Positions 1 to 64,000 of a stretch of DNA of 64,000 bases are shown in pieces (the first letter of the stretch is position 1; the number at the start of each line of letters is the position of its first letter). The translations under genes were made by a program, and so were the position numbers. The notes under the pieces are model-generated. The model had not been told where the DNA came from. It saw only the letters and a program-made list of their open reading frames with translations, and ran no database searches. Source of the stretch: Actinoallomurus purpureus. GTDB taxonomy: Bacteria; Actinomycetota; Actinomycetes; Streptosporangiales; Streptosporangiaceae. The stretch covers positions 1-64,000 of the forward strand of contig NZ_JAMXMY010000031.1 in assembly GCF_024055795.1 (NCBI RefSeq). Reading direction: 5' to 3'.

Positions 1-1329
1 CAGGTCATGGTGCAGGCCTGCCTGGCGGGATTCGGGGCCGGCTCGGCCGTGACGGCCCTGGCCGGCTCGCTGCCGACGCTGATCGCGGGACGCGGCCTGC
101 AGGGCCTCGCCGGAGGCGCCCTCCTGCCGATCACGATGGCGCTGGCGGGGGACCTGTGGGACGAACGCCGCCGCCCGGCCGTGCTCGGCGGGGTCGGCGC
201 GCTGCAGGAGCTGGGCAGCGTGCTCGGCCCGCTGTACGGGGCGGGGATCGCCGCGCTGGTCGGCTGGCGCGGCATCTTCTGGATCAACATCCCGGTCACG
301 CTGCTGGCCATGGCGGCGGTGTGGTGGGCCGTGCCGCGGGGACGCCCGTCGACCGCCGCGCGCGTCGACGTGGTCGGCGGCCTGCTGCTGGCCGCCGGGC
401 TGGGCCTGCTGGTCGCCGGCCTGTACAACCCGGACCCGCAGCGGTCGGCGCTGCCCTCGTGGGGGGTGCCGTGCGTCGTCGCCGGTGGCGTGGTGATCGC
501 CGGGTTCGCTGTGTGGGAGGCGCGCGCCCGTACCCGGCTGCTCGACCTGCGCGGCGCGGCGCGCGGCGGCCTGTCCGCCGTCCTGGGCGTCAGCCTGCTC
601 TCGGGCGCGGCACTGATGATCACGCTCGTCGACGTGCAGCTGATCGCGCAGACGCTGTTCGGCAGGAACTCCACGGGTGGCGCCCTCCTGCTCGCCCACT
701 TCCTCGTCCCCCTCGCGGTGGCCGCGCTGGCCGGCGGCCTCCTGGCCCGGTGGTGCGCCGAACGCTGGATCGTCGCCGGCGGCATGCTCGTCGCGGCCGG
801 GGCGTACGCCCGGATCGCCACCTGGCCGGTCCGGGCCGAAGGCCTCCACTACGACCTGGGCCTGTTCGCCGTCCCACGAGTCGGCGCGGACCTGGCCGTC
901 GCCGGTCTGGGCCTGGGCCTGGTGATCGCGCCGCTGTCGGCGGTCGCGCTGCGCTCCGTTCCCGCCGTACGGCACGGCGTCGCGTCGGCCGCCGTGGTGG
1001 TCGCCCGGATGATGGGCATGCTGCTCGGCGTGGCGGGCCTGAGCGCCTGGGGCTTCTACCGTTTCCACGCGCTCACCGCTCATCTCGTCACCCCGCTGCC
1101 GATCGGCGTGTCGCCCACGGAGTTCGCCCGCCGCATGGCCGCCTACCTGGCCGCCGTGAAGGCCGCCCTGCACACCGAGTACGCCGACATCTTCTGGGCG
1201 ACCGCCGGGGTCTGCGCCCTCGCGGCCCTGCTCGGCCTCGCGGTCGGCGGCGGCGCGCCCGCCGAGGCCGGCGAGGAACCCGCCGCCCCGGAGCCGGTCC
1301 CGACGACGGCCGAACCGCCGTCCGCCTGA
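1..1329 (+). CDS. MFS drug/H+ antiporter, 5'-truncated by window edge
   Basis: Polytopic membrane exporter of the major facilitator superfamily, DHA2-like by layout. The reading frame is open from base 1, so the first helices lie outside the window; the ATG at base 7 is an internal Met, not a supported start. Visible are the GRGLQGLAGGALLP segment, the R-rich cytoplasmic loop after DLWDERRR, an antiporter motif C-like stretch (ELGSVLGPLYGA) and the WRGIFWINIP motif typical of this branch, followed by many hydrophobic segments and a Pro/Glu-rich cytoplasmic tail. The substrate cannot be read from sequence. It converges on the phospholipase-D-like gene, with about 20 bases between the two stops. 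Family certain, substrate unknown. Confidence 0.9.
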   Translation, partial: QVMVQACLAGFGAGSAVTALAGSLPTLIAGRGLQGLAGGALLPITMALAGDLWDERRRPAVLGGVGALQELGSVLGPLYGAGIAALVGWRGIFWINIPVTLLAMAAVWWAVPRGRPSTAARVDVVGGLLLAAGLGLLVAGLYNPDPQRSALPSWGVPCVVAGGVVIAGFAVWEARARTRLLDLRGAARGGLSAVLGVSLLSGAALMITLVDVQLIAQTLFGRNSTGGALLLAHFLVPLAVAALAGGLLARWCAERWIVAGGMLVAAGAYARIATWPVRAEGLHYDLGLFAVPRVGADLAVAGLGLGLVIAPLSAVALRSVPAVRHGVASAAVVVARMMGMLLGVAGLSAWGFYRFHALTAHLVTPLPIGVSPTEFARRMAAYLAAVKAALHTEYADIFWATAGVCALAALLGLAVGGGAPAEAGEEPAAPEPVPTTAEPPSA

Positions 1330-1351
1330 GCCGCGCACGGCGGAGTCCGGG

Positions 1352-2602
1352 TCACTCGACCGAGCCGGTCAGACGGCCGTCGTCCTGCTCGAGGACCGCC
1401 GCCGGCACCGAGGCCATGCCGGTGGCCTTGATCCGGTGAGCCCGGCCGAACAGCGGGTCGAAGTTGGCGGCGTAACGGTCCTCCAGGGCACCGTCCGCGA
1501 TCGTGACCATCGCCTCGTCGTGTCCGTGGAAGCCGACGGCCGTGTAGTTGTTGCTTCCGGTGAAGACGACCTTCTGCCGGGTGCCCTCATAGCCGCCGTC
1601 GATCAGCAGGTACTTCGAGTGCGCGTAGACGCGGGAGTTCTCCGACAGGTAGCGGATCTCCGGGTTTCCGTTCCGGCCCCCCGGCTTGGTCAGGCGGCGT
1701 GCGGCCCTGCGGCCGATCCGGTCGAAGACCACCTGAACGCGGCATCCCGCGTCGTCGAGTTTCCAAAGCCGCTGCGCGATCGGCGCCCACGTGAAGTGCC
1801 CCAGGCTGAGCCGGATGCGCGTGCCGCCCGCGCATGACACCTTGTCGAGGGCGGCGCTGATCGGGTCGCCCTTCGCCCACGGGAAGAAGTCGATCCGGTA
1901 CGCCCCCGCCTGGACGGTGCTGTGATAGTCGCCGTTCGGGTGCCGGGCGGCGAGGTCGTCGAAGTAGCGCAGGTAGCCCTCGTGGACCGCGGCGTCCTTG
2001 ATGGTCAGCGCGTCGTTCCACTGGGTGTCGCGGGCGCCGTCCGTGGCGTTGGCGGAGGTCTGCACCACCACGTCCCGGTTTCCCAACGTCGTGGAGAACA
2101 GGAAGAACTTGTTGTGGTTGAAACTCGGGCCGATGCAGCCCCGGCCCCGGCCGCACACCACGACCCATGACGACTTCCGCCTGTCGCGGCCCAGGCCCGC
2201 GCGCAGCCTCTTGTACGCGACGTAGTCCGTGGACTCGTGATCCAGCACCACCTGAACATGGACCTTGCGCCGGCTCGCGGCGACCAGCTGCGCGGCCGTG
2301 TCCAGGCTGGCGAAGTGGTACATCGCGACGGCGATCGTCTCTCCGGAGGGCGTGCCGGCGATCAGCCGTGCGACCTGGTCGGCGATCGCGTCCCGCCGGG
2401 CGGAGCCGGCCTGCGGCGAATTGAAGATCGGGCCGGTCCGGACGGCGGACCGCGTCCCCTCGTCGCCCGGGCCGCCGGACACGGGCCGGACCACGGCCAC
2501 GGACTCGGTGGTCGCCGCGAGCGCGGCCCCACCGGGGCCGACGGTTCCGACGGCCACGACACAGGAGACGGCCAACGCCGCCTCGGCCACAGACATAACC
2601 AC
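1352..2602 (-). CDS. Secreted phospholipase D-like (HKD) protein
   Basis: About 416 residues. The N-terminus has a hydrophobic signal-like stretch (residues about 3-30, AALAA before the mature part), so the product is probably exported. It carries two HKD-type motifs: HNKFFLF at about 163-169 (H163, K165) and HSKYLLID at about 328-335 (H328, K330, D335), each followed by the N/S-rich segment expected (TSANAT, GSNNYT). These are the paired catalytic motifs of phospholipase D/nuclease enzymes acting through a phospho-histidine. Known family members cleave phospholipid head groups or nucleic acid; which applies here is unknown. The GTG at 2602 is chosen because AGGAG sits 5 bases upstream; an ATG two codons later is possible. 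Confidence 0.85.
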   Translation of the reverse strand: MVMSVAEAALAVSCVVAVGTVGPGGAALAATTESVAVVRPVSGGPGDEGTRSAVRTGPIFNSPQAGSARRDAIADQVARLIAGTPSGETIAVAMYHFASLDTAAQLVAASRRKVHVQVVLDHESTDYVAYKRLRAGLGRDRRKSSWVVVCGRGRGCIGPSFNHNKFFLFSTTLGNRDVVVQTSANATDGARDTQWNDALTIKDAAVHEGYLRYFDDLAARHPNGDYHSTVQAGAYRIDFFPWAKGDPISAALDKVSCAGGTRIRLSLGHFTWAPIAQRLWKLDDAGCRVQVVFDRIGRRAARRLTKPGGRNGNPEIRYLSENSRVYAHSKYLLIDGGYEGTRQKVVFTGSNNYTAVGFHGHDEAMVTIADGALEDRYAANFDPLFGRAHRIKATGMASVPAAVLEQDDGRLTGSVE

Positions 2603-2787
2603 AACTTCTCCTGCACACGGGGGAGCTTGGGTGAAAAAATGTCACAAATTCACCCAAGTGCCGCAGATCGTACAGGAGATCACACTCCGTCATCGAGGGA
2701 GGTGAACAGACATAAAGGTAGATCTTTCAGCGCCACGCCACGCCACGGCGAGGACGAAGATCGCCGCATCGGCCGTTGGTAGCCTGC

Positions 2788-2804
2788 TCATCCGTTTCGG
2801 ATGA
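2788..2804. promoter_or_regulatory. Perfect 7-bp inverted repeat before the DJ-1/PfpI gene
   Basis: TCATCCG-TTT-CGGATGA, arms 2788-2794 and 2798-2804, ends 12 bases before the GTG at 2817. The position suits an operator or a 5'-leader hairpin; which one is not decidable from sequence. Confidence 0.4.
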
Positions 2805-2816
2805 TCGGCGGTCAAG

Positions 2817-3407
2817 GTGCGTATCGAGATCGTGGTGTTCGATGGCTTCGATGAGATCGATGTGTTCGGTCCGTTCGAGGCCCTGTCCAGTGCGGGGTTC
2901 CAGGTGGCCTTGGCCGCTGTCGAGCGTCCCGGCGTCGTGGTGAGCATGCGAGGGGTCAGTCTCAACGTTTCGGCGGTCCTTGGCGAAGCAGATGGAGTCG
3001 TCGTCCCAGGTGGTGGCTGGCTGAATCACGCCGAGGAGGGATCGTGGGCCCAGGCCCAGCGGAAGGTCCTGCCGAACAGGCTCGTCGAGCTCGCCCCGAA
3101 CACCCGGTGGCTGGCCTCGGTATGTACGGGCACGATGCTGCTCGCGACGGCCGGCCTGCTGACCGGCCGTCACGCGACCACGAATCACAACGCGTTCGAT
3201 GAACTCGCCCCACACGTGGCTGAAGTGATCGACGAACGCGTCGTCGATGACGGCGATCGGATCACTGCGGGAGGTCTCACCGCCGGGCTGGACCTGGGGC
3301 TATGGATCACTGAGAGAGAGCTCGGATCGGAAAGGGCCGACCAGGTATCCCGATCGATGGAATACGAGCGTCAGGGACGAGTCTGGCACGCTCCCAAGAG
3401 GCGATAG
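2817..3407 (+). CDS. DJ-1/PfpI family protein (class I glutamine amidotransferase-like)
   Basis: 196 residues with the flavodoxin-like DJ-1/PfpI fold. It opens IEIVVFDGFDEIDVFGPFE, which matches the branch found in isonitrile hydratases and in the sensor domain of AraC-type regulators. The nucleophile-elbow cysteine is C103 in SVCTGTMLLATAGLL, and the VVVPGGGW strand-loop is intact. There is no C-terminal AraC DNA-binding domain, so it is probably an enzyme or stress protein rather than a regulator. The start is GTG 2817; the upstream ribosome site is weak. Isonitrile hydratase activity is a possibility only. Confidence 0.8.
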   Translation: MRIEIVVFDGFDEIDVFGPFEALSSAGFQVALAAVERPGVVVSMRGVSLNVSAVLGEADGVVVPGGGWLNHAEEGSWAQAQRKVLPNRLVELAPNTRWLASVCTGTMLLATAGLLTGRHATTNHNAFDELAPHVAEVIDERVVDDGDRITAGGLTAGLDLGLWITERELGSERADQVSRSMEYERQGRVWHAPKRR

Positions 3408-3588
3408 CAGAACGTCGTGCGCACTTACGGCAGGGCCGCCTGCCGGCCTTCTGCGCGCTCATATCGTGCGCCTACGGATATTCGGCTGGGACGCGGCGGA
3501 CCTACCGGTGCCGGGCCACTTCACGCAGGCGCGGGGGTAACTGCGGTCTGCCCTTGCCGTCGGCGCCTGGAGGGCGCACGCTCGGTCC

Positions 3589-3666
3589 ATGAGACGCGGA
3601 TGTTCATGCGGGCACGGATCCAGCTGCTCCTGCTCCAAGGGATGCTCCTGCGGCTGTAACGGCTGA
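3589..3666 (+). CDS. Very small Cys-rich peptide, metallothionein-like (tentative)
   Basis: A 25-codon reading frame in the 315-base gap between the DJ-1 gene and the HEAT gene. It encodes MRRG followed by CSCGHGSSCSCSKGCSCGC and NG: seven Cys in 25 residues, arranged as CxC pairs with Gly/Ser spacers and one His. Cys-dense CxC layouts are typical of metal-binding peptides. A GGAGGG lies at 3569-3574, 14 bases before the ATG, which is long for a ribosome site. The frame is open back to 3541, so a non-ATG start is possible. Against it: short length and no homologue I can name. The rest of 3408-3722 shows no gene I can support. Confidence 0.35.
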   Translation: MRRGCSCGHGSSCSCSKGCSCGCNG

Positions 3667-3722
3667 CCTCACCGGCTAGGGCGGTCCGGCCGCAGTAGGC
3701 GCAGCGGGAGGCGAGCACGCCG

Positions 3723-4064
3723 TCAGGCGATCCAGCCGTTGACGCGCCCCCGGTGGAGGGCCTGCCGGGCCTCGGCGCTGTCGAGCATCTCCAGGCCCCT
3801 GATCGCCCAGAACCGCAGCGACTCGTCGTCGCTGTCGAGCTGGTCGGCCAGGACCGTCAGAGCGCCCGGCGACCGGGCCTCGGTGATGAGCTCGAGGAGC
3901 AGGCAGCGCAGCTCGTCGTCCCGCTCTTCGCGGAACGCTTCGACGATCTCGTCGACGTACGCGTCCGCGTGCTCGCGCAGGAAGTCGAAGCCCTGCGCCC
4001 TGAGCGCGGGGTCCGGGCTCCGCATGGACTGCAGGGCCCGTTCAACGCGCTGGTTCGCCATCAA
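3723..4064 (-). CDS. Small HEAT-repeat protein
   Basis: 113 residues, almost wholly helical, built from two to three HEAT-like helix pairs (for example ALRAQGFDFLREHADAYVDEIVEAF, then DELRCLLLELITEAR, then ESLRFWAIRGLEML). Such proteins are scaffold or adaptor modules; no catalytic residues are visible. It is similar in size to the many small HEAT proteins next to actinomycete housekeeping genes. The gene is divergent from the Sir2 gene with about 110 bases between starts. No specific partner can be inferred. Confidence 0.75.
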   Translation of the reverse strand: MMANQRVERALQSMRSPDPALRAQGFDFLREHADAYVDEIVEAFREERDDELRCLLLELITEARSPGALTVLADQLDSDDESLRFWAIRGLEMLDSAEARQALHRGRVNGWIA

Positions 4065-4176
4065 GTCATCCTCGGCACCGGGTGGTCATGACGCACCGCA
4101 TCGTAGAGGAACCCTCCGACGGTTTCGCGATCACCCGGCGGCTTGGGCAGGGGCGGGCATCGAGCATCATGGAGGG

Positions 4177-5109
4177 ATGACTGGGGCGGTGGACAAGAGT
4201 GGCATACGCGACCGGTCGGGCGTGGCTGTGGGCGCCCACGGCCGGACCGGAACGGTCCCGCACACCAAGGATCTCGCGTCCGACACCGCCTTCGCGATGC
4301 TGGTCGACCTGGTCGCCGACGGCGACGTCGTGGTCCTGAGCGGGGCCGGCCTGTCGACCGAGTCCGGCATCCCGGACTACCGGGGGGAGACCGGGCGTCG
4401 TCGGCGGGCCGAGCCGATGACCTACCAGACCTTCGTCGGCAGTGAGGCCGCCCGTCGCCGCTACTGGGCGCGCAGCCACCTCGGGTGGCGGCATGTCGCG
4501 CGCGCCTCGGCCAACGCCGGACACCGCGCCGTGGCCGAACTGCAACGACGCGGCCTGGTCGCCGGGATCATCACCCAGAACGTCGACGGCCTGCACCAGG
4601 CCGCCGGTGCCCGGCGGGTCATCGAGTTGCACGGCGGCCTCGACCGCGTCGTCTGCCTCGCGTGCGGCCGGCGCACGCCCCGCGGGGTGCTCGACGAACG
4701 CCTGCGCGCCGCCAATCCCGGCTGGGGCGCCGAGGCGACTGTGATCAACCCCGACGGTGACGCCGTGCTCGCCGACGACCGGATCGACTCCTTCACCACC
4801 GTCGGCTGCGTGGACTGCGGCGGAGTGCTGAAGCCGGACGTGATCTTCTTCGGCGAGAACGTCCCGCGCCCGCGCGTCGAGGAGTGCTACGCCCTGACCG
4901 AGCGCGCCGGAACCCTCCTCGTCCTCGGTTCCTCGCTGACGGTGATGTCCGGATACCGCTTCGTCCGCCGCGCCGCCGAACGCTCGATACCAGTCGCGAT
5001 CGTCAACCAGGGCCCGACCCGGGGCGACGCCGAGGCGCTGCTGTCCCTGGACGTACCGCTCGGCGCGACCCTCACCGGGCTCATCGGCGAGCTCGGCGCG
5101 ACGCGCTGA
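4177..5109 (+). CDS. Sir2-family NAD-dependent protein deacylase
   Basis: About 310 residues. All sirtuin hallmarks are present: NAD-binding GAGLSTESGIPDYRG (about 56-70), TQNVDGLH (about 133-140), catalytic His in the LHGG motif (H152), and a zinc module with Cys pairs C160/C163 and C211/C214. The enzyme removes acyl groups from lysines using NAD+. The exact start is uncertain: the ATG at 4177 abuts a GGAGGG with no spacing, and the first 30 residues are not conserved-looking, so translation may begin at a GTG near 4222. Confident on function, less so on the first residues. Confidence 0.9.
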   Translation: MTGAVDKSGIRDRSGVAVGAHGRTGTVPHTKDLASDTAFAMLVDLVADGDVVVLSGAGLSTESGIPDYRGETGRRRRAEPMTYQTFVGSEAARRRYWARSHLGWRHVARASANAGHRAVAELQRRGLVAGIITQNVDGLHQAAGARRVIELHGGLDRVVCLACGRRTPRGVLDERLRAANPGWGAEATVINPDGDAVLADDRIDSFTTVGCVDCGGVLKPDVIFFGENVPRPRVEECYALTERAGTLLVLGSSLTVMSGYRFVRRAAERSIPVAIVNQGPTRGDAEALLSLDVPLGATLTGLIGELGATR

Positions 5110-5185
5110 GATCCGACCGCCGAGCGTAGGCGGACTACGCCATATGGTGATGGTGCCCGGCGCTTTACGGTGTGACCGTTGCGTC

Positions 5186-5836
5186 ATGAAAGGGCGCTTC
5201 GTCTCGATGACGGTCGGCTGTCTGGTCCTCGCCGCGTGCGGCGGGACGTCGCGAGCACCCGTGGCGGCGACGACCCGGCCGCCGGTGGCGGACTCCTCTG
5301 CGCCGTCCGCCTCGCACCCCTCACCGTCCTCGGCCGGGCCGACGGTCGAGGACTCCCCGGCGTCCTCCCCGGAACCGAGTGACACGGGAGCGGGCGACCG
5401 GTCCTCGACCGCCCCTTTCGACGACCTCCCGGCGACGTACCGGGTGTCGCGCGTCGCCGGGTTCACGCAGTACCAGGGCAATCCCGCCTGGATCCCCTCC
5501 GAACGCTCCAGGGTGGCCAACGCCGTCTGGGAGTTCGACCGGGACGGGACGTTCGCGTTCACCACGTCGAACGTCCGGACCGACCTGTTCCCCCTGCACG
5601 GCACGTACCGCGTCGAGGGCACGACCCTCAGCTTCTCCGCGCACGGCGCGGCGGCCAACGCCGGCGGCAGCGCGCACGCCGAGCTCATCGGGACGATGGA
5701 CCTGTCGGCGGACCCTCACGTCGTCCGGTTCAGACTCATCACCGGTTCCGGGTACGGCGCGGTGGTCGACGACCAGCGGTTCGCCTCCGCGACGGCCGCG
5801 GCGTACGGCGGCACGGTCGCCGTGACGGCCGGTTGA
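5186..5836 (+). CDS. Putative lipoprotein of unknown function
   Basis: 216 residues from the ATG at 5186. The N-terminus MKGRFVSMTVGCLVLAAC is a lipoprotein signal peptide with lipobox LAAC (Cys18), followed by a Ser/Pro/Thr-rich linker of about 60 residues and then a compact domain (about 80-215) rich in beta-strand-like sequence (GTYRVEGTTLSFSAHG). It resembles the many extracytoplasmic lipoproteins with lipocalin- or FHA-unlike small beta domains, but I do not recognise the family. An in-frame ATG at 5144 exists, but it would place a non-signal segment before the lipobox. Confidence 0.7.
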   Translation: MKGRFVSMTVGCLVLAACGGTSRAPVAATTRPPVADSSAPSASHPSPSSAGPTVEDSPASSPEPSDTGAGDRSSTAPFDDLPATYRVSRVAGFTQYQGNPAWIPSERSRVANAVWEFDRDGTFAFTTSNVRTDLFPLHGTYRVEGTTLSFSAHGAAANAGGSAHAELIGTMDLSADPHVVRFRLITGSGYGAVVDDQRFASATAAAYGGTVAVTAG

Positions 5837-5855
5837 CGGGGAGGAGGGTCTCCCG

Positions 5856-6353
5856 GTGAGCGTCGTCGCGGAATGGTCGGAGCGCATCGCCCGGAGGGTG
5901 ACGCCGGAGGAGATCGACTTCGCGGCCGACGTGGGCGAGGCCTTCGCGGCCGGGGGCGTGTCCCGGCGCGCGCTGTTCGACTCGCCGGGTGCGGAGCCGG
6001 GCGGGTTCGGCCTGGCGAGCGCGGTCGGTGAACTGCCCGTCATCCTCGCCGCCCTGGCGGACACCGGCCGGGTCCTCCGGCACGCGCTCGGCACCCAGGA
6101 GTTCGGCAACGTGATGGCCGTCGCGAGCCTGCTCGTCTCGTTGCGCGGTGGCGGACGGCCGCCCGACGAGCAGCGGGACGACGCCCGCACGGCGCTCGCC
6201 CGGGCGTACGTCGAGCTCCGGGATCGGCTCCAGACCCTCGGGTTTCCGCCCGGCCGCGCCGAGCGGCTGGCCCGCGAGCTGCTCGAGGAGCTGCTCACCG
6301 ACGCCGTCAGCGCCGAGGACTTCCTCCGCCGGCTGGACGGCGGGAAACGGTGA
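5856..6353 (+). CDS. Hypothetical protein, operon partner of a membrane metallopeptidase
   Basis: 165 residues starting at GTG 5856, with GAGGAGGG 7 bases upstream. It is soluble, Ala/Leu/Arg-rich and helical, with no recognised motif. The stop overlaps the next gene's start (GTGA at 6350-6353), so the two are translationally coupled. That coupling suggests a role with the peptidase, for example as an adaptor or regulator, but this is inference. Confidence 0.65.
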   Translation: MSVVAEWSERIARRVTPEEIDFAADVGEAFAAGGVSRRALFDSPGAEPGGFGLASAVGELPVILAALADTGRVLRHALGTQEFGNVMAVASLLVSLRGGGRPPDEQRDDARTALARAYVELRDRLQTLGFPPGRAERLARELLEELLTDAVSAEDFLRRLDGGKR

Positions 6354-7546
6354 CCCGTCCGGGCGTCGCCACCGTGGCACCCCCGTGGATCTGGATGTTC
6401 TTCATCGGGTACCTCGCGATCGGTGTACCCGACTCGATCGACACCTGGCAGCGGCAGCTCGCCGACTACAGCGGACACCACTCGGTCCCCTTCACTCTGC
6501 TGAAGGTGTTCGCCGCAGTGGAGTTGCTGCCGGTCGCCTTCCTCGTCGCCGGCCTGGCAGGCGTCGTCCTGCCCTCCGTGCGCGGCCGCCTGGTGGAGCG
6601 GAGGTTCGGCCTCGTCCCCGACGACCGGCCCGTCATCGCCGAGATGCGACGGTTCGTGGAGGCGTACGCGCCGGGCGTCGAGCTGCGCGTCACACTCCGG
6701 CCGGGCCGGCAGGCCCGTGTGTACCCGGTCGGCCTGCGGCGGGCCCGCATCGCGGTGTTCCGGCCGATGGCCGCCCTGTGGCGCCAGGACCGGCAGGCCG
6801 CCCAGGCCGTCCTCCTGCACGAGATCGCGCACCTGCGGCAGGGCGACCACCTGATCGTCGGTCTCGGCAGCCCCTTTCCGTGGCTCGTACGCGTCTGGGC
6901 TCCGGCGTTCCTCCTCGCCGAACTGCTGCCCGCCCTCATCTTGTTCGCGACGCGACCGCCCCTGCTGGGGACCACGGTCGGCGCCCAGGTCGTGCTCGAC
7001 CTCGGCGCGGTCCCCCGGCAGCTGATCCTCCCGGTCGCGGCGCTGTGGCTGGCCGAGCTGGGCGCCGACCGGTTCCCCGCGGAGGTGGTCGGGCCGGACG
7101 CCCTTCGCCGCGCGCTCGAACGTTCGCGGTCGGCCCCCTGGTACTCCCCGCTGTCCCATCCCCCGGCGGGCGTACGGCGGAAACTGGCCGCTCATCCGCG
7201 TGCGGCGACGCTCATCCTGCTCACCGGCTGGTTCGCCGCGCTGGTCGTCAAGCTCGCCGCCACGATCGCCGCCGCGACGCCCGCGTTCCTCATGATCGGG
7301 AACTCCGTGCCGGAGACGGCGCGGGGGCTCACGCGCGGCGTCCGCGCCTTCCTCGTCGACGGCCGCCCGCTCCTCCTCGTCGCCCTGGCGCTCCTGCTGA
7401 CATGGCCGTTGCTCGCCCCGGTATGGACGCGCCGGTGGTCACCCGGCACGCCACCCGGACGGCCGGCCCGTTACCCCCTCTACCTGGCCGCGACCGCCCC
7501 GCCGACGCTGCTGGTGCTGGCCTCCTACCTCATCCCCACCGTCTGA
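6350..7546 (+). CDS. Membrane-bound M48/M56-type zinc metallopeptidase
   Basis: 398 residues with several hydrophobic segments (about 13-25, 55-77, 170-210 and 300-390). The zinc motif HEIAH is at H157-E158-H161 in LLHEIAHLRQGDHL, and a downstream ELGADRF supplies the probable third ligand, as in HtpX/BlaR1-like peptidases. It should cleave membrane or periplasm-facing substrates at the cytoplasmic membrane. No penicillin-binding sensor domain follows, so this is not a BlaR1 receptor. It overlaps the preceding hypothetical gene by 4 bases and forms a two-gene unit with it. Substrate unknown. Confidence 0.75.
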   Translation: MTRPGVATVAPPWIWMFFIGYLAIGVPDSIDTWQRQLADYSGHHSVPFTLLKVFAAVELLPVAFLVAGLAGVVLPSVRGRLVERRFGLVPDDRPVIAEMRRFVEAYAPGVELRVTLRPGRQARVYPVGLRRARIAVFRPMAALWRQDRQAAQAVLLHEIAHLRQGDHLIVGLGSPFPWLVRVWAPAFLLAELLPALILFATRPPLLGTTVGAQVVLDLGAVPRQLILPVAALWLAELGADRFPAEVVGPDALRRALERSRSAPWYSPLSHPPAGVRRKLAAHPRAATLILLTGWFAALVVKLAATIAAATPAFLMIGNSVPETARGLTRGVRAFLVDGRPLLLVALALLLTWPLLAPVWTRRWSPGTPPGRPARYPLYLAATAPPTLLVLASYLIPTV

Positions 7547-7608
7547 GGACGACCCGCAGAGGACGCGACTCGCATGATCTTGATCGCCGCGGGAGTCCCG
7601 GGCGCGGG

Positions 7609-7986
7609 TCACTTCGCGTTCGGGGCGGGACGCTCCCGGGCCGGGGCGTGGCCGTACGCACCGCCGAGGATGTTCTCGCGTCCCCACGCGCCGAGGGGCG
7701 CGAGCGCGGCGTTGAGCGAGACGCCGAGGGCGGTCAGCGAGTACTCCACCCGAGGCGGCACCTCGTCGTACGCCTCCCGGTGCACGATGCCGTCCTCCTC
7801 CAGCTCCCGCAGATGTGAGGCGAGGACCTTCTCCGTGATGCCCGGCAGGTACCGGCGCAGCTCGCCGAAGCGGCACGGTCGCTCGTTGAGCGCCCAGAGG
7901 ATCAGGACCTTCCACTTCCCGCCGATCACGTCCATCGCCGCGTCGATGCCGCAGACGTAGGCCCCGGGCCTTCGTGCGATCGCCAT
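7609..7986 (-). CDS. HxlR-family transcriptional regulator
   Basis: 125 residues with the compact winged-helix layout of HxlR regulators: IGGKWKVLILWAL (about 21-33), then RFGELRRYLPGITEKVLASHLRELEEDGIVHRE containing the recognition helix, then the VEYSLTALG wing. One Cys near the N-terminus (about 12) and one at about 38 could serve redox or electrophile sensing, as in some relatives. It is divergent from the imine-reductase-like gene with 96 bases between starts, the usual arrangement for a regulator and its target. Confidence 0.85.
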   Translation of the reverse strand: MAIARRPGAYVCGIDAAMDVIGGKWKVLILWALNERPCRFGELRRYLPGITEKVLASHLRELEEDGIVHREAYDEVPPRVEYSLTALGVSLNAALAPLGAWGRENILGGAYGHAPARERPAPNAK

Positions 7987-8030
7987 GGGACGCCCCTTCC
8001 ACCTGCTCCCTTACCCCGGGGTGACCACCC

Positions 8031-8048
8031 ACTTCGAAGTGCGTACTT
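8031..8048. promoter_or_regulatory. Candidate HxlR operator
   Basis: A perfect 10-bp palindrome ACTTCGAAGT (8031-8040) partly overlaps a second inverted pair, AAGT-GCGT-ACTT (8037-8048). They sit between the divergent HxlR and oxidoreductase genes, 35 bases before the latter's ATG. HxlR proteins typically bind short AT-arm palindromes in such positions. Pattern-based call. Confidence 0.45.
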
Positions 8049-8082
8049 GATCATCTCGAGGCCCGGAACAAGCCTATTCGTC

Positions 8083-8973
8083 ATGAACTCCGACACGCAG
8101 AATGCCTCTCTCACCCTCCTCGGGCTCGGTGCCATGGGCACCGCGCTCGCCCGCGCCTGGCTCGCCGCCGGGCATCCGCTGACCGTGTGGAACCGCACCG
8201 CCGAACGGGCCGAACCGCTCGCCGCCGAAGGGGCGACCGTCGCGGCGACCGCCGCCGAGGCGGTCGCCGCCAACGGCCTCGTGATGGTCTGCCTGCTCGA
8301 TGACGCCTCGGTCGTCTCGGCCCTGGCCGACGCGGACCTGACCGGCAAGGACCTGGTCGACCTCACGACCGGCACTCCCGGCCAGGCGCGGGCGCGGGCC
8401 GCGTGGGCGCGGTCGCGCGGCGCCCGCTTCCTGGACGGCGGGATCATGGCGGTCCCGCCGATGATCGGGGTCCCCGGTTCCGGAGGCTACGTCTTCTACA
8501 GCGGTTCCCGCGCGCTGTTCGACGCGCACCGGGACGCTCTGGCCGTGCCGGCCGGCACCGAATACGTCGGACAGGACGCCGGTCTGGCGGCCCTGCATGA
8601 CGTGGCGCTGCTGAGCGCGATGTACGGGATGTTCGCCGGGGTGGCGCACGCGTTCGCGCTGATCCGCGGGGAGGAGGTCGTGCCGAAGGAGTTCGCGCCC
8701 CTGCTCGTGCGCTGGCTGACCGCCATGACCGCCTCGGTGCACGGAGTGGCCGCACACCTGGAGAGCGGCGACTACGCCAAGGGGGTCGTCTCGAACCTCG
8801 CCATGCAGGTGGCGGGCACGCCGACGCTGCTGGGGACCGCCGAGGAGCAGGGGGTCAGCGCCGAGTTGCTCACCCCGTACGTCGGCCTGATGAAGCGCCG
8901 CCTCGCCGACGGGCACGGCGACGAGGGCACCACCGGTGTCATCGACCTGCTCGCCCGCCGTCCGATGCCTTGA
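8083..8973 (+). CDS. NADP-dependent imine-reductase-like oxidoreductase
   Basis: 296 residues, beta-hydroxyacid-dehydrogenase/imine-reductase type. Rossmann motif GLGAMGTALA (about 12-21) is followed by WNRT, the phosphate-binding signature of NADP-preferring members. The middle DLTTGTPGQARARAAW and FLDGGIMAVPPMIG match the imine-reductase branch rather than 6-phosphogluconate dehydrogenase. The C-terminal half is the helical dimerisation domain. Such enzymes reduce cyclic imines or beta-hydroxy acids; the physiological substrate is unknown. The ATG at 8083 is preferred over an upstream Met because the upstream region carries the putative operator. Confidence 0.8.
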   Translation: MNSDTQNASLTLLGLGAMGTALARAWLAAGHPLTVWNRTAERAEPLAAEGATVAATAAEAVAANGLVMVCLLDDASVVSALADADLTGKDLVDLTTGTPGQARARAAWARSRGARFLDGGIMAVPPMIGVPGSGGYVFYSGSRALFDAHRDALAVPAGTEYVGQDAGLAALHDVALLSAMYGMFAGVAHAFALIRGEEVVPKEFAPLLVRWLTAMTASVHGVAAHLESGDYAKGVVSNLAMQVAGTPTLLGTAEEQGVSAELLTPYVGLMKRRLADGHGDEGTTGVIDLLARRPMP

Positions 8974-9007
8974 GTACGGCCGGCGGGCACGGAGATCCCG
9001 CCCCCGA

Positions 9008-10009
9008 ATGTCGGCGGGCGCCGATAGCGTCGAGCATGTGATCGAACGGTGGGGGCAGGAGCGCCACGCCGCCGCCGGCGGCGCGACGGTCAGGTCCCCG
9101 AAGACGGCCGAGCAGCGCGAGCGGCGCGTCGCCGCCGGGGTCGAGGAGCTCGACCGGTGGCTGCGCGACCAGGTGGCCCAGGGCCTCGCGCACGCCGACC
9201 GTGCCCCGCGCACGGCCTGGGACGACGTCGCGCGCAGGCTCGTCGACGCCCAGGCCGCGGCGCTGGCGTCCTGGGTGCGGGAGCTCGGCTCGATCCCCGC
9301 CGAGGGCCGGCCTGAGCGGCTGCTGGAGGAGTACGCCCTGTTGCGGCTGCTGGCCACGGCCTTCCGGCGCCGCGACGACCTGCCGGAGCCGCTGCGGGCC
9401 ACCGTACGATCCCGCGTCGGCTTCACCGTGAGCCAGGAGGAGGTCCTGGCGGGCGAGTGGGTGCGGGATCACTGGTACGTCGCGGGGTGCCGCGACGTGG
9501 AGGAGGACCGGCTCGTCGCCCGGCGCGTCTGGCTGCGCGGCCGGGAGACCGGGCGGTCCGCGCTCGTCCTGTCCTTCGCCGCGCCGGGGCGGCCGCTGGA
9601 CGCCTCCCTCGTCGTCGGCGACACCCTCGACGCCGAGCTGGTCTTCTACCCCGGAGCGCAGCCACTGCGCGCGCTGGTCGCCGCCCGCCACTCGCCGCCC
9701 CTCCGGCGTCCGCCGCGCGGCACGACGGTGGCGGAGCTCTTGCGCGAACACGCCGCCGCGCTGTCCCGCGATCCCTGGCTCGAGCGGTGGCCCGCCGTGC
9801 TGGCCGACGTCCGGCCCGCGCAGGACGGCGCGGGCGGCCCCTGCCTGGTCGGCGCGGACGGTGACGCGCTCCCCCTGCGCACGACCGACGTGTGGCGGCT
9901 GCTCGCCGTCTCCGGCGGCCGTCCCCTCACCGTGTCCGGCGAGTGGTCGCCGCGCGGGCTGGTGGCGCTGTCCGCCTGGCAGGAGGAGGAAGGGGCCGTG
10001 GTGCTGTGA
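9008..10009 (+). CDS. SWIM-family protein lacking the zinc-finger domain (first gene of MoxR/VWA operon)
   Basis: About 333 residues from ATG 9008 (323 if the GTG at 9038 is used). The sequence from EQRERRVAAGVEELDRWLRDQV through VSGEWSPRGLVALSAW corresponds to the region that follows the SWIM zinc finger in the protein normally heading this operon in actinomycetes. That N-terminal finger (CxC...CxH, roughly 100 residues) is absent: the frame begins right after where it should be, and the imine-reductase gene ends only 35 bases upstream. It may therefore be a truncated gene. The stop overlaps the next gene (GTGCTGTGAGC), so it is still coupled to the operon. Function of the family is unknown. 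Confidence 0.75.
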   Translation: MSAGADSVEHVIERWGQERHAAAGGATVRSPKTAEQRERRVAAGVEELDRWLRDQVAQGLAHADRAPRTAWDDVARRLVDAQAAALASWVRELGSIPAEGRPERLLEEYALLRLLATAFRRRDDLPEPLRATVRSRVGFTVSQEEVLAGEWVRDHWYVAGCRDVEEDRLVARRVWLRGRETGRSALVLSFAAPGRPLDASLVVGDTLDAELVFYPGAQPLRALVAARHSPPLRRPPRGTTVAELLREHAAALSRDPWLERWPAVLADVRPAQDGAGGPCLVGADGDALPLRTTDVWRLLAVSGGRPLTVSGEWSPRGLVALSAWQEEEGAVVL

Positions 10010-11514
10010 GCCCCTGGAACGAGCACGTGACCGCCGCACTGCTGGGCACGCGCCGGCGGCGGGTGCCGCCGCTCGACGAGGCGCCGGTGGCCCCCGCCGA
10101 GCCGGCGGCCCGCCTGCTGGACCAGGCGGCGCTGCTGGCGGTGCGCAGGCGGGCCGGGTGGCGGCCGGTGACGGCGGAGCCGATCGCGCCCGCCCCGGCG
10201 GAGACCGCACCCGTCGTGCCGCCCGCCGCGGCCGACCGGTTGGGCCGGATCCTGTCCGGCGAGCACGCCCGCGTCCTTCCGGAGTGGCTGGAGGCGGCGG
10301 CCCGGAGCGGCCGCCGTGTGCCGCCAAGGTTGCTCCCGGACCTGCTGCACAAGGGCCGGTCCGACCGGGCGCTGCGCCCGTCCATCGCGCGGGCGGCGGG
10401 CCGGCGGGGCGTGTGGCTGGCGATGCGGAACCTCGACTGGGCGTACCTCGTCGTGGCGAGCGGCGGCGAGGAGGTCGAGGCGCCCGAGGTGTGGGAGACC
10501 GGTGCCCGCGCCCAGCGCGTCGCGCACCTGCTTCGCCTCCGGGCCACCGACGCGGCCGCGGCCCGTGCGACCCTGTCGTCGACGTGGACACGCGAGCCCG
10601 CCCCGGAGCGGGCGCACTTCCTCGCGGCCTTCGAACGCGGGCTGTCCCTCGCGGACGAGGACTTCCTCGAGGCGGCGCTGGACGACCGCGGCCTTGAGGT
10701 GCGCCGCATCGCGGCCGACCTGCTCGCCCGCCTGCCAGACTCGGCGTACGCCCGGCGCATGGCCGACCGGGCTCGCGCCTTCCTGCGCGCCGAGACCGGC
10801 CCGTCCGGCGGCCCCGAGCGGATCGTCGTCGATCCGCCGGAGCACCACGACGAGGAGATGCGGCGCGACGGCATCCCGTACCACGCGGCCGAGCGCATCG
10901 GGAACCGCGCGGGCTGGCTCCGAGAGATCCTCGCCCGCACGCCGCCGTCCACCTGGGACGAGCTGTTCGGCATGCCCCCGGCGCTCATCACCGGTCTGCC
11001 GGTCGCCGAGGCGGCCGTCGGCGACGGGTCACGCGCCGCGCCGGACGGGCAGGCCGCGCGGGACGTCCACCTGGGCTGGGCTCGCGCGGCGGTGCGGCAA
11101 CGGGACGCCGCCTGGGCCAGGGCGCTGCTGACGGGCGACGTCATGCTCGGCGAGGTCCCGACCCTCGCCGACCTGCTGGACGTCCTGCCCCCCGGTGAGC
11201 GGGAGAACGCCGCGGCCGAGGCGGTCCGCCGGATCGATGGGCCCGCCGACCGCGTCACGGTGCTCGAGCGCGTCCCCGGCCCCTGGGCCGGCGCGCTGGC
11301 CGACATGATGATCGACGCCGTGGCCGCGGCCGTGACGGACCCCGACGACGGGCGGTTCCCGGCCGAGCCGTACCGCCTCGCCGGCGAACGCCTCTCCCCC
11401 GCCACCGCACCCCGCCTGGACGATCTCGCCCGGCGCCACCCGGCACGCGGGCCGTTGTCCGAGCTCGCCGACATCCTGCGCTTCCGTCACGACATGCTCG
11501 AGGAACTGCGGTGA
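10006..11514 (+). CDS. DUF5691-type helical-repeat protein
   Basis: 502 residues from GTG 10006, overlapping the previous stop by 4 bases. It starts SPWNEHVTAALLGTRRRRVPPL, the opening seen in DUF5691 proteins, and is built from Arg/Ala/Leu-rich helices resembling HEAT-like repeats, with no catalytic motif seen. In actinomycetes this family sits between the SWIM protein and the MoxR ATPase, as here, so it is probably a structural partner of the ATPase/VWA pair. The family assignment rests on order plus the N-terminal motif. A 166-base gap without an obvious terminator separates it from the MoxR gene. Confidence 0.75.
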   Translation: MSPWNEHVTAALLGTRRRRVPPLDEAPVAPAEPAARLLDQAALLAVRRRAGWRPVTAEPIAPAPAETAPVVPPAAADRLGRILSGEHARVLPEWLEAAARSGRRVPPRLLPDLLHKGRSDRALRPSIARAAGRRGVWLAMRNLDWAYLVVASGGEEVEAPEVWETGARAQRVAHLLRLRATDAAAARATLSSTWTREPAPERAHFLAAFERGLSLADEDFLEAALDDRGLEVRRIAADLLARLPDSAYARRMADRARAFLRAETGPSGGPERIVVDPPEHHDEEMRRDGIPYHAAERIGNRAGWLREILARTPPSTWDELFGMPPALITGLPVAEAAVGDGSRAAPDGQAARDVHLGWARAAVRQRDAAWARALLTGDVMLGEVPTLADLLDVLPPGERENAAAEAVRRIDGPADRVTVLERVPGPWAGALADMMIDAVAAAVTDPDDGRFPAEPYRLAGERLSPATAPRLDDLARRHPARGPLSELADILRFRHDMLEELR

Positions 11515-11680
11515 TACCGCCTGAGGAGCGAGCCCGACGCAGCGAGCGGAGCGGACGGCCGAGCATCGTCCTCTGGTGCGCCTCCGGCACGACGAAGACC
11601 GCCCGCGAAGCGAGTGAGGGCGAGCGACCTTTGAGCACGCGCGACCACGCACCCCCGCACCGACGAAGGAGTTCCTGACG

Positions 11681-12763
11681 ATGACCGAGGCCGTGCTGCG
11701 CCCGCACGCCGAGCACCAGTTCGCCGACGAGCTCGTCCTCCTCGCCGAACGGGACGACCGGCCGCGCCCGCCCGGCTGGCGGCTGTCGCCGCGGGCCGTC
11801 ATGGTCTATCTCCTCGGCGGAGCACTGTCCGACGGCACCGTCATCACGCCGAAATACGTCGGGCCGCGCCGCCTGATCGAGGTCGCCGTCGCCACCCTCG
11901 CCACGGACCGGGCGCTGCTGCTGCTCGGTGTCCCCGGCACGGCGAAGACCTGGGTGTCGGAGCACCTCGCGGCGGCGGTCAGCGGGGACTCCACGCTGCT
12001 CGTCCAGGGCACCGCCGGCACGACGGAGGAGGCGATCCGGTACGGCTGGAACTACGCCCGGCTGCTGGCCGAGGGCCCGTCGGAGCAGGCTCTGGTGCCG
12101 AGCCCGGTGATGCGCGCGATGCGGTCCGGGGCCGTCGCCCGGGTCGAGGAGCTCACCCGGATGCCCTCCGACGTCCAGGACTCCCTCATCACGATCCTGT
12201 CCGAGAAGGCCCTGCCCGTACCGGAACTGGGCACCGAGACGCAGGCGCGCAAGGGGTTCACGGTCATCGCGACCGCCAACGATCGTGACCGCGGCGTGAA
12301 CGACCTGTCCAGCGCGTTGCGCCGCCGGTTCAACACCGTCGTGCTGCCGCTGCCCGCGACGACCGAGGAGGAGGTCGACATCGTCGCCCGCCGGGTCGCC
12401 CAGATCGGCACGTCGCTGGAGCTGCCCGAGACCATCGCCGGGCTCGAAGAGATCCGCCGGGTCGTGACCGTCTTCCGTGAGCTGCGCTCCGGCCGCACCG
12501 CCGACGGCCGCACGCGGCTCAAGTCGCCCAGCGGCACGCTGAGCACGGCCGAGGCGATCTCGGTGATCACCAGCGGCCGGGTGCTCGCGACGCACTTCGG
12601 CGACGGGGTGCTGCGCGCCGCCGACGTGGCGGGCGGCATCGTCGGCTCGGTCGTGCAGGACCCGGTGTCGGACCGCGTCGTGTGGCAGGAGTACCTCGAA
12701 ACCGTCGTCCGTGAACGCCCCGAATGGCGCGACTTCTACCGCGCCTGCCGGGAGGTCTCCTGA
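11681..12763 (+). CDS. MoxR-family AAA+ ATPase
   Basis: 360 residues. Walker A is GVPGTAKT (83-90) and the Walker B-like segment is ARVEELTRMP (153-162). Sensor region: VIATANDRDRGVNDLSSALRRRFN, with the arginine-finger pair. MoxR ATPases act with VWA-domain proteins as chaperone-like remodelling machines. A good ribosome site, AAGGAG, lies 9 bases before ATG 11681. The stop is followed after 2 bases by the DUF5682 start, so the genes are one unit. Confidence 0.92.
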   Translation: MTEAVLRPHAEHQFADELVLLAERDDRPRPPGWRLSPRAVMVYLLGGALSDGTVITPKYVGPRRLIEVAVATLATDRALLLLGVPGTAKTWVSEHLAAAVSGDSTLLVQGTAGTTEEAIRYGWNYARLLAEGPSEQALVPSPVMRAMRSGAVARVEELTRMPSDVQDSLITILSEKALPVPELGTETQARKGFTVIATANDRDRGVNDLSSALRRRFNTVVLPLPATTEEEVDIVARRVAQIGTSLELPETIAGLEEIRRVVTVFRELRSGRTADGRTRLKSPSGTLSTAEAISVITSGRVLATHFGDGVLRAADVAGGIVGSVVQDPVSDRVVWQEYLETVVRERPEWRDFYRACREVS

Positions 12764-12765
12764 CC

Positions 12766-15171
12766 GTGGCCGCGCCCGCCCACGAACGCGTACGGATCTT
12801 CGGGATCCGGCATCACGGCCCGGGATCGGCGCGGGCGCTCGGCCGCGCGCTGGACGATATACGGCCCGACATGGTCCTGATCGAAGGACCACCCGAGGCC
12901 GACGCCATCGTCGGCCTCGCCGCCAATCCCGGCATGGTGCCACCGGTGGCGTTGCTCGCCCACGCGCTGGACGGCGGGGAGGAACGGCGCGCGGCGTTCT
13001 GGCCGTTCGCGGAGTTCAGCCCCGAGTGGCAGGCGATCCGGCATGCCCTTCGGGCGGGGGTGCCCGTCCGCTTCTTCGACCTGCCGGCCGCGCACCAGCT
13101 CGCCGACGAGCCGGACCGCGACCGCCCCGCCGGACCCGAGGCCACCGGACCCGAGACAACCCCGACGGCCGTCCGGCCCGAGGCCGCTTCGGGGACGGGT
13201 GACGGGTCCGGCGGGGCCGCCGAGGCGGTGCGCCTCGATCCCCTGGCCCGCCTCGCCGAGGCCGCGGGTTACGACGACGCCGAACGCTGGTGGGACGACG
13301 TCGTCGAGCACCGCGACGGCGGCCCCTCGCCGTTCGAGGCCGTCGCCGAGGCGATGGCCGCGCTCCGCGAGCACGCGCCGGCCATGCCCGAGGACCACCT
13401 GCGGCGGGAGGAGCGGCGCGAGGCGTACATGCGCAGGACGGTGCGGCGCGCGCTCAAGGACGGGTACGAGCGGATCGCGGTGGTCTGCGGCGCGTGGCAC
13501 GTCCCCGCGATCGCCGCCGGGCTCCGCTCCACCCGCTCGGCGGGCGCGCCGACCGCGGCGGCCGACGACCGTACGCTGCGCGGGCTGCCCACGACGAAAG
13601 TGGCACTGACCTGGGTGCCCTGGTCGTACGGCCGCCTGGCGGTCCGCTCCGGGTATGGCGCCGGGGTCGTGTCCCCGGGGTGGTACCACCACCTGTTCAC
13701 GGCGCCCGACCGCCCGATCGAGCGCTGGTTCGCCGCGGTGGCGGCGGTGCTGCGCGCCGAGGACCTGCCCGTGTCGTCCGCGCACGTCATCGAGGCCGTA
13801 CGCCTCGCGAACGCGCTCGCCGCGCTGCGCGGCCGGCCGCTCGCCGGGCTGGACGAGGTCACCGAGGCGGCCCTCGCCGTCCTGTGCGAAGGCGCCGAAC
13901 TCCCCCTGGAGCTGATCCAGCGCCGCATGGTCGTGGGCGAACGCCTCGGCTCCGTACCCGACGGCGCGCCGATGGTGCCGCTCCAGCGGGACCTGCGGGA
14001 CGAGCAGCGGCGGCTGCGGCTCAATCCGTCGGCGACCGCGAAGGAGGCCGACCTGGATCTGCGCAGGCCGGTCGACCTGGATCGCAGCCGCCTGCTGCAC
14101 AGGCTTCGGCTGCTGGGCGTCCCGTGGGGAGAGCCCGCCGGGTCCGGGCGTGGCAAGGGCACCTTCCGTGAGACCTGGACGCTGGCGTGGCGGCCGGAGT
14201 TCGACGTCCGGCTGGTCGATGCCGGCGCGTGGGGCCTGACGGTCCGGAGCGCGGCGTCCGCGCGGGCGCGGGCGCTGGCCGCCGAGGCCGCCACCCTGGC
14301 GGAGCTCACCGCGCTGGCCGAGCGCTGCCTGCCGGCCGACCTCGGCGACGCGTTGCCGGCGGTCATGGCCGCGCTCGCCGACCGGGCGGCGACCGACACC
14401 GACGTCGCCCACCTCATGGCGGCGCTTCCCGCGCTGGTCCGCACGCTGCGCTACGGGGACGTGCGCGGCACCTCGGTGGAGCCGCTGCGCACCGTCGTCG
14501 ACGGTCTCGTCGTGCGCGTCTGCGTCGGGCTGCCGGGCGAGGTCTCCGGGCTCGACGACGACGCGGCCCGGGCGCTCCTCGACCGCGTCGACGACGTCCA
14601 CGGCGCGCTGTCCCTCCTCGACGACGCCGACCACGCCGCGCGCTGGCGCGGCACGCTCGCCGCCCTCCTCGACCGTCCGGGGCTGCACGGCCTGATCGAG
14701 GGGCGACTCACCCGCCTACTGCTGGAGGCCGGATCGCCGGACGACGCCGACGGGCCTGCGGGCGGGATCGGCGACCGGATGGCGCGTGCCGTCTCGGTCG
14801 GGGCCTCACCGGCCCGGGCGGCCGCCTGGATCGAGGGCTTCCTCTCCGGCGGCGGGCTGATCCTCGTTCACGACGACCGGCTGCTCCGCCTGGTGGACGA
14901 CTGGATCGGCGGCCTGCCCGCGGACTCCTTCACCGACGTGCTGCCGTTGCTGCGCCGGACGTTCGCGACGTTCGAGGCGCCGGAGCGCCGCTCCATCGGC
15001 GAGCGGGTGGCTCGCATCGGCGCCGCCCCCGGCCGGGGCCCCGCCGACGACGAGACCCTGGACTCCGCACGCGCCGCCCCGGCCGTACGGACGGTCATCG
15101 ACATCCTCGGCTGGCCTGCTCGCGGAGCGGATCCCGGGCGGCCCCGCGACGACGGGAGGGGATGGGCGTGA
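12766..15171 (+). CDS. DUF5682-family protein of the MoxR/VWA system
   Basis: 801 residues from GTG 12766, two bases after the MoxR stop. The N-terminus VRIFGIRHHGPGSARALGRAL with IEGPPEAD is the conserved start of DUF5682 proteins. A region about 130-160 is a Pro/Glu/Thr linker; the C-terminal half is helical. Family members resemble, at the N-terminus, TraB/ChaN-like folds with His and Glu residues, but the biochemical role is unknown. The ATG of the VWA gene lies inside this gene's last codons. Confidence 0.8.
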   Translation: MAAPAHERVRIFGIRHHGPGSARALGRALDDIRPDMVLIEGPPEADAIVGLAANPGMVPPVALLAHALDGGEERRAAFWPFAEFSPEWQAIRHALRAGVPVRFFDLPAAHQLADEPDRDRPAGPEATGPETTPTAVRPEAASGTGDGSGGAAEAVRLDPLARLAEAAGYDDAERWWDDVVEHRDGGPSPFEAVAEAMAALREHAPAMPEDHLRREERREAYMRRTVRRALKDGYERIAVVCGAWHVPAIAAGLRSTRSAGAPTAAADDRTLRGLPTTKVALTWVPWSYGRLAVRSGYGAGVVSPGWYHHLFTAPDRPIERWFAAVAAVLRAEDLPVSSAHVIEAVRLANALAALRGRPLAGLDEVTEAALAVLCEGAELPLELIQRRMVVGERLGSVPDGAPMVPLQRDLRDEQRRLRLNPSATAKEADLDLRRPVDLDRSRLLHRLRLLGVPWGEPAGSGRGKGTFRETWTLAWRPEFDVRLVDAGAWGLTVRSAASARARALAAEAATLAELTALAERCLPADLGDALPAVMAALADRAATDTDVAHLMAALPALVRTLRYGDVRGTSVEPLRTVVDGLVVRVCVGLPGEVSGLDDDAARALLDRVDDVHGALSLLDDADHAARWRGTLAALLDRPGLHGLIEGRLTRLLLEAGSPDDADGPAGGIGDRMARAVSVGASPARAAAWIEGFLSGGGLILVHDDRLLRLVDDWIGGLPADSFTDVLPLLRRTFATFEAPERRSIGERVARIGAAPGRGPADDETLDSARAAPAVRTVIDILGWPARGADPGRPRDDGRGWA

Positions 15172-16346
15172 GCGCCGGAGCGGAGACGGGCGAGGACAGG
15201 ATGCGGCGCTGGCGGATGGTCCTCGGCGGCGAGGCGGCCGAGTCCACCGGCACGGCCCTCACCGGCGACGACGCGAAGATGGACGCCGCGCTCGAGGCGG
15301 TGTACGGCACGGCCGGACGCGGCGGTGGGCGGCGCGGCCGGAGTGCCGGGCTCGGCGCGTCCGCGCCGCAGGTCGCCCGCTGGCTGGGCGACATCCGGGC
15401 GTTCTTCCCGTCGACCGTCGTCCAGATCATGCAGAAGGACGCCGTCGAACGCCTCGACCTGACCCGCCTGCTACTCGAACCCGAGCTGCTGGAGGCGGTG
15501 GAACCCGACGTCCACCTGGTCGGCACACTGCTGTCCCTGAACCAGGTCCTGCCGGAGCGGGCCCGGGATTCCGCGCGGGCGGTCGTCCGTACCGTCGTGC
15601 GCCGGCTCGAGGAACGCCTCGCGCAGCGCATCCGGTCGGCCGTCGATGGCGCCCTCGACCGGTCCGCGCGGCGACGACGGCCGCGGCGCGTCTCCGAGGT
15701 CGACTGGAATCGCACGATCCGCGCGAACCTCCGCCACTACATCCCGTCGCACCGGACCGTGGTCCCCGAACACCTCATCGGGTACGGCCGCCGACGCCGG
15801 ACCGTCGAGCGCGACATCGTCCTGTGCGTCGACCAGAGCGGCTCCATGGCGGCGTCGGTGGTCCACGCGGGCGTGCTCGGCGCGGTCCTGGCCTCGATGC
15901 CGACGCTGCGCACCTCGCTGGTCGCGTTCGACACGTCGGTCGTGGACCTCACCGACCGGCTGCACGACCCGGTCGACCTGCTGTTCGGCACCCAGCTGGG
16001 CGGCGGCACGGACATCGGCCGGGCCCTGGCTTACTGCGAGCGCCTCATCACCCGCCCCCGTGACACCGTCCTCGTCCTGATCAGCGACCTGTACGAGGGC
16101 GGGGTGCGCGCGGAGATGCTGAAGCGGGTGGCCGCCCTGACCTCCGCCGGCACGCAGGTCGTCGCGCTGACGGCCCTCTCGGACGAGGGAGCCCCCGCCT
16201 TCGACCGCGCGAACGCCGCCGCGCTGGCCGCTCTCGGTGCGCCCGCCTTCGCCTGCACGCCCGACGCGTTCCCCGACCTGATGGCCGCCGCGATCGAACG
16301 CCGCGACCTGAGGGAATGGTCCGAACGCACGCCTCTCGACCGGTAG
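15162..16346 (+). CDS. VWA-domain protein, partner of the MoxR ATPase
   Basis: 394 residues, start ATG 15162 with GGGAGGGG just upstream and a 10-base overlap with the DUF5682 stop. The C-terminal half is a von Willebrand A domain with an intact MIDAS: DQSGS at 224-228, T283 in GGGTDIG, and D309 in LISDLYEGG. The N-terminal 180 residues are helical. VWA proteins bind a divalent cation and a partner at this site, and MoxR ATPases drive their remodelling. No signal peptide or membrane segment, so the complex is cytoplasmic. Confidence 0.9.
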   Translation: MGVSAGAETGEDRMRRWRMVLGGEAAESTGTALTGDDAKMDAALEAVYGTAGRGGGRRGRSAGLGASAPQVARWLGDIRAFFPSTVVQIMQKDAVERLDLTRLLLEPELLEAVEPDVHLVGTLLSLNQVLPERARDSARAVVRTVVRRLEERLAQRIRSAVDGALDRSARRRRPRRVSEVDWNRTIRANLRHYIPSHRTVVPEHLIGYGRRRRTVERDIVLCVDQSGSMAASVVHAGVLGAVLASMPTLRTSLVAFDTSVVDLTDRLHDPVDLLFGTQLGGGTDIGRALAYCERLITRPRDTVLVLISDLYEGGVRAEMLKRVAALTSAGTQVVALTALSDEGAPAFDRANAAALAALGAPAFACTPDAFPDLMAAAIERRDLREWSERTPLDR

Positions 16347-16400
16347 AGACGACTTTCTGCGCGGCGGACGTGGGAGGACGGGGCGAAGGCCCGGCTCTCC

Positions 16401-16435
16401 CCGGTGGCGGCGGACCACCATGCCGCCGCCACCGG
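16401..16435. terminator. Bidirectional terminator-like hairpin between VWA and chitosanase genes
   Basis: Perfect 13-bp stem, CCGGTGGCGGCGG (16401-16413) and CCGCCGCCACCGG (16423-16435), with a 9-base loop, between two convergent genes. There is no long T-run, as is common in high-GC actinomycetes. Confidence 0.7.
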
Positions 16436-16446
16436 AGAGTTCCCCT

Positions 16447-17313
16447 CTAGCTCTTGATCGTGTAGCTGTCGCCGTACACCTTCCAGGTGAGCGGCGGGTT
16501 GAGGTCCAGGTTGCCGGCCTTCAGGAAGACCCGCTGCTCGGTGTCGACGCGGCTGGTGTCGCTGTGGGCCTCCTCGTGCTTCATCGCGACCTTGCGGGCG
16601 TCGAGGAACGCGTTGAGGTAGGTGACCTCACTGCCGCCCTGGGCCGGGGTCTTGGCCTTCTTCATCGCCGCCGCCCGGATGCCGCCGAAGCTGTCCCCGT
16701 CACTGCCGGGGCCGTGCATGACGATGGCGTCGTAGTAGATGAACTGGCCGAGCGCGCGCAGGCCGTCCTTCTTGGCCTGGTTCACCGCCGGGTTGAAGTA
16801 GACCCGGTCGCGCTCGTCGTCCTGGGCCTGCTGGAAGACCTTGTCGGAGGCGGCCTTACGCCAGTCCTTGGGGAAATTCGGGTCCAGGCCCTTGTGCGAG
16901 TCGCCGCCGTTGACCTTGCGCAGCGCCGGCAGGTATTTGGCCAGGACGTTGCCGGGCTCGCGGTCGGTGTACGACTGGACGAGTTCCAGCATGTCACCGG
17001 TCCCGGAGCAGAAGCCGATGATGCCGGCGGTGTATCCCCGGCCATCTCCGATGTCCTCGATGTACTTGTACTGCGCTCGCCAGTCGAGTGAGGAGTTCTC
17101 CGCGCTGGACACCAGCTGCATGGCGATGTCCTTCTTGTGCGGGTCGGTGAGGTCGACGGACGCTTTCGTCACCGAACCGGTCTGAACGGCCCGCGAGCCG
17201 GAGGAGTGCCCGGTGCCCGCCTCGACGGCGACGGCACCGGTGAAGGCCACGCCCAGGGCGAGGGCTACCGGTACGGTGCGTCGAGCGGACTTCTGGCTGA
17301 GGGGGAGGCGCAT
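16447..17313 (-). CDS. csn: GH46 chitosanase, secreted
   Basis: 288 residues from the ATG at 17313; an upstream in-frame ATG (17346) lacks a ribosome site, whereas AAGGA precedes 17313. The signal peptide is residues about 1-40. The mature protein is closely similar to Streptomyces chitosanases: DPHKKDIAMQLVSSAENSS, IEDIGDGRGYT, IIGFCSGTGDMLE, TPAQGG and DTSRVDTEQRVFLKAGNLDLNPPL are all present. The catalytic acid and base are E72 (SSAENSS) and D90 (IGDGRGYT), equivalent to E22 and D40 of the N174 enzyme. It hydrolyses chitosan outside the cell. One of the surest calls in the window. Confidence 0.97.
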   Translation of the reverse strand: MRLPLSQKSARRTVPVALALGVAFTGAVAVEAGTGHSSGSRAVQTGSVTKASVDLTDPHKKDIAMQLVSSAENSSLDWRAQYKYIEDIGDGRGYTAGIIGFCSGTGDMLELVQSYTDREPGNVLAKYLPALRKVNGGDSHKGLDPNFPKDWRKAASDKVFQQAQDDERDRVYFNPAVNQAKKDGLRALGQFIYYDAIVMHGPGSDGDSFGGIRAAAMKKAKTPAQGGSEVTYLNAFLDARKVAMKHEEAHSDTSRVDTEQRVFLKAGNLDLNPPLTWKVYGDSYTIKS

Positions 17314-17425
17314 GTTCCTTACCGTTTCAGTCGACTTTCTTGACATGCCGTTCAGGGCTGGGGGCAGAACGGCACCGCGCCACCAGGACGATGGCGACTT
17401 ATCGTGACGGGGCGATCGTCGGTGC

Positions 17426-17481
17426 TAGGTAAAGGTTCCTAACTAATCGCGATGAAAGCAGTTGACCGGGGGTGCTGTCAA
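17426..17481 (-). promoter_or_regulatory. Chitosanase promoter region with candidate operator
   Basis: Within the 324-base gap upstream of csn, the minus strand has TTGACA (17481-17476), a plausible -35, and downstream a 16-bp imperfect palindrome TAGGTAAAGGTTCCTA (17426-17441) with matching 4-base arms TAGG/CCTA. AGG...CCT palindromes are the kind of site bound by the ROK-type repressors of streptomycete chitosanase genes; I infer by analogy only. The -10 is not clear. No gene seen in the rest of the gap. Confidence 0.4.
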
Positions 17482-17637
17482 TACATCCGACGAATCTGGA
17501 AATGCCGACCCGCAGGGGAGAACGGCTTTCCTTAAGAGGGGCTTATAGGCGAATTAAGGCAGGCGAATGACCTGGGAGTCGGTTGACATGGCCGACCGAT
17601 CCGGTCGGACCCATACGGCCCCCGATAGGCTGGCGCG

Positions 17638-18294
17638 GTGAACGGCCGAGCCGACACGGTCCGGGCCCTGACCCGGGTCTCGGCCCCTCCCCTGGTCCCC
17701 GAGGTCTCCCTGCACCTAGCCGACGAACCCTTCGCGACCTGGGAGGCGACACAGCGCGAACAGGCGGCCCCCGACGCGCCGCCGCCGTTCTGGGCCTTCG
17801 CCTGGGCCGGTGGCCAGGCTCTCGCCCGGCACGTCCTCGACCACCCGCGGACGGTGGCCGGTCGGCGCGTCCTGGACCTGGCCAGCGGATCCGGTCTCGT
17901 GGCGATCAGCGCGGCGCTGGCCGGCGCCCGCTCCGTGACCGCCTGCGACATCGATCCGCTCGCCGCGACCGCCATCGGCCTCAACGCCGCCCTCAACGGC
18001 GTGCGCGTCGACGTCCTGGCCGAGGACGTCCTCGCCGACGACCTGGGGGACGGGTTCGACGGAGTGGACCTGATCCTCGCCGGTGACGTCTGCTACGACG
18101 CGGACCTCGCCGGGGCCATGATGGCCTTCCTGCGGGCGCGGCGACGACACGGCGTGGACGTGCTGGTCGGTGACCCGTTGCGGCCCTACCTGCCGGACGG
18201 CCTCACCGCCGTCGCCCGGTACGAGGTGGCGGGCACCGCCAACCTGGAGGAGCGGGCCGTCACCGCAGCCGCGGTGTTCGCCATCCCCGGGTAA
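17638..18294 (+). CDS. Class I SAM-dependent methyltransferase (ETFB-lysine/PrmA-like)
   Basis: 218 residues from GTG 17638. The N-terminal PFWAFAWAGGQALARHVLD motif is typical of protein-lysine methyltransferases of the ETFB-KMT/PrmA-like group. Motif I is VLDLASGSGLVAI (about 78-90), the acidic loop is ACDIDPLA, and the D-x-x-x-AGDVCYD segment fits motif IV. It is expected to methylate a protein lysine or similar. It does not sit with an electron-transfer flavoprotein gene here, so the target is unknown. Confidence 0.8.
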   Translation: MNGRADTVRALTRVSAPPLVPEVSLHLADEPFATWEATQREQAAPDAPPPFWAFAWAGGQALARHVLDHPRTVAGRRVLDLASGSGLVAISAALAGARSVTACDIDPLAATAIGLNAALNGVRVDVLAEDVLADDLGDGFDGVDLILAGDVCYDADLAGAMMAFLRARRRHGVDVLVGDPLRPYLPDGLTAVARYEVAGTANLEERAVTAAAVFAIPG

Positions 18295-18315
18295 GCCCGG
18301 CCCACAGGCCGGGAG

Positions 18316-18514
18316 TTGACTCTCCCCGTCGCGGCCGTGCCCGACCACCAGCGTCGCGATGCGCGGCCGATCCCTCCTCAGCAGGCCGAGCAGGGCGGCG
18401 AGCTCGGCGCCGGTGTGCAGGCCGGGCCGCGATGGTTCGCCGTACGCGGCCGCCTCCGCCGCTGTGAGCCGTGGCGACGAGGACCGCGCAGGTGTCCGTA
18501 CGAGGTCGCCATGG
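18316..18514 (-). other. Possible coding remnant on the minus strand
   Basis: In the 220-base gap behind the oxygenase pseudogene, the minus strand contains a stretch with actinomycete codon bias (LTAAEAAAYGEPSRPGL, then LLGLLRRDRPRIATLVVGHG) but no start codon of its own. It may be the tail of a lost gene. No family recognised. Confidence 0.2.
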
Positions 18515-19239
18515 TCAGGTGGCGTCGTGGAAGACGAGGCCGAGCGCGTGGCGGCGGCCCGACCGCACGGTGCTGACGCCGTGCCGTACGGCGCCCGCGG
18601 ACCAGCCGCGTTTGGTGCGGACGGGCCGGTCGCGCGTGGTGAAGATGAGGCCGTGGCCCTGCCGGAGCACGGTGGTGATGCCCCGTGACTGGGCGCGGGG
18701 TCGCTGTTCGACCAGCAGGAACTCGCCGCCGGTGTAGTCAGTGCCCTGCTCGTCGAGGCCGACCACGACCTGCAGGGGAACACCATCTCCCCGAACACGC
18801 GTCGCGGTGCAGGGCGTTCCAGTCGCCCGCCTCGTAGCGCAGGAGGATCTGGGCCGACCGGTCCTGACCGGCGTCGTGGCACATCGCGATCCACGCGTCG
18901 AGGTCGTCGGGCCACGGCGCGGCCCTGCCGAGCCGGGCCGCCCAGTCGCGGGCGACGGTCAGCAGGTGCGGGTAGAAAGGCCCGGCGCAGCTCGGCGATG
19001 GGCTCGGGCAGCTCGTGCGTGAAGTAGCGGTACTGCCCGGAGCCGAACCGGTGACGGGCCATGTCGACCGTGGTGCGGAAGAGCTCGGCCCGCTCGTACA
19101 GCGCGGCGATGGCGCGGCACTGCTCGGGCGTGAGCAGCCGGGGCGTCAGCGCGCAGCCGTAGGCGTCCAGCTCTTCGGCGAGGGCCGTCCAGTCCGCGGC
19201 GTCGACCCGCTGCGGGGCGGTGGTGTCGGTGGTCGTCAC
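18515..19239 (-). pseudogene. Fe(II)/2-oxoglutarate oxygenase, broken by three indels
   Basis: Read in pieces, the minus strand encodes a proline-hydroxylase-like 2OG oxygenase of about 240 residues: start at GTG 19239, then YGCALTPRLLTPEQCRAIA, FGSGQYRYF, YEAGDWNALHRD (H-x-D iron ligands), YTGGEFLLVEQRPRAQSRG and VFHDAT. The pieces lie in different frames. An extra base in AAA at 18976-18978 shifts the frame after ELRRAF; two extra bases near 18791-18796 (CGCGT) shift it back at VFGEMVFP; one missing base at the GGGG 18775-18778 shifts it again. All three are next to homopolymers or short repeats, so sequencing error is a real alternative to gene decay. Confidence 0.8.
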
Positions 19240-19317
19240 CGTTCCACTCTGCGGCAGACCGGACCCTGGTCGCTCGCCGAAAACCGACATCAGGTTCGGA
19301 CGGCGTCACCGCGCGGT

Positions 19318-21009
19318 TCAGGCGGGGCCGACGCCGAACCAGTCGACCTCGGCGGCGTCGCCGTGCGCGCCGGCCGGGGCAGTGCCGAACAGGCCCAGCG
19401 TGGCTCCGATCCACTTGCCCTGGGAGGCGGTGAACGGCCCGCCGACCGGCTGGAGGCCGTGCCCGTCCACGTCGGCCGCGAACCGGCAGACGCCGCCGGG
19501 CCCCACCTCGACCCGCAGCCGTACCGAGGACCGGCCGCGCGGGAGCGGGATCGGCGTGGCGGCGTCGACCTCGGCCTTGTCCTGGACGGCCGTGCGGGAC
19601 ACCAGCGCGAGCCCGGAGTCCAGCCGCTGCAGCCCGATCCACGCGTAGCCGTAGCCGAGGACGACGAGCCCGGACCGCGCTCCCGGTGTCCCGGCGCGCA
19701 GGGTGAGGGAGGTGGTCGCGACGAACGACTCCGCGGGGAAGCGCTGCCCCAGGACGTTCGGCAGGAGCCGCAGGTCGGCGGTGTCGGCACTGGGCGGACA
19801 GGTCAGCCGGAGCCGGCCGCCGCGCAGCGACGCCCACGACGGATCGGCGTTGGCCTGCCAGGTCCACTGCTCGCCCAGCCGGTGGCCGGTGAACTCGTCC
19901 CCGGCGGCCGGGGCGGTGATCTTCGACGGGCGTCCCACCGCGGGCTTGCGATGGACCAGCACCGGCTTGCCGCGCCCGCTGCCGTCGTCCTCGCCCATCA
20001 CGGGCCAGCCGTCGTCCCGCCACCGCATCGGCTGGAGGTGCACCACGCGGCCGTAGACGCCGCGGTCCTGGAAGTGCAGGAACCAGTCCTCGCCCCGCTG
20101 GGTGGTGACCCAGGCGCCCTGGTGCGGGCCGTTGATGGGGGTGTCGCCCTGGGCCAGGACGATGCGGTCCTCGTACGGGCCGAAGACGCTGCGCGACCGG
20201 AACGCCGACTGCCAACCGCCGGTCACGCCGCCGGCCGGGGCGAAGATCCAGTACCAGCCGTCCCGCTTGTACAGCTTCGGCCCTTCGAGGGTGGTGTAGC
20301 CGGAGAGCTCGTCGCCGTTCACCACGATCCGGCCGTCGTCGAGGAGCTCCCTGCCGTCCGGGCTGATCTCGTGCAGGGTCAGCCGGTTGTTGATCCCGGA
20401 CCGGCTCTTGGCCCAGGCGTGGATGAGGTACGCCCGGCCGTCGTCGTCCCACAGCGGGCACGGGTCGATCAGGCCGCGGCCGGGTTTGAGGACGTGCGGT
20501 CTGGTCCACGGGCCGGACGGGTCGACGGCGGTGGTGACGAAGATGCCGTGGTCCGGGTCCGGGTAGAAGATCCAGAACCTGCCGGCGTGGTGACGGATCG
20601 CCGGCGCCCACACGCCGTTCCCGTGCTGCGGCGTGTCGAAGACGTCACGGGGTTCGAGTTCGGTGAGCGCGTGCCCGATGATCGTCCAGTTGACCAGGTC
20701 GCGCGACCGGAGGATGGGCAGGCCCGGGATCCGGTTGAAGGTCGAGGCGGTGAGATAGAAGTACGGCCCGACGCGGACGACGTCCGGGTCGGACCAGTCG
20801 GCGTTGAGCACCGGGTTGCGGTAACGGCCGTCCCCGAGGTCCGCGACCCACGGAAGAGCGGTCGTCCGGCCGTCCGCGGGCGCGGCGGCCGCACCGGTCG
20901 CCGCGCGCTCCGCCGCGCCGGCCGTGCCGCCGAGCCCGCCGACGGCGACCGACCCGGCCATCGCGCCGAGACCCGCCTGGAGGACCCGCCTCCGACTCTG
21001 CTCACCCAT
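19318..21009 (-). CDS. GH43 glycoside hydrolase with C-terminal beta-sandwich, exported by Tat
   Basis: 563 residues. The N-terminus has a twin-arginine signal (QSRRRVLQAGLGAMAG) and a hydrophobic stretch ending near residue 33. The catalytic beta-propeller spans about 55-350: base in SDPDVV (D74), D182 in LIDPCPLW, and general acid E242 in TTLEGPKLYKR. A concanavalin-like domain (about 380-563) follows, as in GH43 beta-xylosidases/arabinofuranosidases. It should release xylose or arabinose from hemicellulose outside the cell. It is the last gene of a leftward run: binding protein, two permeases, GH127, GH43. Confidence 0.9.
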   Translation of the reverse strand: MGEQSRRRVLQAGLGAMAGSVAVGGLGGTAGAAERAATGAAAAPADGRTTALPWVADLGDGRYRNPVLNADWSDPDVVRVGPYFYLTASTFNRIPGLPILRSRDLVNWTIIGHALTELEPRDVFDTPQHGNGVWAPAIRHHAGRFWIFYPDPDHGIFVTTAVDPSGPWTRPHVLKPGRGLIDPCPLWDDDGRAYLIHAWAKSRSGINNRLTLHEISPDGRELLDDGRIVVNGDELSGYTTLEGPKLYKRDGWYWIFAPAGGVTGGWQSAFRSRSVFGPYEDRIVLAQGDTPINGPHQGAWVTTQRGEDWFLHFQDRGVYGRVVHLQPMRWRDDGWPVMGEDDGSGRGKPVLVHRKPAVGRPSKITAPAAGDEFTGHRLGEQWTWQANADPSWASLRGGRLRLTCPPSADTADLRLLPNVLGQRFPAESFVATTSLTLRAGTPGARSGLVVLGYGYAWIGLQRLDSGLALVSRTAVQDKAEVDAATPIPLPRGRSSVRLRVEVGPGGVCRFAADVDGHGLQPVGGPFTASQGKWIGATLGLFGTAPAGAHGDAAEVDWFGVGPA

Positions 21010-21105
21010 CCACGTCCTCCTTCAAGGGCGGCCCGATCGCGCGGCCGCGTGAGGAAAAGGTTTGCCGGAGTGTCTCAGCGCGGCTGGAGGTGGTCAAGGG
21101 CCGCG

Positions 21106-23031
21106 TCACCCCCGCGGCGCCACCGGGATCCAGACCCGCATGGGCCCAGGAGCCCGGTTCCCCCACAGGAAGTAGGGCACCGCCCTCAGGGACAGCGGCT
21201 CGGCCGCGCCGGCATCGCCGGCCGCGTGATCGGGGTACGGCTCGAGGGACGGAGACCGGTCCGCGCTCCCCTCGGCGGCGAGCGTGACCGGAACGTGCGG
21301 CAGGTCCGCGCGCTCGTCCACGCGCACCGGCGCGGTCGCGTCGAGCCGAACGTCCTCCAGCACCGTCCCGTCGGGGATGTCGGCCTGTTCGAGGCAGTAG
21401 ACCAGTGGACCACGCGTCAGCGCGGCGGACCCGCGCACCGCGTCGACCCGCGGATGCGCCGCCACCAGGCGGGCGGGCATGTGCAGGTCCAGGGTGATGA
21501 CCGTCAGGGCGGCCCAGCTCCGGGTGATGCGGAGGTACCCGTCGCGGACGTCTCCCTCGACGGCCACGCCGTCGACCTCGACGGTGAAGCCGTGGCACCA
21601 TCCAGGGATCCGCAGTCCGAGCGTCCACGGCCGGGTGGTCGTCGCCGCCACGGTCAGCTCGATCCGGCCGTCCCAGGGATACACGGTCCGCGTCGTCACC
21701 TCGGCCTCGCCTCCGGGAACCGGGCCGCGCACGGTCCCGGCGCCGTACAGGTGGATCCGCAGGCCGTCGTCGTCCGCCGTCGCGAGGTAACCGTGGAGGG
21801 AGGACATCAGCCGGGCGAGGTTGGGCGGGCAGCAGGGGCAGGAGTACCAGCTCAGCCGCTGCGAGGGCGCATCCTCGTCCGACCCGTCGTGCCCGGTGCG
21901 CAGGTGGAGCGGGTTCGAGTAGAAGAAGTGCCGCCCGTCCACGGCGGTGGCCACCGCCACGGCGTTGTGGAGCACCCGCTCCATCTCGTCGGCGTACCGG
22001 TGTTCGCCCGTGGCCAGCAGCATGCGCCAGTTCCACTGGAAGCTCGCGATCGACGCGCACGTCTCGGCGTACGCACGGTCGGGCGGCAGCTCGTAGGGGT
22101 CGCCGTATGCCTCGTCGCGGTGCCGGGAGCCGTGCGCGCCGGTGAGGTGGGTCTTGGCGTGGAACGCGCTGTCCCAGAGCCGGCGCGACGCGTCGAGCAG
22201 TGCGGTGTCGTGCGTCTCGACGGCGACGTCGACCATGCCCGCCAGCAGGTACAGCTGCCGGACGGCGTGGCCGGTCACCTCCTCGGCCGCGCGGACCGGG
22301 AGGTGGTCCTGGAAGTACGCCGGGCCGAACCGTCCCTCCCCCAGCAGGCCCTGCCCGCGCAGGTCCAGGAACCTGCGTGCCACGTCGAGGTAGGGCCGGT
22401 GCCCGGTCACCCGGTAGAGCTCGACCAGGGCGGTCTCGATCTCGGGGTGTCCGCACACCCCGTCGACCCCGTCCGGCCCGAACCGCTCCACGATCAGGTC
22501 GGCGAAGCGCCGCGTGATCGTCATCAGCTCCGCGCCGACGCCGGCGCGGGCGGCGGCGACCGCGGCCTGGATCAGGTGGCCCGCGCAGTAGAGCTCGTGG
22601 CTCCAGTCCAGCTCCCGCCAGCGCTTCTCCGGGTGCACCGTGGTGAAGTAGGAGTTGAGGTAGCCGTCGTCCTGCTGTGCCTTGGCCAGCAGCGACACCG
22701 TGGTGTCGAGGAAGTCCCGCAGCCGAGCGGCGTCCCCGGGGTGGGTCAGCTGCCACGCGGCCGCCTCGAGGGTCTTGTAGATGTCGGAGTCGCGGAACCA
22801 CATGCCCGCGAACTCCCGGTCGCTCTCCCCCGTGACGCGGCGCAGGTTCTCGAGCGTGCCGCTCGCCGACAGCTGGTCGACACAGTGGGGGATCGTCGCG
22901 GCGACGTTGCGGTCCTGCCATTCGCCGAGCAGCCCGCCGGGGTCGAGCCGTACGGCGTCGAGGGGAAGCGGCCGCAGCACGCCGAGGGCGTCCGTCGTCG
23001 GGGAGACCGGGCCGAGGTGTGAATCGGTCAT
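21106..23031 (-). CDS. GH127 beta-L-arabinofuranosidase (DUF1680)
   Basis: 641 residues, start ATG 23031. Family GH127 with the metal/thiol active site: E323-T-C325 (YAETCAS) and C398-P-C400-C401 (YSCPCCPPNLARL), matching E338, C340, C417 and C418 of the Bifidobacterium enzyme HypBA1. GH127 enzymes cleave beta-L-arabinofuranosyl residues by a cysteine nucleophile. No signal peptide, so it probably works on imported oligosaccharides. The gene is 15 bases downstream of the permease gene, consistent with one operon. Confidence 0.92.
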   Translation of the reverse strand: MTDSHLGPVSPTTDALGVLRPLPLDAVRLDPGGLLGEWQDRNVAATIPHCVDQLSASGTLENLRRVTGESDREFAGMWFRDSDIYKTLEAAAWQLTHPGDAARLRDFLDTTVSLLAKAQQDDGYLNSYFTTVHPEKRWRELDWSHELYCAGHLIQAAVAAARAGVGAELMTITRRFADLIVERFGPDGVDGVCGHPEIETALVELYRVTGHRPYLDVARRFLDLRGQGLLGEGRFGPAYFQDHLPVRAAEEVTGHAVRQLYLLAGMVDVAVETHDTALLDASRRLWDSAFHAKTHLTGAHGSRHRDEAYGDPYELPPDRAYAETCASIASFQWNWRMLLATGEHRYADEMERVLHNAVAVATAVDGRHFFYSNPLHLRTGHDGSDEDAPSQRLSWYSCPCCPPNLARLMSSLHGYLATADDDGLRIHLYGAGTVRGPVPGGEAEVTTRTVYPWDGRIELTVAATTTRPWTLGLRIPGWCHGFTVEVDGVAVEGDVRDGYLRITRSWAALTVITLDLHMPARLVAAHPRVDAVRGSAALTRGPLVYCLEQADIPDGTVLEDVRLDATAPVRVDERADLPHVPVTLAAEGSADRSPSLEPYPDHAAGDAGAAEPLSLRAVPYFLWGNRAPGPMRVWIPVAPRG

Positions 23032-23045
23032 GCTCTCTCTTCTCG

Positions 23046-23876
23046 TCAGCCCTTGAGGGCACCGGAAGTGAACCCGCGCACGTAGTAGCGCTGCAGGAGA
23101 AGGAACACCACGACGCACGGAACCGCCGCGGTCACCACACCGGACTGCAGCGCCCCGAAGTCGACCGACCCGAGGCTGCCGGACTGCAGGTTGAACAGCG
23201 CCACGGGCAGGGTGAACTTGGCGCCGTCGGTCAGGAAGATCAGCGGTGCGACGAACTCGTTCCAGGCGGCGAGGAACGAGAACAGCGCGACGGTCACCAT
23301 GCCCGGCGCCACGCCGCGCAGCAGCACCCGGCGCAGCACTCCCGTCGGCGTACAGCCGTCGATGAGCGCGGCCTCCTCCAGCTCCACCGGCAGCGCCTCG
23401 AACGAGTTGCGCATCATGAACAGCCCGAACGGCAGCTGGAACATCGCCAGGACCAGCCCGAGGCCGATCAGGGAGTTCTGCAGGCCGATCCAGCCGAGCA
23501 GGACGTACAGCGGAACGAGGATGGTCGTGTACGGGACCATCAGGATCGCGAGGGTGACCAGGAACAGGAGGTTCTTTCCGGGGAAGGAGAACCGCGCCAC
23601 GGCGTAGCCGCCCAGCGTGGTGACCACGACGGTGACGCACACCGTGACGAGCGACACCACCGTCGTGTTGAACAGGTACGTCGGCAGCCCGCTGCCGTAG
23701 TGGAACAGGCGCTTGTAGTCGGCGATCCCCCACCCGTTGCCGCCGCCGCTCGCCTGACGGCCGTGCACGGAGGACAGCAGCGTCCAGACCATGGGGAACA
23801 GGAAGAGCACCGCGAGCGCGGTGGACGTGGAGTAGAACCCCGCGGACCGGGCGGCGCGGTGACGCGGTCGTGACAT
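23046..23876 (-). CDS. Carbohydrate ABC transporter permease (MalG type)
   Basis: 276 residues with about six hydrophobic segments and the inner-membrane EAA loop (EEAALIDGCTPTGVLRRVLL), where the ATPase docks. It pairs with the permease 36 bases upstream. No ATPase gene is nearby; actinomycete sugar importers commonly share one multi-sugar ATPase encoded elsewhere. Imports an oligosaccharide, presumably the arabinose- or xylose-containing product of the GH43/GH127 enzymes. Confidence 0.93.
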   Translation of the reverse strand: MSRPRHRAARSAGFYSTSTALAVLFLFPMVWTLLSSVHGRQASGGGNGWGIADYKRLFHYGSGLPTYLFNTTVVSLVTVCVTVVVTTLGGYAVARFSFPGKNLLFLVTLAILMVPYTTILVPLYVLLGWIGLQNSLIGLGLVLAMFQLPFGLFMMRNSFEALPVELEEAALIDGCTPTGVLRRVLLRGVAPGMVTVALFSFLAAWNEFVAPLIFLTDGAKFTLPVALFNLQSGSLGSVDFGALQSGVVTAAVPCVVVFLLLQRYYVRGFTSGALKG

Positions 23877-23912
23877 GTCGGCTCCTTGGGGATGGAGGTC
23901 AGTGGCCGGTGC

Positions 23913-24848
23913 TCAGCGACCGCCGCGTCGCAGGAGGCGGAGCTGCGCGCCGTTGATGACGATCAGGCCCACGAGGATCGCGACCGAGACCGCCGCCGCC
24001 CGGCCGAGGTCCTGGGACAGGAACGCCTCCCGGTAGATGTCGACGACGATCGTCGCGGTGCCGTGCCGGCCGCCGGTCAGGATGAAGAACTGGTCGAAGG
24101 CCAGCAGGGAGCCCGTGACGGACAGGACCATCATCAGGGCGAGGGTGGGCCGCAGCAGCGGCAGCGTCACCCGCCGCATGATCTGCCACCAGCCCGCGCC
24201 GTCCGTGCGGGCGGCCTCGTACAGCATCGGGTCGATGGCGTGCAGGCCGGTCATGAGGATCAGCATGTAGAAGCCCGCGAACCGCCAAGTGATCATGCCG
24301 ACCGTCGAGTACAGCGCGTTGCCGCTGCTGCCGAGCCAGTCGACGTCCCCGCCGACCAGGAACCGGATGACCGCGTTCAACGGCGACGAGCCGGTGTTGA
24401 ACAGGCCGTAGAAGAGCAGGCTCGCCGACGCGAGGCCGACAGCGCTCGGCAGGAAGAACACCGTACGGAACAGGCCCACCCCACGGCGGCCCTCCTGGAC
24501 GAGCAACGCCAGGCCGAACGCGACGAGGCTGAGGACGACCGTGGTCACGACCGTGTACTTCAGGGTGAACACGAGTGCGTGCAGGAACAGCGGGTCACTC
24601 AGGGCCCGGTAGTTCACCACCCCGTTGGGCGCGGACGCGCCGAGCAGCGGCCAGTGGTTGAACGACATCCAGACCATCAGGCCGAGCGGGACGACGAACA
24701 GGACCGCGACGATGGCGGCCATCGGCGCCGCGTAGAGCGCCGCCAGCCGCCGGTGACCACGCCGCAGGGGCGAGCCGTCGCGGCGGGCGGGCGGCGGGGG
24801 CGACGGCGCGCCACCCGAGCGCGTGCGGGCGGGTGAGAGGGAGAGCAT
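23913..24848 (-). CDS. Carbohydrate ABC transporter permease (MalF type)
   Basis: 311 residues from ATG 24848, chosen because GAGGAG lies 6 bases upstream; an earlier in-frame Met lacks this. Six transmembrane segments and the EAA motif YEAARTDGAGWWQIMRRVTLPLL. The Pro/Arg-rich N-terminus is cytoplasmic. Forms the channel with the MalG-type partner and receives substrate from the binding protein encoded 78 bases upstream. Confidence 0.93.
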   Translation of the reverse strand: MLSLSPARTRSGGAPSPPPPARRDGSPLRRGHRRLAALYAAPMAAIVAVLFVVPLGLMVWMSFNHWPLLGASAPNGVVNYRALSDPLFLHALVFTLKYTVVTTVVLSLVAFGLALLVQEGRRGVGLFRTVFFLPSAVGLASASLLFYGLFNTGSSPLNAVIRFLVGGDVDWLGSSGNALYSTVGMITWRFAGFYMLILMTGLHAIDPMLYEAARTDGAGWWQIMRRVTLPLLRPTLALMMVLSVTGSLLAFDQFFILTGGRHGTATIVVDIYREAFLSQDLGRAAAVSVAILVGLIVINGAQLRLLRRGGR

Positions 24849-24926
24849 CGGATGCTCCTCGCTGGTCACGGGGCGGCGGCGCGGTGGTCGGCCGCGCCGC
24901 CCGGAGACGTGCGTGGGGGGGGTGGG

Positions 24927-26249
24927 TCAGCCGTTGGACAACGACCCGGTGATGGCGCCGTTGTGCCGCTGCAGGACACTGCCCGGATCGCCGGGACCGA
25001 AGACCGCGTCGGTCACCGTGGACGTCCACGGTCCGTTCGGGTCGTTGTAGGTCTTGCCGAAGCCGACCGAGATGGGCGTCTGTCCCTGGGCGGCCAGCTT
25101 GTTGAACGTCGCCAGCCGTGGGTCCTGCCGGGCGTAGGTGTTGTCGGCCAGGTCGGTGCGCACGGTGATGTTCTTGTTCTTGGCGACCACGTCGACCTGG
25201 GCGTCGTTGGACAGGGTCCAGGAGATGAAGTCCCAGGCCTGCGCGGCGTGCTTGCTGTTGGCGCTGACGCCCAGCACGTCACCGCCGACGAAGGAGGAGG
25301 CCCCGCCCGTGAGCCCTGGAATCGGTGCCACGCCCACCTTCAGGTCGGGCCCCTCCTTCACGGTCTGCAGGACGGTGGCGCCCATCGGCTGAATGCCGAT
25401 CTTGCCGTTCGTGAACTGCTGGGTCCACGTCGGGCCGTTCTCGTTCTTGGCCGAGGCAGGGACGATCCCCTCCTGGTACATCTTGCGGTAGAGGGCGTAG
25501 ACCTTGGCGGCCGCGTCGTTGGCGATGGTCGATTCGGTGCCCTTGTCGTTGAGCACCGTGCCGCCCGAGGCCCAGATCATCGGCCAGGTGGTGAAGAGCA
25601 TGCAGCCCGGGCAGGCGCCGCCGAAGAAGTAGCCGTGCGCGCCGCCGCCCACGCCGTTGATCTTCTTGGCGTCGGCGTAGAGCTCGTCCAGCGTCGTCGG
25701 CGGCTTGTCCGGGTCCAGGCCCGCCTTGGTGAACAGCGCCTTGTTGTAGAAGACCGCGGACAGGTCGATGTCGTGCGGCACACCGTAGATCTTGTTCTGG
25801 TACGTCGCCGTCTTCATGTGCGCGGAGGCGAGGGACGCCTTGAACGGCAGCTTGTCGACCCGGGCGGTGAGATCGAGGAACACGCCCTTCGAGGCGTAGT
25901 TCGGGGCGTAGACCACATCGGTGGCCAGCACGTCCGGGAGTTGTCTCGCGCCGGCGGCCGCGCCGACCTTCTGCTGGTAGGAGTCGGCCGGGATCACCGT
26001 CAGCCTCACCTTGTTCTTGTGACCCCGGTTGTAGGCGTCGATGAGCGTCTGGCTGAAGACGGCCGTCGGCGAACGCGTCCACATGGTGATCGTCGTGCCG
26101 TCGTCCTTGGCACTGGTGTCGCTCGCGGAGGACGCGGCTCCCCCGCTCTGGCAGGCCGCCAGGAGCACGGTTGCGGCGGCCAGCGCGGTGAGGGCGGGGG
26201 CCGGCCTGCGACCCGGCCGCAGCCGAGCCCGGGGGCGGGAGAGGGCCAT
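24927..26249 (-). CDS. Sugar ABC transporter substrate-binding lipoprotein
   Basis: 440 residues, start ATG 26249 with AGGAGA 5 bases upstream. The signal peptide ends in lipobox LLAAC, so the protein is lipid-anchored outside the cell. The mature part has the SBP family 1 features TITMWTRSP, YNRGHKNKVRLTVIPADSY, GVPHDIDLSAVFYNKALFTKAGLDP and the Gly-rich AAQAWDFISW hinge. It captures the oligosaccharide for the two permeases. It is transcribed divergently from the LacI gene at 26510, across a region with a LacI-type palindrome. Confidence 0.94.
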   Translation of the reverse strand: MALSRPRARLRPGRRPAPALTALAAATVLLAACQSGGAASSASDTSAKDDGTTITMWTRSPTAVFSQTLIDAYNRGHKNKVRLTVIPADSYQQKVGAAAGARQLPDVLATDVVYAPNYASKGVFLDLTARVDKLPFKASLASAHMKTATYQNKIYGVPHDIDLSAVFYNKALFTKAGLDPDKPPTTLDELYADAKKINGVGGGAHGYFFGGACPGCMLFTTWPMIWASGGTVLNDKGTESTIANDAAAKVYALYRKMYQEGIVPASAKNENGPTWTQQFTNGKIGIQPMGATVLQTVKEGPDLKVGVAPIPGLTGGASSFVGGDVLGVSANSKHAAQAWDFISWTLSNDAQVDVVAKNKNITVRTDLADNTYARQDPRLATFNKLAAQGQTPISVGFGKTYNDPNGPWTSTVTDAVFGPGDPGSVLQRHNGAITGSLSNG

Positions 26250-26369
26250 TGTGTCTCCTAATCGTCGGCGGAACCCGGTGCCGGCAGCCGCCGGCCCGGC
26301 AGGACCCCCGAGATATGGCCCCGGCAGGGACACCGGCACCCCGCGCGACGGCCGAGAGCAGAAAACTCG

Positions 26370-26381
26370 GAAACCGGTTGC
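26370..26381. promoter_or_regulatory. LacI-type operator between binding protein and LacI genes
   Basis: GAAACCGGTTGC (26370-26381), containing the perfect palindrome AACCGGTT, one base off the classic LacI-family site GAAACCGGTTTC. It lies between divergent starts (26249 and 26510) and could control both directions. Confidence 0.6.
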
Positions 26382-26509
26382 CTCGGAGGCTAGGTCGCCG
26401 GGCCCACGCGGTCAAGACCACATTTCCCTCGTGTTATGCGGGGTCTCCTGCCGTACGGTGGGGTGCGGTACATTCGTCTGCCAGACCACCGAGGAAAACG
26501 GAGGAAAAT

Positions 26510-27541
26510 ATGGGAAAGCCGGTGCGGCCCGTGACCATCAGCGATGTGGCCGCGCTGGCGGGCGTCTCGGTCGGCACCGCGTCCAAGGCGCTGAACGGGC
26601 GTGGCTCACTGCGGGAGGAGACCCGGCAGCGGGTCCGGGCGGCCGCCGAACAGCTCGGCTTCCAGGCCAACGCGGCGGCGCGCACGCTGGCCTCGGGCCG
26701 CACGTACACCGTCGGGATGATCACCACGGACACCATCGGCCGGTTCAGCATCCCGCTGATGATCGGGGTGGAGGACGCGCTCGGCGCCGGCCGGATGTCG
26801 GTGTTCCTGTGCGACGGACGCGACGATCCGATCCGTGAGCAGTACTACCTGCAGACCCTGCTCAGCCGCCGGGTCGACGGCATCATCGTGACCGGCCGCC
26901 GCGCGCGGTCGCGGCCACCGATCGGGTCCGGGGTACCGGTTCCGGTGGTCTACGCGTTCGTCAGCTCCACCGACCCCGAGGACTGCTCAGTGGTGGCCGA
27001 CGAGGCCGGCGGCGCCCGCAAGGCCATCGACCACCTACTCGCCGTGGGCCGCCGAAAGATCGCCCACGTCACCGGCCCGGAGCACCATCACTCCGCGACC
27101 GTACGAGCGTCCGCGACGGTCGAGCACCTGGCCGAGGCGGGGCTGCGGCCGGTGGTCCCGCCCTTGTTCGGCGAGTGGAGCGAGGCGTGGGGGCGGCAGG
27201 CCGTCGGCATGCTCCTCGCGACGGCCGGTGAGTTCGACGCCGTCTTCTGCGGCAGCGACCAGGTGGCGCGGGGCGTCACCGACGCGCTCCGAGCGGCGGG
27301 CCGGCGGGTCCCTGACGACGTCGCGGTGGTCGGGTTCGACAACTGGGACGTCATGGTGCTCGGCTCCCAGCCGCCGCTGACCAGCGTCGACCTGGGGCTC
27401 GAAGGGCTGGGGCGTACGGCCGCCGACCTCCTGCTCGCGGCCATCAACGGCGACCCCTCCCCCGGGCCGCACGTCACGCCCTGCCGCCTGGTCGTACGCG
27501 AGTCCACCGCGGTCCCCGTCGGCCCGCATCCGGCGAACTGA
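26510..27541 (+). CDS. LacI-family repressor of the sugar-uptake operon
   Basis: 343 residues, ATG 26510 with GGAGG 5 bases upstream. Helix-turn-helix: TISDVAALAGVSVGTASKALN (residues about 8-28, split by the hinge LGFQANAAARTLASG). The sugar-binding domain follows to the end. It is divergent from the ABC importer and almost certainly controls it; the GH127 and GH43 genes in the same direction as the importer would be co-regulated. The inducer is likely an arabino- or xylo-oligosaccharide. Confidence 0.9.
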   Translation: MGKPVRPVTISDVAALAGVSVGTASKALNGRGSLREETRQRVRAAAEQLGFQANAAARTLASGRTYTVGMITTDTIGRFSIPLMIGVEDALGAGRMSVFLCDGRDDPIREQYYLQTLLSRRVDGIIVTGRRARSRPPIGSGVPVPVVYAFVSSTDPEDCSVVADEAGGARKAIDHLLAVGRRKIAHVTGPEHHHSATVRASATVEHLAEAGLRPVVPPLFGEWSEAWGRQAVGMLLATAGEFDAVFCGSDQVARGVTDALRAAGRRVPDDVAVVGFDNWDVMVLGSQPPLTSVDLGLEGLGRTAADLLLAAINGDPSPGPHVTPCRLVVRESTAVPVGPHPAN

Positions 27542-27581
27542 CGGCCCCGGACCCGCCGCCGCTCACGCGTGTCGTGGTGGA

Positions 27582-27699
27582 CTCACTCCAGGCGGCAGTA
27601 CGCGAACCAGCGGACTGACGGCCGGGCCGGACCGGCGCCGCGCGGAACCGCCCGCACGCGTCGGCGCGGCCTCACTCCAGGCCGCGGTACTCGAACCAG
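27582..27699. repeat. Imperfect duplication of the 3' end of the GH43 gene
   Basis: CTCACTCCAG... at 27582-27610 resembles 27671-27699 at 26 of 29 positions. Each copy carries a minus-strand stop and the end of a GH43-like reading frame (WFAYCRLE in the outer copy, WFEYRGLE in the gene). The outer copy, 89 bases downstream of the true stop, looks like leftover 3'-end sequence. Confidence 0.6.
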
Positions 27700-29297
27700 T
27701 CGAAGTCGGCGACGTTGGTGCTGGGCCGCCCATCGCTGGTGGCGTACATGCCGAGGTGAGCGCCGACGAAGCCGCCGGCGACCTGGGTGCTCAGCACGCT
27801 GCCGTCGACCGGGGCGCCGATCGGCCGCCACGCCAAACCGGGGGTGGCGTACCGGAACTCGTAGGACTGGTCGTGGGCCTCGACCGCCAGCCGGACGCGC
27901 CCGTCGGGCAAGGGCTCCTCCGCCAGCCTCTCGTCGGCTCCGGCGGCCCTGCGGATCAACCGGAGCACGCGCCGTCCGTCGCGGAGGGTGACCACGCACC
28001 GGATCTGGAAGTCGTCGTTCTGCAGCAGGACCAGGCCGGCGCACTCGTTCGAGCCCCACGGGGCGAAGTCGAACGCGGTGTGGGCGACGAAGTGCGCGTC
28101 GCTCTGCCGGCGGGCGACCAGGCTCGGGCAGGCGCGCTCCGTCACGGTCGGCGGCCGCAGGCGCAGGCGCAGGTGGCCGGGCCGTTCGGTCAGGTTCCAG
28201 AACCGCTCGCGCGGCGTGCGCAGGAGGTTCCACCGCGGGCCGAGCTCGGCGTCCTCGAAGTGGTCGCAGGCGGCCTCGGCGGGCCAGCGGTGTTCGGGCA
28301 GGTCCGGGGGCGTACCGACGGGCTCGACCCGGCCGGCGCCGGGGGCGATGACCGGCCAGTCCTCCTCCCACACCACCTCGGCCAGGAAGGTCTCCCGGCC
28401 CAGATTGCCCAGGTAGCCCCCTGACGGGCGGACCCCGAGCAGCACCGCCCACCACTCCCCCGTGCCGGTCGCCACGAGGTCGGCGTGCCCGGTCGCGACG
28501 ATGGGGTGCCCGGCGCCGAGGTGGCGGTGGGTCAGCACCGGATTGCGGGGATTCCCCTCGTACGGGCCGGTGACCCGACGGGACCGCGCGACGGTGACGG
28601 CGTGATCGAGCTCGGTGCCGCCTTCGGCCACCACGAGGTGGTAGAAGTCCCCGACCCGGTACAGGTGCGGCGCCTCCGCCCAGACCGCGTCGTTCAGGGC
28701 GCCGCGCCACAGCACGTGCTCCGGGCCGGTCAGGGTCAGCGTCACCGCGTCGAGCTCCCGCAGCCAGATCTCGGTGTGCCCGTCGGTGTCGACCGGCCGG
28801 GTCGCATGGAACCAGGCTCGCCCGCCGGAGTCGAACAGCAGGGACGGGTCGAAGCTGTCGGGTTCTCCCAGCCAGTACGGCTCGGACCACGGCCCGGCCG
28901 GGTCCGTGGCCGTCACCACGAAATTGCCGCTCGGCCCGGTGCCGTCGACCAGGGTGCACACGACGTAGAACGTCCCGTCGACGTGGCGGATGGTCGGCGC
29001 GTACAGGCCCCCCGACGGGCGGACGCCGTCGAGCGGCAGCTGCTCCGGCCGGTCCAGGACGTGGCCGAGCGGCCGCCAGTTCACCAGGTCCCGGCTGTGG
29101 TGGATCGGCAGCCCGGGAAACCACTCGAAGGAGGAGGTCACCAGGTAGTAGTCGGCTCCGACCCGGCAGATCGACGGGTCGGGGTGGAAGCCGGGCAGAA
29201 TCGGGTTGCGGAAGGTCCGCGCTCGCGCGGTGCGGGCACGGTTCCGGGACGGAACCGCAGGCTCGTCCGGCGCGAGATTCGGGGGTGCTTCGGCCAT
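27672..29297 (-). CDS. GH43 glycoside hydrolase (beta-xylosidase/arabinofuranosidase type), intracellular
   Basis: 541 residues from ATG 29297. Start of the catalytic domain RNPILPGFHPDPSICRVG with base D40, D150 in DSFDPSLLFD and general acid E208 in WAEAPHLYRVG: the three-residue GH43 active site. The C-terminal half (about 340-541) is a beta-sandwich typical of GH43 subfamily 11-like beta-xylosidases, ending VADFDWFEYRGLE. No signal peptide. The gene begins 12 bases after the stop of the second LacI gene, so the two are an operon. Confidence 0.92.
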   Translation of the reverse strand: MAEAPPNLAPDEPAVPSRNRARTARARTFRNPILPGFHPDPSICRVGADYYLVTSSFEWFPGLPIHHSRDLVNWRPLGHVLDRPEQLPLDGVRPSGGLYAPTIRHVDGTFYVVCTLVDGTGPSGNFVVTATDPAGPWSEPYWLGEPDSFDPSLLFDSGGRAWFHATRPVDTDGHTEIWLRELDAVTLTLTGPEHVLWRGALNDAVWAEAPHLYRVGDFYHLVVAEGGTELDHAVTVARSRRVTGPYEGNPRNPVLTHRHLGAGHPIVATGHADLVATGTGEWWAVLLGVRPSGGYLGNLGRETFLAEVVWEEDWPVIAPGAGRVEPVGTPPDLPEHRWPAEAACDHFEDAELGPRWNLLRTPRERFWNLTERPGHLRLRLRPPTVTERACPSLVARRQSDAHFVAHTAFDFAPWGSNECAGLVLLQNDDFQIRCVVTLRDGRRVLRLIRRAAGADERLAEEPLPDGRVRLAVEAHDQSYEFRYATPGLAWRPIGAPVDGSVLSTQVAGGFVGAHLGMYATSDGRPSTNVADFDWFEYRGLE

Positions 29298-29308
29298 GGC
29301 GACGGGCG

Positions 29309-30358
29309 TCAGTCGGACGGCGGGGCGGTGGACAGCCGGACGCGCAGCTCGGTGGCGAGCTCGACGCGCGGGCTCACCAGCACCTCGCCGTCGAGCAGTT
29401 GGAACAGCGTCCGGGCGGCGATCCGGCCCATCTCCTCCAGCGGCTGGCGCACGGTGGTCAGGGGCGGCGACAACCACTGGCACAGCGGCAGGTCGTCGAA
29501 CCCGACGACGCTGAGGTCGGCCGGGACCCTGAGACCCGCCTGGCGGGCCGCCTCGTAGACGCCCATGGCCTGCTGGTCGCTGCCCGCGAAGATCGCCGTC
29601 GGGCGGTCCGGCGACTTGAGGAGGTCGCGGGCCGCCTGGAACCCTCCCTCGTACCGGAAGTCGCCGTACCGGATCAGGCCACGGTCCAGCTCCATGCCCG
29701 CGCGTTCGAGGGCGGCCCGATATCCGTCGACCCGGGCCTGGGTGCAGAGCATCTCCTGCGGACCGCCGATCGCGGCGATCCTCCGATGGCCGAGGGAGAT
29801 CAGATGCTCGGTCGCCGACAGGCCGCCCGACCAGTTGGTCGCCCCCACGCTCACCAGGTCGGTGTCGGGCAGGTCGACCGGGTCGATGACCACCAGCCGG
29901 ACCCCCGCCCGCTCGATCTGCGTGCGCTGCTGCGAGGTGATCCGGGACGTCACGAGGATCACCCCGTCACTGTGGTGCTGCACGCTGAGCGACGCCCAGC
30001 TCGGCGGCCGGGCGTCCTCCCCGCGCACGAGCGACACGACGGTGCCGGTGCCGCGTTCGGCGCACTCGGCCTCCACGCCGCGCAGGATCTCCACCGCCCA
30101 GGGGCTGTCGAGACCGCCGATGACGACGTCGACCAGCCCCGACCGGCGCGCCCGCCGTACGCCGGGCGGAAGGTAGCTGTGGGCCTTCAGCAGCCGGGTG
30201 ACCCGCTCCCTGGTGGCCGCGGCGACGTCGGTCCGGCCGTTGAGCACCTTGGACACCGTGGCCGTGGAGACGCCGGCCTCCACGGCGATGTCGGCCAAGG
30301 TGGGCCGGGACCGCCGACCGGGCGTCGGCCCCGCTCCCGTTCCGGCTTGACGTCCCAC
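29309..30358 (-). CDS. LacI-family regulator, second of the hemicellulose locus
   Basis: 349 residues. GTG 30358 is preferred because GGAGGA lies about 5 bases upstream; an ATG at 30373 would overlap that site. HTH: TLADIAVEAGVSTATVSKVLNGRTDV; then a periplasmic-binding-like sensor domain with VVGFDDLP. It is co-transcribed with the GH43 gene downstream and preceded by an inverted repeat, suggesting autoregulation. It probably responds to a xylo-oligosaccharide. Confidence 0.9.
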   Translation of the reverse strand: MGRQAGTGAGPTPGRRSRPTLADIAVEAGVSTATVSKVLNGRTDVAAATRERVTRLLKAHSYLPPGVRRARRSGLVDVVIGGLDSPWAVEILRGVEAECAERGTGTVVSLVRGEDARPPSWASLSVQHHSDGVILVTSRITSQQRTQIERAGVRLVVIDPVDLPDTDLVSVGATNWSGGLSATEHLISLGHRRIAAIGGPQEMLCTQARVDGYRAALERAGMELDRGLIRYGDFRYEGGFQAARDLLKSPDRPTAIFAGSDQQAMGVYEAARQAGLRVPADLSVVGFDDLPLCQWLSPPLTTVRQPLEEMGRIAARTLFQLLDGEVLVSPRVELATELRVRLSTAPPSD

Positions 30359-30391
30359 CGCGCTCCTCCACATCGTCGATCGTGCGTTTCG

Positions 30392-30408
30392 AAGATTAGC
30401 GCAATCTT
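30392..30408. promoter_or_regulatory. Inverted repeat upstream of the second LacI gene
   Basis: AAGATT (30392-30397), spacer AGCGC, AATCTT (30403-30408), 34 bases before GTG 30358. A perfect repeat with GCGC-type centre is compatible with a LacI-family operator. Confidence 0.5.
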
Positions 30409-30587
30409 TCGACATCGTCCTAGCGCCAGGTCCCCTGCTCGACGCAGCGCCGCACCGCCAGAGCCCCCTGTGGACCTCTCGATGGCGCTACGGGACGAGC
30501 CACTCGACGACCTTCGAAAAGTATCGACCAGCCGCGGGACGCACCCCGGACGCATTCGACCGGCGGGCCGCCCGGTTCTCTGGGACG

Positions 30588-31370
30588 ATGGCAGACGTGA
30601 GCCCCGACGAGCCGGTTCCGGCCTCCCCACCGGTGTTCGACGCGCACTTGCACATCATCGACCCGCGGTTCCCGCTCATCGAGAACGACGGTTACCTGCC
30701 CCCCGTCTTCACCGTCGAGGACTACCGTTCGCGCACGGCCTCCTTGGGCGTCGTGGGCGGCGCGGTGGTCTCCGGCTCCTTCCAGGGGTTCGACCAGACG
30801 TATCTCGTGGACGCGCTCCGGCGGCTGGGCCCCGGATTCGTGGGAGTGACGCAGCTGCCCGCCTCGGTGAAGGACGACGAGATCGCGCGGCTGGACTCAT
30901 CCGGCGTCAGGGCCGTGCGGTTCAACGTACGCCGTGGCGGCTCGGAGACGCTCGACCGCCTCGAGACGCTGGCCCGCCGCGTGCACGAGGTCGCCGGCTG
31001 GCACGTGGAGCTGTACATCGACGCACGTGACCTGCCGGAGCTGACGCCCGTGCTGGGGACCCTCCCGGCGGTGAGCGTCGACCACCTCGGCCTGTCCGAG
31101 GAGGGGCTGCCGTTCCTGCTGTCCCTGGTCGAACGCGGCGTCCGCGTGAAGGCCACCGGCTTCGGGCGCGTCGACCTCGACGTCGCCCGGGCGATTCGCA
31201 CGGTGCTCGACGCCGATCCGCGCGCCCTCCTGTTCGGCACCGACCTGCCGTCCACGCGCGCCCGCCGCCCCTTCCGGGACGACGATCTCCGCCTGCTCAC
31301 CGACGTCGCCGGACCGGAACACCTCCGCGCGGTGCTCCACGACAACGCGGCCGCCTTCTACCGGACCTGA
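30588..31370 (+). CDS. Amidohydrolase family 2 protein (lactonase/decarboxylase-like)
   Basis: 260 residues, TIM-barrel amidohydrolase. Metal motif DAHLHIID (H-x-H, about 19-26) and conserved Asp in FGTDLPSTRA (about 222-231), with histidines in VDHLGL. It resembles 2-pyrone-4,6-dicarboxylate lactonase-type enzymes and sugar-acid lactonases. It stands alone next to the sugar locus, divergent from the LacI gene; a lactonase acting on aldonolactones from that locus is possible but unproven. Start ATG 30588 (a GTG at 30597 is an alternative). Confidence 0.78.
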   Translation: MADVSPDEPVPASPPVFDAHLHIIDPRFPLIENDGYLPPVFTVEDYRSRTASLGVVGGAVVSGSFQGFDQTYLVDALRRLGPGFVGVTQLPASVKDDEIARLDSSGVRAVRFNVRRGGSETLDRLETLARRVHEVAGWHVELYIDARDLPELTPVLGTLPAVSVDHLGLSEEGLPFLLSLVERGVRVKATGFGRVDLDVARAIRTVLDADPRALLFGTDLPSTRARRPFRDDDLRLLTDVAGPEHLRAVLHDNAAAFYRT

Positions 31371-31504
31371 CGTCCCCCGGCGTGGCGTTCAACGCCCTTC
31401 GCCCGGGATCGGTCCGTCGGGGTGTCGGCCCGGCGGTTGCGGGTAGCCGACCGGTCAGCGGCGGCGGACGCACCACCGCCACCCTGACGGGAAGGAGTAC
31501 GACC

Positions 31505-31918
31505 ATGAGCGAGTACGAGGCGTCCCGGGCCTTCGCCGCACCGGCGGAGCTGGTGTTCGACGAGGCGGCCGACCCGAGTTCGATGGACGAGTGGTTGCCC
31601 CACGACGTGCACCTGGAGTCGGCCGACCCACCGGACGTCACCGTGACCCACGGTGCGGGCGCCGAGCGCGAGCGCGCCCTGATGCGAGCGGAACGCGATC
31701 AGCTGAGGGTCGAGTGGGGCACCCGCGACACGGACGAGTACGCCGGCTGGCTCCAGGTCACCGGCATCGAACCGGACCACAGCGAGGTGATCGTCCACCT
31801 GTCGTTCTTCGACCCCGCCCACGCGCCGCCCGGCCCGAAGATCGAGGAGGCTCTCGACCAGAGCCTGGACCGCCTGGCCGAGAAGGTGCGGCATCGGAGC
31901 GAGTCGGCCGGCGGATAG
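31505..31918 (+). CDS. SRPBCC-fold (START-like) protein
   Basis: 137 residues, ATG 31505 with AAGGAG 8 bases upstream. Opens MSEYEASRAFAAPAELVFDEAADPSSMDEWLP and has the helix-grip pattern with WLQVTGIEPDHSEVIVHLSF, typical of the polyketide-cyclase/AHSA1-like SRPBCC superfamily. Such proteins bind small hydrophobic ligands. No catalytic residues assigned. Followed by a strong hairpin at 32024. Confidence 0.75.
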   Translation: MSEYEASRAFAAPAELVFDEAADPSSMDEWLPHDVHLESADPPDVTVTHGAGAERERALMRAERDQLRVEWGTRDTDEYAGWLQVTGIEPDHSEVIVHLSFFDPAHAPPGPKIEEALDQSLDRLAEKVRHRSESAGG

Positions 31919-32023
31919 CCACCGGGCCGGCGCCCCGTGACCGGTCCTCCGCCGCTCACCGGCGGACGTCCGCCGGCACTTCTACCCGTGCCGGACATTC
32001 ACTGACGTGCGACAAGGAACTGA

Positions 32024-32059
32024 TTCGGCCCCGGCACCGCGTACGGTGCCGGGGCCGAA
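32024..32059. terminator. Perfect 16-bp stem hairpin, probable terminator
   Basis: TTCGGCCCCGGCACCG (32024-32039) and its exact complement (32044-32059) with a 4-base loop CGTA, between the SRPBCC gene and the Lrp-type gene. The rest of 31919-32238 shows no gene I can support; AT-rich codon usage just before 32239 suggests promoter rather than coding DNA. Confidence 0.75.
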
Positions 32060-32238
32060 CGTCGTAGCGGGCCTCGCCCGCGGAAAACGGTTGGTGCCCA
32101 GGAGTTCCGGGCGCTCCACGCAGCCGGCGACAGCCCCGCCCTCCTTGTTCGGCCAGTGGCCGGGATATGGTTCGAAACAGACCAAAAGAACGGTGGCTGG
32201 TCGAAAACGCGGACACGTTGCTCATCTGGGGATGGCTG

Positions 32239-32742
32239 GTGGATCATCTGTCGTTCGACGCTGCGGCGGCCCCCGGTCCCGCCGGACAGTCGGCGGCACC
32301 GCTCGACGACGTCGATCGCGCCATCCTGCGAGAGCTCGAGGCCGACGGCCGCCTGTCCATGCGCGCCCTGGCCGAGCGGGTGAGCGTCTCCCGCTCCAAC
32401 GTCTACACGCGCGTGGAACGGATGATCGCCGAGGGCGTCATCACCGGGTTCACCGCCCGGATCGACCCGGTCCGTGCCGGGCTCGGCACCTCGGCCTACG
32501 TACTCGTCGCCATCGAACAGCACTCGTGGCGGGAGGTGGCCGCGCGCCTGCGCGAGGTGCCGTACATCGAGCACCTGGCGTTCGTCGGCGGCGACGTCGA
32601 CCTCGTGATGCTGGTGCGCACGCCCGACAACGTCACACTGCGCGACGTCGTGCTCGCCCGCATCCACGCGGTGCAGGGAGTGCGGTCAACGCGCACCTGG
32701 CTCATCTTCGAGGAGGCGACCGGCGGCCACCGCCTGCAGTGA
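32239..32742 (+). CDS. Lrp/AsnC-family transcriptional regulator
   Basis: 167 residues from GTG 32239. The frame extends to an ATG at 32167, but those codons are AT-biased unlike the rest, so the later start is preferred. N-terminal winged helix: LDDVDRAILRELEADGRLSMRALAERVSVSRSNVYTRVERM; C-terminal RAM-like domain with AYVLVAIEQ and VGGDVDLVMLV. Controls amino-acid metabolism in most cases; the effector and targets are not evident here. Its last codons (GGHRLQ) lie in the duplicated 40-mer described next. Confidence 0.88.
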   Translation: MDHLSFDAAAAPGPAGQSAAPLDDVDRAILRELEADGRLSMRALAERVSVSRSNVYTRVERMIAEGVITGFTARIDPVRAGLGTSAYVLVAIEQHSWREVAARLREVPYIEHLAFVGGDVDLVMLVRTPDNVTLRDVVLARIHAVQGVRSTRTWLIFEEATGGHRLQ

Positions 32743-32822
32743 CACGGCACCGTCGCCACCCCGTGGATCGGCCGTTCACGCCCCACCGCCTGCAGTGACA
32801 CGACGCCGTCGCCACCCCGTGG
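32727..32822. repeat. Tandem 40-bp direct repeat at the 3' end of the Lrp-type gene
   Basis: CCACCGCCTGCAGTGACACG... occurs at 32727-32766 and 32783-32822 with 38 of 40 positions identical (period 56). The first copy holds the last codons and stop of the Lrp gene, so the second is a duplicated gene end. Two copies only, hence not a CRISPR array. Confidence 0.75.
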
Positions 32823-32881
32823 TTCAGCCGCGCCGCTTGCCCGCCACCGCCGGCGGCGGCGGGACGAGCGACATGAGGTCC

Positions 32882-33304
32882 TCAGCCGCGATCCAGCACG
32901 CCGTCGACGACGAATCCGAGGCCGATGCCGAGCAGCCAGGCGTCCTTGGCCTGAGGAATCCCCTGCTGGGACGGGAGGACGCTGCCCTCCCGGCGCATCC
33001 CGGGCGTCCTGGCGTACAGGCCGACGAGGCCGGCGGAGAAGGCGGTCAGGGCCGCACCGGCCACGGCCGTCGGCACGACCGGGAGCAACAACGCGGTACC
33101 CAGCGCCATCTCGCTCGCCGACAGCAGCCGGACGAAGGTCTTGGGATCGACGACGCGCAGGAACGGATAGGCGTTCGCGGCCATGCCGTGGAGGGCCTCG
33201 GCCGTCGGCTGATCCGCTCCCCGCTTGTTCAGGCCGGAATCGAGGATGAAGATCCCCGTGGCAAGGCGACCCGGCACGTGCCGCAGCCGTATGGAAAATC
33301 GCAT
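32882..33304 (-). CDS. DoxX-like integral membrane protein
   Basis: 140 residues, about four hydrophobic segments (ATGIFILDSGLN, LLSASEMALGTALLLPVVP, ALTAFSAGLVGLYA, LLGIGLGFVVDGVL). ATG 33304 has GGGAGGG a few bases upstream. DoxX-family proteins are small quinone-interacting or redox-associated membrane proteins; the specific role is unknown. It converges on the Lrp gene, across the short repeat. Confidence 0.75.
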   Translation of the reverse strand: MRFSIRLRHVPGRLATGIFILDSGLNKRGADQPTAEALHGMAANAYPFLRVVDPKTFVRLLSASEMALGTALLLPVVPTAVAGAALTAFSAGLVGLYARTPGMRREGSVLPSQQGIPQAKDAWLLGIGLGFVVDGVLDRG

Positions 33305-33576
33305 GGGCCCTCCCCCGTGAGCAGGTCGCTTCGTACGTACCCCGAATCGGACGGGAACCTGTCGAGCGGAGGTTCAGGGGCCCTCGACTACTCCGCCCGG
33401 GCCGATCTGGCCGTCACCGACCTGCCCGAACAGGCACTGCGCTCGACCGGCCCCGCACTGAAGGCCGTACGGGCGGGCGTGCTGGAGAAGAAGGCGGTCC
33501 GGCCAGGCTCCGACCTGCGGCGTCTCGGTCGTGTCGCTCGACCGGCAGCTCAGCGACAGCGTCGCTCCGGACAACG

Positions 33577-33774
33577 TCACTTGCTGGGCTGGGGAACCTT
33601 GCAGTAGGCGCTCGGGTTGAGGCCGATGTAGTTGAGTGGACCGGCGATCATCGTGATGCCGATCGTGGCGAATCTTGCGCAGCTCCCGTCGAACTGGGAG
33701 TAGTAATGGCGCTGCCCTGCGGCGAGCCCTCCGATGACCAGCCAGACGACGACCATCCACCGTCCGGTCCGCAT
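33577..33774 (-). CDS. Small membrane protein of unknown function
   Basis: 65 residues from ATG 33774, chosen because GGAGG precedes it by 5 bases. Two hydrophobic segments (about 6-22 and 36-50), two Cys and the tail VPQPSK. Similar short membrane proteins occur in actinomycetes without known function. The gap 33305-33576 before it has only a codon-biased fragment on the plus strand (LPEQALRSTGPALKAVRAGV) with no convincing start. Confidence 0.6.
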   Translation of the reverse strand: MRTGRWMVVVWLVIGGLAAGQRHYYSQFDGSCARFATIGITMIAGPLNYIGLNPSAYCKVPQPSK

Positions 33775-34567
33775 CGTCACCTCCGATGATCTCCCCGCCG
33801 ACTCTGGAGGTACGACGATAACGACAAGATCGCCCAATAGTTGAGCAAGTCGGCTGGACAGCGCCACCTTATCGGCACCTGGACACGGGCCGCTTCGCAT
33901 CGGGCGTCGTAGCGAGGCCCTCGTTGGCCTCGACGCACGAACCGCTGCAGGCCCACTTTTTCTTAGTCACTCTTGGTGATCCGGTCGTATCGTTCTGGCG
34001 TCAGCATGCCCCGTGCCCAGGCGACGCGGGGCACCCTCCTCGGTCCGCTAGCTGCGCAGGCTGGACCGATAGCGTCCAGAGGGACGTGCCACGCGGGTCG
34101 GCGGCTCTGTCTGCCGACACCAGGGCACGAAGACGATTGACACATACCCGGCATCCAGCCGGGACGATTCGTGAGGTTCTAACGTACGGCTGGCCTGGGC
34201 ATTCCTGGCCGTTCCGGAGCAATCCGGTGCGGTGGTGTCTGTCCAGGTCAGTTGGCGTTTTGGGGGTCCTGGCGTGCGTGTCGGTTCGGGTCTGCTGGGG
34301 GGCGTTCCGGCCCGTTCGGTTGACGTCCGAGTGTGCGCCCCCGTAGGAGGCTCGCCGCAAGCCGCGCCAGTGGACGCTTTGGGCCACCCGGCGGGGCGTC
34401 TGTTGAGACTGCATGAATCAGGCGGGGAGTGCAGTAGATCGACAATGGCCACACCGGCATGGGTCTTGGTGATCGACACATCAGGTTACGCATGGTAGAT
34501 GATCTAGTACACAGAGTAGGCGACGGGCGTCCGTCTGGCTCGTCGCAGGGCAGATAGGGAGATCTCC
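33775..34567. other. Gene-free stretch (793 bp)
   Basis: Several short frames exist on both strands, but none has actinomycete codon bias, a ribosome site or a recognisable product. A 7-bp inverted repeat CGAGGCC-ctcgtt-GGCCTCG is at 33913-33932. The last 100 bases presumably hold the promoter of the secreted-protein gene at 34568. Confidence 0.5.
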
Positions 34568-35164
34568 ATGCGAGCAGCAACCACACGAACCGCCTCTCAA
34601 TCCAGACGGTCGATCGCCGTCCACGCGGCCGTCGGCAGCGCCCTGGTGACGGCCCTCATGGCCGCACCGGCCTACGCCAGCGGAACGCCGAACGTCTACG
34701 GCAAAGCCCGCGCATCCACGGCCACCGTGCCATCCCAGTCGGGAGGCTCGACCTGGGTCCAGACCGACCCGCTCACCTTCAACCACGCCCTCACCGGTGC
34801 CGACCGCGCCGACGAGCACATCTCCGAGGTCCCGGCACTCAAGATCCCCTTTCCCGGCGTGTGGGAGGTCTCCTATCACGCCCGCCCGATCATTCAACCC
34901 ACGACGAACGCGCCACTGTACGTCCGCACAGCGTTGTTCAAGAACGGCACGCGTATCCGCAGCAGTGAGGCAGTGACCGGCATCGCTGGCCCGAATCAGC
35001 TACTCCAGGCCAGCGCCGGGCAGACGTTCACGCACGCTTTCGCCGCCGGGGACGTCGTGACGCTCCACGCGTCCCGCATCGGGCAGGCTGGCCACGCCTC
35101 CGTCGCCAGCAACGACGACGGACGCACCGGAGTCATGGCTCACTGGATCAGCCCAGGGTTCTGA
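34568..35164 (+). CDS. Secreted protein with C1q/jelly-roll-like domain
   Basis: 198 residues. Signal peptide ends near residue 38 (MAAPAYASG). The mature part has short beta-strand segments (VWEVSYHARP, PLYVRTALFKNGTRIRSSEAV, AGDVVTLHASRIG) reminiscent of C1q/TNF-like beta-sandwiches, which form trimeric binding modules. No Cys. AGGGAG lies a few bases before the ATG. Function unknown; extracellular binding is the most that can be said. Confidence 0.7.
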   Translation: MRAATTRTASQSRRSIAVHAAVGSALVTALMAAPAYASGTPNVYGKARASTATVPSQSGGSTWVQTDPLTFNHALTGADRADEHISEVPALKIPFPGVWEVSYHARPIIQPTTNAPLYVRTALFKNGTRIRSSEAVTGIAGPNQLLQASAGQTFTHAFAAGDVVTLHASRIGQAGHASVASNDDGRTGVMAHWISPGF

Positions 35165-35467
35165 GCGCCCGTACGCGCGGGTGGGGCGGGCGGCCTGGCT
35201 CGGCTTGTCTGGGACGGAGGGCGGGGCGGCAGGCCGCCGGGACGGGCGAGGACGGCGCGTACCGCCGCCCGCAGCCCGGATTCCGGCGGGCCTGCCCTTC
35301 CCCGCCCGGCCGTTCCCTGGCTACGGGAGGTGAGGCCGGTTGATGGCCGTAGGCCATCCCGCAGGGGCGAAGCAAAGCGAAGTCTGCCGGCGTCGCCCTC
35401 CCCGCAGGCTGCGCGCCTTCGGCGCGCCTTGACCCTGTAGGGAAAATCCTCACAGAGGCGACTGACG

Positions 35468-35503
35468 CCCGGCAGAACTCTCAACGGCTATCGCTCTGCC
35501 GGG
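35468..35503. terminator. Hairpin between convergent genes
   Basis: CCCGGCAGA (35468-35476) and TCTGCCGGG (35495-35503), 18-base loop, in the 371-base gap between the secreted-protein gene and the DUF397 gene. The same gap has a second short hairpin GCGCGCC-TTC-GGCGCGC (35411-35427). No gene is seen in 35165-35535. Confidence 0.5.
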
Positions 35504-35535
35504 GGCGGGAGGCCCGGACTCTTGGTTTGAATCAA

Positions 35536-35640
35536 TCAGGCGGACTTGGAGTCCACCACTTTGACCTCTACGCAGTTGCCACCCTGACCGCCGCTGCGGA
35601 CAGACTTCTGCCATCCATCGGGGGTTACGTTCTTCGTCAC
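35536..35640 (-). CDS. DUF397 protein (34 residues)
   Basis: Too short for usual gene calling. From GTG 35640 the frame gives a 34-residue product with the DUF397 signature GWQKSVRSGGQGGNCVEVKV and a stop at 35536-35538. The start codon shares one base with the TAG of the XRE gene (TAGTG), so the genes are translationally coupled. DUF397 proteins partner with Scr1-type XRE regulators, acting as the small toxin-like or inhibitor component of the pair in streptomycetes. Confidence 0.88.
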   Translation of the reverse strand: MTKNVTPDGWQKSVRSGGQGGNCVEVKVVDSKSA

Positions 35641-36446
35641 TACAGAGCCTCCATAGCCTCTTCTATTAGAAGCCTGCTCTGCTTCTCCGGCAGAGCAGAT
35701 TGGCCTATCCGGTCGTACACCAGCTCGAACTTCCGGACTTCAGAGAGGGAAGGTACCAGCCTCCCGCCTCCGGGTGCCTCTATGTAGGCGACGTCACCCC
35801 GCTCCCCGGAGATCAGATAGATGCTGCCGTCTGACCCGGCGTGGGCTCCTGCCGTCCTTGGGATCACCCTGAGACCTACATTTGGCCTTGCCGACACCTC
35901 TAGCAGGTATGCGAGCTGATCCCTCATCACCGTGCCGTCACCCACGGGCCAGTCTATGACGGTCTGCGTAAGTACCACCCAGAGAGTAGGAGGACTGTCC
36001 TTGCGCAGGACAGCCTGTCGCTGCATCCGAGTCTTCACCAAGGCGTCCACGTCGGGCGCTCCCGCAGCTTCGATGATGGCTGTGGCGTACTCCGGGGTCT
36101 GTAGCAGTCCCGGTACAACGATCGGCTCGAATGCTTTGATCACTATGGCTTCTGCCTCAAGGTCCATGTACTGCTTGAACCAGTTCGGATCATGACCTAG
36201 ACGGGCATACCTCAGAAGCCTCTGAAAGTGGCCTCCCGTCGTGAAGCGCTCATCTAGCGCTTCGGCCTGCTCGTCCTTGAGGCGTCGCCTACCCGCCTCA
36301 AGGTTTGAAAGGTTTGGAGGACTCGTCTTGATGATCTCGGCTAGCGCATTCTGGGACAGACGGTATTTTTGTCTGTAGAACCGCAGGTCATAGGCCAGCC
36401 AGTTCCAGAGTCCAGCGTCCGGATCAACTAACGGTTTGAATCTCAC
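35640..36446 (-). CDS. XRE-family HTH regulator with DUF5753 (Scr1-like)
   Basis: 268 residues. GTG 36446 has GGAGGTG just upstream; the ATG upstream in frame has none. The N-terminal HTH (about 18-70, YRLSQNALAEIIKTSPPNLSNLEAGRRRL) is followed by the DUF5753 effector domain (PGLLQTPEYATAIIEA, RQAVLRKDSPPTLWVVL, RPNVGLRVIPRTAGAH). This family regulates development or secondary metabolism together with a DUF397 protein. Part of a trio with the divergent HATPase gene. Confidence 0.9.
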   Translation of the reverse strand: MRFKPLVDPDAGLWNWLAYDLRFYRQKYRLSQNALAEIIKTSPPNLSNLEAGRRRLKDEQAEALDERFTTGGHFQRLLRYARLGHDPNWFKQYMDLEAEAIVIKAFEPIVVPGLLQTPEYATAIIEAAGAPDVDALVKTRMQRQAVLRKDSPPTLWVVLTQTVIDWPVGDGTVMRDQLAYLLEVSARPNVGLRVIPRTAGAHAGSDGSIYLISGERGDVAYIEAPGGGRLVPSLSEVRKFELVYDRIGQSALPEKQSRLLIEEAMEAL

Positions 36447-36468
36447 GGCACCTCCTAACCTTTCAAAA

Positions 36469-36478
36469 CTTTCGAAAG
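36469..36478. promoter_or_regulatory. CTTTCGAAAG palindrome in the divergent XRE/HATPase region
   Basis: Perfect 10-bp palindrome 23 bases upstream of the XRE start, with a second CTTTC half-site just beside it. It is a candidate autoregulatory site for the XRE protein. Confidence 0.5.
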
Positions 36479-36547
36479 AGTACCCCACCTCTTCTCGCCG
36501 GTCCAGACTCTCTGTCAACGCTCCTGAACACATCCGGACAGGACCGG

Positions 36548-37030
36548 ATGACGAACGACGCAGAACGGGACCAAGCAGTCTGGAAAAGCCTGAGGTGGGC
36601 AGCCATGGCGAACGTCGTAGCCCGAGAGATAGCTCCTCCCGGAGCCTCCAAGATCATCCTTTCGCCCATTCCTCAGGCGGCTGGCTTCGCCAGGGATATG
36701 ATCAAGCATCGACTGACGTGCATGGGCCGTCCCGATCTCGTCTTCGTGGGCCAGCTCATTGGCTGCGAACTGGTGACCAACGTTCTTAGGCACGTTTACG
36801 GCTACAAGCTCGACGAGGGCATCAAAATCTTTTCCAACTGCCCTAAATTCTGGATCGACATCACGGATCAGGATGGAATTCCGCTCATTGAAGTGTGGGA
36901 TTGGCCCCTTCAGACGCCACAAAAACGCGATTACGATCAGGCTGCGGAACTGATTGATCTAGAGCATTTGATCGAGCGCTACCCGAAAGAGGCGCGCGCA
37001 ATCTTGGAGCGGATCGAGGGTGGCTCATAG
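36548..37030 (+). CDS. HATPase_c (RsbW-like) ATP-binding protein
   Basis: 160 residues. It carries an N-box-like ELVTNVLRHV (about 74-83) of GHKL anti-sigma-factor kinases and the WIDITDQDGIPLIEVWDW segment. It is divergent from the XRE gene with about 100 bases between. HATPase, XRE-DUF5753 and DUF397 genes co-occur widely in actinomycetes; the HATPase may control a sigma factor or act as an ATP-binding partner. GC is lower than the surrounding genes, suggesting a transferred module. Confidence 0.82.
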   Translation: MTNDAERDQAVWKSLRWAAMANVVAREIAPPGASKIILSPIPQAAGFARDMIKHRLTCMGRPDLVFVGQLIGCELVTNVLRHVYGYKLDEGIKIFSNCPKFWIDITDQDGIPLIEVWDWPLQTPQKRDYDQAAELIDLEHLIERYPKEARAILERIEGGS

Positions 37031-37286
37031 ACGTGGGCGCGCGGCACGGGATGGAATCTCGCAAATTTCTTCGACCGGTGCGCGATCCGCCCTATTCCCG
37101 CAGTGCCGTTCAAATCCGTTTGAAGCGGTAGCGGGCAGGGGGGTGGGGGCGCGTCGGCGCGGTTGGGGAAGGCCGCCCGGCGTGGCCCCTGCTTCACACG
37201 TCCCGGTGGCTGAGGCCGGGGCGGGGGGTCGCTGGGGTGCGGGAATGAGGGGCCTGGGGCGGCCTGGTCGATCTTCGTATCCCGAC

Positions 37287-37316
37287 GGGCGGGCGGCGGC
37301 CGATCGCCGCCCGCCC
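37287..37316. terminator. Strong hairpin between convergent genes
   Basis: GGGCGGGCGGCG (37287-37298) and CGCCGCCCGCCC (37305-37316), 12-bp perfect stem, 6-base loop. It lies 28 bases beyond the stop of the beta-propeller gene on the minus strand. The remainder of 37031-37343 shows no gene. Confidence 0.7.
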
Positions 37317-37343
37317 GCGTCGACACACCACATCAACCGATGG

Positions 37344-38684
37344 TCACCGCGCCGCCGCACAGCTGTAGCGGAAGAGCTGCGGAGCCATCGAGGAACTGCC
37401 GGCGTTCGGCACCTCCATGTGCCCGGCCGCCCACACGTTCGTCGCGGAACTGGCGGATACCGACGACAGGGCTGCGGAGTTGGCCGGGGAGCCGCCGGGT
37501 GCGGGCACCGCGGTCCACTTCTGCCCGTCCCAGTGCTCGATGAGGTTGGCGCCCCCGTTACCGGGTGGTGTGGGGCCCCGCCTGTAGGCGCCGACCGCCC
37601 AGGCGTCCGAGGGGGAGATGGCGGCCACCGAGGAGAGCGTGCCGACCGGCGAGTTGCCCGGGACGGGCGCCGGAAGGATCGTCCACTTGGCGCCGTCCCA
37701 GTGCTCCGTCAGCGGCTGTATGCCGTTCGGTCCCCTCCAGGCGCCGACCGCCCACAGATCGTGGGCGGATGTCGCCGACAAGCCGCTGATGGTCCAGTTG
37801 CCGGCGCCCGTGGGCAGGGGCATCGGTACGACGGACCACTTGGCGCCGTCCCAGTGCATGGCGTCCTCACCGCCCTGGATGCCGGCCGCGAGCCAGATGT
37901 CGTTCTTGGCCCGGCCGTACAGCGCGGTGACGACGGGGGTGGCCGCCGCCTGTGCGAGCGGATAGTCGACGTATGTCCAGGACTTACCGTCCCAGTGCTC
38001 CACGAGGCTCGGGTGCAGGCCGCTGCCGCCGGCCGGCCGGGCCACGCTGATCCAGGCGTCCGTGGCCGAGAAGGCGGCGAGGCCGGTCACCGTCCCGCCC
38101 GGATCCTGCTGGGCCGGATAGCTCAGCGCCGGGCTGATCGTCCACCGGCTGCCGTCCCAGTGTTCGACCAGCGGGCTGAAGGGCGCGCTCATGTAATACC
38201 CCGCGGCCCACCCGTCATCGGGCGAATCGAACGTCAGGCTGGTCAGCGTCGCCAGGCCGGCACCCGGATCGAGCGGGACGCTCGAGCTGTGGCTTCGCAC
38301 CCATTTATGTCCGTTATACCGCTCTATGTCGGAGATGTTGTTGCCGGACGGATAGGGAGTCTGCGTCCAGGACCTGTCGGTGGCCGTGATCCAGACGCTG
38401 TGGTCGGACAGGACGTCCACCGCGCCGATCGGGGCACTGGTGTACGTCTGGCCGGAGTTCGAAGTACTCAGGTTGAACGCCTCGGCGTTGTTCGGTGCCT
38501 CGACGGCCGACCAGGTGGCGTGGCACGAACTCGCGGCACTCGCCGCTCGCGACGCCGTGGGCGTGTCCGCCGACACCGCGCCGGCCGGGACGGCGATCAG
38601 AGCGATGCCCAGGGACATCGCGGCGATGGCCGGCCGGGCCGAGGCCCCGGGTTTCCGCCACGGAAGAATCTTCATTCTGAACAT
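37344..38684 (-). CDS. Secreted beta-propeller protein with EHWDG repeats
   Basis: 446 residues from ATG 38684. Signal peptide to about residue 39 (PAGAVSA). The mature part has six repeats of about 55 residues ending in motifs such as VEHWDGSRW, VEHWDGKSW, MHWDGAKW, TEHWDGAKW and IEHWDGQKW, each preceded by (S/A)xxDxWAVG. Such blades form kelch/WD-like propellers that bind ligands. No catalytic site. It is the last of three consecutive minus-strand genes for secreted proteins. Confidence 0.85.
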   Translation of the reverse strand: MFRMKILPWRKPGASARPAIAAMSLGIALIAVPAGAVSADTPTASRAASAASSCHATWSAVEAPNNAEAFNLSTSNSGQTYTSAPIGAVDVLSDHSVWITATDRSWTQTPYPSGNNISDIERYNGHKWVRSHSSSVPLDPGAGLATLTSLTFDSPDDGWAAGYYMSAPFSPLVEHWDGSRWTISPALSYPAQQDPGGTVTGLAAFSATDAWISVARPAGGSGLHPSLVEHWDGKSWTYVDYPLAQAAATPVVTALYGRAKNDIWLAAGIQGGEDAMHWDGAKWSVVPMPLPTGAGNWTISGLSATSAHDLWAVGAWRGPNGIQPLTEHWDGAKWTILPAPVPGNSPVGTLSSVAAISPSDAWAVGAYRRGPTPPGNGGANLIEHWDGQKWTAVPAPGGSPANSAALSSVSASSATNVWAAGHMEVPNAGSSSMAPQLFRYSCAAAR

Positions 38685-38707
38685 CTGGCGCCTTTTCGTT
38701 CGGATGC

Positions 38708-39937
38708 CTAGAAGGCGTCTGTGCCGTTGGGGGTGCCGAGTCCGGTCGGACCGTCGTAGCCGCGCCCGGCCGTGCAGAGATAGGCCGGGTAGCAGCTCGC
38801 ATTGGTGCCGCTCATGACATCGAAGAGCCGCGTGCGATGGGCGTAGGGGTAGGCCGCGGCGTTCACCGTCGCAGCGTTTCCGGCGAGGGCGTAGACGGCA
38901 GCGATGATCGGTGACGATGCGCTCGTTCCGCCCACGGTGACCCACCCGCCGACGCCGTAGGTGTCATAGACCGCGACACCCGTGAAGGGATCGGCCACGG
39001 CGGCCACGTCCGCCACCGTGCGGTGCGTGCAGACCTTGTCGGTCTGCCAAGCGGGCTTGGCGATCTGGGTGGAGCATCCGCTGCCGGCTCCCCACCAGGC
39101 GGTCTCCTGCCATCCCCGCGCGTTGTCCGCGGGCCACAGCGTCGTCCCGCCGACCGCGATCACGTGCGCGGACGCGGCCGGATAGCCCACGCCGAGCCCG
39201 GAGTCACCCGATGACGCGGTGATGGCGATGCCCGGGTGGTCGAAGTGGCCCTCCATATGGGCCACCCCCACGTACTCGGGTTCGCCGTAACTGTTCGAGA
39301 TGGCGTTCGCGTGCAGCTTGGCGGCGGTGTCCACCGAGGCCCCCAGGCTCTCCTCCTGGTTGTCGTCGGCCTCGACCAGCAGGATGTGACAGTTCGGGCA
39401 GATGGCCGAGGCCATCTGGACGTCCAGCGATTCCTCCAGGGCCCACCCGCTGTCGGGCGACGGGAGCGGTGTGGCGGCGCCTCGCTGGTTGACCTTGTGG
39501 AAGCAGCCGTTGGCCTCCGTACAGGGCGGCAGTCCGTACTGGTGCCGGTAGACCGCCAGGTCGGCCTCGGCGTTCGGGTCGTCGAACGCGTCGACGATCC
39601 CGATGGTCTGTCCGGTGCCTCCCTTCGCCGCCGACGCGAGGCGGTATGCGGCCTGCAGGTCCGCGGGCCCGTATCCGGCCGGGCTCGTCGTGGTCAGAGC
39701 CGGTCCGGCGGGTCCCGAGGTGCGCACCACCGCCATGCAGCTCGGGTGCCCCGGCGAGGGCGTGCCGCACGCGTTACGTGCCGAAGGGGCCGGAGCGGTG
39801 GCAGCGGTCGCGTCCGCAGGCCGGGGGCCGGTGTCGGCGCGCGTGCTGCCGCCGGCGAGCAGGGCCGCCGCGCAGACGGCCGCGCCCAGCAGGGCGCCGC
39901 TGTGCCGTGTGCGACGTGGGGATCGGCGTCGGTTCAT
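38708..39937 (-). CDS. S53-family serine-carboxyl peptidase (sedolisin), secreted
   Basis: 409 residues from ATG 39937, with GAGGAG 7 bases upstream. Signal segment to about residue 33. Catalytic E168 and D172 in LEESLDVQMA and Ser339 in GGTSASSP, plus D245 in SSGDSG. The usual large S53 pro-domain of about 180 residues is missing: only about 80 residues lie between signal and catalytic domain. S53 peptidases are acid-active exopeptidases or endopeptidases. Neighbours are a propeller and a pro-region protein. Confidence 0.88.
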   Translation of the reverse strand: MNRRRSPRRTRHSGALLGAAVCAAALLAGGSTRADTGPRPADATAATAPAPSARNACGTPSPGHPSCMAVVRTSGPAGPALTTTSPAGYGPADLQAAYRLASAAKGGTGQTIGIVDAFDDPNAEADLAVYRHQYGLPPCTEANGCFHKVNQRGAATPLPSPDSGWALEESLDVQMASAICPNCHILLVEADDNQEESLGASVDTAAKLHANAISNSYGEPEYVGVAHMEGHFDHPGIAITASSGDSGLGVGYPAASAHVIAVGGTTLWPADNARGWQETAWWGAGSGCSTQIAKPAWQTDKVCTHRTVADVAAVADPFTGVAVYDTYGVGGWVTVGGTSASSPIIAAVYALAGNAATVNAAAYPYAHRTRLFDVMSGTNASCYPAYLCTAGRGYDGPTGLGTPNGTDAF

Positions 39938-39948
39938 CGGGGATCTCC

Positions 39949-42492
39949 TCACCGGCCGTGGGACCGGGCGTTGCCGGCGGCCGTGGTCGGCAGCGCGTAG
40001 GCGCGGGTGATCGTCTGTGACAGCGCACTTCCGGAGGTGTCCGACAACCGGGTCCGGAGTGAGACGTAACCGGTGGATTTCCCGCCCGCGGGCGGACCGG
40101 CGGGCACTGTCACCACGAAGCCGCCGTGGTCTGCCCGCACGTCACTGACGGCGGTCCAGGTCGCTCCGTCATCGAAGGAGACCTCGACCGCCGCCTTCGT
40201 CACCGGCGAGGCATTCGTCTCATGCGCCTGGTGGTAGCCGGTGAGCCGGAACGTCTCCGGCCGGTCCGCCGGCGCCCGGCCCGACTGGTCGACGTCGAGG
40301 TCGTAGCCCGCGAAGACCAGCGGGAGCAGCGAACATCCGCGGGTGACGTCCGGACCGCAGTACTCGAACGACGGGATCTTGTCCGGCCGGTCAGGGCGCC
40401 GTGACGTGAACGTCCACGCCGATTCCACCGTGGAATCCAGTGGCGACCCGGTCGGGGCGGGATGCGTGACCCAATCGATCTTGTACGAGGCGCTGCCCGG
40501 GAGCATCGGGAAGATGCCGCCGGAGCGCGGCTGTTCCTGCGTCAGCACGTCGTCGCGGTAGAACTTCAGGTCCTCGCCGGACCTCGGGAGATACGCCCAG
40601 TGGCCCGCCGCGTCGCCGTAGTCGGTGACGTCGAAGAGCATGATGTCGTCCTGCCGGCACACCGGGCACATGAAGCCGTGTCCGTCGCCGGCGGGACTGG
40701 GAGCCACCAGTCCGGACTCGGCCGTGGGAGTGGGCACCAGCGGGCCCCGCAGCCAGCTCTCGCTCGTCTGCCGGCCGGGCTCGTACGCGCGGGCGGTGCC
40801 GACGACCGACGCCGCGGCGTCGCCCACGTCGTCGAAGACGGCGGGTTGCCAGACCGGCGAACCCGCGCCGCCGAAGTAGTTGGTGCGCGTCCCTGGAAGA
40901 GCGAAGTTGTACACGCTGAGGTAGGCGTCGTAGGGGCTCCAGGAGTGATGGGGTGAGAAGAACTCGGCCCCCTGCCCCGGCCGGTCAGCGGAATAGTTCT
41001 CCTGGACCGTGGCGAGGTCGTCGGCACCGAGGTCGTGATCGAGCCGTGTCGGCACGCCTTCGTCATCGGCGTAGTCCAGGTAGTAGGCGTAGGCGGGATT
41101 CGCGCCGAAACCCCGCCCCGGTGGCTCGAGCAACCACGAGTCCGCGAAGTGAAGCGCCCCCACACCGTGTGCGCCGGTCGGCGTCGCGAAGGCGCGCAGA
41201 TCCGGGTACTCCTGCCCGGGCCCGAACACCTGCAGCAGCTCGGACCGGCCGAACCCGAGAACGGTACCCGCGAACGCCCGGCCGTCGGCCCCCTCGCGTG
41301 TGTAGCTGAGGCCGACCATCCCCGTCTCGGCCGGCCGGGGCGTCGTGATCGTCATCGGCTTGGCGGTACGCGCGTCGGCGGTCACCGCCCGGTCCCGGCG
41401 GACGGCGACGTCGGGCAGCGCCACGAACGTCGAGGTCTGGAACAACGACGAGGCGACCGGCGTCCCGACGAACGCCTCGATGCTGTACCGGCCGGCCGGC
41501 ACGCTCAAGGCGACCGGCTGGCCGGGCCCCACCCAGCTGACGCTCCAGTAGTGCCGCAGGTCGTCCAGGTTCTGGACGTCGATCCGCGCATAGCCCGGCT
41601 GACCGTCCCGCTCGATGGCGTCGATCGTCAGCGTGTACAGCCGGACCCCGTTCGTCGCGGACTCACCGCCGTCCGGCGTGCCGCCCACCGTGGCCGGCGG
41701 TGCCGCCTGGCCGCCTGCCGGCCGGCCGGCAGGTGGGGCGGCCTCTCCGGACGCCGGGAGGAGCGGTCCCTGCCCGGGCATGGCGAGCGAGACGGCGTTC
41801 ACCTCGTCCAGGCCACCGGCCTTCCCGGTGACCCTGGCCGACACGCGCCCTGCGGGGACATGCCGGTCGGCGGCGAACCTGGATGCCAGAGCCGCGCCGA
41901 ACGCCGTGGCCCGCGACTTGTCGACGGTGCCCGAGGTCGTCCTCCCCTTGATGGGGGCGGTGACTCCCGGCGCGGCGACCGGATGCCGATCCGCCTTCCA
42001 GCCGACCGTGACCGGGATCGCCTTCTGACGTGCGTCGTCGAAGCCGAGCCGGGTCAGCAGGCTGACGTCGAACAACCGCTGATCGAGCAGCGTTCCCAGG
42101 TACGGACCCGCGTCACGCGGCACCACGTACAGGTCGCCGCCCACGGTGAACGTGTCGACCAGGGGCACGGCACCCGACGCGCTCGGGGTGACGGAGACCT
42201 GTTGGTGACCTGCGGCGCCGTTGACGTGAACGCGCTCGCCGGTGATCAGTGTCACGACCGTACCGCCGCGACCGCCGGCGGTCGCGGCGATCTGGGCCGT
42301 GGACGCCGGCGGCAGCGCGCTCAGCGGGCCGGCCGGGTCGACCGGTGGGGTCTTCCCGCCCGAGAGGGCCGCCGCGGAACCACCCGCACATCCCAGGAGT
42401 GCCGCCGCGAGCGCGGCGGAGAGCAACCAGCCCCTCTTCCAGCGTCTCGTCGGTCTCGGCGCCGTGGGCCCAGGGGGTTCTGACCAGTGCAT
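39949..42492 (-). CDS. Large secreted protein with subtilase-type pro-region but no catalytic domain
   Basis: 847 residues from ATG 42492. The N-terminus has a lipobox-like LLGC (32-35). Residues about 78-160 (VVTLITGERVHV, then DLYVVPRDAGPYLGTLLDQRLFDVSLL) match the pro-region that precedes the catalytic domain in large actinomycete S8 peptidases. The domain with D, H and S does not follow; instead there is a Gly/Pro-rich linker, then YTLTIDAIERDGQPGYARID, SVPAGRYSIEAFVG and beta-rich modules resembling the C-terminal domains of the same proteases. A CPVC motif is in HGFMCPVCRQDD. Probably a non-catalytic relative, perhaps an inhibitor or binding protein. Confidence 0.7.
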   Translation of the reverse strand: MHWSEPPGPTAPRPTRRWKRGWLLSAALAAALLGCAGGSAAALSGGKTPPVDPAGPLSALPPASTAQIAATAGGRGGTVVTLITGERVHVNGAAGHQQVSVTPSASGAVPLVDTFTVGGDLYVVPRDAGPYLGTLLDQRLFDVSLLTRLGFDDARQKAIPVTVGWKADRHPVAAPGVTAPIKGRTTSGTVDKSRATAFGAALASRFAADRHVPAGRVSARVTGKAGGLDEVNAVSLAMPGQGPLLPASGEAAPPAGRPAGGQAAPPATVGGTPDGGESATNGVRLYTLTIDAIERDGQPGYARIDVQNLDDLRHYWSVSWVGPGQPVALSVPAGRYSIEAFVGTPVASSLFQTSTFVALPDVAVRRDRAVTADARTAKPMTITTPRPAETGMVGLSYTREGADGRAFAGTVLGFGRSELLQVFGPGQEYPDLRAFATPTGAHGVGALHFADSWLLEPPGRGFGANPAYAYYLDYADDEGVPTRLDHDLGADDLATVQENYSADRPGQGAEFFSPHHSWSPYDAYLSVYNFALPGTRTNYFGGAGSPVWQPAVFDDVGDAAASVVGTARAYEPGRQTSESWLRGPLVPTPTAESGLVAPSPAGDGHGFMCPVCRQDDIMLFDVTDYGDAAGHWAYLPRSGEDLKFYRDDVLTQEQPRSGGIFPMLPGSASYKIDWVTHPAPTGSPLDSTVESAWTFTSRRPDRPDKIPSFEYCGPDVTRGCSLLPLVFAGYDLDVDQSGRAPADRPETFRLTGYHQAHETNASPVTKAAVEVSFDDGATWTAVSDVRADHGGFVVTVPAGPPAGGKSTGYVSLRTRLSDTSGSALSQTITRAYALPTTAAGNARSHGR

Positions 42493-42636
42493 GAAGGGTG
42501 ACTCCTTACCGCGCCCGATCGGTGCCCCCGCCCGCCGGTGACGACCATGATCATCTGCAGGATGTACCGGAGATCCGGCAATTGGAAGATCTTGGTGTGG
42601 CGAAGATGTGCCGACGACGCCTTCCCGCCAGTCCCG

Positions 42637-42721
42637 CACCGCCTACCCGGCCGGTGCACCAGACGACGAATTCACCGGGACCGTCATCGACAAGCCCCAC
42701 AGCCGTCTGATGATCAGTTGG
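42637..42721 (+). pseudogene. Duplicated fragment of an FxLD-system methyltransferase C-terminus
   Basis: 85 bases, 80 identical to 43734-43818, encoding the end TAYPAGAPDDEFTGTVIDK... in the usual frame. The sequence stops matching after the W of LMISW. No start, no upstream domain: a remnant. Confidence 0.75.
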
Positions 42722-42764
42722 GTGATATCACCGCACGGCTCCCTCGGCTAGCCCGTGTCCAGAC

Positions 42765-42804
42765 GGCCCGCCGCGTGCTCGTTGTGTCGGGCACGCGGCG
42801 GGCC
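42765..42804. terminator. 14-bp stem hairpin behind an aldehyde-dehydrogenase remnant
   Basis: GGCCCGCCGCGTGC (42765-42778) and GCACGCGGCGGGCC (42791-42804), loop of 12. It resembles the GGCCCGCCG.../...CGGCGGGCC hairpin behind the intact aldehyde dehydrogenase (51189-51216), supporting an origin as gene end plus terminator. Confidence 0.6.
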
Positions 42805-42815
42805 GGTACCCGGTA

Positions 42816-42912
42816 CACGTCGAATTCGACGCCTGGGCGAGCGCCAGTTCGCCGGAGTAGTTGATCGTGTTGGTCGCCCGGCGAATGTAGGCGAGATATT
42901 CCTGCTCGGCTT
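42816..42912 (-). pseudogene. C-terminal remnant of an aldehyde dehydrogenase
   Basis: The minus strand reads AYIRRATNTINYSGELALAQ, the same as the end of the intact dehydrogenase at 51227 (YMRRATNTINYSGELPLAQ), with most bases identical over about 75 positions. A missing base near 42831 then breaks the final GVEFDV. Only the last 30 codons survive. Confidence 0.8.
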
Positions 42913-43066
42913 CGACGACCTGGAGTGGACCACGTTGGTGCGCCCCCGGATCTCGGTCGTCGTGCAGCACTCGTACGACATGGGGCGCGCGGCAGCCGAG
43001 CACTGTTCGCCCAAATGGGCCGATCCGGCGCTCCGGGCGAAAACGGCCGAGGCCGCCGCACCGTAG
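42897..43066 (+). pseudogene. C-terminal remnant of a LacI-family regulator
   Basis: The plus strand reads IFLLGFDDLEWTTLVRPRIS and VVVQHSYDMGRAAAE, the conserved sensor-domain end of LacI regulators, then a non-homologous tail to a stop at 43064-43066. No start and no DNA-binding domain. The first bases overlap the aldehyde-dehydrogenase remnant. Confidence 0.7.
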
Positions 43067-43545
43067 TCCCGGCCCGCTTCCTCGACCGCGAGAGCGTCAC
43101 GGCGGCGCGCTGACCCCGCGCCGGTCCTGCCATGCCACACGGTCGCGAACCCGCCGCAGCGCACTGTGTGATCAGGGCAAAGTGCCGTACCGAGGTGATG
43201 CTCTCCTTTGCGTGGTGTGCAGCAGCGGCTCTCACGAGCGCCGATGGCTTTAAAGGGGTCGGCGATCTCGGGCTCGCTCCCCCTCTGACCTGCGCTCATC
43301 ACGACGCCACGCCTGTCACCAGCGGAAACTCGTACACCACCCCCGTGGACGCAACCTGGCGGCTGGTCGAGGCGCTTGATCCCGACGAGCTGACCCGCGC
43401 GGTCATCCAAGCGCGGACGTGGCCATGGCCGGCACGTCGATGTGGGTGAAGCGGTTTCATCGAGGTTCTTCGTCGTCGGAAGTACCAAAGGTCTAGACGA
43501 TCACACGGCCCGGCCAACCGCAGCGACGGGACGCAGGGGAGCCCG

Positions 43546-43824
43546 GTGCCCGTGGCCTATGTTGTCGCGGTCCACGACCGCGGCACCCTGGCGTACGTCA
43601 CCCGCCGCGGGCTCGACGACGACACCGCCGAGCTCGGTGTGACCGCCCACGGCACGGACAGCCGACGCCTCGCGGACCGGCTCGCCGAACCGCTCCGCTT
43701 GTGGGACCGGCAGCACCCCACCCAGCCTGCCATCACCGCCTACCCGGTCGGCGCACCAGACGACGAACTTACCGGGACCGTCATCGACAAGCCCCACAGC
43801 CGTCTGGTGATCAGTTGGCCCTGA
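43546..43824 (+). pseudogene. C-terminal part of an FxLD-system protein methyltransferase
   Basis: 92 codons: PVAYVVAVHDRGTLAYVTRR, then LGVTAHGTDSRRLADRLAEPLRLWDR, then AITAYPVGAPDDELTGTVIDK and HSRLVISWP. This is the C-terminal region of the isoaspartate-methyltransferase-like enzyme of FxLD lanthipeptide clusters. The SAM-binding N-terminal domain is not upstream in any frame, so the gene is a remnant unless translated from 43546 as a stand-alone domain. Confidence 0.7.
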
Positions 43825-44361
43825 CACGAGATTCCTGTGGGCATCAGCGTGCCGCGCGTGGCCTTCACCGAGCGTTCTGCCCGCCCTCGGCTCAGTTCGT
43901 CGGCCGCCCGTTCCAGCACGGTGACCGGCCGACCCACCCGGCGAAGCCCGACCACCGCCGCGAGCCCCCCGACCCCTCCGGATGTCGCCCCGGCCTCGCC
44001 ACGGTCGCCACCGTGCAGAACTCTCGGAGAACACCCCTGCGGCGAGCCGAATTGCCCCACTACGTCCCATTAACGGGATGACCCCCGCGGCGTTCACCGA
44101 GCTTTCAGCACACCGGACCGCGCCGGCGGCAGCCCGATTCGCAGCCTTCGCGCGCCAGCTCGCTGGATCGCCATGGCCTTGAGCAATCAAGATCGCGAGT
44201 AGTGCGACAGCCTCAAGAGCGCACCGATCGCCAATGATCAACGCTGCATGGGTCCAACTGCCACCAAAGCAGCCTCGCCGGGCAGCCCAAGGCCGCTGCG
44301 TCTTGAGTGAGGTCTCTTCGGCCGAACCACGCCTGAGCAATCGTCAATACCTGTGGATCAA
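43825..44361. other. Gene-free stretch (537 bp)
   Basis: Follows the methyltransferase remnant. Short frames on both strands lack codon bias and ribosome sites. Nothing recognised, apart from the 3'-flank of the LLM oxidoreductase gene. Confidence 0.5.
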
Positions 44362-45270
44362 TCACAGCGCACGGATCAGGCGCTGCGCGAGCCCCAGCAA
44401 TTGATCGTCATTGGTGCAGCCGAGTTGGAGGTCAATGAACGCCTCATGCACACCCGCGGTGGCCGCTGACCGAAGGTAGTCGGTGATCTGATCGACGGTG
44501 CCTCGGTAGGGGACCATGTTCGCCGATGCCGGCGCTTGTGTGACTGTGGCGTTCACACGCAACACCAAGCGTAGCCCGTCGGGGTCTCGCCCGACGCGCT
44601 CAGCCGACCTCCGAGCGATGCTCCACAACCCCAGAAGGTGAGGAAGTGGCATGCCGACCCCGAGCCAGCCGTCGGCGCGGCGACCGATCCGTTCCAAGGC
44701 CGTTGGAGTCAAGCCGCCAAGGTAGATCGGTGGCCGCGGCAGTTGTACCGGCCGGGCCTGGATATAGGAGGGCGGAATCGGCCAGCGTGAGCTCTCGTGA
44801 GACGCAGGGTCACGGGTCCAGACTTCCTCAAGCACATCGAGGGTCTCCTCTAGACGTCCTGCCCGTTCGAGCCACGGTACGCCGACGGCCGCATATTCCT
44901 CAGTGGACCAGCCCAGGCCGAACCCGGCGTCCAGCCGTCCATCGCTCAGCTGATCAATCGTGGCGAGCGAGCGAGCCAAAAGGAGCGGTGGATACCAAGG
45001 CGCATTCAGCGTACTTGTGCCTAGTCTCACCCGCTCAGTTACCAGCGCGACGCCGGCGAGCACTGCGAGCGGATCGAGGAACCTGCGGTGCTCTTCGGGA
45101 ATCAGACCATCGAAACTTGGATAAAGGTCTTTGGGCGCGACTGGCACCATAGCGCGGTCACCCACCCACACGCTCTGGTAACCGAGGGATTCGGCCTCAC
45201 GAGCGATTCGTTTGACCGAGCCAACCGAGGCGAACGCGCCGTATTGCGCCATCGCTAGCCCAATTCGCAT
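44362..45270 (-). CDS. LLM-class flavin/F420-dependent oxidoreductase
   Basis: 302 residues, TIM-barrel luciferase-like monooxygenase family. It starts MRIGLAMAQYGAFASVGSVKRIAREAESLGYQSVWVGDR and has RVRLGTSTLNAPWYPPLLLARSLATIDQLSDGRL and GFGLGWSTEEYAAVGVPW, the F420-dependent branch (TIGR03619-like). GAAGG precedes the ATG by 7 bases. It transfers hydride to or from F420. It is divergent from the SDR gene across 329 bases; both flank the lanthipeptide genes and could be tailoring enzymes. Confidence 0.85.
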   Translation of the reverse strand: MRIGLAMAQYGAFASVGSVKRIAREAESLGYQSVWVGDRAMVPVAPKDLYPSFDGLIPEEHRRFLDPLAVLAGVALVTERVRLGTSTLNAPWYPPLLLARSLATIDQLSDGRLDAGFGLGWSTEEYAAVGVPWLERAGRLEETLDVLEEVWTRDPASHESSRWPIPPSYIQARPVQLPRPPIYLGGLTPTALERIGRRADGWLGVGMPLPHLLGLWSIARRSAERVGRDPDGLRLVLRVNATVTQAPASANMVPYRGTVDQITDYLRSAATAGVHEAFIDLQLGCTNDDQLLGLAQRLIRAL

Positions 45271-45599
45271 GGACTTACCTTCACCCGAGCGTCCAATTTG
45301 ATCATAACCGACACCCTTCAGTGCTCTCTATAGGATCTTAACTCATCCCCGCATCGCCGGCACGATCCCGCATTGATGCTCCACACCTCAGCGAGTTCGA
45401 CGGAAAAGATTTTAGATGGACTTACGGCCTGGCCGATTATCCGTTTACCTGCTAGCCCGTTTCCCATCGAGACCCCGACTGCCTTGGCACTTGCAACACC
45501 CGACGCACATCTCAATGATGAGGGACTCCGACGTCGTCGGACAACGGCTCCACGCGCGGAGTTGATGACGACGACGCCAACCCCTTCCAGGAGGAATAC
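45271..45599. other. Divergent intergenic region with a possible small reading frame
   Basis: 329 bases between LLM and SDR starts, noticeably AT-richer than the genes. On the minus strand a 49-codon frame (45318-45467) ends 47 bases before the LLM start, with SPSKIFSVELAEVWSINAGSC near its middle. No good ribosome site. Not called as a gene. Confidence 0.3.
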
Positions 45600-46340
45600 G
45601 TGGGTGCACTTGACGGAAAGAAGGCCCTGGTAACAGGCGGATCCCGAGGTATCGGACGCGCCATCGTGCACAGACTTGCCAGAGATGGCGCATCGGTGGT
45701 GTTCAGCTACCTGACGAACACACCGGCCGCCGAGGAGGTGGTTAAGAGCGCATGCGGGTCACCTGGCCAGGTGCAATCATTTCAGGCCGACCAAGGACAG
45801 AGAGATGATATCGAGCTCCTTTTCGAAGAGACCGACCGACGTCTCAATGGACTGGACATTCTCGTTATCAACGCCGCAACATTCGGACAGGCCGGGATAG
45901 TCGACGTCAAGAAAAGTGACTTCAATCGCGTCATGGCAGTTAACATCGAGGGGCCATTCATCGCTCTACAGCTCGCTGGTCGAATTATGCGCGACAACGG
46001 CCGGATAATAAATATCTCGACCATTACCACGACTCGATCATCCCCCAACTGGGGACTGTACACCGCGAGTAAGGCATTCTGCGAACAAATAATGTCGGTG
46101 GCAGCTCAAGAGTTCGGCCACCGCGACATCACCGTGAACAGCGTGTCCCCAGGCCCGACCGAAACCGATGCCCTCTACGAAGAGCAGGAACCTAAAACAA
46201 TAAATTCTTTCGTAGGAGCGACAGCGCTTCGGCGTCTTGGACGTCCTAGCGACATTGCGAACGTCGTAGCGTATCTTGCAGGATCCGATGCCCAATGGAT
46301 CACGGGGCAGAATATTCGAGCTACCGGCGGCCTTCTATGA
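45600..46340 (+). CDS. Short-chain dehydrogenase/reductase
   Basis: 246 residues from GTG 45600, AGGAGG 5 bases upstream. Rossmann TGGSRGIGRAI (about 13-23), NAAT for NAG, catalytic Ser in NISTITT and Y-T-A-S-K (YTASK) with Tyr and Lys, C-terminal GR-P-SDIANVVAYLAGSDAQWITGQ. NAD(P)-dependent. Its codon usage is less GC-biased than surrounding genes, suggesting acquisition. It converges on the lanthipeptide precursor gene, with the shared hairpin between. Confidence 0.9.
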   Translation: MGALDGKKALVTGGSRGIGRAIVHRLARDGASVVFSYLTNTPAAEEVVKSACGSPGQVQSFQADQGQRDDIELLFEETDRRLNGLDILVINAATFGQAGIVDVKKSDFNRVMAVNIEGPFIALQLAGRIMRDNGRIINISTITTTRSSPNWGLYTASKAFCEQIMSVAAQEFGHRDITVNSVSPGPTETDALYEEQEPKTINSFVGATALRRLGRPSDIANVVAYLAGSDAQWITGQNIRATGGLL

Positions 46341-46473
46341 CAATGGGCCGCGCCACGCGCTATGGGGATCCCACGCGCACCCACGCCGGTCAGCTCATCA
46401 CCGAACCCACCCGCACGACCACCGAACCCGAATCGCCCGGTTCACAGCCCGAAAGCCGCAGGCGAAATGAAGA

Positions 46474-46509
46474 GCCTGCCGGGCGCGGATGTCGCCGTTC
46501 CCGGCAGGC
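46474..46509 (-). terminator. Terminator of the lanthipeptide operon
   Basis: Perfect 10-bp stem GCCTGCCGGG (46474-46483) and CCCGGCAGGC (46500-46509). On the minus strand it follows the precursor stop by 8 bases and is trailed by TCTTCATTT, a T-rich run, which fits a Rho-independent terminator. It could also end the SDR transcript. Confidence 0.75.
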
Positions 46510-46516
46510 CATGGGG

Positions 46517-46615
46517 TCACTGGCAGATGCTGCCCTTGCTGCTCAGGGTGAGCAGGTTGCAGGCCAGTTCCTCCTCGATCGACGCCTCAGCATGCAGACG
46601 CAGTACTTCCTCCAC
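46517..46615 (-). CDS. lanA: Class III lanthipeptide precursor peptide (32 residues)
   Basis: Starts GTG 46615, five bases after the LanKC stop, with AAGGAG (in the LanKC end) 8 bases upstream; stop at 46517-46519. Product: MEEVLRLHAEASIEEEL as leader and about ACNLLTLSSKGSICQ as core. The leader has a helical L-x-L-H motif close to the L-x-L-Q motif of class III leaders. The core contains T23-L-S-S26-K-G-S29-I-C31, which fits a (S/T)xxSx(2-5)C labionin or lanthionine pattern; a second Cys is at 19. Position directly behind LanKC, ribosome site and terminator all support a real gene. Confidence 0.75.
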   Translation of the reverse strand: MEEVLRLHAEASIEEELACNLLTLSSKGSICQ

Positions 46616-46620
46616 GCGGA

Positions 46621-49248
46621 TCACTCCTTTCCTCTGGTGCTGGCAACGGCATCCCTCGACGTCGTCAGGTGATCGTCGAGGGTGTCAAGGGAGACCGGCG
46701 CGGAATCCGTCAGGTGCCGCAGGGCGAGCAGGATTCCGGCCGAGCCGGACCACAGGTCGGCGGACAGTCGATGTCCAGGCTCACCGAGCCAGCCCACCCC
46801 GTCCTTGCGCGGGATCGCGTACCGGAACAGGCCACGGGCGCTGGTGAGCGCGGCGTCGATGAGTTCGGGCCGGCCGAGCCGCTTTCCGGCGTCGGCCAGT
46901 GTCACGGCGAGACCCGCCAGGCCCGGGAACAGTCCGGGGAGCACCGCGAAGCGGACTGAGCAGGCGCGCAGACAGCGTTCCAGCACATCGGCCGCACCGA
47001 GGCCGACGTCGGCGGCTACGTCGAACTCCGCATCCGGGCGGTGCGCGAGATAGCGGGAGAGCACTGCGGCGTATCCCGCGCTGCCAGCGAACAGGTAGGG
47101 ATAGACGCGACGGTCGGCGTGCGAGGTCTTGAAGCCCAGGCCGTCCACCGGCATGGGCTCGGCATAGGCCAATTCCTCCCGCAGCAGCCGCATGCCTCGG
47201 GCGAACAGGTGGGAATCCCCGGTGCGGCGATACAGGTCGTACAGCGCCAGCGCCACACCAGCCCGCCCGCCGACCAGCCCGGACCGGTTGGTCGGGCTCA
47301 ACTGGGAGGTGAGCTCGTCACCGTCCGGAACGCCCTCGAGCAGCCGCTGAGCCAGGTCCAGCCAACGCTGTTCGCCGGTGTGACGGTGGTGGACCAGCAG
47401 GCCGAGCGCCGTACCGGCCGCGCCGCCGCCGAGCGTGGCGGACGTGCTGTTGAGCGGATGAGCCGCCGCCGAGGCGAGCAGGGTCTCGGCCGCGTCGGAC
47501 TCCCCGAGCTCCGCCAGCACGCAGGCGATGCCGGCGCTGCCGTACAGCAGGCCGGGTGCGCTGGTCGGGGCCGCGGCAAGCGCGTCGTCCCGCAGCCGGC
47601 GGACCACGACCGGGTCGCAGATGCGGCCGGAGCGGTGCAGCGCGTGCAGCACGCCGGCGGTACCGGCGGCCACTGCGCGGGTGTCGGTCTGATGCCCCAA
47701 CGGGTTGGTCGGGTAGACCCGCACCGGGTGGTCCGGCTCCGCCATCGCCTCCAGCGTGTCGGCGGTCTGGTCTGCCAGCAGGCGCAGCGCGGCGACGGTG
47801 TCCTCGCGGACGGTCCGCGGCGTGGGCAGGCGGGAGTCCTCGGTTCGGTCGTGGCAGCGGGCGGCCCACTGCCACAGCCGTGGGGCGACCGGTGCGAGCT
47901 CGGTCAGGTTGGCGTGCAGATGGTCCAGGGCCTGCGGATTCCGTTCGACCACCTCGTGTACGGGGAACACGAGCAGCAGCGCCAGGGCGGCCAGCCCGAA
48001 CCGGTCGAGCTCAACGGGATCGCGGTCGGCCACAGACCGAGGATCCGGGTGGAGGTAGCCGGGAGTGCCCATGATCCGCCGTACGCCCTCGATGGGCTGC
48101 ACCGCCTCGAAGTCGACGAGCCGGACCCGGTCGTCGTCGTCGACGAGCACGTTGGTCGGGCTGAGATCGACGAAAACGTAGCCCAGTTCGTGCAGGCGAT
48201 GCAGCTGCGCGTCGAGCTGGTCGAGCAGGGCCAGGCTGCGGCGGTGATACTCGGCGAACGACGGGGCGTCCGGCCCGATGCGCACCGCGGGATTGTTCAT
48301 CACCATCCACCGGTACAGCTGCATGCCGGGCGTGAACTCGGTGACGAGAAAGCTGTTCTCCCAGTGGTGGAACAGTTCCACTGGTCGCGGGCACAGGCCA
48401 GGTTCGCGGCCGTGTATCGCCCGCAGGGCCAGGTACTCGGTGTTCAACCGCGTCTTCGCGTCGGCGCCGTCAGCGGTGTAACCGTTGTGCGCCTTCGCCT
48501 CCTTGACGAACACCGGGCTGCCGTCCGCGGAGCGGAACCGGTAGGTGCCCCCGGCATTGCCGTGCCGCAGCACGGCATCGAAGGTGTAGCCATGCAGCGT
48601 GACCGGGCCCGTGGCGACCTCCGGGACGGTCTGCCGGAACGGATCCAAGACACCGGGCGGCAGGTGGAACGCCGGCCGGCGCTCGTCATCGATCTCCCGC
48701 CCGTCCGCTCCGACCATGGTGTGCACGTGGTTGCCTTCCGCGTCGACTCGCTCGCGGCCGCGAAACGCTCCGTACCTGTAGGAAACACACTCACTCTCGC
48801 CGAAACGACGATCGGAGAGCACAAAAGGCCCTCCGATCCCGGACAGATCCTCCGTCAGCCGCCGGAACATCCGCAGCGCACACTGCTCGGTGGGCGGATA
48901 CAGGGTGCAGAACTTGCCGCTCTGCACCCTGTTCGCGTGCTTGTCGTGCGCCAGCAAGAACGTCCGGTGACCGGCCAAGTGTTTGAACGGGACGCCTAAC
49001 TCGGCACACGCCGTCGACACCACCGCCAGCACGGACTGCGCATTGGGCAGGGAGCTGGACACGTGCACCTTCCACCCCTGATCGGGGAGGTCGAGACCGG
49101 CCGGGCCCCAGAAAGTCCACACGCCCGAGTGCTGTCGCGTCCAACCGGTCGGCATGGGACCCGCGTCGTAGCGCGGACCTGGATCGGCAGTGTCCCAGGG
49201 TTCGTAGTAATCCTCATCGGCGACCAGGAACGACATGTCCACTGCCAC
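46621..49248 (-). CDS. lanKC: Class III lanthipeptide synthetase (LanKC)
   Basis: 875 residues from GTG 49248 (AGGAG 7 bases upstream; an ATG four codons later is also possible). Three domains: an N-terminal phosphoSer/Thr lyase region (to about 210, with KVHVSSSLPNAQSVLAVV), a Ser/Thr kinase domain (about 230-520: FVDLSPTNVLV and LVDFEAV loops) and a LanC-like cyclase (about 540-860). The cyclase lacks the Cys-Cys-His zinc ligands of class I, II and IV enzymes (LLYGSAGIA and LWSGSAGILLAL lie at the homologous sites), so it is class III. It phosphorylates, eliminates and cyclises Ser/Thr and Cys of the adjacent precursor. Confidence 0.93.
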   Translation of the reverse strand: MAVDMSFLVADEDYYEPWDTADPGPRYDAGPMPTGWTRQHSGVWTFWGPAGLDLPDQGWKVHVSSSLPNAQSVLAVVSTACAELGVPFKHLAGHRTFLLAHDKHANRVQSGKFCTLYPPTEQCALRMFRRLTEDLSGIGGPFVLSDRRFGESECVSYRYGAFRGRERVDAEGNHVHTMVGADGREIDDERRPAFHLPPGVLDPFRQTVPEVATGPVTLHGYTFDAVLRHGNAGGTYRFRSADGSPVFVKEAKAHNGYTADGADAKTRLNTEYLALRAIHGREPGLCPRPVELFHHWENSFLVTEFTPGMQLYRWMVMNNPAVRIGPDAPSFAEYHRRSLALLDQLDAQLHRLHELGYVFVDLSPTNVLVDDDDRVRLVDFEAVQPIEGVRRIMGTPGYLHPDPRSVADRDPVELDRFGLAALALLLVFPVHEVVERNPQALDHLHANLTELAPVAPRLWQWAARCHDRTEDSRLPTPRTVREDTVAALRLLADQTADTLEAMAEPDHPVRVYPTNPLGHQTDTRAVAAGTAGVLHALHRSGRICDPVVVRRLRDDALAAAPTSAPGLLYGSAGIACVLAELGESDAAETLLASAAAHPLNSTSATLGGGAAGTALGLLVHHRHTGEQRWLDLAQRLLEGVPDGDELTSQLSPTNRSGLVGGRAGVALALYDLYRRTGDSHLFARGMRLLREELAYAEPMPVDGLGFKTSHADRRVYPYLFAGSAGYAAVLSRYLAHRPDAEFDVAADVGLGAADVLERCLRACSVRFAVLPGLFPGLAGLAVTLADAGKRLGRPELIDAALTSARGLFRYAIPRKDGVGWLGEPGHRLSADLWSGSAGILLALRHLTDSAPVSLDTLDDHLTTSRDAVASTRGKE

Positions 49249-49792
49249 CCAGCCACTCCTTCCACCAGCCGCACCGCGCCCCACAGCACACTGCCATCAC
49301 AGGTCACGTTCAAGATCGAGCGGAAATGAGGCAGCGGGCGCAGGTAAAGGATCTACACCTATTTGTCCGAGTATCGCCTACTAAACTGGTCTGCGCCAGG
49401 ATTGACGGGTTTGTTCTGCCGCTGATCGCCAGTTTCCGATGATTCCGGAGGAGACCCAGGTTCCGGCTGGACCAATGAGGCCGTTTACGTCCACCGTATC
49501 GGCGTGCAGCCGCACTCGATCGCAATCGGAACGGCCCGAATGGACGTAGTGGAGACGATGCTGTCGCCGCAGGTCATTACCGCGTACGGGTGTCTTGCAT
49601 TCCTTCCGACCCGCCAGCTGCCGGGTTCGATGCCGCCGAATTCGGCGACCATATCCCTACCTGCTCGACCTGCGGCCGGCCGAAAAGCCGACCACCACCC
49701 GCACCGTGTTGAATCAGGGCCGGAATCCCCGGGCCTGCTGGCTCCCGGCCATCCCGCCCGGTAGCGGGGCTGCCGTCGGCGCCGGTTCTGGC
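49249..49792. other. Upstream region of lanKC (544 bp), no certain gene
   Basis: Probably holds the lanKC promoter: minus-strand TTGAAC at 49313-49308 is a possible -35. A 55-codon minus-strand frame (49485-49652) opens MVAEFGGIEPGSWRVGRNAR and contains four Cys/His-type residues (VMTCGDS, IECGCTP), but has neither a convincing ribosome site nor known relatives. Left uncalled. Confidence 0.3.
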
Positions 49793-50293
49793 CTACGTCG
49801 CTGGGGCTAATGATCCGGCGTTGGCGTCCGGGTCGAGGATGTGGGCGTTCATCGCGGCTGCCGCCTCGGCGAGCTCGGAGATCTCCACGACGGTGACGCC
49901 GGCGGCCTCTAGGGCTTTGACCCCGTGAGCGTCTGACACGAACACCGGCGGCTCTCGCCACGCGATGACCGCGCGTCTGATCCCGGACGCGATGATCAGT
50001 TCAGAGCAGGTGTGGGGCCGGGACCTGCGTCGTGTGCACGGCTCGAGTGAGCTGTAGAGCGTGGCTCCGGGCAGGCGCTCGTCGTCCGGCGCGACCTTGC
50101 TCAGGGCGGACTCTTCGGCGTGGAAGTGCGGGCGCTCCCGTGAGAAGCCTTGGGAGATCTCGGCTCCGTGCTCGTCGACGATCACACACCCGACCGAGAA
50201 AGCGGTGTCGCTGGATGGGCACTGCTTGGCCAGGTCGATAGCGAAAGACAGCCATCCGTAGTCTTCCGAACGGCTGGGCGGCGCGAGGGGCAA
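49793..50293 (-). CDS. RibD-like cytidine/deoxycytidylate-type deaminase domain protein
   Basis: 166 residues. TTG at 50293 directly follows the reductase stop (TAGTTG), with GGAGAAGG 8 bases upstream. Zinc motifs: HAEE in FHAEESALSK and PCTRRRSRPHTCSELI (PC...C). This is the deaminase half of the RibD fold, here separate from the reductase half. It acts on a pyrimidine or pteridine-like amine; not necessarily riboflavin synthesis, as the rest of that pathway is absent. Confidence 0.85.
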   Translation of the reverse strand: MPLAPPSRSEDYGWLSFAIDLAKQCPSSDTAFSVGCVIVDEHGAEISQGFSRERPHFHAEESALSKVAPDDERLPGATLYSSLEPCTRRRSRPHTCSELIIASGIRRAVIAWREPPVFVSDAHGVKALEAAGVTVVEISELAEAAAAMNAHILDPDANAGSLAPAT

Positions 50294-50977
50294 CTACTTG
50301 ACCTTCTCCTTGGGGAGGTACCGCAGAAACGCGATGTCCCCGATCGTGCGGGCTTCGGCGAGCGTCATCCGGTTCCCCGGCCCGTTGGGGAAGTCGCCTG
50401 CGTTGACGAACCGCGGGGCGTCGGGGTCTCCGAGGAAGAGCGGCGCGACGGCAAGGTGGATCTCATCGGCAAGGCCGGCGGTGAGGAACTGCGTGTGGAT
50501 GGTTCCGCCCCCTTCGACCATGAGCCGCCTGACGCCACGCTCCCCGAGGTCATCGAGCATGGCCTCGAAGTCAAGGCTAGCGCCGAGTCCGACGATGCCG
50601 GCCAGGTCCCCCAACCGTTCGCGCAGCTGGGGAACGGCCGAGTCCGGTGAGTAGATGAGTTTGTCGCCGCCGTGGTGCCAGAACTTCAGGTCCCGGTCGA
50701 GGTCGCCACTGCGGGTGATGGTGATCTTCAGCGGGTACGGCGGCAGGCCACGTGCCTCGCGCTCGTCGCGTCGCCGTGCGGAGTTCACCAGCAGCCGGGG
50801 GTTGTCCCGCCGCAGGGTCGTGGCTCCGATGAGGATCGCATCGGACTCGGCGCGGACCTGGTCGACGCGGTCGAAGTCGGCTTCGTTCGACAACAGCAGC
50901 CGGTCGGGGCTGGTGTCGTCGATGTAGCCGTCGATCGAGGTGGCCACGCTGAGCAGGACGTAGGGGCGCGTGGTCAT
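50294..50977 (-). CDS. RibD C-terminal-type reductase (dihydrofolate-reductase-like)
   Basis: 227 residues, starts MTTRPYVLLSVATSIDGYIDD and has ESDAILIGATTLRRDNPRLL and LMVEGGGTIHTQFLTAGLADEIHL, signatures of the RibD_C reductase. NADPH-dependent reduction of a ribosylamino-pyrimidine-like substrate is the family chemistry. It is the first gene of the pair with the deaminase; together they are a split RibD. Their link to the neighbouring lanthipeptide genes is unproven. Confidence 0.88.
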   Translation of the reverse strand: MTTRPYVLLSVATSIDGYIDDTSPDRLLLSNEADFDRVDQVRAESDAILIGATTLRRDNPRLLVNSARRRDEREARGLPPYPLKITITRSGDLDRDLKFWHHGGDKLIYSPDSAVPQLRERLGDLAGIVGLGASLDFEAMLDDLGERGVRRLMVEGGGTIHTQFLTAGLADEIHLAVAPLFLGDPDAPRFVNAGDFPNGPGNRMTLAEARTIGDIAFLRYLPKEKVK

Positions 50978-51116
50978 GTGCTGGAGGTCCAGTCCTTCTC
51001 TTGCGGGAGGTATGTGGTGAGGCGATCGTGGAATGCGACCATTTCGGGGACACGCTGCCAGCGGGGTCAGCCGGGTGTCCAGGTGGGCCAGTTCGTGGGC
51101 GATTCTGCGTCAGCGC

Positions 51117-51216
51117 GTGATCACTGGCAGGTGGTGACAGCAGAGACACAGCAATGGCCAGTGATCACCGCCGAAACGGCCTTGTCCCGGCCCGCCGCAG
51201 TGCCCTACGGCGGGCC
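51117..51216 (-). terminator. Two hairpins behind the aldehyde dehydrogenase gene
   Basis: GGCCCGCCG (51189-51197) with CGGCGGGCC (51208-51216), and GTGATCACTGGC (51117-51128) with GCCAGTGATCAC (51157-51168). The first follows the stop (51227) by 11 bases and is probably the terminator. The second, with a 28-base loop, may be an additional terminator or the edge of inserted DNA. Confidence 0.55.
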
Positions 51217-51226
51217 AGGCACCTGC

Positions 51227-52759
51227 TCAGACGTCGAACTCGACGCCCTGGGCGAGCGGCAGTTCGCCGGAGTAGTTGATGGTGTTGGTCGCGCGGCGCA
51301 TGTAGCCGCGCCAGGCGTCCGAGCCCGACTCGCGGCCGCCGCCGGTCTCCTTCTCGCCTCCGAAGGCGCCGCCGATCTCGGCTCCGGAGGTGCCGATGTT
51401 GACGTTGACGATGCCGCAGTCCGAACCCTCGGGCGAGACGAACAGCTCAGCCTCGGCCTGGTCCCGCGTGAAGATGCTCGATGACAGGCCCTGCGGCACC
51501 GCGTTGTTCAGCGCGATGGCCTCCTCGAGGCTCCCGTACGGCATGACGTACAGGATCGGCGCGAACGTCTCCTGGGTCACGATCGGCGTCTGTGCCCCGA
51601 TCCGTACGAGCGCCGGCTCGGCGTAGTAGGCGCCCGGCGCCTGGTCCTCCAGCCTGCGCCCGCCGCCGGCCACGAGTGTTCCGCCCTGGGAGACGGCGGC
51701 GTCCAGCGCGTCGCGCATCGCCTCGTACGCGCGCTCGTTGATGAGCGGGCCGACCAGGGTGCCCTGCGCCATCGGGTCGCCGATCGGCAGCCGGCCGTAC
51801 GCGCCGGCGAGGCGTTCGACGAGCGTGTCCACGACGTCGGTGTGGGCGATGACGCGGCGCATCGTCGTGCAGCGCTGGCCCGCCGTCCCGGCGGCCGAGA
51901 ACACGATGCCGCGTACGGTCAGGTCCAGGTCGGCCGACGGGCAGACCACGGCGGCGTTGTTCCCGCCGAGTTCCAGCAGGGACCGTCCGAACCTCGCGGC
52001 GACGCGCGGGCCCACCGCGCGGCCCATGCGCGTCGAGCCGGTGGCGCTGACCAGGGCGATTCCCGGGTGGTCGACCAGCGCCTCGCCCACGTCGGGGCCG
52101 CCGATGAGGACCTGGCTCAGGTACGCGGGCGCGCCCTGCTCGGCCGCGGCGCGGTCCAGCAGTGCGGCGCTCGCCAGGGCGGTCAGCGGTGCCAGCTCGG
52201 ACGGCTTCCAGATGACCGGGTCGCCGCACACCAGGGCGATCGCGGTGTTCCACGCCCACACCGCCGCCGGGAAGTTGAACGCGCTGATCACGCCGACGAC
52301 GCCCAGCGGGTGCCAGGTCTCCATGAGGCGGTGGCCCGGCCGCTCGGAGCTGATCGTGCGCCCGTACAGCTGGCGGGACAGGCCCAGCGCGTAGTCGCAG
52401 ATGTCGATCATCTCCTGGACCTCGCCGAGCGCCTCGGAGGTGATCTTCCCGACCTCCAGGCTGATCAGCGTGGCGAGGTCCTCCTTGTGCTCGGTGAGCA
52501 ACTCGCCGAACCGCTTCACCAGCGCACCGCGTACGGGTGCGGGAACGCGGCGCCAGGCGAGGAACGCCTCCCCTGCCCGCGTGATGGCGGCGTCGACGGT
52601 GCCGGCGTCGGCCCATCCCACGGCGGACAGGCGCTCGCCGTTGATCGGCGAGGTGGTCGCGACGTCAGCTCCGAGCGCGTCCACGTCCACACCGCAGCGC
52701 TTGGCGGTCTCTCGCGCCATCGCGGCCAGCTGGTCCGCGCCGGGCAGCGTGGTCACCAT
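51227..52759 (-). CDS. Aldehyde dehydrogenase, aminoadipate-semialdehyde type
   Basis: 510 residues from ATG 52759, with GGGAGAA upstream. Catalytic E263 in LLELGGNNAAV and nucleophile C297 in GTAGQRCTTMRR. The sequence around NNAAVVCPSADLDL, and the end YMRRATNTINYSGELPLAQGVEFDV, match the alpha-aminoadipate semialdehyde/piperideine-6-carboxylate dehydrogenases (ALDH7-type) that make 2-aminoadipate. This fits the HglS and D-2-hydroxyglutarate dehydrogenase genes upstream. A broken oxidase gene lies just before it. Confidence 0.85.
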   Translation of the reverse strand: MVTTLPGADQLAAMARETAKRCGVDVDALGADVATTSPINGERLSAVGWADAGTVDAAITRAGEAFLAWRRVPAPVRGALVKRFGELLTEHKEDLATLISLEVGKITSEALGEVQEMIDICDYALGLSRQLYGRTISSERPGHRLMETWHPLGVVGVISAFNFPAAVWAWNTAIALVCGDPVIWKPSELAPLTALASAALLDRAAAEQGAPAYLSQVLIGGPDVGEALVDHPGIALVSATGSTRMGRAVGPRVAARFGRSLLELGGNNAAVVCPSADLDLTVRGIVFSAAGTAGQRCTTMRRVIAHTDVVDTLVERLAGAYGRLPIGDPMAQGTLVGPLINERAYEAMRDALDAAVSQGGTLVAGGGRRLEDQAPGAYYAEPALVRIGAQTPIVTQETFAPILYVMPYGSLEEAIALNNAVPQGLSSSIFTRDQAEAELFVSPEGSDCGIVNVNIGTSGAEIGGAFGGEKETGGGRESGSDAWRGYMRRATNTINYSGELPLAQGVEFDV

Positions 52760-52790
52760 CAGGGTTCTCCCTCGGATTGTCGGTTCTCGA

Positions 52791-52932
52791 TCAGACGATG
52801 TCGAGCTCGGGCCGGGCCTCGGCCAGGGCGAAGCGGCGGGAGTCGACGAATGGCTCCCTGCCAAGGTAGAGGTCGCGGACGACCTCCCCGACGGCCGGGC
52901 TCATGAGGAAGCCGTCGCCGGGGAGCCCGGCA
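52791..52932 (-). pseudogene. C-terminal remnant of an FAD-dependent amino-acid oxidase
   Basis: The minus strand encodes GLPGDGFLMSPAVGEVVRDL and YLGREPFVDSRRFALAEAR before a stop at 52791: the C-terminal FAD-binding end of sarcosine-oxidase/pipecolate-oxidase-type (DAO) proteins. No start or N-terminal part; upstream DNA (52933-53141) is unrelated and may be mobile-element or rearranged sequence. Such oxidases are the usual step before the aldehyde dehydrogenase in lysine degradation. Confidence 0.75.
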
Positions 52933-53141
52933 GAACACGAACAGTGCGGAGGTCGGCAACCGCGCCGGCCTGAGCCACGAACCCACATGTCAAGGGCGGT
53001 AAGCCCGGTTTCCGCACCCTCAAGGGCATCGGGCTCTCCACGCGGCGGCGGCGGAGGGGCCGCCTCTCCCGGGAGGCTCCCAGAACCAGGGCTGTCCAAA
53101 TTGCCGTCCTTGCTGCGTCGTCCAGGTACGAAAAGCCACGG

Positions 53142-55967
53142 TCAGGAGCCCAGCCGCTCGGCGAGGAGCTGGGCGAGGTGGACGCCCTGCCGTGGCGACA
53201 GGTCGGCGATCTGCGTACGGCAGGAGAAGCCGTCGGCGAGGACGACCGTCTCCGCCTCCGCGTCGCGCAGAGCGGGCAGCAGTTGGTGCTCGGCCACCGC
53301 GACGGACACCTCGTAGTGTCCCTTCTCGACACCGAAGTTGCCCGCCAGCCCGCAGCATCCGCCGAGCCGCTGAACGTCCGCGCCCGCCTCCCGGAGCAGC
53401 CGGGCGTCCTGGTCCCAGCCCATGACGGCATGGTGGTGGCAGTGCGGCTGGGCCACCACCGTCGTCCCGTCGAACGAGGGCGGCCGCCAGTCCGGGGTCT
53501 CGGCCAGGAGCTCGGCCAGCGTGCGGGTGCGCTCCGCCACCGGGGCCGCCACCGCCTCGTCCAGCAGCTCCAGCGCGTCCGAGCGCAGGACGGCCGTGCA
53601 GGACGGCTCCATCCCGACGATCGGCACGCCCCTCTCGGCGGCCTCGGCCAGCTCCCCGACCGTACGGCCCAGGATCTTCTTGGCCGCGTCGAGCTGGCCC
53701 GTGGAGATGTAGGTGAGCGCGCAGCACTGGCGGCGCTCGCTGATCTGCGGCGTGTAGCCCGCGGCCGCCAGCACGGCCACGGTCGCGCGGCCGACCTCCG
53801 GGGCGAAGTGGTCGGTGAACGTGTCGACGAACAGCATGACCGGCCTGCCGTCGGCCGGACGGTCGCCGCGGGTCCGCTCGAACCAGTCGCGGAACGTCCG
53901 CGGCGCGAACTCGGGCAGGTGCCGCCGCCTGTCCACCCCGGCGACCGCCAGCGCCGCCCGCCGCAGCCCCGGCACGCGCATGGCCCCGTTGACGACGCGC
54001 GGCATGCGGCCGGCCAGCCTCGCCCAGAGCGGCAGCCGGCCCAGCGAGTAGTGCGACGCGGGACGCAGCCGCCCACGGTAGCTCTGGTGCAGCACCTCGG
54101 ACTTGTAGGCGGCCATGTCGATCCCGGTCGGGCAGTCCGAGGCGCAGCCCTTGCAGGACAGGCACAGGTCGAGGGCCTCGTGGACCTCGGGCGAGCGCCA
54201 CCCGCCATCGACCAGGGAGCCGTTGACCATCTCCTGCAGGACGCGGGCCCGCCCGCGGGTGGAGTCCTTCTCTTCCCGGGTGGCCAGGTAGGACGGGCAC
54301 ATCACCCCGCCGGACGCGGTGTTGTCCGCGCGGCACTTGCCCACGCCCGTGCAGCGGTGCACCGACTGGCTGAAGTCGCCGCCGTCGTGGCGGTAGGCCA
54401 GGGCGAGGTTCTTCCGCACCGGCCGGGCGGCCGGGATCCGCAGGTCGGCGTCGACCGGGCGGGGCCGCACCAGCACCCCGGGGTTGAGCACGTCACCCGG
54501 GTCGAAGATCCCCTTGACCCGGCGGAACAGGTCGACCGCCGTCTCGGAGTACATCAGCGGCAGCAGCTCGCTGCGGGCGCGGCCGTCCCCGTGCTCGCCG
54601 GACAGCGAACCGCCGTACCCGGCGACGAGCGTGGCCGCGGCCTCCAGGAACGCGCGGTACGCCTGCGGCCCCTCCGGCCTGTCCAGCGGCCAGTCGATCC
54701 GGATGTGCAGGCAGCCGTCGCCGAAGTGCCCGTACGGGAGGCCGGTCACGCCGTGCTCGGCCATCAGCGCCTCGAAGTCGCGCAGGTAGCGGCCCAGCAT
54801 CGCCGGGGGCACGGCCGCGTCCTCCCAGCCCCCGTGCGCGGGCAGCCCGGCGGGGCTGCGGCCGGACAGGCCCGCGCCGTCCTCCCGGATGCGCCACAGC
54901 GCCGCCGCCCGCGCAGGGTCGGTGACGACGAGGGCGTCCTCGCCACCGGCGGCCACCCGCCCCGCCCGGTCGAGGACCTCGGTCTCGTCGTCCCCGGCGA
55001 CCTCGACGAACAGCCACGCGGCCCCGCGCGGCAACGGCGGCACCGCGTCGGGGCCCCGCCGCGTGCGCACCACGTCGACGATGCGCGCGTCGATGCCCTC
55101 ACAGGCCGTGGGCAGGTGCTCCAGCACGCCGGGAGCGGCGTCGCCCGCAGCGGCGATGTCGTCGTAGCCGAGCACGACCAGGACCCGGTGCGCCGGGTCG
55201 GTCACCAGTCTCACCGTCGCCTCGGTCAGCACTGCGAGGGTGCCCTCGCTGCCCACCAGCAGGCGGGCCACGTCGAACCGCCGCTCCGGCAGCAGGTGCT
55301 CCAGCGCGTATCCCGACACCTGCCGCCCGAACCGGCCGAACTCCGTCCTGATCGTGGCGAGGTTCGCGTTCGCGAGGTCGTGCAGCGCGGTGAGCTCGGC
55401 GGGAGCGTCCGGGGCGGGCCGGCCCAGCGGGGACGACAGGTCCAGCGCGGAGCCCTTGCCCGTCACCGCTTTGAGGGCGGCGATGTTATCGGAGGTGCGG
55501 CCGTAGCCGAGCGTCCGGGAGCCGCACGCGTTGTTGCCGATCATGCCGCCGATCGTGCAGCGCGTGTGGGTGGAGGGGTCGGGGCCGAACCTGAGCCCGT
55601 ACGGGGCGGCCGCGCGCTGCAGGTGGGCCTGGACGACGCCGGGTTGGACCACGGCGGTCCGGGCCTCGGCGTCGACCTGCAGCACCTGCCCCATGTGGCG
55701 GCTGAAGTCCAGCACGAGCCCGGGACCGATCGCGTTTCCGGCCACCGACGTGCCGCCGCCGCGGGCGGTGAGGGGGATCTCGTGGCGCGCGCACAGCTCG
55801 ATCGCGGTGGCCACGTCCTCGGCGGATCTGGGCCGGGCGACCACCGACGGCGGCACCCGGTAGAGAGAGGCGTCGGACGAGTGGGCGGACCGCGCCAGGG
55901 AGTCGGTCAGCACGTCGGTGACTCCGCGTCGGCGCAGCTCGGTCGCGAGGGTGGCAGCCGGATCCAT
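53142..55967 (-). CDS. FAD/Fe-S D-2-hydroxyglutarate dehydrogenase (GlcD-GlpC fusion, YdiJ-like)
   Basis: 941 residues from ATG 55967. N-terminal FAD_binding_4/GlcD part (about 1-500: ARGGGTSVAGNAIGPGLVLD, GCLHIRIDWPLDRPEG), then an iron-sulphur segment with RCTGVGKCR, CLSCKGCASDCPTG (CxxCxxCxxxCP) and two GlpC-like CCG regions (QCCALTYIS, GGCCGLAGNFG). This fusion architecture is that of D-2-hydroxyglutarate dehydrogenases. It returns D-2-hydroxyglutarate made by the divergent HglS enzyme to 2-oxoglutarate. Start lacks a clear ribosome site. Confidence 0.88.
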   Translation of the reverse strand: MDPAATLATELRRRGVTDVLTDSLARSAHSSDASLYRVPPSVVARPRSAEDVATAIELCARHEIPLTARGGGTSVAGNAIGPGLVLDFSRHMGQVLQVDAEARTAVVQPGVVQAHLQRAAAPYGLRFGPDPSTHTRCTIGGMIGNNACGSRTLGYGRTSDNIAALKAVTGKGSALDLSSPLGRPAPDAPAELTALHDLANANLATIRTEFGRFGRQVSGYALEHLLPERRFDVARLLVGSEGTLAVLTEATVRLVTDPAHRVLVVLGYDDIAAAGDAAPGVLEHLPTACEGIDARIVDVVRTRRGPDAVPPLPRGAAWLFVEVAGDDETEVLDRAGRVAAGGEDALVVTDPARAAALWRIREDGAGLSGRSPAGLPAHGGWEDAAVPPAMLGRYLRDFEALMAEHGVTGLPYGHFGDGCLHIRIDWPLDRPEGPQAYRAFLEAAATLVAGYGGSLSGEHGDGRARSELLPLMYSETAVDLFRRVKGIFDPGDVLNPGVLVRPRPVDADLRIPAARPVRKNLALAYRHDGGDFSQSVHRCTGVGKCRADNTASGGVMCPSYLATREEKDSTRGRARVLQEMVNGSLVDGGWRSPEVHEALDLCLSCKGCASDCPTGIDMAAYKSEVLHQSYRGRLRPASHYSLGRLPLWARLAGRMPRVVNGAMRVPGLRRAALAVAGVDRRRHLPEFAPRTFRDWFERTRGDRPADGRPVMLFVDTFTDHFAPEVGRATVAVLAAAGYTPQISERRQCCALTYISTGQLDAAKKILGRTVGELAEAAERGVPIVGMEPSCTAVLRSDALELLDEAVAAPVAERTRTLAELLAETPDWRPPSFDGTTVVAQPHCHHHAVMGWDQDARLLREAGADVQRLGGCCGLAGNFGVEKGHYEVSVAVAEHQLLPALRDAEAETVVLADGFSCRTQIADLSPRQGVHLAQLLAERLGS

Positions 55968-55972
55968 GAGTA

Positions 55973-55985
55973 GCATGTTACATGC
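55973..55985. promoter_or_regulatory. Perfect palindrome between the dehydrogenase and hglS genes
   Basis: GCATGTTACATGC: arms GCATGT and ACATGC around a central T, only 6 bases from the dehydrogenase ATG. Its GCATG half-sites recur in front of the GntR gene (59814-59828). Candidate binding site of that GntR/FCD regulator. Confidence 0.55.
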
Positions 55986-56064
55986 GACACCTGGCGCTCG
56001 CCTCGCCTTCTCCGTACGCTTCCGTGTGACACCGCAGGGTTCGGCGGCGAGGAGAGAAGGGCCG

Positions 56065-57474
56065 ATGGTCGACTCGACCGCGCTCCGGGCGGCGTTCGCC
56101 CGACGGCTGTCGGCGATGTACGGCACGGAGGTCCCCGCCTACAACACCCTTGTCGACGTCGCGCAGGACGTGAACCGCGAGGTGCTGGAGCGGATGGGGG
56201 CCGACGCCGAACGGCTGGGCTCCATCGACCGCGTCACCGCCGAGCGGCACGGCGCGATCCGCGTCGGAACGCCGACCGAGATGGCGCAGGTCGCCCGCGT
56301 CTTCGGCGCGATGGGCATGTACCCGGTCGGCTACTACGACCTGCGCGAGGCGGCGAGCAGCTCGGTGCCGGTCGTCTCCACGGCGTTCCGTCCCGTCGAC
56401 GAGGCGGAGCTGGCCGCCAATCCCTTCCGCGTGTTCACCTCCATGCTCGTGACGGGCGACCGGCGGTTCTTCGACGAGGACCTCGAACGCAGGCTCAGCG
56501 AGTTCCTCGGGGCGCGCCGGCTGTTCCCGCCGCGGCTGCTCGACCTCGCCGACCGCGCCGAGGCCGAGGGCGGCCTGGACGACGCGGAGGCCGAGGAGTT
56601 CCTCACCCTCGCCACCCAGGCGTTCGAGCTGTCCAGGGTCCCGGTCTCCCGCAGCTGGTACACCGAGCTGGAGCGCGTGTCCTCGGTCGCCGCAGACATC
56701 GGCGGCGTGCCCAGCACCCACGTCAACCACCTGACGCCGCGCGTGCTCGACATCGACGCCCTCTACGCGCGCATGAGTGAGCGCGGCGTCACGATGATCG
56801 ACGCCATCCAGGGGCCGCCCCGCTGGGACGGCCCCGACCTGCTGCTGCGCCAGACCTCCTTCCGCGCGCTGGCGGAGCCACGCGTATTCCGGGAGGACGA
56901 CGGCAGGATCGTGGAGGACGACCTGCGCGTACGGTTCGGGGAGGTGGAGGCACGGGGCATCGCGGTGACGCCCGCCGGACGCGCCCGGTACGACGAGCTG
57001 TCCGCCGAACTGGACACCGCGCTCGCGGGGCGGCGGGTGACGGCCGAGGAGCGGGGCGCCGTCGCGGCCAAGCTCTGGGAGGGCCGGGTGCCGCGCACCG
57101 AGGCCGAGCTCGTGACGGGCGACCTCGCCTACTTCACGTTCCACACCACGGGCTCGCGTCCGGCGTCCGCTCCGCCGGCCGGCCTCGCCACGCTCCTGGC
57201 GGAGGGCTGGGTCACGGCCCGGCCGATCGTGTACGAGGACTTCCTGCCGCGCTCGGCCGCCGGGATCTTCCGGTCGAACCTGACCTCCGACGGTTCCAAG
57301 GACGCGACGAGGGCCGGCGCGGAGTTCGGGGCCGAGGCGCTGGCCGAGGTGCTCGGGCGGCGGCTGCACGATCCCTACGCGCTGTACGCGTCGATCCGGG
57401 CCGCGTCGCTGACGCGCGTGCGCGATGAGCTGGGCCTCGACAGGGAGATCGTCCTGCCCCGGGTTCGTAGATGA
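56065..57474 (+). CDS. hglS: 2-oxoadipate dioxygenase/decarboxylase (HglS, DUF1338)
   Basis: 469 residues, ATG 56065, with AGAAGG 4 bases upstream. The family converts 2-oxoadipate to D-2-hydroxyglutarate with Fe(II). Conserved regions: MYGTEVPAYNTLVDVAQDVN, ERHGAIRVGT, THVNHLTPRVLDID and VRFGEVEARG. H62, H222 and E293 are the probable metal triad, in line with the His/His/Glu ligands described for the Pseudomonas enzyme. Divergent from the D-2-hydroxyglutarate dehydrogenase; together they form the end of the lysine/2-aminoadipate route. Confidence 0.9.
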   Translation: MVDSTALRAAFARRLSAMYGTEVPAYNTLVDVAQDVNREVLERMGADAERLGSIDRVTAERHGAIRVGTPTEMAQVARVFGAMGMYPVGYYDLREAASSSVPVVSTAFRPVDEAELAANPFRVFTSMLVTGDRRFFDEDLERRLSEFLGARRLFPPRLLDLADRAEAEGGLDDAEAEEFLTLATQAFELSRVPVSRSWYTELERVSSVAADIGGVPSTHVNHLTPRVLDIDALYARMSERGVTMIDAIQGPPRWDGPDLLLRQTSFRALAEPRVFREDDGRIVEDDLRVRFGEVEARGIAVTPAGRARYDELSAELDTALAGRRVTAEERGAVAAKLWEGRVPRTEAELVTGDLAYFTFHTTGSRPASAPPAGLATLLAEGWVTARPIVYEDFLPRSAAGIFRSNLTSDGSKDATRAGAEFGAEALAEVLGRRLHDPYALYASIRAASLTRVRDELGLDREIVLPRVRR

Positions 57475-57493
57475 TGCCGGCCCGGCCGGTCCC

Positions 57494-58363
57494 TCACCAG
57501 CGGACGGCCGTGAAGTCGATCGGCCGAGGCCGTAGCAGTCGCGTGCGCTCTGCCAGCGCTTGCACCCGCCGGGACATCTCGTCGGCGGCCAGGCGATGGC
57601 GGTCACCGTGGCCTGGCAGGACCCATTCGAATCGCAGGCGTCCGGCCGTCCTGGCCAGGGAGGCGGCCAACTCCTCGATGGAGTACCAGGTCACACTCTC
57701 CGCGACTTCCAGATCACCGGTGGCGCGTGACCAGTAGAAGCTGTCTCCACTGAAGCAGTACCGGCCATCCGCGAGGTAGAGCACACTCCCCTTGGTGTGG
57801 CCGGGCAGTGGATGGGCGCTGACCCCCTCGCCGACCTCCAGAGGTTCCAGGCCCCGGATCACCCGGTCCGCGTCCGGCGCCGCGTCGAGGTCGCCCTCGT
57901 GGATCCACAGCCGGGCGCCGAAATGGTCCGCATAGCGGCGGCCGTGTGCGGCGTGGTCTCGGTGCGTGAGCAGCACATCGGTGACGATGCCCGATGCCGC
58001 GTAACGCTCGGCGAGGTCACGGCTCCAGCGCGGTGTGTCGATCATCATCACCGTGCCGGACGGCCGCAGCAAGAGGTAGGAGTTGGCCCCGGCGGTGTGC
58101 CGGGAGTTGTGCCCGCACATCAGTACGCCGTTGTCCAAGGCCATCGGAAAAGGGTCGAGCGCCTGGTCCGGCTGCCCGGACGCCGGGCGGATCGAGCGTG
58201 TGGGGCAGGCGAAGGCGGCCGCGTGAAGGCTCCGTGTCTCCGCTTCATCGTTCGGCGGGCGCAGGATCTGCGACCTTCCGTCGGCCTCGCCGATCAGGTC
58301 GGGCGCGAGCTGTCGGGCGGCATCACAGTTGATGCAGCGGTCGTCCACGTACCAGCCGTCCAT
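57494..58363 (-). CDS. Ferredoxin-MBL fusion protein
   Basis: 289 residues, ATG 58363 with AAGGAG 7 bases upstream. The N-terminal 60 residues are a short ferredoxin-like segment (DRCINCDAARQLAPDLIG and FACPTRSIRP). The rest is a metallo-beta-lactamase fold with T-H-R-D-H (LLTHRDHAAHG), H in LPGHTKGSV and D in FSGDSF. Such fusions are redox-linked hydrolases or flavo-diiron-like proteins. It is divergent from the MarR gene and probably regulated by it. Substrate unknown. Confidence 0.82.
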   Translation of the reverse strand: MDGWYVDDRCINCDAARQLAPDLIGEADGRSQILRPPNDEAETRSLHAAAFACPTRSIRPASGQPDQALDPFPMALDNGVLMCGHNSRHTAGANSYLLLRPSGTVMMIDTPRWSRDLAERYAASGIVTDVLLTHRDHAAHGRRYADHFGARLWIHEGDLDAAPDADRVIRGLEPLEVGEGVSAHPLPGHTKGSVLYLADGRYCFSGDSFYWSRATGDLEVAESVTWYSIEELAASLARTAGRLRFEWVLPGHGDRHRLAADEMSRRVQALAERTRLLRPRPIDFTAVRW

Positions 58364-58458
58364 GGCAGGACTCCTTCCAGAAAGGGGGAACGACCCGGAC
58401 CCGGGCCGTCATCAGGCCCTCCGGTTCGCAGAAGCAACGCATCGGATACAGTAGCTGC

Positions 58459-58470
58459 ATAGTTAAGTAT
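58459..58470. promoter_or_regulatory. Near-perfect palindrome before the MarR gene
   Basis: ATAGTTAAGTAT, 10 of 12 positions symmetric around TTAA, 17 bases before ATG 58488. AT-rich palindromes of this form are typical MarR sites in GC-rich genomes. Confidence 0.55.
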
Positions 58471-58487
58471 CTGAATCGTGAAGATAA

Positions 58488-58973
58488 ATGGACCCCCGCA
58501 TGCCCGTCAAACCGCAGGACGATCAGAACGACGAACTCGCCGACCGGATCATCGCGTCCATGACTGACCTCGCCGGAGCCCTGGGACGCCTGAACGACCT
58601 GATCGCCCAGCATCTCGGCATCGCGCAGACCGATCTGCTCTGCCTGCACGTGCTCGACCGCGCCGGAGCCTCCACTGCCGGAGCGCTCAGCTCTCAGCTC
58701 GGGCGTACCACCGGCGCGGTCACGCACATGATCGATCGCCTGGAGAAGGCGGGATACGTCCGGCGTAGACCGGACCCGAAGGACCGCCGCCGCGTACTCG
58801 TCGAAGCCTCGGCCCCAGGACTCGAACGGATCGCTTCGTTCTACGAGGGGATCGACGCCCGCAGCCGCCGATTGATGGCCGCCTTCTCCGGCGACCAACT
58901 GGCGGCGATCCACACCTTCCTTCTGGGCAGTTACGAAAGCGCCGCCGAAGAGTGTGATCACCTGATTCGGTAG
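58488..58973 (+). CDS. MarR-family transcriptional regulator
   Basis: 161 residues with the MarR winged helix: LGIAQTDLLCLHVLDRAGASTAGALSSQLGRTTGAVTHMIDRLEKAGYVRRRPDPKDRRRVLVEAS, including the DxRxR wing (DPKDRRR). Divergent from the ferredoxin-MBL gene, which it likely controls, through the palindrome at 58459. It has one Cys in the DNA-binding part (LLCLHV) that could sense redox or electrophiles, a guess only. Start ATG 58488; no strong ribosome site. Confidence 0.88.
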   Translation: MDPRMPVKPQDDQNDELADRIIASMTDLAGALGRLNDLIAQHLGIAQTDLLCLHVLDRAGASTAGALSSQLGRTTGAVTHMIDRLEKAGYVRRRPDPKDRRRVLVEASAPGLERIASFYEGIDARSRRLMAAFSGDQLAAIHTFLLGSYESAAEECDHLIR

Positions 58974-59019
58974 CGAGGCCCCTGGCCGCCGCGATCGGGC
59001 GTGGTGACCGGCCGGCCCG

Positions 59020-59817
59020 TCAAACGTGCCTTGACCGCCTACGACCGCTGAGCCCCTTGGAGGCGGCCATCTGGTCCTCCTCGACGATGGACGCCCACAG
59101 CGCGTCCACGTCGACCGGCTCGCCCTGCGCCCGGGCCGCCTGCCGGGCCAGGATGAGCCCGGTGTTGGTCAGGTGCGCCCGCATCGCGCGTACGGCGCCG
59201 TCGGCGTCCGCGGCGGCGACGGCCGCCACGATGGGCTTGTGCTCCTCGTGCACCTGCCGCAGGGTCCGGGACCGGTCGTCGGTCGAGGTGCCGAGGATGC
59301 GCATCGTGTCGCGCAGGCCGCCGACGATCGCGCGGGCCCGGCCGTTGCCCGCCGCGACCAGGATGTGGTCGTGCAGGGCCTGGTCCAGGTGGAAGAACAG
59401 CGTCTCGTCACCGGCGTCGACCGCCGCCGCCATCTCCTCCATCGTCGCCCGCAGGGACTTCCCGAGCTCGGCCGAATCGCCGCCGGCCACCCGCCGGACG
59501 GCGGGCAGCTCCAGCGCCAGCCGTACGCCGAAGATCTCGACGATCTCCCTCGGGTGCGGCAGCACGACGCGGAACCCCCGGTTGCGCTCGACCTGCACCA
59601 GGCCCGCGTCCGCGAGCCGCAGCAGCGCCTCGCGCACCGGGCTCCGGGACACGTTGAGCTGCTCGGCCACCTGGTAGACCGAGTAGAGCCGGCCGGGGAC
59701 CATCGCGCCCGTGTGCACCGCCCGGCGCACCTCGGAGATCACCTGCTCGGCCAGCGACCGCGACGCGTGCGGCAAGGGCTGCAGCCGGAGTTCGGCGTGC
59801 TGGCGGGTGGGCGGCAT
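59020..59817 (-). CDS. GntR-family regulator (FCD domain)
   Basis: 265 residues, ATG 59817. Winged helix (about 20-85): AEQVISEVRRAVHTGAMVPGRLYSVYQVAEQLNVSRSPVREALLRLADAGLV; then the all-helical FCD ligand domain with D...H...H metal residues (LFFHLDQALHDHILV). FCD regulators usually sense carboxylic acids such as those of the lysine/2-oxoadipate route. Divergent from the nitrilase gene by 48 bases. Probably controls that gene and perhaps the hglS/dehydrogenase pair. Confidence 0.85.
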   Translation of the reverse strand: MPPTRQHAELRLQPLPHASRSLAEQVISEVRRAVHTGAMVPGRLYSVYQVAEQLNVSRSPVREALLRLADAGLVQVERNRGFRVVLPHPREIVEIFGVRLALELPAVRRVAGGDSAELGKSLRATMEEMAAAVDAGDETLFFHLDQALHDHILVAAGNGRARAIVGGLRDTMRILGTSTDDRSRTLRQVHEEHKPIVAAVAAADADGAVRAMRAHLTNTGLILARQAARAQGEPVDVDALWASIVEEDQMAASKGLSGRRRSRHV

Positions 59818-59841
59818 GCTGGCATGCTACCCACACGGGTA
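59814..59841. promoter_or_regulatory. Repeated GCATGCT half-sites and inverted repeat before the nitrilase gene
   Basis: GCATGCT occurs at 59814-59820 and 59822-59828; TACCC-ACAC-GGGTA lies at 59828-59841. Both are in the 48-base divergent region between GntR and nitrilase starts. The GCATG half-site is shared with 55973-55985. Confidence 0.45.
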
Positions 59842-59865
59842 CCGGCCGTACGGATGGAGAAGCCC

Positions 59866-60693
59866 ATGCGCATCGCACTGAGTCAGCTGGTCGCCGGGAC
59901 CGATCCGACGGCGAACCTGGCACTGGTCGAGGCCGGTGTCTCCGACGCCGCGGCCCGGGGCGCCCGGGTCGTCGTCTTCCCGGAGGCGACCATGGCGTGC
60001 TTCGGGATACCGCTGGGGCCGGTGGCCGAGCCCCTCGACGGCCCGTGGGCGGGTGCCGTACGCGACCTCGCCCGCCGGGCGGGCGTCGTGGTGGTCGCTG
60101 GCATGTTCACTCCGGCCGCCGACGGCCGGGTGACCAACACCCTGCTCGTCACCGGGCCAGGGCTGGACGACCACTACGACAAGATCCACCTGTTCGACGC
60201 CTTCGGCTTCACCGAGTCGAAGACCGTCGCCCCCGGGACGCGTCCGGTGACCTTCGACCTGGACGGTGTCACCCTCGGCGTGGCGACCTGCTACGACGTA
60301 CGTTTCCCCGAGCTGTTCACCACGCTGGCCGCGCGCGGCGCCACGGCGACCCTGCTCGCCGCCTCCTGGGGCGCGGGCCCGGGCAAGCGGGACCAGTGGG
60401 AGCTGCTGGTGCGGGCTCGCGCCCTGGACAGCACGAGCTGGGTGCTCGCGTGCGGTCAAGCCGATCCGGAGACGATCGGGCGGCGCCCGATCGGCGCCGC
60501 GCCGTCCGGAATCGGGCACAGCCTGGCGGTCTCACCGCTCGGTGAGGTCCGCGCCCGTCTCGGCGCGGATCCCGGCCTGCTGGTGGCCGACATCGATCCG
60601 GACGAGGTGCGCACGGCCCGGGCGGCGGTCCCGGTCCTGGCCAACCGGAGATTCACCACCACGACGCCGGACGACGGCGCCGAGACCCTCTAG
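59866..60693 (+). CDS. Nitrilase-superfamily carbon-nitrogen hydrolase (omega-amidase-like)
   Basis: 275 residues, ATG 59866 after GGAGAAGCCC. The catalytic triad is E40 (FPEATM), K106 (YDKIHLFDAFG) and C142 (ATCYDVRFPEL). These enzymes hydrolyse amides such as omega-amides of dicarboxylates. Next to the lysine genes a role on 5-aminovaleramide, glutaramate or 2-oxoglutaramate is plausible but unproven. Divergent from the GntR regulator. Confidence 0.85.
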   Translation: MRIALSQLVAGTDPTANLALVEAGVSDAAARGARVVVFPEATMACFGIPLGPVAEPLDGPWAGAVRDLARRAGVVVVAGMFTPAADGRVTNTLLVTGPGLDDHYDKIHLFDAFGFTESKTVAPGTRPVTFDLDGVTLGVATCYDVRFPELFTTLAARGATATLLAASWGAGPGKRDQWELLVRARALDSTSWVLACGQADPETIGRRPIGAAPSGIGHSLAVSPLGEVRARLGADPGLLVADIDPDEVRTARAAVPVLANRRFTTTTPDDGAETL

Positions 60694-60726
60694 TCCTTCA
60701 GGGCAGGCGCCGGCCCGTCCCGGAGG

Positions 60727-60873
60727 TCAGCCCTTGCCCAGCAGTTCGCGCACGTGCTGAACGATCTCCTCGTTGGTGTAGGCGTGACCGCCGATGCCCC
60801 AGCCCCCGGGAACCGCCTCGATCAGCGTGACCCAGGTGCGCTCAGCGAACCGCTCAGCAATTACGCCCGTCAT
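60727..60873 (-). CDS. Truncated tautomerase-like small protein, coupled to the exporter
   Basis: 48 residues; the ATG at 60873 overlaps the exporter stop (TGATG). The sequence FAERTWVTLIEAVPGGWGIGG, followed by HAYTNEEIVQ, is the second half of 4-oxalocrotonate tautomerase-like proteins. The first half, including the catalytic Pro1 strand, is missing. It is therefore a truncated gene, or a short protein reusing the fold. Overlap with the exporter suggests it was retained in the operon. Confidence 0.6.
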   Translation of the reverse strand: MTGVIAERFAERTWVTLIEAVPGGWGIGGHAYTNEEIVQHVRELLGKG

Positions 60874-62585
60874 CAGGCTGCGGCACCGCGTTCCGCGGCG
60901 GCTCTTGCCTCCAGTCCGGATACCTTTCGCAGCGGCACCCCCTTGGTCCATGCCGCGACCAGGAAGGCCAGGACCATCACGGCCGCACCGAGCAGGAAGA
61001 CAAGGTGCATCGACTCCGTGAAGCCGACCTTGAACGGCTGGGCCAGCCGCGGGTCGAGGTGCGGGATGAACGAGGAGTCATCGAGAACGCCCGAGCCGTT
61101 CCCGCCGCGCGGCTGCGAATGTCCGAGCATGGTCAGCACCGGTGCGTTCGCCGGGTTGGAGAGCACGGCAGGGTCATGGACGGCCTGCTGGAATCGGGCC
61201 GTCTCGTACGCCGCCTTGAAGGCCGAACTGATCTTGGTACTGAGGGTGCTGAACAGCAGGGAGAGGAAGATCGCCGTGCCGGCGGTGCTGCCTATTTGCC
61301 GGAAGAAGGTGGCCGAGGCGGTGGCGACGCCCATGTCCCTGGGCTCGACCGCGTTCTGCATGGCCAACGTGAGGATCTGGAAGCAGCCGCCGAGCCCCGC
61401 CCCGAACAGCGCCATGAAGCTCATGGTCTCCGGCAGGGGGCTGTTCCACTGCACGCGGTAGTGGAAGAGCAGCATCGCCGCGATCATCAGCGCGGATCCG
61501 ATGACCGGGAAGATCTTGTACTTGCCGGTCCTGCGGATGACACGGCCGACCGTCAAGGTCGCGAGGAGCATGCCGACCATCAGCGGGAGCATCAGCAGTC
61601 CGGACTTGGTCGGGGTGACGCCCTTCACGATCTGCAGGTACAACGGGATCATCATCATGCCGCCGAACCAACCCATGCCGACGAGCACGGAGAACAGGCT
61701 CATCTTGGCGAATACCGCGTTGCGGAAGAGCCGCATCGGCATGAGCGCCTCGTCGCCCATGGCCCGCTCGACGAAGATCCATATCGCCAGGCCGATCACG
61801 CCGATCGCATAGCAGACGACCGATTCGGTCGAGGTCCATCCCCAGCTCTTGCCCTGCTCGGCGACGAGCAGCAGTGGCACCACGCCGATCGCGATGGTGA
61901 CGGCGCCCCACCAGTCGATGCGATGATCGCGCCGGGTGTGTGGGAGCTTGAGCACCTTGGCGACGACGAACAGCGCGACCACGCCGATGGGCACGTTGAC
62001 CAGAAAGACCCAGCGCCAGCCGGTGATGGTCAGAATGCTGCCCTGGCCGGCCAGGAACCCGCCGATCAGCGGGCCGAGCACACTCGAGGAACCGAACGTC
62101 GCGAGTATGTAGCCCTGGTACCGGGCGCGCTCGCGAGGCGGGACCATGTCGCCGACGATCGCCAGCGCCATCGACATCAGACCGCCGGCTCCGATGCCCT
62201 GGAACGCTCGGAAGGAGGCCAGCTCGATCATGGAGGTAGAGACCGAGCACGCGGCCGAGCCGACGATGAAGACACCGATGGCGGCGAGGAAGAACGGCTT
62301 GCGCCCGTAGATGTCGGACAGCTTGCCGTACAGCGGCGTGCTGATCGTCGAGGTGATCAAGTACGCGGTGGTGACCCACGCCTGATGGCTGAGCCCATGC
62401 AGATCATCGGCGATGGTGCGGATGGAGGTGCTGACGATCGTCTGGTCGAGCGCTGCGAGGAACATCCCCAGCAGCAGGCCGCTGAGGATGGTCAAGATCT
62501 GGCGATGCGTGAGTCTGACGGGTGATGCCGGATCGGCTACGCCTGAGACGGTTCCCCCGGGGGCAGGGGACGCGGACTTCGTCAT
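60873..62585 (-). CDS. DHA2-family (EmrB/QacA-type) multidrug exporter
   Basis: 570 residues from ATG 62585, AAGGAG 10 bases upstream. About 14 transmembrane segments. Motifs: LAALDQTIVSTSIRTIADDL, LITSTISTPLYGKLSDIYGRKPFF, FQGIGAGGLMSMALAIVGDMVPPRERARYQG, SSVLGPLIGGFL (motif C) and WRWVFLVNVPIG. H+-driven export of a drug or metabolite. No regulator gene lies immediately beside it, though a 17-bp palindrome is upstream. Confidence 0.94.
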   Translation of the reverse strand: MTKSASPAPGGTVSGVADPASPVRLTHRQILTILSGLLLGMFLAALDQTIVSTSIRTIADDLHGLSHQAWVTTAYLITSTISTPLYGKLSDIYGRKPFFLAAIGVFIVGSAACSVSTSMIELASFRAFQGIGAGGLMSMALAIVGDMVPPRERARYQGYILATFGSSSVLGPLIGGFLAGQGSILTITGWRWVFLVNVPIGVVALFVVAKVLKLPHTRRDHRIDWWGAVTIAIGVVPLLLVAEQGKSWGWTSTESVVCYAIGVIGLAIWIFVERAMGDEALMPMRLFRNAVFAKMSLFSVLVGMGWFGGMMMIPLYLQIVKGVTPTKSGLLMLPLMVGMLLATLTVGRVIRRTGKYKIFPVIGSALMIAAMLLFHYRVQWNSPLPETMSFMALFGAGLGGCFQILTLAMQNAVEPRDMGVATASATFFRQIGSTAGTAIFLSLLFSTLSTKISSAFKAAYETARFQQAVHDPAVLSNPANAPVLTMLGHSQPRGGNGSGVLDDSSFIPHLDPRLAQPFKVGFTESMHLVFLLGAAVMVLAFLVAAWTKGVPLRKVSGLEARAAAERGAAA

Positions 62586-62781
62586 GCGTACTTTGCTCCT
62601 TGTCACGCCACGGCACGAGGGAGCGCCCCAGCGCCGAGGCCGATGCAGGTGTTGGTCCACCAGGTCGTCGTTGAAACGCTTGGTCAAGCGGATGAAGGGG
62701 CAGCGGCCCTCTGCCGGCCACGGCCGCCGGAACCCGGCTCCGCGTCCTGCCGGCAGGTGCCCGATCCAGCATAGAGCGAAG

Positions 62782-62798
62782 GGTTTGATTTTCAAACC
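62782..62798. promoter_or_regulatory. 17-bp palindrome upstream of the exporter
   Basis: GGTTTGA-TTT-TCAAACC, perfect 7-bp arms, about 200 bases before the exporter ATG in the gap 62586-63040. A likely operator for an unlinked TetR- or MarR-type regulator. No gene in the rest of this 455-base gap is supported by codon bias. Confidence 0.5.
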
Positions 62799-63040
62799 GA
62801 CTGCCGATGCGGGACGAACTCAAAGGTGTCGATGGGCGCAGCATCTCCGGGTACGGATCCCTTCGGGCCACGGATCGCCCTTGCCATCCAGGCCCCGTCG
62901 TCCCGCAGGACACGGCTACGCCGTGCCGACCATACGAGGCCAGTGGTCTCGCCACGCTACGTCTCGAAGCGCTTCAACCGGCCGCGCGCCGTCCACTGAC
63001 GGCTGCGTCGTAGCCACACGAGGAATCCGAGGAGATGATC

Positions 63041-63889
63041 ATGCCTGGAGCACCGCTGAGCTGGAGCGTCCACACAACACCGTCGATCCCGACGGAGATC
63101 TCAGACCTGCCGCCCGACCTGCCCCGACGCATGTGGTCGCCGATCACGGCGACGCTGATCACAGGCGAGCGGGACGCGGTGCTGGTCGACGCGCTGATGA
63201 CCACTGAGCAGGCCGGTCGGCTGGCAGACCGGGTAGCCGCGAGCGGTAAGAACCTCACCACGGTCTTCGTCACCCATGGGCATGGTGACCACTGGTTCGG
63301 GCTGGGTGCCCTCCTCGATCGCTTCCCGCGTGCCCGCGCCGTCGCCGCACCTGCCGTGGTGGCGCAGATGAAGAAGCAGATGGCGCCGGAGTTCGTCGCG
63401 TCGTTTTGGAACACGCGCTTCCCCGGCCAGATCCCCCACAGGCTCGTCGCGGCCGAGCCGCTGGTCGGCGACCGGCTGGAGTTGGAAGGCAACGAACTCG
63501 TCGTCGTGGGGCTCGGGCACACCGACACCGACGACACCACGTGCCTGCACGTGCCGTCCATCGGGTTGGTCGTGGCCGGCGACGCCGTCTACAACGATGT
63601 CCACCTCTACCTCGCCGAATCGCCCCCCGAGGGCCGCCGATCCTGGCTCCACGCACTTGACACCATCGCCGCGCTGGACCCGCAAGCGGTCATCGCAGGG
63701 CACAAGCGTCCCGACCGCCCCGACGACCCAGAGAACATCACCGAGACCCGAAAGTACATCCAGGACTTCGAGACGCTCGCCGCGCGCACCACGACCGCCC
63801 TCGACCTCTACCGCGGCATGCTGGAACTGCACCCGACCCGAGTCAACCAGGGCGCACTCTGGGGCTCGGCGAGATCCGCCAAAGGCTGA
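63041..63889 (+). CDS. Metallo-beta-lactamase-fold hydrolase
   Basis: 282 residues, ATG 63041, with GAGGAG 6 bases upstream; a Met two codons earlier sits too close to that site. Zinc motif HGHGDH in FVTHGHGDHWFG (about 85-90), H in GLGHTDTDD, D in VVAGDAVYND and H in VIAGHKRP: the full dinuclear-type MBL ligand set. Similar to lactonase/hydrolase MBL proteins of unknown substrate. Distinct from the ferredoxin-fused MBL at 57494. Confidence 0.88.
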   Translation: MPGAPLSWSVHTTPSIPTEISDLPPDLPRRMWSPITATLITGERDAVLVDALMTTEQAGRLADRVAASGKNLTTVFVTHGHGDHWFGLGALLDRFPRARAVAAPAVVAQMKKQMAPEFVASFWNTRFPGQIPHRLVAAEPLVGDRLELEGNELVVVGLGHTDTDDTTCLHVPSIGLVVAGDAVYNDVHLYLAESPPEGRRSWLHALDTIAALDPQAVIAGHKRPDRPDDPENITETRKYIQDFETLAARTTTALDLYRGMLELHPTRVNQGALWGSARSAKG

Positions 63890-63968
63890 CCGCCGCACCG
63901 CGGGCAGCGTGTACAGAGCGAGCTTTAGGGGAATATGTGGCCTGCGGGGTCATCGGGGGGAAGCAGTG

Positions 63969-64000
63969 ATGTCCGTGATCGAGAGTGTCGGCGACGCGAC
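63969..64000 (+). CDS. Start of a gene cut by the window end
   Basis: ATG 63969 with GGGGGAAG upstream opens MSVIESVGDA in frame to the window edge. A GTG three bases earlier is an alternative start. Too short to identify. Confidence 0.45.
   Translation, partial: MSVIESVGDA

Follow-up and report, generated by a model that had tools for sequence, protein, structure and literature searches.

A short precursor gene behind LanKC in Actinoallomurus: a probable two-gene class III lanthipeptide cassette

In class III lanthipeptides, LxLQ is a frequent leader motif, Ser-x2-Ser-x3-Cys is a characteristic motif, and the actinobacterial clusters usually have no protease gene linked to them, as described in the available excerpt of PMC7268733, with the Ser-x2-Ser-x3-Cys motif given likewise in that of PMC13380574. 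In the ThurKC system, seven precursors share the cluster with a methyltransferase, and the leader docks as a helix on the kinase N-lobe, with its Gln contacting Tyr243, Glu258 and Arg112; a leader Gln-to-Ala exchange stalled processing and still allowed full dehydration (PMC10604976, in the part available). Here, we describe a LanKC gene and a 32-codon gene directly behind it in the window, by which we mean the whole 64-kb stretch of DNA that was analysed. We found that the pair is real and common to close relatives and that it belongs to a known class, class III, and not to a new one; we put the probability that it is a minimal two-gene class III lanthipeptide cassette at roughly 0.87. Its features are as follows.

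46621 to 49248, minus strand: LanKC, a class III lanthionine synthetase of 875 aa with lyase, kinase and metal-free cyclase, assigned from family scores and catalytic residues.
46517 to 46615, minus strand: precursor peptide gene, 32 aa, with leader LRLH (LRLQ in four relatives) and core C19..T23-x-S25-S26-x-G28-S29-I30-C31.
46624 to 46629, minus strand: Shine-Dalgarno-like AAGGAG within the LanKC 3' end, 8 nt before the precursor GTG, by direct reading.
46473 to 46510, minus strand: hairpin and possible transcript end, without a T run; 3/15 pairs differ at both partner bases across five sequences.
46472 to 49279, minus strand: conserved cassette, given as the outermost DNA alignment limits with three same-genus relatives, the flanks being unaligned.

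The enzyme scores 691 bits against the NCBIfam class III LanKC model NF038151 (cut-off 575) and 370 bits, below the cut-off of 650, against the class IV (LanL) model NF038150; among Pfam domains, RamC_N and LANC_like are above cut-off and Pkinase is just below (29.4 vs 31.7). The LanKC stop is the TGA at 46623-46621, and 49248 appears to be a good start because the same GTG follows a conserved GGAGT in four of four full-length loci. By sequence, the best solved relative is the class III LanKC chain of PDB 8sap, whose numbering, read from the alignment, matches that of ThurKC with an offset of 3, and residue roles were assigned from ThurKC (PMC10604976, available part). Upon checking 15 kinase and lyase positions (K65, H67, K94, K108, K117, D152, R163, R191, K257, E279, D364, the catalytic-loop Asn and D382-F383-E384, in ThurKC numbering), we observe the ThurKC residue at all 15 in the window LanKC and in three full-length orthologues. 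The zinc-ligand positions, which are Cys, Cys and His elsewhere, are F720, F774 and P775, and we therefore regard the window cyclase as metal-free, of the class III kind. Three further ThurKC residues, R610, D667 and D771, affected labionin formation, and the R610/D667 pair is not sequence-conserved among labionin makers (PMC10604976, as far as the excerpt goes). In the window LanKC these are G, G and P, which carries little weight either way since the three columns are highly variable among 48 aligned LanKC frames, two of which (L079 and L082) were wrongly extracted.

Behind the enzyme, a frame of 32 codons runs from a GTG at 46615 to a TGA at 46517, starts five bases past the LanKC stop and reads VEEVLRLHAEASIEEELACNLLTLSSKGSICQ. 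The preliminary description had pointed to this minus-strand frame (46615-46517) and to an AAGGAG at the right distance from it, and both are borne out by the sequence, the AAGGAG at 46629-46624 standing 8 nt ahead of the GTG; furthermore, the GGAG ahead of the precursor is conserved in 5/5 loci. When all open reading frames of the 64-kb window were scanned on both strands and in all frames, the precursor was the sole fit to a loose leader-plus-core pattern, which was drawn up with such peptides in mind. Its core lacks the exact Ser-x2-Ser-x3-Cys spacing and contains T23-x2-S26-x4-C31 and S26-x2-S29-x1-C31; the peptide holds two Cys in total, of which Cys19 stands before all core Ser/Thr. Membership in a known Pfam or NCBIfam precursor family was rejected, as neither Pfam (E up to 0.001) nor NCBIfam (E up to 10) has a model that matches the peptide.

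A scan of genome contigs with LanKC returned two loci, L009 (Actinoallomurus iriomotensis NBRC 103681) and L010 (a metagenome-assembled genome of Thermomonosporaceae). Within the window's genus, LanKC matches were present in 8/8 genomes and the orthologue in four only, namely the window genome, G002, G003 and G006; the last three carry LanKCs 79-84% identical to that of the window, and the other LanKC matches in the genus are at most 38% identical, among the matches listed. L009 and G002 were treated as one genome and one locus, on our own reading, and G029, apparently the L010 genome from its identical coordinates, was counted once. The five distinct loci are thus those of the window, three other Actinoallomurus genomes and one metagenome-assembled genome; the host of the window is a soil actinobacterium. 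At 5/5 of these loci, the orthologous LanKC is immediately followed by the gene of a homologous peptide, so the LanKC-linked homologues on which the preliminary description had staked its reading do exist and that reading survives. With the first codon written M, the peptides are as follows.

Window: MEEVLRLHAEASIEEELACNLLTLSSKGSICQ
L009/G002: MEEVLRLQAEVAIQEELACNVLTMSSKGSICQ
L010: MEEVLRLQAELAVQEELDCNMAAPTMSSRGSICV
G003: MEEVLRLQSEAAVQEELACGVLTMSSKGSICL
G006: MEEVLRLQSEVAAQEELACGVLTLSSRGSICQ

The alignment of these five precursors has 19 invariant positions, including C19, T23, S25, S26, G28, S29, I30 and C31, with the core C...T-x-S-S-(K/R)-G-S-I-C invariant in 5/5; the leader motif is LRLQ in four of the five and LRLH in the window copy. 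The sole indel is of 6 nt and in frame, adding two residues in L010 between C19 and T23. Pooling the ten pairs, 0.37 of synonymous vs 0.14 of nonsynonymous sites differ across the precursor; in the leader these values are 0.50 vs 0.12, and in the core they are close (0.20 vs 0.15), synonymous change also being low there among the five sequences. The contrast between leader and core may be weak with five sequences, and we do not press it. The dN/dS ratio ranges from 0.14 to 0.50 in 9/10 pairs and is 0.91 in one (window/L085). A frame that has decayed or never was a gene, with another peptide as the LanKC substrate, would fit the lack of a Pfam or NCBIfam match and the loss of the leader Gln in the window copy; this reading is very improbable given the 5/5 linkage, the in-frame indel, nonsynonymous change below synonymous change, the conserved GGAG and the fact that no second peptide of the 64-kb window fits the pattern.

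To gauge how widespread the peptide is, a precursor profile was searched against 341 genomes of the family, and 13 matched at E up to 0.05. The five locus genomes scored between 1e-19 and 5e-23, high by construction because the profile was built from those five rows, and the best of the eight others reached 0.0027; these eight weak matches (E 0.0027-0.036) were rejected, as no LanKC lies within ~3 kb around any of them. In a phylum sample of 396 genomes, with two LanKC candidates scored per genome, only the window genome matched, at E thresholds of 1e-130 for LanKC and 0.001 for the precursor, which indicates rarity, not absence, since none of the other known carriers is in that sample. The plasmid records searched gave no match.

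Next, we examined the edges of the pair. The nucleotide alignments of three same-genus relatives to the window run from 49266 to 46472, from 49260 to 46475 and from 49279 to 46473, and that of L010, which covers the downstream side only, ends at 46475. On the LanKC side the aligned DNA begins shortly ahead of the ribosome-binding site of that gene, and on the precursor side it ends with the hairpin. Upon comparing 26 kb around the window pair with 19 kb in each of G002, G003 and G006, which takes in 6.5-10 kb to either side of LanKC, and with the L010 locus, no neighbour gene was found to be conserved within 6.5-10 kb of LanKC in the three relatives. The sole match outside the pair was between the window aldehyde dehydrogenase (51227-52864) and an open reading frame near the G003 LanKC, at 28% identity, together with its antisense shadow. 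The flanks of the pair in the window look ordinary: the genes to one side encode an F420/LLM oxidoreductase and an SDR, those to the other a RibD-like deaminase and reductase and functions of lysine catabolism. The left-hand oxidoreductase has relatives at 57% or less only, and a ribD-like gene 73-87% identical to that of the window is located away from LanKC in G003, G006 and G007. Between 46381-46520 and 49231-49420, edge repeats amounted to one 8-base inverted word, with no direct word of 8 or more.

The cassette has neither a transporter nor a protease gene, and among 11 chosen flanking ORFs from 37 to 58 kb none matched a transporter family and one matched nothing. An S8 subtilase gene (38708-39952), 6.6 kb away from the precursor, does not belong to the set of ORFs that the window has in common with the relatives' loci. 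M1 peptidases, which we take to be the family of AplP-type leader proteases, gave seven matches in the window's own genome and carry little weight, because they are also present in 8/14 control genomes. Taken together, the family score, the intact kinase and lyase residues, the lost zinc ligands, the LRLQ leader in relatives, the 5/5 linkage and surroundings without another close shared gene support the proposal, made in the preliminary description, that a class III LanKC is encoded next to its precursor. Counted against the two-gene reading are the window His in place of the motif Gln, the G, G and P at labionin-affecting sites, the missing transporter and protease genes, and core nonsynonymous change near the synonymous level.

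The preliminary description also placed a T-trailed hairpin behind the precursor. The hairpin is real, with a folding z of -4.2 and with pairing retained in relatives (93% of pair cells hold across five sequences); the T trail is not, the tail being only mildly T-rich in the window and relatives having no T run. A proper T-tract terminator was rejected, as a terminator scan did not call the hairpin at 46510-46473 and there is no T run. Among 500 shuffles, the values of the hairpin were reached by 22 for percentage paired, 28 for both-side changed pairs, 51 for cells so changed, 129 for pair types and 13 for the covariation score, and with 13 to 129 of 500 shuffles matching, its covariation is only suggestive.

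We also examined gene order, as the arrangement with the synthetase first had been called less usual. This did not hold: a precursor-like ORF stands behind LanKC in 43/48 sampled loci, or 39/44 when the cassette's own four loci are set aside, the sample being of best-scoring LanKC loci and not random, and the precursor pattern self-made. Among the remaining five, one locus has the match in front (L033), this being the same peptide that lies behind the tandem partner L040, and four have none (L023, L026, L034 and L079); for L079, the wrong frame was probably taken as LanKC. In a 200-genome sample of the order, with at most four candidates scored per genome, the LanKCs of G057 and G197 are 52-53% identical to that of the window and the rest listed at most 38%. 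A FastTree of 46/48 frames (L079 and L082 dropped) groups the window clade with G057 and G197 at a support of 1.0. The precursors of these sister loci lie behind LanKC or overlap its end and have LKLQ or LRLQ leaders; those printed have one core Cys each, with Ser-x2-Ser-x3, x4 or x5-Cys cores, the x4 spacing occurring in one sister precursor. The sister loci carry tandem precursors (at least five in G057, two identical ones in G197) and have many neighbour genes in common, whereas the window locus has one precursor and its cassette no conserved neighbours; the window-clade core also differs from those of these nearest LanKC relatives in its extra N-terminal Cys.

From the sequences, LanKC very probably cross-links the precursor into a ring-shaped natural product, and we infer every chemical step of its action by analogy with the described enzymes. 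LanKC and precursor would probably share one message, with the precursor ribosome-binding site inside the LanKC end. A leader helix around V4-L5-x-L7-(Q/H)8 would dock on LanKC between the kinase N-lobe and the lyase domain, and the equivalents of Tyr243, Glu258 and Arg112, read from the alignment, are Y, E and R in the window LanKC. The leader with His is probably still used, since the Gln-to-Ala exchange in ThurKC stalls processing and does not abolish dehydration. Phosphorylation by the kinase would take place on Thr23 and on as many as three of Ser25, Ser26 and Ser29; elimination of phosphate by the lyase would give Dhb and Dha, and the zinc-free cyclase would join Cys31 to a dehydrated residue. 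For the untagged peptide, the calculated [M+H]+ is 3516.74 in the unmodified form, 3480.72 after two dehydrations and 3444.70 after four. Leader removal would fall to a peptidase encoded elsewhere, and export of the product to a general transporter, because neither function has a gene in the cassette.

Labionin or lanthionine is predicted in the product by analogy. The favoured ring would be a (methyl)labionin from T23-x2-S26-x4-C31, which the x3-x5 spacing of the sister precursors fits, and the simpler outcome a plain lanthionine to C31; the alternative S26-x2-S29-x1-C31 ring would be unusually tight. A product that lacks labionin and has only dehydrated residues, a simple lanthionine (from S25 or S26 to C31) or both, with C19 free or in an intermolecular disulfide, is a serious possibility that we rate somewhat below even. 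Depending on the class III product, a Ser-x2-Ser-x3-Cys motif ends up as lanthionine or as labionin (PMC7268733, available part), and the three labionin-affecting ThurKC residues are not retained in the window LanKC; on the other hand, spacing of the Ser-x2-Ser-x(3-5)-Cys type is maintained across the sister clade, and T23, S25, S26, S29 and C31 are invariant in 5/5, beyond the needs of a single lanthionine. Paenithopeptins provide an example of a disulfide around a labionin (PMC8960859, in excerpt), whereas the window peptide has only two Cys in all.

It is unlikely that Cys19 also forms a ring, in reverse direction, onto Dhb23 or a Dha to give a two-thioether product. C19 is invariant in 5/5 and the sister-clade precursors printed have one core Cys each, but the C19-to-T23 spacing is longer by two residues in L010 while the T23-C31 block is fixed, and the direction is opposite to that usual for thioether rings. 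There is a chance that the ring pattern is unusual. A new ring topology in full is improbable, one in which an odd-spaced (methyl)labionin (x4, or x1 via S26-x2-S29-I-C31) would be combined with a direction-reversed Cys19 thioether, made by a cyclase unlike ThurKC at the labionin sites and encoded by two genes moving between genomic sites as a sharp-edged unit without a transporter, protease or mobile-element gene of their own.

Returning to the favoured two-gene reading, the near-fixed core across species may faintly hint at a fixed target, for example in a developmental or signalling role. A search of literature text found none of SSKGSIC, SSRGSIC, EEVLRLQ and TMSSKGS, although supplementary precursor tables lie outside that search and the peptide may well be in one, and by title and abstract start none of the articles found on Actinoallomurus and lanthipeptides is about this cassette. 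The pair offers a small, self-contained enzyme and substrate that is easy to co-express. Additionally, its five natural variants, with an in-frame insertion between C19 and T23 and a leader Gln-to-His change, make questions of ring pattern and leader recognition directly testable. The lack of conserved neighbours shows, moreover, that a class III pathway may be able to persist with very little DNA linked to it.

When set against known systems, the cassette resembles SapB/AmfS peptides in the order of LanKC then precursor and in its predicted class III chemistry. Certain precursors in the same genus, which we take to be SapB-like, combine an LLDMQ leader with a pair of Ser-x2-Ser-x(2-3)-Cys motifs; in contrast to the LLDLQ-type leader and two motifs of SapB/AmfS, the window precursor has a VLRLH/Q leader and a single Cys-terminated block. 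The L078 precursor, presumably labyrinthopeptin-type, is likewise a short peptide behind LanKC, and its core S-T-G-S or S-H-G-S is somewhat like S-K-G-S, but its leader is ILELQ, it has more Cys and two motifs of the labionin type, and its LanKC is 35% identical to that of the window. Compared to the ThurKC cluster, the window cassette has one precursor per locus and no methyltransferase, and compared to class III examples its core has two Cys, one of them ahead of all core Ser/Thr. The L-x-L-Q leader of the window relatives and the Ser/Thr...Ser...Cys core are as in class III lanthipeptides, and ThurKC and the andalusicin system, both of class III, are like the window LanKC in having lyase, kinase and metal-free cyclase and in the kinase and lyase residues.

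Across the five loci carrying a class III lanthionine synthetase (LanKC) and a homologous precursor, we observed low change in the precursor core codons (window 46517-46561, minus strand), synonymous sites included, at 0.20 versus 0.50 for synonymous change in the leader, which may reflect codon bias or a nucleic-acid constraint.

LanKC genes were also found elsewhere in the window's own genome:

Contig C21, 35231-37699, minus strand: LanKC (locus L027)
Contig C4, 96368-101619: tandem LanKC genes (loci L033 and L040)

Behind the L027 LanKC lies the peptide MKAILDLQDLKTEAPAPPLSSNKSVICCIQTN, whose SSNKSVIC block is similar to the SSKGSIC block of the precursor family above and longer by one residue. 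Between L033 and L040 sits a single precursor-like ORF, MRTVEQILALQEMQEDTVSVPSNCVSWTSSNTAF, with its sole Cys upstream of most core Ser/Thr. In the sister-clade genome G057, one LanKC (L054 / L086) is trailed by at least five tandem precursors, all differing, and beyond these by a frame whose leader, MDQVMSLNNLP..., is of a different type. G197, another sister-clade genome, has a relative of this frame (MDEVMSLNDLP...).

Within the window, 51227-57474 probably comprises lysine-catabolism genes:

Within 51227-57474: L-piperidine-6-carboxylate dehydrogenase (NF050084)
Within 51227-57474: FAD/Fe-S oxidase
Within 51227-57474: 2-oxoadipate dioxygenase/decarboxylase HGLS
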